The position numbers were made by a program, and so were the translations under genes. Shown one piece after another: positions 1 to 8,727 of a stretch of 8,727 nucleotides of DNA. Below the pieces are notes generated by a model. That model was not told the origin of the DNA and searched no databases. It was given only the letters and a program-made list of their open reading frames with translations. The stretch covers positions 1 to 8,727 of the forward strand of contig JAMCTM010000018.1 of the NCBI GenBank assembly GCA_023379465.1. Direction: 5' to 3'. The first letter of the stretch is position 1; each line of letters opens with the position of its first letter. Source of the stretch: Patescibacteria group bacterium (lineage in GTDB: Bacteria > Patescibacteria > Microgenomatia > Levybacterales > UBA12049).

Positions 1-66
1 GACGTGCAAAAAGCCTATGTGTATGCATAACGGGTAACAGAGGGCAAAAAACTTCTTCTTACTGCC

Positions 67-93
67 AATTATCTTCGGATAATTCCTCTTTTT
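67..93 (+). terminator. UUCG-loop hairpin followed by a T-rich tract
   Basis: AATTATC (67-73), loop TTCG (74-77) and GATAATT (78-84) form a perfect 7-bp stem with a stable UUCG-type tetraloop, followed by CCTCTTTTT (85-93). This has the form of an intrinsic terminator for whatever gene enters from the left. The stem is AT-rich and weak. It also lies inside the open frame that leads into the conserved tail, so it may be coincidental. Confidence 0.4.
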
Positions 94-128
94 GTGCGTT
101 TTAATTCTTTAGAATGCAATGGCACTGG
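91..128 (+). repeat. Direct repeat copy 1 (tail-coding element)
   Basis: This 38-base segment aligns without gaps to 854-891, exactly 763 bases downstream, with 30 identities. The central 14 bases AATTCTTTAGAATG are identical. All eight differences are transitions, and seven fall at the third codon position of the frame that reads VRFNSLECNGTG. The stretch 109-127 is also an exact 19-base inverted match to 8601-8619. The ATG used for the next gene (119) lies inside the repeat in a different frame. Confidence 0.85.
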
Positions 129-844
129 TATATAGTGTAGGAAATATAGATATTGGACCAAGAGTAAACATTATTGCTTCCTACGAAGATTTGATGAAGG
201 AACTTGAAAATAGCAGGAATATAAGTTTATCGGGGCGTGGAAGACTAGAACAAATTGGGGAAAAACTGATAGATTCTTTTCCCGCAATTCAAGCAACAAG
301 AGACCCGCGTGAAATATATGAAATAATGAGAAACGCCAGAGCGGATAAGTTTATCAGAGACAATACTGCTAAAATTCCTGAGTCTGTTCAAGGTGAAGCA
401 AGGGAATTTTTGGAAGATTTAATTTATGATCAGGCTTGGGGAAATGATTCCGGGCATATTCAAATAGGTAGGTTTTTGAATGCGCTTGACAAGATAAAAC
501 CAAATAATGAAGAGGAAAAACCTACAGCACAGGAAATAGCGGAACTTTATCTAAAATTATCACAGCCTCAATTTAGCGGGCTCATAGCTGGGGGATTTGT
601 TTCGGTAAATAGAAATCCAGATTATAAAAAAACTCACTTTGGGCCGATCAGGGCAACATTTAACTGGACACAGATAGAGAAAGATGCCAAAGGCGAGATA
701 CAAGATCAAGATGGATATGGTGGATATAAAGTGGTCAGTTATCAGGGACAAAGGTTTGCCATTCATCCGGGTTCATTGGCTTGTTATGCAATAACTGAAA
801 ACGGAGAATTGGGAGAAAAATTTAACTTTCGCGTATTGGAATAA
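119..844 (+). CDS. Hypothetical protein, orphan, flanked by direct repeats
   Basis: A 241-residue, mostly hydrophilic protein with no signal peptide or membrane segment, so probably cytoplasmic. I do not recognise a family. The N-terminal half (about 20-125) is rich in charged helices (ELENSRN, EIYEIMRNARADKF, AREFLEDLIYDQ). The C-terminal part (about 150-241) has more aromatics and glycines (FSGLIAGGFVSVN, DQDGYGGYKVVSYQGQRFAIHPG) and looks like a beta-rich domain. The start is uncertain: ATG 119 lies within repeat copy 1, has no Shine-Dalgarno and sits 3 bases after a TAGAAT sequence. A later start is possible, for example ATG 194 (codon 26). The gene stops with TAA at 842-844 and the same frame then runs into repeat copy 2. 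It could be the cargo of a small cassette bounded by the repeats; that is inference. Confidence 0.7.
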   Translation: MALVYSVGNIDIGPRVNIIASYEDLMKELENSRNISLSGRGRLEQIGEKLIDSFPAIQATRDPREIYEIMRNARADKFIRDNTAKIPESVQGEAREFLEDLIYDQAWGNDSGHIQIGRFLNALDKIKPNNEEEKPTAQEIAELYLKLSQPQFSGLIAGGFVSVNRNPDYKKTHFGPIRATFNWTQIEKDAKGEIQDQDGYGGYKVVSYQGQRFAIHPGSLACYAITENGELGEKFNFRVLE

Positions 845-853
845 GGCATCATC

Positions 854-901
854 TTTGCACGCTTCAATTCTTTAGAATGTAACGGTACCGGGTTGCAATA
901 A
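854..901 (+). repeat. Direct repeat copy 2 (tail-coding element)
   Basis: Bases 854-891 are the second copy of the 38-base repeat at 91-128. The reading frame FARFNSLECNGTGLQ ends at TAA 899-901 and is in frame with the preceding 241-codon gene, separated from it by TAA 842-844 and three codons. No ATG is present, and the ATG found in copy 1 has become AACG here, so only the tail frame is shared. The right end overlaps the promoter of the next gene. Confidence 0.8.
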
Positions 902-921
902 GTTATCCTAAGAGCTATAGT
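893..921 (+). promoter_or_regulatory. Sigma70-type promoter for the DUF2130 gene, leaderless
   Basis: TTGCAA (893-898), a 17-base spacer and TATAGT (916-921). A transcription start about 7-8 bases further on falls at 928-930, at or beside the ATG at 930, and no Shine-Dalgarno precedes that ATG. The mRNA is therefore predicted to be leaderless. The -35 element overlaps the last codons of the conserved tail. Confidence 0.6.
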
Positions 922-929
922 AGGTAAAC

Positions 930-2093
930 ATGGATATAGTTTGCCCTAATTGCGGTAAATCCGTTGCCCTTAATCAGGTTATAAGGCATCAGATAGAGGA
1001 TAAAATCCGCAAGGAATTGAAAGCAGAAAATACGCAGGAACTGGACCAGCTTAAAATATCGCTTCGCGAAGAAGCAATTAAAAAAGCGAGGGAACAATTT
1101 GATCTTAGAACAAAAACCCTGGAAGAAGAAAACAAAGAGGCAAAAGAACAAACAAAAGAGCTTAAAGAAAACCTTCTTAATCTAACCAGAGAGCTTCGAT
1201 TTCTTCAAACAAAGGATGAGCAAAGAGAACTTGAGATGCAAAAAAAATTGCTGGAGGAAAGGGGCAAAATACAAAAAGAGGCTGAGCAAACAGAAAGAGA
1301 AAAATTTGAGCTGGAAAAGTTACGCTACGAAAAACAGCTCGAAGATACAAAAAAAGCCCTGGAGGAGGCTAAACGCAAGGCAGACCAGAAGTCTCAGCAA
1401 CTGCAGGGAGAGGTTTTAGAAATCAATCTGGAAAACCAGTTAAGGTCTTTCTTTCCAACGGATGAGATCTTGGGCGTTCCTAAAGGGATTGAGGGGGCGG
1501 ATATCTGGCAGAAGGTAAAAAATCGGCTTGGGCAAACCGCCGGCTCGATCCTTTGGGAAACAAAAAGAACAAAAGCCTGGAGCAATTCCTGGACAGCAAA
1601 ACTTCGGGAGGACAAAAGAACCATTGGCGCGAGCCTTGCGGTTTTGGTAAGCGATATCCTGCCCCAAGACATTCAGTCCTTTGAATTTTATGACCGCGTC
1701 TGGGTTAGCAACCGAAAATACGCGGCGGCATTGGCCGGCGTACTTAGACATTTAATACTTGAGACAGCCATTGCCAAATCCGCGGCCAGCCATAAAGATA
1801 CGAAACTGCAGGAAATCTACGATTATATTGTCAGCGATGCCTTTAAATATAAAATAGAAGCGCATTTTGAAAGTGTAAAGGCGTTAAGAGAAGATCTGGA
1901 TTCCGAAAAGCGCGTTATGGAAAGGAATTGGAAAAGACGGGAAATCCAAATACAGAGGCTCGACAGAAGCATGTCTCAAATGTTCGGTGAGATCCAGGGC
2001 ATAGCCGGTGCCGGCCTAAAGGCGCCGGACAGCCTAGGGCTAGGAAGCTCAAACGATGCTTCAGCAACGCAGGAACAACTTATCCAAACTTGA
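930..2093 (+). CDS. DUF2130-family coiled-coil protein with PD-(D/E)XK-like core
   Basis: A 387-residue protein matching the DUF2130 family in layout and motif. An N-terminal CPNCGK (C5, C8) looks like half of a zinc knuckle. Residues about 20-165 form a long, highly charged coiled coil. The conserved core follows at about 165-325 with GADIWQKV (D191) and GSILWETKRTKAWSNSWTAK (E210, K212). The spacing D...E-x-K resembles a PD-(D/E)XK nuclease active site, so DNA cleavage or binding is plausible. I know of no demonstrated reaction for this family. A second charged helix (about 312-345) and a disordered tail end the protein. It ends with TGA, and no in-frame TGA occurs inside. It has its own promoter and is separated by 45 bases from the next gene, with no clear operon partner. 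Family assignment is fairly sure; function is inference. Confidence 0.85.
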   Translation: MDIVCPNCGKSVALNQVIRHQIEDKIRKELKAENTQELDQLKISLREEAIKKAREQFDLRTKTLEEENKEAKEQTKELKENLLNLTRELRFLQTKDEQRELEMQKKLLEERGKIQKEAEQTEREKFELEKLRYEKQLEDTKKALEEAKRKADQKSQQLQGEVLEINLENQLRSFFPTDEILGVPKGIEGADIWQKVKNRLGQTAGSILWETKRTKAWSNSWTAKLREDKRTIGASLAVLVSDILPQDIQSFEFYDRVWVSNRKYAAALAGVLRHLILETAIAKSAASHKDTKLQEIYDYIVSDAFKYKIEAHFESVKALREDLDSEKRVMERNWKRREIQIQRLDRSMSQMFGEIQGIAGAGLKAPDSLGLGSSNDASATQEQLIQT

Positions 2094-2123
2094 CTTTGAT
2101 TGATTTTGTTTTCTTAGGATTTA

Positions 2124-2132
2124 TGTTATAAT
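2124..2132 (+). promoter_or_regulatory. Extended -10 promoter for the SurA_N-like gene, leaderless
   Basis: TGTTATAAT (2124-2132) is a perfect extended -10 element. Only a weak -35 (TTTTGT, 2104-2109) lies at 17-base spacing. Six bases separate the -10 from ATG 2139, so transcription should begin at or next to the start codon. The identical nonamer precedes the response regulator gene. Confidence 0.65.
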
Positions 2133-2138
2133 TGAAAA

Positions 2139-2879
2139 ATGCCGCAAGGAATTAAAGATAAGAAAAAAACATCCGCAAAAACCTTGAATGCTTCAAAAAA
2201 GCTTGCTCAGGCTGAGAGAGAAACGAAAAATAATTTATCCGCAGGTTTTCTTGAAAACCTCAAGAGCAAAATTCCCTATAAAAAACTTAAGGCCGAAAAA
2301 CTTAAAAGGAAACAATTCATTATTCCTCTTATTATCGTACTCTTAATTGCCTTATTGTATATCTTTAAAGGCTTGTTTGTTGTCGCCACTGTTAACGGCG
2401 AACCCATCACGAGCATTGCTTTTTTAAACGAAATGAAGCAGGAATCCGGCAAACAAAGTCTCAACTCCCTTATTACCCAAGCGCTTATTACACAAGAGGC
2501 CAAAAGAAAAAATATTAAGGTTTCCAATAAAGAAATAGATTCTCAAATGAAAACGATCGAAAATAATCTAAAAAGCCAAGGAGAAAACCTGGATGCCGTT
2601 CTATCTCAAAGAGGAATAACAAAACAGGAGCTGAGAAATCAAATAAAAATACAGCTGATGGTTAATAAGCTTTTAGGCAATAAGGCAAAAGTGACGGATA
2701 AAGAAATTAACGATTATTACAATAAGAATAAAAAATCTCTGCCTCCGGGAATGGATGAAAAAAGCGCTAAGCAAAGCATAAAACAACAGCTCCAGCAGGA
2801 AAAAATAGCCTCTGTCTTTCAAACCTGGCTGGCAGGCCTTCGGGCAAAAGCAAAAATCAACTACTTTATTAACCCTTAG
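2139..2879 (+). CDS. Membrane-anchored SurA_N-like chaperone lacking a parvulin domain
   Basis: A 246-residue protein. Residues 1-58 are a lysine-rich cytoplasmic segment. Residues about 59-81 (FIIPLIIVLLIALLYIFKGL) form one membrane helix, so the rest should face outward. From about 82 it follows the SurA/PrsA N-terminal pattern: VATVNGEPITSIAFLNEM, then helices with LITQALITQEAKRKNIKVSNKEID, a long helix ending in NKLLGNKAKVTDKEINDYYNKNK, and a closing amphipathic helix (KQSIKQQLQQEKIASVFQTW). In PrsA and SurA a parvulin PPIase domain follows or interrupts this unit, and none is present here. It may act purely as a holdase for exported proteins. Substrates are unknown, and the adjacent glycosidase and surface proteins are candidates. 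The gene ends with TAG, 50 bases before the regulator gene. Confidence 0.75.
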   Translation: MPQGIKDKKKTSAKTLNASKKLAQAERETKNNLSAGFLENLKSKIPYKKLKAEKLKRKQFIIPLIIVLLIALLYIFKGLFVVATVNGEPITSIAFLNEMKQESGKQSLNSLITQALITQEAKRKNIKVSNKEIDSQMKTIENNLKSQGENLDAVLSQRGITKQELRNQIKIQLMVNKLLGNKAKVTDKEINDYYNKNKKSLPPGMDEKSAKQSIKQQLQQEKIASVFQTWLAGLRAKAKINYFINP

Positions 2880-2889
2880 CACCCGCTCG

Positions 2890-2905
2890 TTCATGAAATC
2901 TTCAT
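2890..2905 (+). promoter_or_regulatory. TTCAT-N6-TTCAT box 1, upstream of the response regulator gene
   Basis: TTCAT at 2890-2894 and again at 2901-2905, an exact 11-base period, followed by CTT. The second half ends 9 bases before the -10 element. The geometry matches operators of OmpR/PhoB-family dimers, whose half-sites repeat every helical turn and take the place of a -35 element. Its position before the regulator's own gene suggests autoregulation. Confidence 0.65.
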
Positions 2906-2911
2906 CTTGCC

Positions 2912-2920
2912 TGTTATAAT
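2912..2920 (+). promoter_or_regulatory. Extended -10 for the two-component operon, leaderless
   Basis: TGTTATAAT (2912-2920) lies 9 bases before ATG 2930. No convincing -35 hexamer exists at 17 bases; that position is occupied by the TTCAT box. This suggests activator dependence. The predicted start near 2927 leaves a 5' leader of about 3 bases. Confidence 0.6.
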
Positions 2921-2929
2921 GTGTTCTAT

Positions 2930-3604
2930 ATGCGGGTGCTAATTGTTGAAGACGAGGAAAAACTCAATCTTGGTATAAAAAGAGGGCTTGAACGGGAAGG
3001 ATATAGCGTTGACAGTGCGTTTGACGGTGAAAAAGGCCAACTCCTTGCGGAGGATTCGGCCTATGATGTAATCATTCTTGACATTTTACTTCCTAAACAA
3101 AACGGGCTTGCAATATGCAAATATTTACGTACTAACCGGATAAGTACTCCGATTTTGCTGCTTACCGCAAAGGACGCGCTGGAAGATAAGATAATTGGCC
3201 TTGACAGCGGTGCCGATGATTATCTAATTAAACCAATTAAGTTTGAAGAATTAACCGCCAGAATCCGCGCACTTCTCAGACGGCCTCAAACTCCACTTCC
3301 GTCCCAACTTGAGCTTAGAGGAATCGTGCTTAACACGATAACACGAAGCGTAAGCGTAGATGGCAAGATTCTAAAATTAACATTGAAAGAATTCCGACTC
3401 TTGGAGTACCTCATGAGAAATATGAACAGGGTTCTTACACGGGAACAAATCTTAGATCACGTCTGGGACATATCATTCAACTCATTTACCAATGTTGTTG
3501 ACGTACATATTAAAAATATTAGACAAAAGATAGGAAAAAAACATGTCCTGCTTCTGAAAACCGTTCGCGGCATTGGCTATACTCTTAAAGACGACTATGA
3601 ATAA
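2930..3604 (+). CDS. OmpR/PhoB-family response regulator
   Basis: A complete 224-residue regulator. The receiver domain (1-115) has the acidic pair E7/D8, phospho-acceptor D51 (YDVIILDILLP), T79 (LLLTAKD) and K101 (LIKPI). The winged-helix DNA-binding domain (about 128-222) has the usual LTLKEFRLLEYLMRN, LTREQILDHVWD, VVDVHIKNIRQKIG and KTVRGIGYTL segments. I choose ATG 2930 because MRVLIVEDEE is the standard family start; the in-frame GTG at 2921 would add only FY before it and lies in the promoter. The gene overlaps the kinase gene by 8 bases, so they are translated together. Regulators of this family bind direct repeats with 11-base spacing, matching the boxes at 2890, 4567 and 5832. Which stimulus it answers cannot be read from the sequence. 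Confidence 0.95.
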   Translation: MRVLIVEDEEKLNLGIKRGLEREGYSVDSAFDGEKGQLLAEDSAYDVIILDILLPKQNGLAICKYLRTNRISTPILLLTAKDALEDKIIGLDSGADDYLIKPIKFEELTARIRALLRRPQTPLPSQLELRGIVLNTITRSVSVDGKILKLTLKEFRLLEYLMRNMNRVLTREQILDHVWDISFNSFTNVVDVHIKNIRQKIGKKHVLLLKTVRGIGYTLKDDYE

Positions 3605-4565
3605 CCTTTTTTCCAAAACGCGGCTGCGATTAACTGCTTTGTATATCATAATCACTGTGATTCTCCTTTTTATTTTCAGCCAGATTATCTATATCAGCGT
3701 TTCCGGGAATATCAGAAATGACGTTGAAGGAGACTTTATAAGCAAAGAACAGCAGATCATATTTGTTCAAAAGCAAATCAATAATCTTAAAATTTCACTC
3801 GCTGTTTCAAACATTATTGTATTAATCATTGTAAGCGGGACAGGTTATTTCCTGGCAGGAAAAACCCTTGAACCTGTTAAGCGTACAATGGAGAACCAAA
3901 AACAGTTTTTAAGCGATGCCTCTCATGAACTTCGCACCCCTTTATCCATTTTACAGACAAACCTTGAAAACGACTTAAAAGAAAAACGGATAAATAATAA
4001 AGTTTCTAAAAATATCTTAAACAATCTTGAGGAAGTAGAAAGAATGACGGCCCTTGTTAATGATCTCCTGCTGCTTTCCAGGCTTGACGCGAATACTTCT
4101 TCTATTTCCCTGAAAAAAATAGACCTAAAGGAAATTTTACAAAATATAGGACAGCGCTTTTTACCTTACGCAAAATCAAAAAAAATATCTTTAACCTTTT
4201 CTCTGCGCTCATCAAAAATTTTTATCAACGGAAATCAGGAATTGTTGCTTATGGCATTGGGAAATGTACTCAAAAATGCGATAGACTATAACCGTAAAAA
4301 TGGAAAAGTTTTGTTATCTCTTGAAAAAAAACATAATAATATTATTGTCCTTATAAAGGACACGGGATCGGGTATTCCTTCAAAAAATCTGCCGTATGTC
4401 TTCGACCGTTTCTATAAAGCCGAAGAAAGCCGTTCAGGACATAAAGGCACAGGCTTAGGCCTTGCCATAACAAAGGATATTATTAAAAAACATAAGGGTT
4501 CGATAAAAATAAAAAGTATCCCCGGTAAACAAACAACCGTCACGATTGCGTTCCCTGTCGTTTAA
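3597..4565 (+). CDS. Membrane sensor histidine kinase, partner of the regulator
   Basis: 322 residues from ATG 3597, overlapping the end of the regulator gene. Membrane helix 1 is about 13-36 and helix 2 about 66-88, with an outer loop of only about 30 residues (NDVEGDFISKEQQIIFVQKQ), too small for a folded sensor domain. It probably senses a membrane or envelope state or a partner protein. No full HAMP domain is seen, only a short linker (AGKTLEPVKRTMENQ). The H-box SHELRTPLS holds phospho-acceptor H110. The catalytic domain has an N-box (NVLKNAIDYN, about 223-232), G1 (DTGSGI, 255-260), F-box (VFDRFYKAEE) and G2 (GTGLGL, 284-289). All motifs are intact, so it should be active. It ends with TAA, one base before box 2. 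Confidence 0.93.
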   Translation: MNNLFSKTRLRLTALYIIITVILLFIFSQIIYISVSGNIRNDVEGDFISKEQQIIFVQKQINNLKISLAVSNIIVLIIVSGTGYFLAGKTLEPVKRTMENQKQFLSDASHELRTPLSILQTNLENDLKEKRINNKVSKNILNNLEEVERMTALVNDLLLLSRLDANTSSISLKKIDLKEILQNIGQRFLPYAKSKKISLTFSLRSSKIFINGNQELLLMALGNVLKNAIDYNRKNGKVLLSLEKKHNNIIVLIKDTGSGIPSKNLPYVFDRFYKAEESRSGHKGTGLGLAITKDIIKKHKGSIKIKSIPGKQTTVTIAFPVV

Positions 4566-4566
4566 C

Positions 4567-4598
4567 TTCATATACTTTTCATATTTGAAATTTATCAT
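4567..4598 (+). promoter_or_regulatory. TTCAT-N6-TTCAT box 2 and -10, upstream of the glycosidase gene
   Basis: TTCAT at 4567-4571 and 4578-4582, again exactly 11 bases apart. Ten bases later comes TATCAT (4593-4598), a plausible -10. The predicted start near 4605 lies about 8 bases before ATG 4613. The box begins immediately after the kinase stop codon, so the glycosidase can be transcribed separately from the two-component operon and under the same regulator. Confidence 0.6.
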
Positions 4599-4612
4599 GA
4601 AGAAATTGCTCT

Positions 4613-5764
4613 ATGCGAAAATATCAGCTTATAAAAAGAGATCAAAAAAAGAGGGTAAAAACAACTTTTATTCTGGCAGGCATAGGACTGTTGTTTTTTG
4701 TTGCGTATATTTGCGCATCTTCACTGTCTTTTTTCGCAAATGCCGCGGATTATATCGCGCGTCCTCTTATTGGTTCCCGCAACACAGTCGTGTTGGAATC
4801 TCTTTTTTTCGGCCTGTCCGATACAACGAAACGGGCGGCTTCTCACTTTGTCTCTCCTTCACAGCATGTTTTTGCCAACGATAATAGAAAAACTATTAGC
4901 AAAACCTCAAGCCCTGCCCCTATTCCCCAATCCATGCGGCTCTCCCCCATACCATCGCTAACTTCGCTAGAACCGTTTCCCAATGAAGGAGTCTGGCGGC
5001 CTATTCTTTTTGACAGGTTTTCCAAACAAACGCTCTTGGCAAAAACTATCGTGAGTCCGGACCCGCAGAGAAACTATGCCTATGTAGCGCTGGTTAAAAT
5101 GGCTATGAAAAAGCTTGGTGTCGCCGCTGTCGCAGGAGGCGCGCAACCGGGGGGACCGATTGGAAACCCCGGAACAGGAATAATCCCATGGAAAATTACA
5201 TCTCGTAATAAGCTCATTGCCGCGTTTAACGGGGGCTTTCAGTATAAAGACGGACAATATGGTATGACCATTGGAAAAAAAACCTATGTGCCATTGCAAA
5301 ATAATCTCGCCACGTTTGTTATATATAATAACGGGAGTCTAAACATTATTAACTATCAAGGCCAAGACCTATCCAATACCACTGCGATAAGACAGAACGG
5401 CCCGATGCTTATTGAAAATGGAAGCATTACTTCCTATACGGATAATAGGGACACATGGGGGCTAACGGTTACCAACTCCATGTATACCTGGCGTTCGGGA
5501 ATCGGCATCACAAAAAACGGCAACCTTATTTATGCAGTTGGTCCCTCTCTCGTTCCGCATACACTTGCGAAAGCGTTGCTCGCGGCGGGAGCGATAAACG
5601 CGATGCAACTTGATATTAATCCATATTGGGTAAGATTTGTGCTGTACCATCTGCGCTCTCAGGGGACATATACCTATCAGCCGCTCTTACGGAAAATGAC
5701 AAACGGAGGATACGCGTATTTACATGGATATCAAAAAGATTTTTTCTATGTATATACAAAATAA
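4613..5764 (+). CDS. Membrane-anchored NAGPA-type phosphodiester glycosidase family protein
   Basis: 383 residues from ATG 4613; the upstream ATG 4597 is in another frame and within the -10. Basic residues 3-16 precede one membrane helix (about 17-45), followed by a Ser/Pro-rich linker (about 80-125). The outward domain (about 128-383) resembles the phosphodiester glycosidase family (NAGPA, DUF2233): VALVKMAMKKLGV, AAFNGGFQ (NGGF 206-209), RQNGPMLIENG, TWRSGIGITKNGNLIYAV (about 292-309), LLAAGAINAMQLDINPYW (about 322-339) and a closing LHGYQKDFFYVY. Relatives remove or cleave sugar phosphodiesters, so a cell-surface glycan role is plausible. Where I would expect an LDGG-type motif the sequence has LDIN (333-336), so activity or substrate may differ. 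It follows box 2, tying it to the adjacent regulator. Confidence 0.82.
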   Translation: MRKYQLIKRDQKKRVKTTFILAGIGLLFFVAYICASSLSFFANAADYIARPLIGSRNTVVLESLFFGLSDTTKRAASHFVSPSQHVFANDNRKTISKTSSPAPIPQSMRLSPIPSLTSLEPFPNEGVWRPILFDRFSKQTLLAKTIVSPDPQRNYAYVALVKMAMKKLGVAAVAGGAQPGGPIGNPGTGIIPWKITSRNKLIAAFNGGFQYKDGQYGMTIGKKTYVPLQNNLATFVIYNNGSLNIINYQGQDLSNTTAIRQNGPMLIENGSITSYTDNRDTWGLTVTNSMYTWRSGIGITKNGNLIYAVGPSLVPHTLAKALLAAGAINAMQLDINPYWVRFVLYHLRSQGTYTYQPLLRKMTNGGYAYLHGYQKDFFYVYTK

Positions 5765-5831
5765 TCATTTTTCTTTCTTCGCCTCTTTTCTAAGGTAAAA
5801 ATCCTTTAAAATTCCAATTCCTATTCTATAC

Positions 5832-5866
5832 TTCATAAAGTCTTCATCTTTCTGCATTATTATAAT
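5832..5866 (+). promoter_or_regulatory. TTCAT-N6-TTCAT box 3 and -10, upstream of the secreted protein gene
   Basis: TTCAT at 5832-5836 and 5843-5847, 11 bases apart. The sequence CTTCATAAAGTCTTCATCTT closely matches box 1 (TTCATGAAATCTTCATCTT). TATTAT (5858-5863) lies 10 bases after it and overlaps TATAAT (5861-5866). A start near 5870 gives a leader of about 54 bases, unlike the nearly leaderless neighbours. The pattern recalls the E. coli Pho box, with TCAT repeated every 11 bases. Confidence 0.65.
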
Positions 5867-5871
5867 AAACG

Positions 5872-5890
5872 TCAAGACTAAACATCTTGA
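5872..5890 (+). other. 5'-terminal leader hairpin
   Basis: TCAAGA (5872-5877) and TCTTGA (5885-5890) pair perfectly across a 7-base loop, right at the predicted 5' end of the transcript. Hairpins in this position commonly protect mRNA from 5' end-dependent decay. The ribosome binding site lies well outside it, so it should not block translation. Confidence 0.4.
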
Positions 5891-5906
5891 AAAAGTTAAA
5901 AAAGAA

Positions 5907-5914
5907 GGGAGGTG
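5907..5914 (+). promoter_or_regulatory. Strong Shine-Dalgarno GGGAGGTG
   Basis: GGGAGGTG (5907-5914) is nearly fully complementary to the 16S rRNA 3' end and lies about 10 bases before ATG 5924. It is the strongest ribosome binding site in the window; most other genes have none. It fixes the start at 5924 rather than the in-frame GTG 5912, which is part of the site itself. Confidence 0.8.
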
Positions 5915-5923
5915 AAAATATAC

Positions 5924-6220
5924 ATGAAAAAGCTGATTACAATTCCGGTAATTGCCCTATTAACGCTAGCCGGTGTCTTCACGCTCGGCCAGCAAAGCAG
6001 GTCTGCCCGCGCGGCAGGAACAACTCCTGCCCAGCAGGGAATATCTCAAACCCAAAAACAGGTAAATACAGACATCGGCAAGCCCGATGTAAATGAAACC
6101 GGGCTTGAGATAAAAGGCAAGGAGGCATCCTGGCAAAAGGGGACTGAGGCAGATGCGCCAGGCGGACATCAAGATGCGCAGGGAACAAATGTTGACCATC
6201 AGTTCAACGGCGCAGAGTAA
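5924..6220 (+). CDS. Small secreted acidic protein under the two-component regulator
   Basis: 98 residues. Residues 1-32 form a clear Sec signal peptide: MKK, a hydrophobic core (LITIPVIALLTLAGVFTL), then SARA or ARAA as likely cleavage sites. The mature part, about 65 residues, is hydrophilic, Gln/Gly/Asp-rich and without Cys, ending GGHQDAQGTNVDHQFNGAE. No membrane helix or sorting signal is seen, so it should be released or loosely held at the surface. I do not recognise the family with confidence. Box 3, a 5' hairpin and a strong Shine-Dalgarno suggest it is made in quantity when the regulator is active. Possible roles are an extracellular signal, a metal or phosphate binder, or a stress protein; none is supported directly. 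Its stop codon lies inside the first downstream hairpin. Confidence 0.8.
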   Translation: MKKLITIPVIALLTLAGVFTLGQQSRSARAAGTTPAQQGISQTQKQVNTDIGKPDVNETGLEIKGKEASWQKGTEADAPGGHQDAQGTNVDHQFNGAE

Positions 6221-6272
6221 AAATACTCTGTTCGAATACTGCAATACGAGAGATTAGCACCCTCTCGTATTG
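6213..6272. terminator. Two tandem hairpins between convergent genes
   Basis: Hairpin 1: CAGAGTA (6213-6219), loop AAAA, TACTCTG (6224-6230), which includes the stop codon of the secreted protein. Hairpin 2: CAATACGAGAG (6242-6252), 9-base loop, CTCTCGTATTG (6262-6272), an 11-bp perfect stem. Neither is followed by a U-tract on either strand, so they are not classical intrinsic terminators. The position between convergent genes fits bidirectional 3' end formation or mRNA 3' protection. Confidence 0.55.
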
Positions 6273-6328
6273 TGTTCGCGGCAAAACGAAGATACTACTT
6301 GAAATACATATCTCTTATCTTTTATTTA

Positions 6329-7240
6329 CTAGGTGCTTTTGAAGGCGAATCCAAAAAGAGAGTAATACCATGGAAGTTTAGCGCTGACAACCTGTCCTGT
6401 TTGGGCATTGATTTTCTCCTGAACAGCCGCCTTAACCGGAATAATGCCTAAGAATTTACGGATTTGTATCCCTTGGGCTTGGTATACCGGGGTACCTTGC
6501 TGTTCGGTAAGGTTTACTGATGATACCGAAGATAGTCTGTTCTGCGCGGGAAGGGATTGAAATACCTGGGTCGGAAAGGTTTTGATCACAGTTACTCCGC
6601 TTGGTGTTTTTATGGCCATTGTCTGATCTGTTGGGTTAATAACCACCGGGTATTGAGTTGTGATGGCATACGGGCCATTGTTAATAGTTATTTCATTTGG
6701 TCCTTGGATATGAACGCTGACTGTTCCTGCCTGGGCGGTAGTAATCTGGGTAACAGGGGTGGCGCTTGAGGGAGGAGTTTGAAATTCCTGCGTTATTTTG
6801 CCTTGCTGGTTAAGAATAACCTTACCTGAATTTGAACCTTCCTGCGGGGGCTGAACTTCAACGCTTTGCAAATTATTGTTTTCGGTTTGTTTATTAAGCT
6901 CCTGCTGAACTTTTTCTACCTGTTGATGTACCTCCGGAATATCTGTGGGCTCCGGTGTATCGGTTGGTTCAATCTTGTCCGGTTTTTCCTGATCCGAAGA
7001 ATGGCTATCATTTGACACGCTGTTTTCGCTTCCTGCTGAATCCCCTCTGTCGGCAAGATAGGTACTTGTCCCAAGAACATAGGCAGAATGAGACGTTTTA
7101 TAAAGAACAATGCCTAATACCGCGATAACCAGGGTAGATAAGGCAACAATAATATAGCGGTAAGAGAGAAGATGCGAGAATTCCCCTTTTTTGTTTGATT
7201 TAGACAAATGACTAATAGTTTGGACAGGCTTTCTTTTCAC
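6329..7240 (-). CDS. Single-pass surface protein with disordered stalk and C-terminal domain
   Basis: 303 residues, starting with GTG at 7240 (no suitable ATG nearby). A basic cytoplasmic segment (1-28) is followed by one membrane helix (about 29-46), a Ser/Asp/Glu/Pro/Thr-rich linker (about 60-105, with PTDTPEPTD), a Gln/Glu-rich helix (about 106-130), and a beta-rich region (about 135-240) with repeated short strands such as TVSVHIQGPNEITINNG. A compact C-terminal unit (about 250-303) contains TPVYQAQGIQIRKFLGIIP, an INAQTGQVV turn and PWYYSLFGF. The C-terminal unit reads like a PepSY-type or small-inhibitor fold, but I cannot assign it. It is convergent with the secreted protein gene and has its own promoter without a TTCAT box. 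The protein should sit outside the cell on a flexible stalk. Confidence 0.78.
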   Translation of the reverse strand: MKRKPVQTISHLSKSNKKGEFSHLLSYRYIIVALSTLVIAVLGIVLYKTSHSAYVLGTSTYLADRGDSAGSENSVSNDSHSSDQEKPDKIEPTDTPEPTDIPEVHQQVEKVQQELNKQTENNNLQSVEVQPPQEGSNSGKVILNQQGKITQEFQTPPSSATPVTQITTAQAGTVSVHIQGPNEITINNGPYAITTQYPVVINPTDQTMAIKTPSGVTVIKTFPTQVFQSLPAQNRLSSVSSVNLTEQQGTPVYQAQGIQIRKFLGIIPVKAAVQEKINAQTGQVVSAKLPWYYSLFGFAFKST

Positions 7241-7250
7241 AATAATTACA

Positions 7251-7279
7251 AGTTAATCAAAAGATAAGACCGTTGTCAA
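7251..7279 (-). promoter_or_regulatory. Promoter for the surface protein gene
   Basis: On the minus strand TTGACA (7279-7274) is a perfect -35. At 17 bases lies TTAACT (7256-7251), preceded by TGA as a partial extended -10. The GTG start follows 10 bases after the -10, giving a leader of only a few bases. The -10 is weak, which is the main doubt. Confidence 0.5.
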
Positions 7280-7489
7280 GTTGTAAAATGCCTAAATTTG
7301 TGAACTATCGTTTAATTCTTCCAAACTCAATTATAGATAAATTTATAAGCGTTTTCAAGGATTGGAGGCTAGTTTTTCAACAATATCCTTTTGCGTTTTA
7401 AAAACTCCTTTAGTAACCTCATATAGAGTATATGCCAAATCTAATTGATGAAGAAGTTATTGAAGCTCAAAAAACTTAAAAATGAACTG
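7280..7489. other. AT-rich spacer without an intact gene
   Basis: With the promoter beside it, this forms a gap of about 250 bases between the surface protein gene and the frameshifted gene. On the minus strand a 33-codon open stretch (7456-7355, stop TGA) reads HQLDLAYTLYEVTKGVF and KTQKDIVEKLASNP with no ATG. It looks like a protein fragment and may be a remnant. On the plus strand a 15-codon ORF (MPNLIDEEVIEAQKT) overlaps it. Neither is long enough to be sure, and I see no RNA structure. Confidence 0.3.
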
Positions 7490-7665
7490 TTATTTTTTCT
7501 TTTCAAGAAGATACCAAAAGAATATAGGAGGAAAAAATAACCCTCCTATAACTGCAGTTTGAAATGGTACCCAACTTAAAAATGAGTATTTTTGTAAGTA
7601 GATAATTCCTGCAAAATATCCATGTATATAAAAAGGGCAAAAAGTACAATAAAAAATGTTTTCAT
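7490..7665 (-). pseudogene. Small two-helix membrane protein broken by a one-base frameshift
   Basis: From ATG 7665 the frame reads MKTFFIVLFALFIYMDILQ and stops at 7576. The adjacent frame reads HGYFAGIIYLQKYSFL, SWVPFQTAVIGG, LFFPPIFFWYLLEKKK and stops at TAA 7492-7490. Adding one T to the run in GCCCTTTTTATA joins the two into a 58-residue protein with two hydrophobic helices and a basic end. The join is seamless and both parts look coding, so the gene is either inactivated or carries a homopolymer sequencing error. It begins 3 bases after the preceding gene's stop, as in an operon. I know of no family. Confidence 0.55.
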
Positions 7666-7668
7666 GGT

Positions 7669-8103
7669 TTAATTTTGCGGGTATTGTTTATAACAATTCT
7701 CTTTATCCTGCTGAAGTTGAACATCATTTTGATTGTAAGCATCTATAAATGCTTGTTCTGAACCTGAATTACAATATCCTCCTCCTTGAGTCTTGCAATT
7801 ATCTACGTCTTTTTTTATTTGTAATCCCCAATCAAGCCACTTCTGCTGGACATCTGACAAACAACTATCTAGCAAAGATTGTTGGGCTTGTTTCTGTTGT
7901 TGATCTTGTAATAATTTTAGTTTCTGTGCTTGTTTTTCGTTTTGTATTTGAGATTTCTGTAAATCTAGTCTTTGCTTTTCTAGGTTTGGAGGAAATTACA
8001 AAAAATAATAAAAGGCGGAAAAACTAACCAATAATATTCCAATAACAATACTTAGCTTTATCAACTTATTCATATCAAGCTTTTTTAATTTATTCATTAT
8101 CAT
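7669..8103 (-). pseudogene. Membrane-anchored Gln-rich coiled-coil, Cys-containing protein with in-frame TAA
   Basis: Start candidates are ATG 8103, 8097 and 8073, all in one frame. From 8073 it reads a lysine-flanked membrane or signal helix (LSIVIGILLVSFSAFYYF), then TAA at 7998-7996, and continues in the same frame. After the stop come a Gln/Lys-rich coiled coil (EKQRLDLQKSQIQNEKQAQK) and a C-terminal part with four Cys (SCLSD, DNCKTQ, GYCNSG, ENCYKQ), ending at TAA 7671-7669. No ATG follows the internal stop, so the second half can be made only by readthrough or from a non-ATG start such as TTG 7875. Whole length would be 144 residues, exported, probably with disulphides. Most likely a nonsense mutation or sequencing error; readthrough is possible. 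Confidence 0.6.
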
Positions 8104-8109
8104 TTTTAA

Positions 8110-8466
8110 TCATTTAAGCATTATTTTTCTTTGTAAAAGTTTACGATATGCGAATTTACCTACAATCCAAAAAATCCATAGAATGAGGCCATTTATTAGA
8201 GGCGTGAAAAAGGCATCAAAAAGTTGTCCATTCCTAGCTCCTACTATAAAAGATAGATATATAAAGATATAAAAAATGATTTTGTGTTTTTGAGGAAGTC
8301 TTACTTGTTCTTTTTTAAATCTGACAATCGTAAATATTAAAAAAACAACAAAGAGGATGTAGTAGATAAGAACATCAGCATGACTACCATTAAGTATAGA
8401 CCACGTTAATGATAAAAGAGTTAAAGCGAAAAAGATTTTAAAATATCTTCTTTTTACTTCTGACAT
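8110..8466 (-). CDS. Hypothetical four-helix integral membrane protein
   Basis: 118 residues from ATG 8466, chosen because GGGGAG lies 6 bases upstream; the longer frame from GTG 8499 would overlap the preceding small ORF. Four hydrophobic segments are visible: about 10-26 (FKIFFALTLLSLTWSIL), 33-50 (VLIYYILFVVFLIFTIV), 65-80 (IIFYIFIYLSFIVGA) and 87-106 (FTPLINGLILWIFWIVGKFA), with basic loops (RFKKEQVRLPQKHK) and a basic C-terminus. No catalytic motif or known family is recognised. It is the only clearly intact gene of the AT-rich minus-strand cluster. The next gene begins only 6 bases after its stop, suggesting one transcript. Confidence 0.65.
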   Translation of the reverse strand: MSEVKRRYFKIFFALTLLSLTWSILNGSHADVLIYYILFVVFLIFTIVRFKKEQVRLPQKHKIIFYIFIYLSFIVGARNGQLFDAFFTPLINGLILWIFWIVGKFAYRKLLQRKIMLK

Positions 8467-8492
8467 AAAAAGCTCCCCATTAGCGATGGCTT

Positions 8493-8609
8493 TCACCACC
8501 TACCACCTTTTCGAGTGATAACCTTCTGGAATTCTTTAACGAGGAGCTTAACTCCCGCAAGGACTTTTTCTGCCATGCCAATTTCTCGGTTTAGGCAACT
8601 CAGTGCCAT
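8493..8609 (-). CDS. Possible 38-residue basic protein starting in the inverted repeat copy
   Basis: ATG 8609 to TGA 8495-8493 encodes MALSCLNREIGMAEKVLAG, then a Lys/Val/Leu-rich amphipathic helix (VKLLVKEFQKVITRKGG) ending RW. The ATG-GCA-CTG start lies in the 19-base sequence shared with the start of the 241-residue protein at the left end. AAGGG lies about 10 bases upstream as a weak Shine-Dalgarno. The same frame upstream (8726-8620) is open and protein-like (NIYLFKKLERLSIVAKG) up to a TAG 3 codons before the ATG, so this may be the second half of a broken longer gene. No family recognised. Confidence 0.4.
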   Translation of the reverse strand: MALSCLNREIGMAEKVLAGVKLLVKEFQKVITRKGGRW

Positions 8610-8619
8610 TGCATTCTAA
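8601..8619 (-). repeat. Inverted repeat copy 3 of the left-end element
   Basis: On the minus strand TTAGAATGCAATGGCACTG is identical to 109-127 on the plus strand. The similarity breaks off on both sides apart from a loose TAA-containing match upstream. In the frame of copies 1 and 2 it reads LECNGT, again preceded by TAA (GGC TAA GGG TTA). The match is exact over 19 bases and lies 8.5 kb from copy 1 in opposite orientation. Confidence 0.75.
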
Positions 8620-8698
8620 CCCTTAGCCACAATTGACAAACGCTCCAGCTTCTTGAAAAGATAGATGTTACAAACAAACTCACAAGAAGAAAGAGCGT

Positions 8699-8727
8699 AT
8701 GTCCTACCAGTATATCGTATTACCGAA
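8699..8727 (+). CDS. Possible gene start running off the window
   Basis: ATG 8699 opens a frame reading MSYQYIVLP to the window edge. A purine-rich AAGAAGAAAGAG lies just upstream as a possible ribosome binding site. TTGACA (8633-8638) could be a -35, but no good -10 lies at the right distance. Only nine codons are visible, and the opposite strand is also open here, so this is tentative. Confidence 0.3.

Follow-up and report, generated by a model that had tools for sequence, protein, structure and literature searches.

A conserved TTCAT-N6-TTCAT direct repeat as the predicted operator of an OmpR/PhoB-family response regulator in Patescibacteria

Our analysis of an 8,727-nucleotide stretch of Patescibacteria DNA (hereafter the window) reveals three copies of the direct repeat TTCAT-N6-TTCAT. 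These are, with high probability, operator sites for the response regulator whose gene lies at 2930–3604, through which the regulator is predicted to exert class II activation on its own operon, on an NAGPA-type glycosidase gene, and on the gene for a small secreted protein. Box 1 (TTCATGAAATCTTCAT, 2890–2905) is the putative operator through which the regulator-kinase operon would be autoregulated; box 2 (TTCATATACTTTTCAT, 4567–4582) lies immediately 3' of the kinase stop codon; and box 3 (TTCATAAAGTCTTCAT, 5832–5847) precedes the small-protein gene. All are exact matches on the + strand. An initial sequence-only reading had placed the repeat at these positions and nowhere else in the window, and an exact-match scan of the whole window indeed returned these three sites and no other, against 0.03 expected by chance; none of 200 dinucleotide shuffles contained three exact boxes. 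When two mismatches are tolerated, the count (20, versus 18.5 expected) falls to background, and the box signal thus resides in the exact matches.

The same reading had the boxes preceding a regulator-kinase operon, an NAGPA-type glycosidase, and a secreted protein, with which our profile searches agree. The regulator (2930–3604, + strand; Response_reg and Trans_reg_C) displays the receiver and winged-helix Trans_reg_C domains that characterize the OmpR/PhoB family, both above cut-off (PF00072, 93.6 bits; PF00486, 91.7 bits). Residues E7, D8, D51, T79, and K101, which correspond to conserved positions of the receiver domain, the phospho-acceptor Asp and the Lys among them, are invariant among 14 aligned regulators. 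The adjoining membrane histidine kinase (3597–4565, + strand; HisKA and HATPase_c) has two apparent membrane segments, separated by ~30 residues as judged by eye. Beyond it are encoded a probably exported NAGPA-type phosphodiester glycosidase homologue (PF09992; 4613–5764, + strand) and a 98-aa, signal-peptide-like and hence secreted-looking protein ending in GGHQDAQGTNVDHQFNGAE (5924–6220, + strand). The latter has no match in Pfam or NCBIfam and belongs to an undescribed family.

Conservation upstream of orthologues had been put forward as a check on the proposed operators; when this was run on relatives, computation showed that the motif is kept upstream of related regulators, with its distance from them almost constant. 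The exact box occurs 10–60 bp upstream of the regulator start in 18 of the 24 nearer kinase-bearing loci, consistent with the autoregulated switch predicted for the window, and in none of the 12 readable farther loci; in shuffled upstream regions, the exact box appears at 0.03% and the box with at most one mismatch at 1.5%. It counts against an operator reading that the exact box is missing in 6/24 nearer loci, and that in 7 of the 18 box-bearing loci it faces a divergent ApbE gene, away from the regulator, such that box orientation is not constant. Across 156 unique regulators, a spacer of 6 was found in 52, compared to 0–3 for each other spacer from 2 to 14; this is a direct repeat with the ~11-bp period of OmpR/PhoB sites. 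Moreover, when all 1024 5-mer pairs with an N6 spacer were compared on the + strand, TTCAT-N6-TTCAT came out on top with 41; the six runners-up (19, 11, 6, 6, 6, and 5) each overlap either the box itself or its reverse complement. The regulon had been described as local; that description does not hold, as the box also stands before related regulators in other bacteria and is not confined to one organism, suggesting a self-controlled switch of wide occurrence.

Candidate -10 elements follow each box on the + strand. Read by eye, these are TATAAT at 2915–2920 (9 bp 3' of box 1 and 9 bp 5' of the regulator ATG), the -10-like TATCAT at 4593–4598 (10 bp 3' of box 2), and the -10-like TATTAT at 5858–5863 (10 bp 3' of box 3), with TATAAT at 5861–5866 as a second candidate for box 3; the spacings of 9, 10, and 10 bp bear out the 9–10 bases first claimed. 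With TATAAT only 9 bp before its ATG, the regulator mRNA would be near-leaderless. In the regulator promoters of relatives, the best -10 (counted at ≥4/6 matches) lies 9–11 bp after the box in 34/39, and a -10 with ≥5/6 matches at an offset of 7–11 is present in 30/39 (shuffled mean 5.5, maximum 13), as well as before 42 of the 86 other ORFs that follow a box (10.6 on average and at most 22 in shuffles). A box-to-minus-10 spacing of 9–11 bp is the layout of a class II activator: a box ending ~10 bp before the -10 occupies the -35 region, making class II activation likely. Alternatively, the regulator might bind the boxes yet mainly repress, blocking the -35 region at the basal level until phosphorylation either frees it or reverses its effect. 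Coverage of the -35 place, as deduced from the -10 spacing, would suit such a repressor, as would the single box between two genes, facing away from the regulator, in the divergent loci. The fixed distance to the -10 is nonetheless what class II activators need, whereas repressors tolerate varied positions; OmpR/PhoB proteins bound to direct repeats at the -35 place are, in addition, mostly activators, which also counts against repression. We thus consider a mainly repressing regulator improbable.

Box presence tracks the recognition helix of the regulator. With a helix pattern defined once some of the data were already known, the exact box precedes 45/70 regulators with a window-type helix versus 6/86 other regulators (58/70 versus 10/86 at ≤1 mismatch). 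Among the last 60 regulators added to the set, the box was found for 9 of 14 window-type helices and 4 of 46 others. In 10 genomes, where tblastn read the helices at 22/24 regulator loci, the exact box was present for 14 of the 22 readable OmpR-type regulators, again those with window-type helices. Twelve of the 70 regulators with the right helix display no box at ≤1 mismatch, a count against the operator reading. Such regulators, together with boxes before genes that do not adjoin the starting two-component locus, could indicate that a different DNA-binding protein recognizes the boxes, with the regulator gene merely one of its targets. We hold this to be very unlikely, given that box presence varies with the recognition helix of the regulator itself, including within individual genomes, and that an 11-bp direct repeat is the site expected for the OmpR/PhoB fold.

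In the scan of related genomes also proposed at the outset, the bare pattern yielded 61 matches in 10 genomes versus 28 for reversed-pattern controls, a chance background large enough for us to reject the equation of its genome-wide occurrences with the regulon. Of 37 matches examined away from the starting loci, 15 were intergenic; five of these 15 sit 23–25 bp upstream of an ORF, and three of the five ORFs are further regulator genes. The stricter combination of box and TATAAT was not enriched among 100 relatives of G001 (one of the 10 genomes), with 8 matches, in 7 genomes, versus 6 for controls; the other 93 relatives were without a match. This lack of enrichment counts against the operator reading and, like the background-level count at two mismatches in the window, could be cited for the boxes being chance repeats in AT-rich DNA. 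Set against the window shuffles and a position conserved across the 156 regulators, such an origin has a negligible probability and was rejected.

Computation also revealed recurrent genes downstream of the box, mostly of envelope or redox character: DUF5666, ApbE, rubredoxin, ABC transporters, NAGPA, and the small secreted family. ABC-2 transporters are present in some relatives, and boxes immediately 3' of the kinase recur as well. An exact box stands before the NAGPA gene in L147, L177, and L178; in L001 and L002, the two closest loci, the counterpart of box 2 is degenerate (two mismatches), which counts against the operator reading. Exact boxes lie 64–65 bp upstream of the small-protein gene in L001 and L003. 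Members of this family share a near-invariant C-terminus of ~20 residues (GGHQDxxGxNVDHQFxGxE-COOH), and at 13 of 17 loci the family member lies next to two-component genes. As a tentative and rather doubtful extension, the box may mark a module of regulator, small-loop kinase, and small secreted protein common to Patescibacteria and Actinomycetes, in which the C-terminal tail, as a tag binding a ligand or a metal, would reach the kinase and close a feedback or communication loop. If so, the gene under the control of box 3 would encode an accessory or signal protein belonging to the system itself, and not just any exported product.

We infer the following sequence of events. The membrane kinase, perhaps in answer to an envelope-stress or metal signal, would phosphorylate the regulator, allowing it to dimerize; the dimer would then bind both TTCAT half-sites in a head-to-tail arrangement, the two being spaced by 11 bp on the same helix face. 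Binding would activate rather than repress, so that the regulator-kinase operon would be positively autoregulated and the genes for the NAGPA glycosidase and the small secreted protein induced. As a whole, the system may be a response that an uncultured bacterium directs at its envelope.

Patescibacteria are mostly uncultured, and to our knowledge little is known about their control of transcription. Literature searches found no mention of the TTCAT-N6-TTCAT box in various spellings, nothing related on a TTCAT direct repeat with an OmpR response regulator, no work treating Patescibacteria two-component systems, response regulators, histidine kinases, and promoters together, and, judged by the titles listed, nothing on transcription control in Patescibacteria or the Candidate Phyla Radiation. 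Matching an operator to its regulator via the recognition helix would allow regulons to be drawn from sequence alone in these organisms. The analysis also brings to light an undescribed secreted family adjoining the same sensor type in distant lineages.

Among named systems, RppA/RppB gave the best NCBIfam scores for both the regulator (RppA, 222.1 bits, full length) and the kinase (RppB, 221.5 bits, catalytic part); these lie below the curated cut-offs of 250 and 400 bits, respectively, and membership is not claimed. PmrA repeats have CTTAAG-like letters, and the regulator falls far below the PmrA cut-off (200 versus 330 bits). PmrA is described as recognizing tandem imperfect repeats (PMC3973317). 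Full-length best matches of the regulator among solved structures include DrrD (1kgs, 184 bits) and BasR (8jo2 and 4s04, 155 bits).

Pho boxes sit in the -35 region, with the -10 following some 10 bp later. In the account of the Escherichia coli Pho box, PhoB sites consist of two 11-bp direct repeats, each with a conserved 7-bp CTGTCAT (PMC2648988). The OmpR/PhoB fold is common to both regulators, and CTGTCAT is close to the (C)TTCAT of the window, although the window half-site is without the G of GTCAT and the genes adjoining the window regulator are not phosphate genes. With a score of 186.4 versus a cut-off of 296.2 bits, and with all three boxes reading TTCAT rather than CTGTCAT, PhoB membership is not claimed. 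The streptococcal CiaR repeat is given as NTTAAG-N5-TTTAAG (PMC3091779). It shares with the window boxes an 11-bp-period direct repeat and a conserved -10 region, and some homologues of the window kinase carry the CiaH name; the half-site differs, however (TTAAG versus TTCAT), as does the phylum. With boxes that read TTCAT rather than TTAAG-type N5 repeats, CiaRH membership is likewise not claimed.

The Staphylococcus aureus HssR repeat, taken as GTTCATATT-N2-GTTCATATT, would contain TTCAT-N6-TTCAT exactly; this inner part would agree with the window boxes, and the flanks would differ. For HssR/HssS, which responds to haem stress in Firmicutes, the predicted or required site is described as a direct repeat within the hrtAB promoter (PMC6305404, PMC3968170). 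No ABC transporter was present among the eight window proteins scanned; with no adjacent hrtAB haem-efflux genes and no sign of a haem link, membership is not claimed. As regards the small secreted protein, a possible analogue is CpxP, whose gene is itself a CpxR target. CpxP is reported as a small envelope protein that acts on the kinase CpxA of its own two-component system (PMC4160245). By analogy, the 98-aa protein might interact with the window kinase, even though it has no CpxP/Spy domain recognizable in Pfam or NCBIfam. Ultimately, to judge from its sequence, the box system would constitute a further case of OmpR/PhoB control through direct repeats, with box letters that differ from the half-sites of PhoB and CiaR.

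The TTCAT-N6-TTCAT box is a real and conserved predicted operator of a subfamily of OmpR/PhoB-family regulators. The sequence-only reading had placed it at 2890-2905, 4567-4582 and 5832-5847 (boxes 1-3), and both position and number are borne out: exactly three exact copies occur in the window, all on the + strand, a count reached in 0 of 200 dinucleotide shuffles. With two mismatches allowed, the window showed no excess over background. The genes behind the boxes are also as first identified, namely an OmpR-type regulator (2930-3604, +) and a HisKA/HATPase kinase (3597-4565, +) after box 1, a NAGPA homologue after box 2, and an unannotated, secreted-looking protein of 98 aa (5924-6220) after box 3; the closest relatives with a name (P0005, P0123) are Patescibacteria, to which the host most likely belongs. 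By eye, the end of the box lies 9 bp from TATAAT (box 1), 10 bp from TATCAT (box 2) and 10 bp from TATTAT (box 3), matching the 9-10 bases claimed. Elsewhere in the window, a 303-aa, probably membrane-anchored protein (6329-7240, - strand) had no match in Pfam or NCBIfam. Close to the window ends, three short, mutually similar stretches around AATTCTTTAGAATG or AGAATGCAATGGCACTG were seen by eye at ~99-128, ~861-890 and ~8601-8620 (reverse complement), i.e., two direct copies and one inverted.

A profile search of genome contigs with the kinase alignment yielded 39 loci, of which 24 (L001-L023 and L030) form a nearer set with a kinase match over most of its length, the incomplete kinases of L018 and L023 still being counted. 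An exact box lies 10-60 bp before the regulator start in 18 of these 24 (not fully independent, given the close likeness of L001 to L002 and of L019 to L021), versus 0 of the 12 among the other 15 loci for which a regulator match was obtained; conservation ahead of related regulators, in line with the promoter comparison offered earlier as a check, was found. The box is oriented towards the regulator in 11 of the 18 and towards a divergent ApbE-type gene in seven (L013, L015-L019, L021). No exact box precedes the regulator in L005, L006, L007, L012, L020 and L030; in L005, L007 and L030 it instead precedes small-protein and ABC-transporter genes. Ten of these genomes gave 24 matches to the Trans_reg_C family, 22 of them readable; 14 of the 22, some starting loci included, carry an exact box at 19-26 bp, and two further regulators (L118, L136) carry a one-mismatch form.

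A larger sample was drawn with an alignment of 14 regulators (A4), for which 47 of 281 relatives of genome G006 had a match at E 1e-50 and 106 of 296 relatives of genome G008 had a match. Loci L138-L196 were read, together with 20 of 28 (G006) and 40 of 108 (G008) matches lacking a locus, mostly the higher-scoring ones; including earlier loci, 183 entries gave 177 with a regulator match and, once fragments under 150 aa and duplicates were dropped, 156 unique regulators. An exact box stands 10-60 bp before the start in 51 of the 156, and 36 of 41 exact + strand boxes lie at 21-26 bp. Regulators whose DNA-recognition helix matches [FM][STA]N.[VTI][DN][VA][HYN][IVLM][KR][NQ][LIV]R, a pattern modelled on the earlier loci and put in writing once all loci had been fetched, have an exact box in 45 of 70 cases and one with at most one mismatch in 58 of 70, leaving twelve with none at that tolerance; outside this class the counts are 6 and 10 of 86, and mononucleotide-shuffled upstream regions give 0.03% and 1.5%. 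Among the last 60 regulators, the corresponding figures are 6/14 and 9/14 within the class, and 3/46 and 4/46 for other helices.

Spacing and letter order were scanned on both strands in the 76 bp preceding each of the 156 regulators. A spacer of 6 was seen for 52 regulators and spacers of 2-5 and 7-14 for 0-3 each; no other order of the same five letters occurred in more than six. Of the 1024 possible 5-mers, each tested as an N6 pair on the + strand, TTCAT is the most frequent (41), followed by CTTCA (19), ATGAA (11), TGAAT, TCTTC and GAATA (6 each) and TCATG (5); each of these six overlaps either the box or the box's reverse complement.

The 39 regulator promoters with a box 20-27 bp from the start share the consensus C-TTCAT-GAAA(T/A)(T/C)-TTCA(T/C)-N10-TATAAT. 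A search at offsets 5-14 for a -10 element with no fewer than 4 matching bases out of 6 (ties assigned to 9) placed the best one at offset 9, 10 or 11 in 34 of 39; one with 5 or 6 matching bases at offset 7-11 is present in 30 of 39 (shuffled mean 5.5, maximum 13) and in 42 of 86 other box-downstream ORFs, a set that includes chance boxes (shuffled mean 10.6, maximum 22). The usual 17-bp spacer would put the -35 within the second half-site, so that the box would take its place, and we infer a class II activator layout. Such a layout is known from PhoB, as is the placement of the Pho box relative to the promoter. The closeness of the -10 to the ATG suggests that the regulator mRNAs are near-leaderless.

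The claim that boxes also mark the NAGPA and secreted-protein genes held for box 3, since in L001 and L003 exact boxes lie 64-65 bp upstream of the gene for the small protein (76 bp in the window), and only in part for box 2: the NAGPA gene after the kinase in L001 and L002 has, by eye, just a degenerate TTCAC-N6-GTCAT, whereas NAGPA is preceded by a TTCAC variant in L279 and by exact boxes in L147, L177 and L178. To judge from these loci, box 2 is less conserved than box 3. The kinase frame stops within the box in L003, L004, L010 and L022, so that its last codons belong to the box. At L001:5623-5638, inside the regulator gene, 25 bases are by eye an exact reverse complement of that locus's promoter box region; the copy is absent from the near-identical L002 and has the look of template switching or of an assembly error.

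The undescribed secreted family of the 98-aa protein is the more surprising part of the finding. A protein search returned 283 proteins at E 0.01 or better; among the 120 listed, none has a Pfam domain or a Cys beyond residue 30, 111 end exactly in [DN]HQ..G.E and 104 have the GHQD part. In whole genomes there is one match per genome. It was seen in 11 of a chosen 20, while among relatives of G677, an Actinomycetes MAG, 14 of 149 had it and among those of G002, 8 of 236; the sets overlap by seven genomes, and their weakest matches are doubtful. The tail motif is present in 17 of the 26 loci (L257-L282, with L257 and L258 near-identical), and 13 of the 17 have a regulator or kinase match within ~1.5 kb; in two of the other four (L279, L280), NAGPA adjoins. 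An exact box precedes the family gene in L257-L261 and L264, and a one-mismatch box in L262 and L272; the gene of L263 is that of L007, where an exact box precedes. None at up to one mismatch was found before it in L268, L269, L271, L273, L274, L278, L279 and L280. Adjacency to two-component genes thus extends beyond the box. Small secreted proteins with the tail parts swapped (DH.FEGDE ahead of GNHQD) occur at L010:4894-5178 and L014:10393-10671, with the same kind of two-component genes nearby.

A survey of TTCAT-N6-TTCAY in the window, L001-L023, L027, L030 and L070-L256, loci picked because they carry either two-component genes or the pattern, gave 178 distinct boxes, true and chance sites together, and a downstream ORF for 143. 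These comprise regulators (52), DUF5666 (12), ApbE (10), rubredoxin (8), the small secreted family (7), ABC ATPases (5), NAGPA (4), PMT_2 glycosyltransferases (3), DUF347 (2), PAP2 (2) and singles. Each cluster was named by scanning one or two of its proteins against Pfam, except that for the ABC ATPases the protein scanned was that of L009, which is not among the five; the singles so scanned are FMN_bind (L004), S41 protease (L079), metallophosphatase (L088), VTT/DedA (L196) and YdjC (L010). Envelope and redox functions are the common theme of these predicted targets. DUF5666-type secreted proteins are another recurrent target: twelve related proteins (L101, L184, L186-L189, L191-L193, L217-L219; domain scan on L184 alone) have a box 12-118 bp upstream. 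In L013, L015-L019, L021 and L022 (Nomurabacteria, Kaiserbacteria and other MAGs), the box separates the regulator from a divergent ApbE-type gene, beyond which come a membrane protein and an FAD/NAD oxidoreductase, with rubredoxin and a small secreted protein downstream of the kinase (Pfam on L015, the rest assigned by likeness). Such loci may constitute an envelope electron-transfer regulon. L010 also holds, a few kb upstream at 411-2124, a second regulator-kinase pair with two boxes of its own, before YdjC and PMT_2 genes.

The box was not found in the literature searched (the main text of open-licence papers), and as an assigned site in Patescibacteria it is new as far as our searches show. 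The operator's mechanism is ordinary. Its nearest precedents are the PhoB site of two 11-bp repeats with CTGTCAT (PMC2648988; PMC3978041), the repeat of CiaR (PMC3091779), the direct repeat predicted or required as the HssR site (PMC6305404, PMC3968170) and, for the small protein, CpxP acting on CpxA (PMC4160245).
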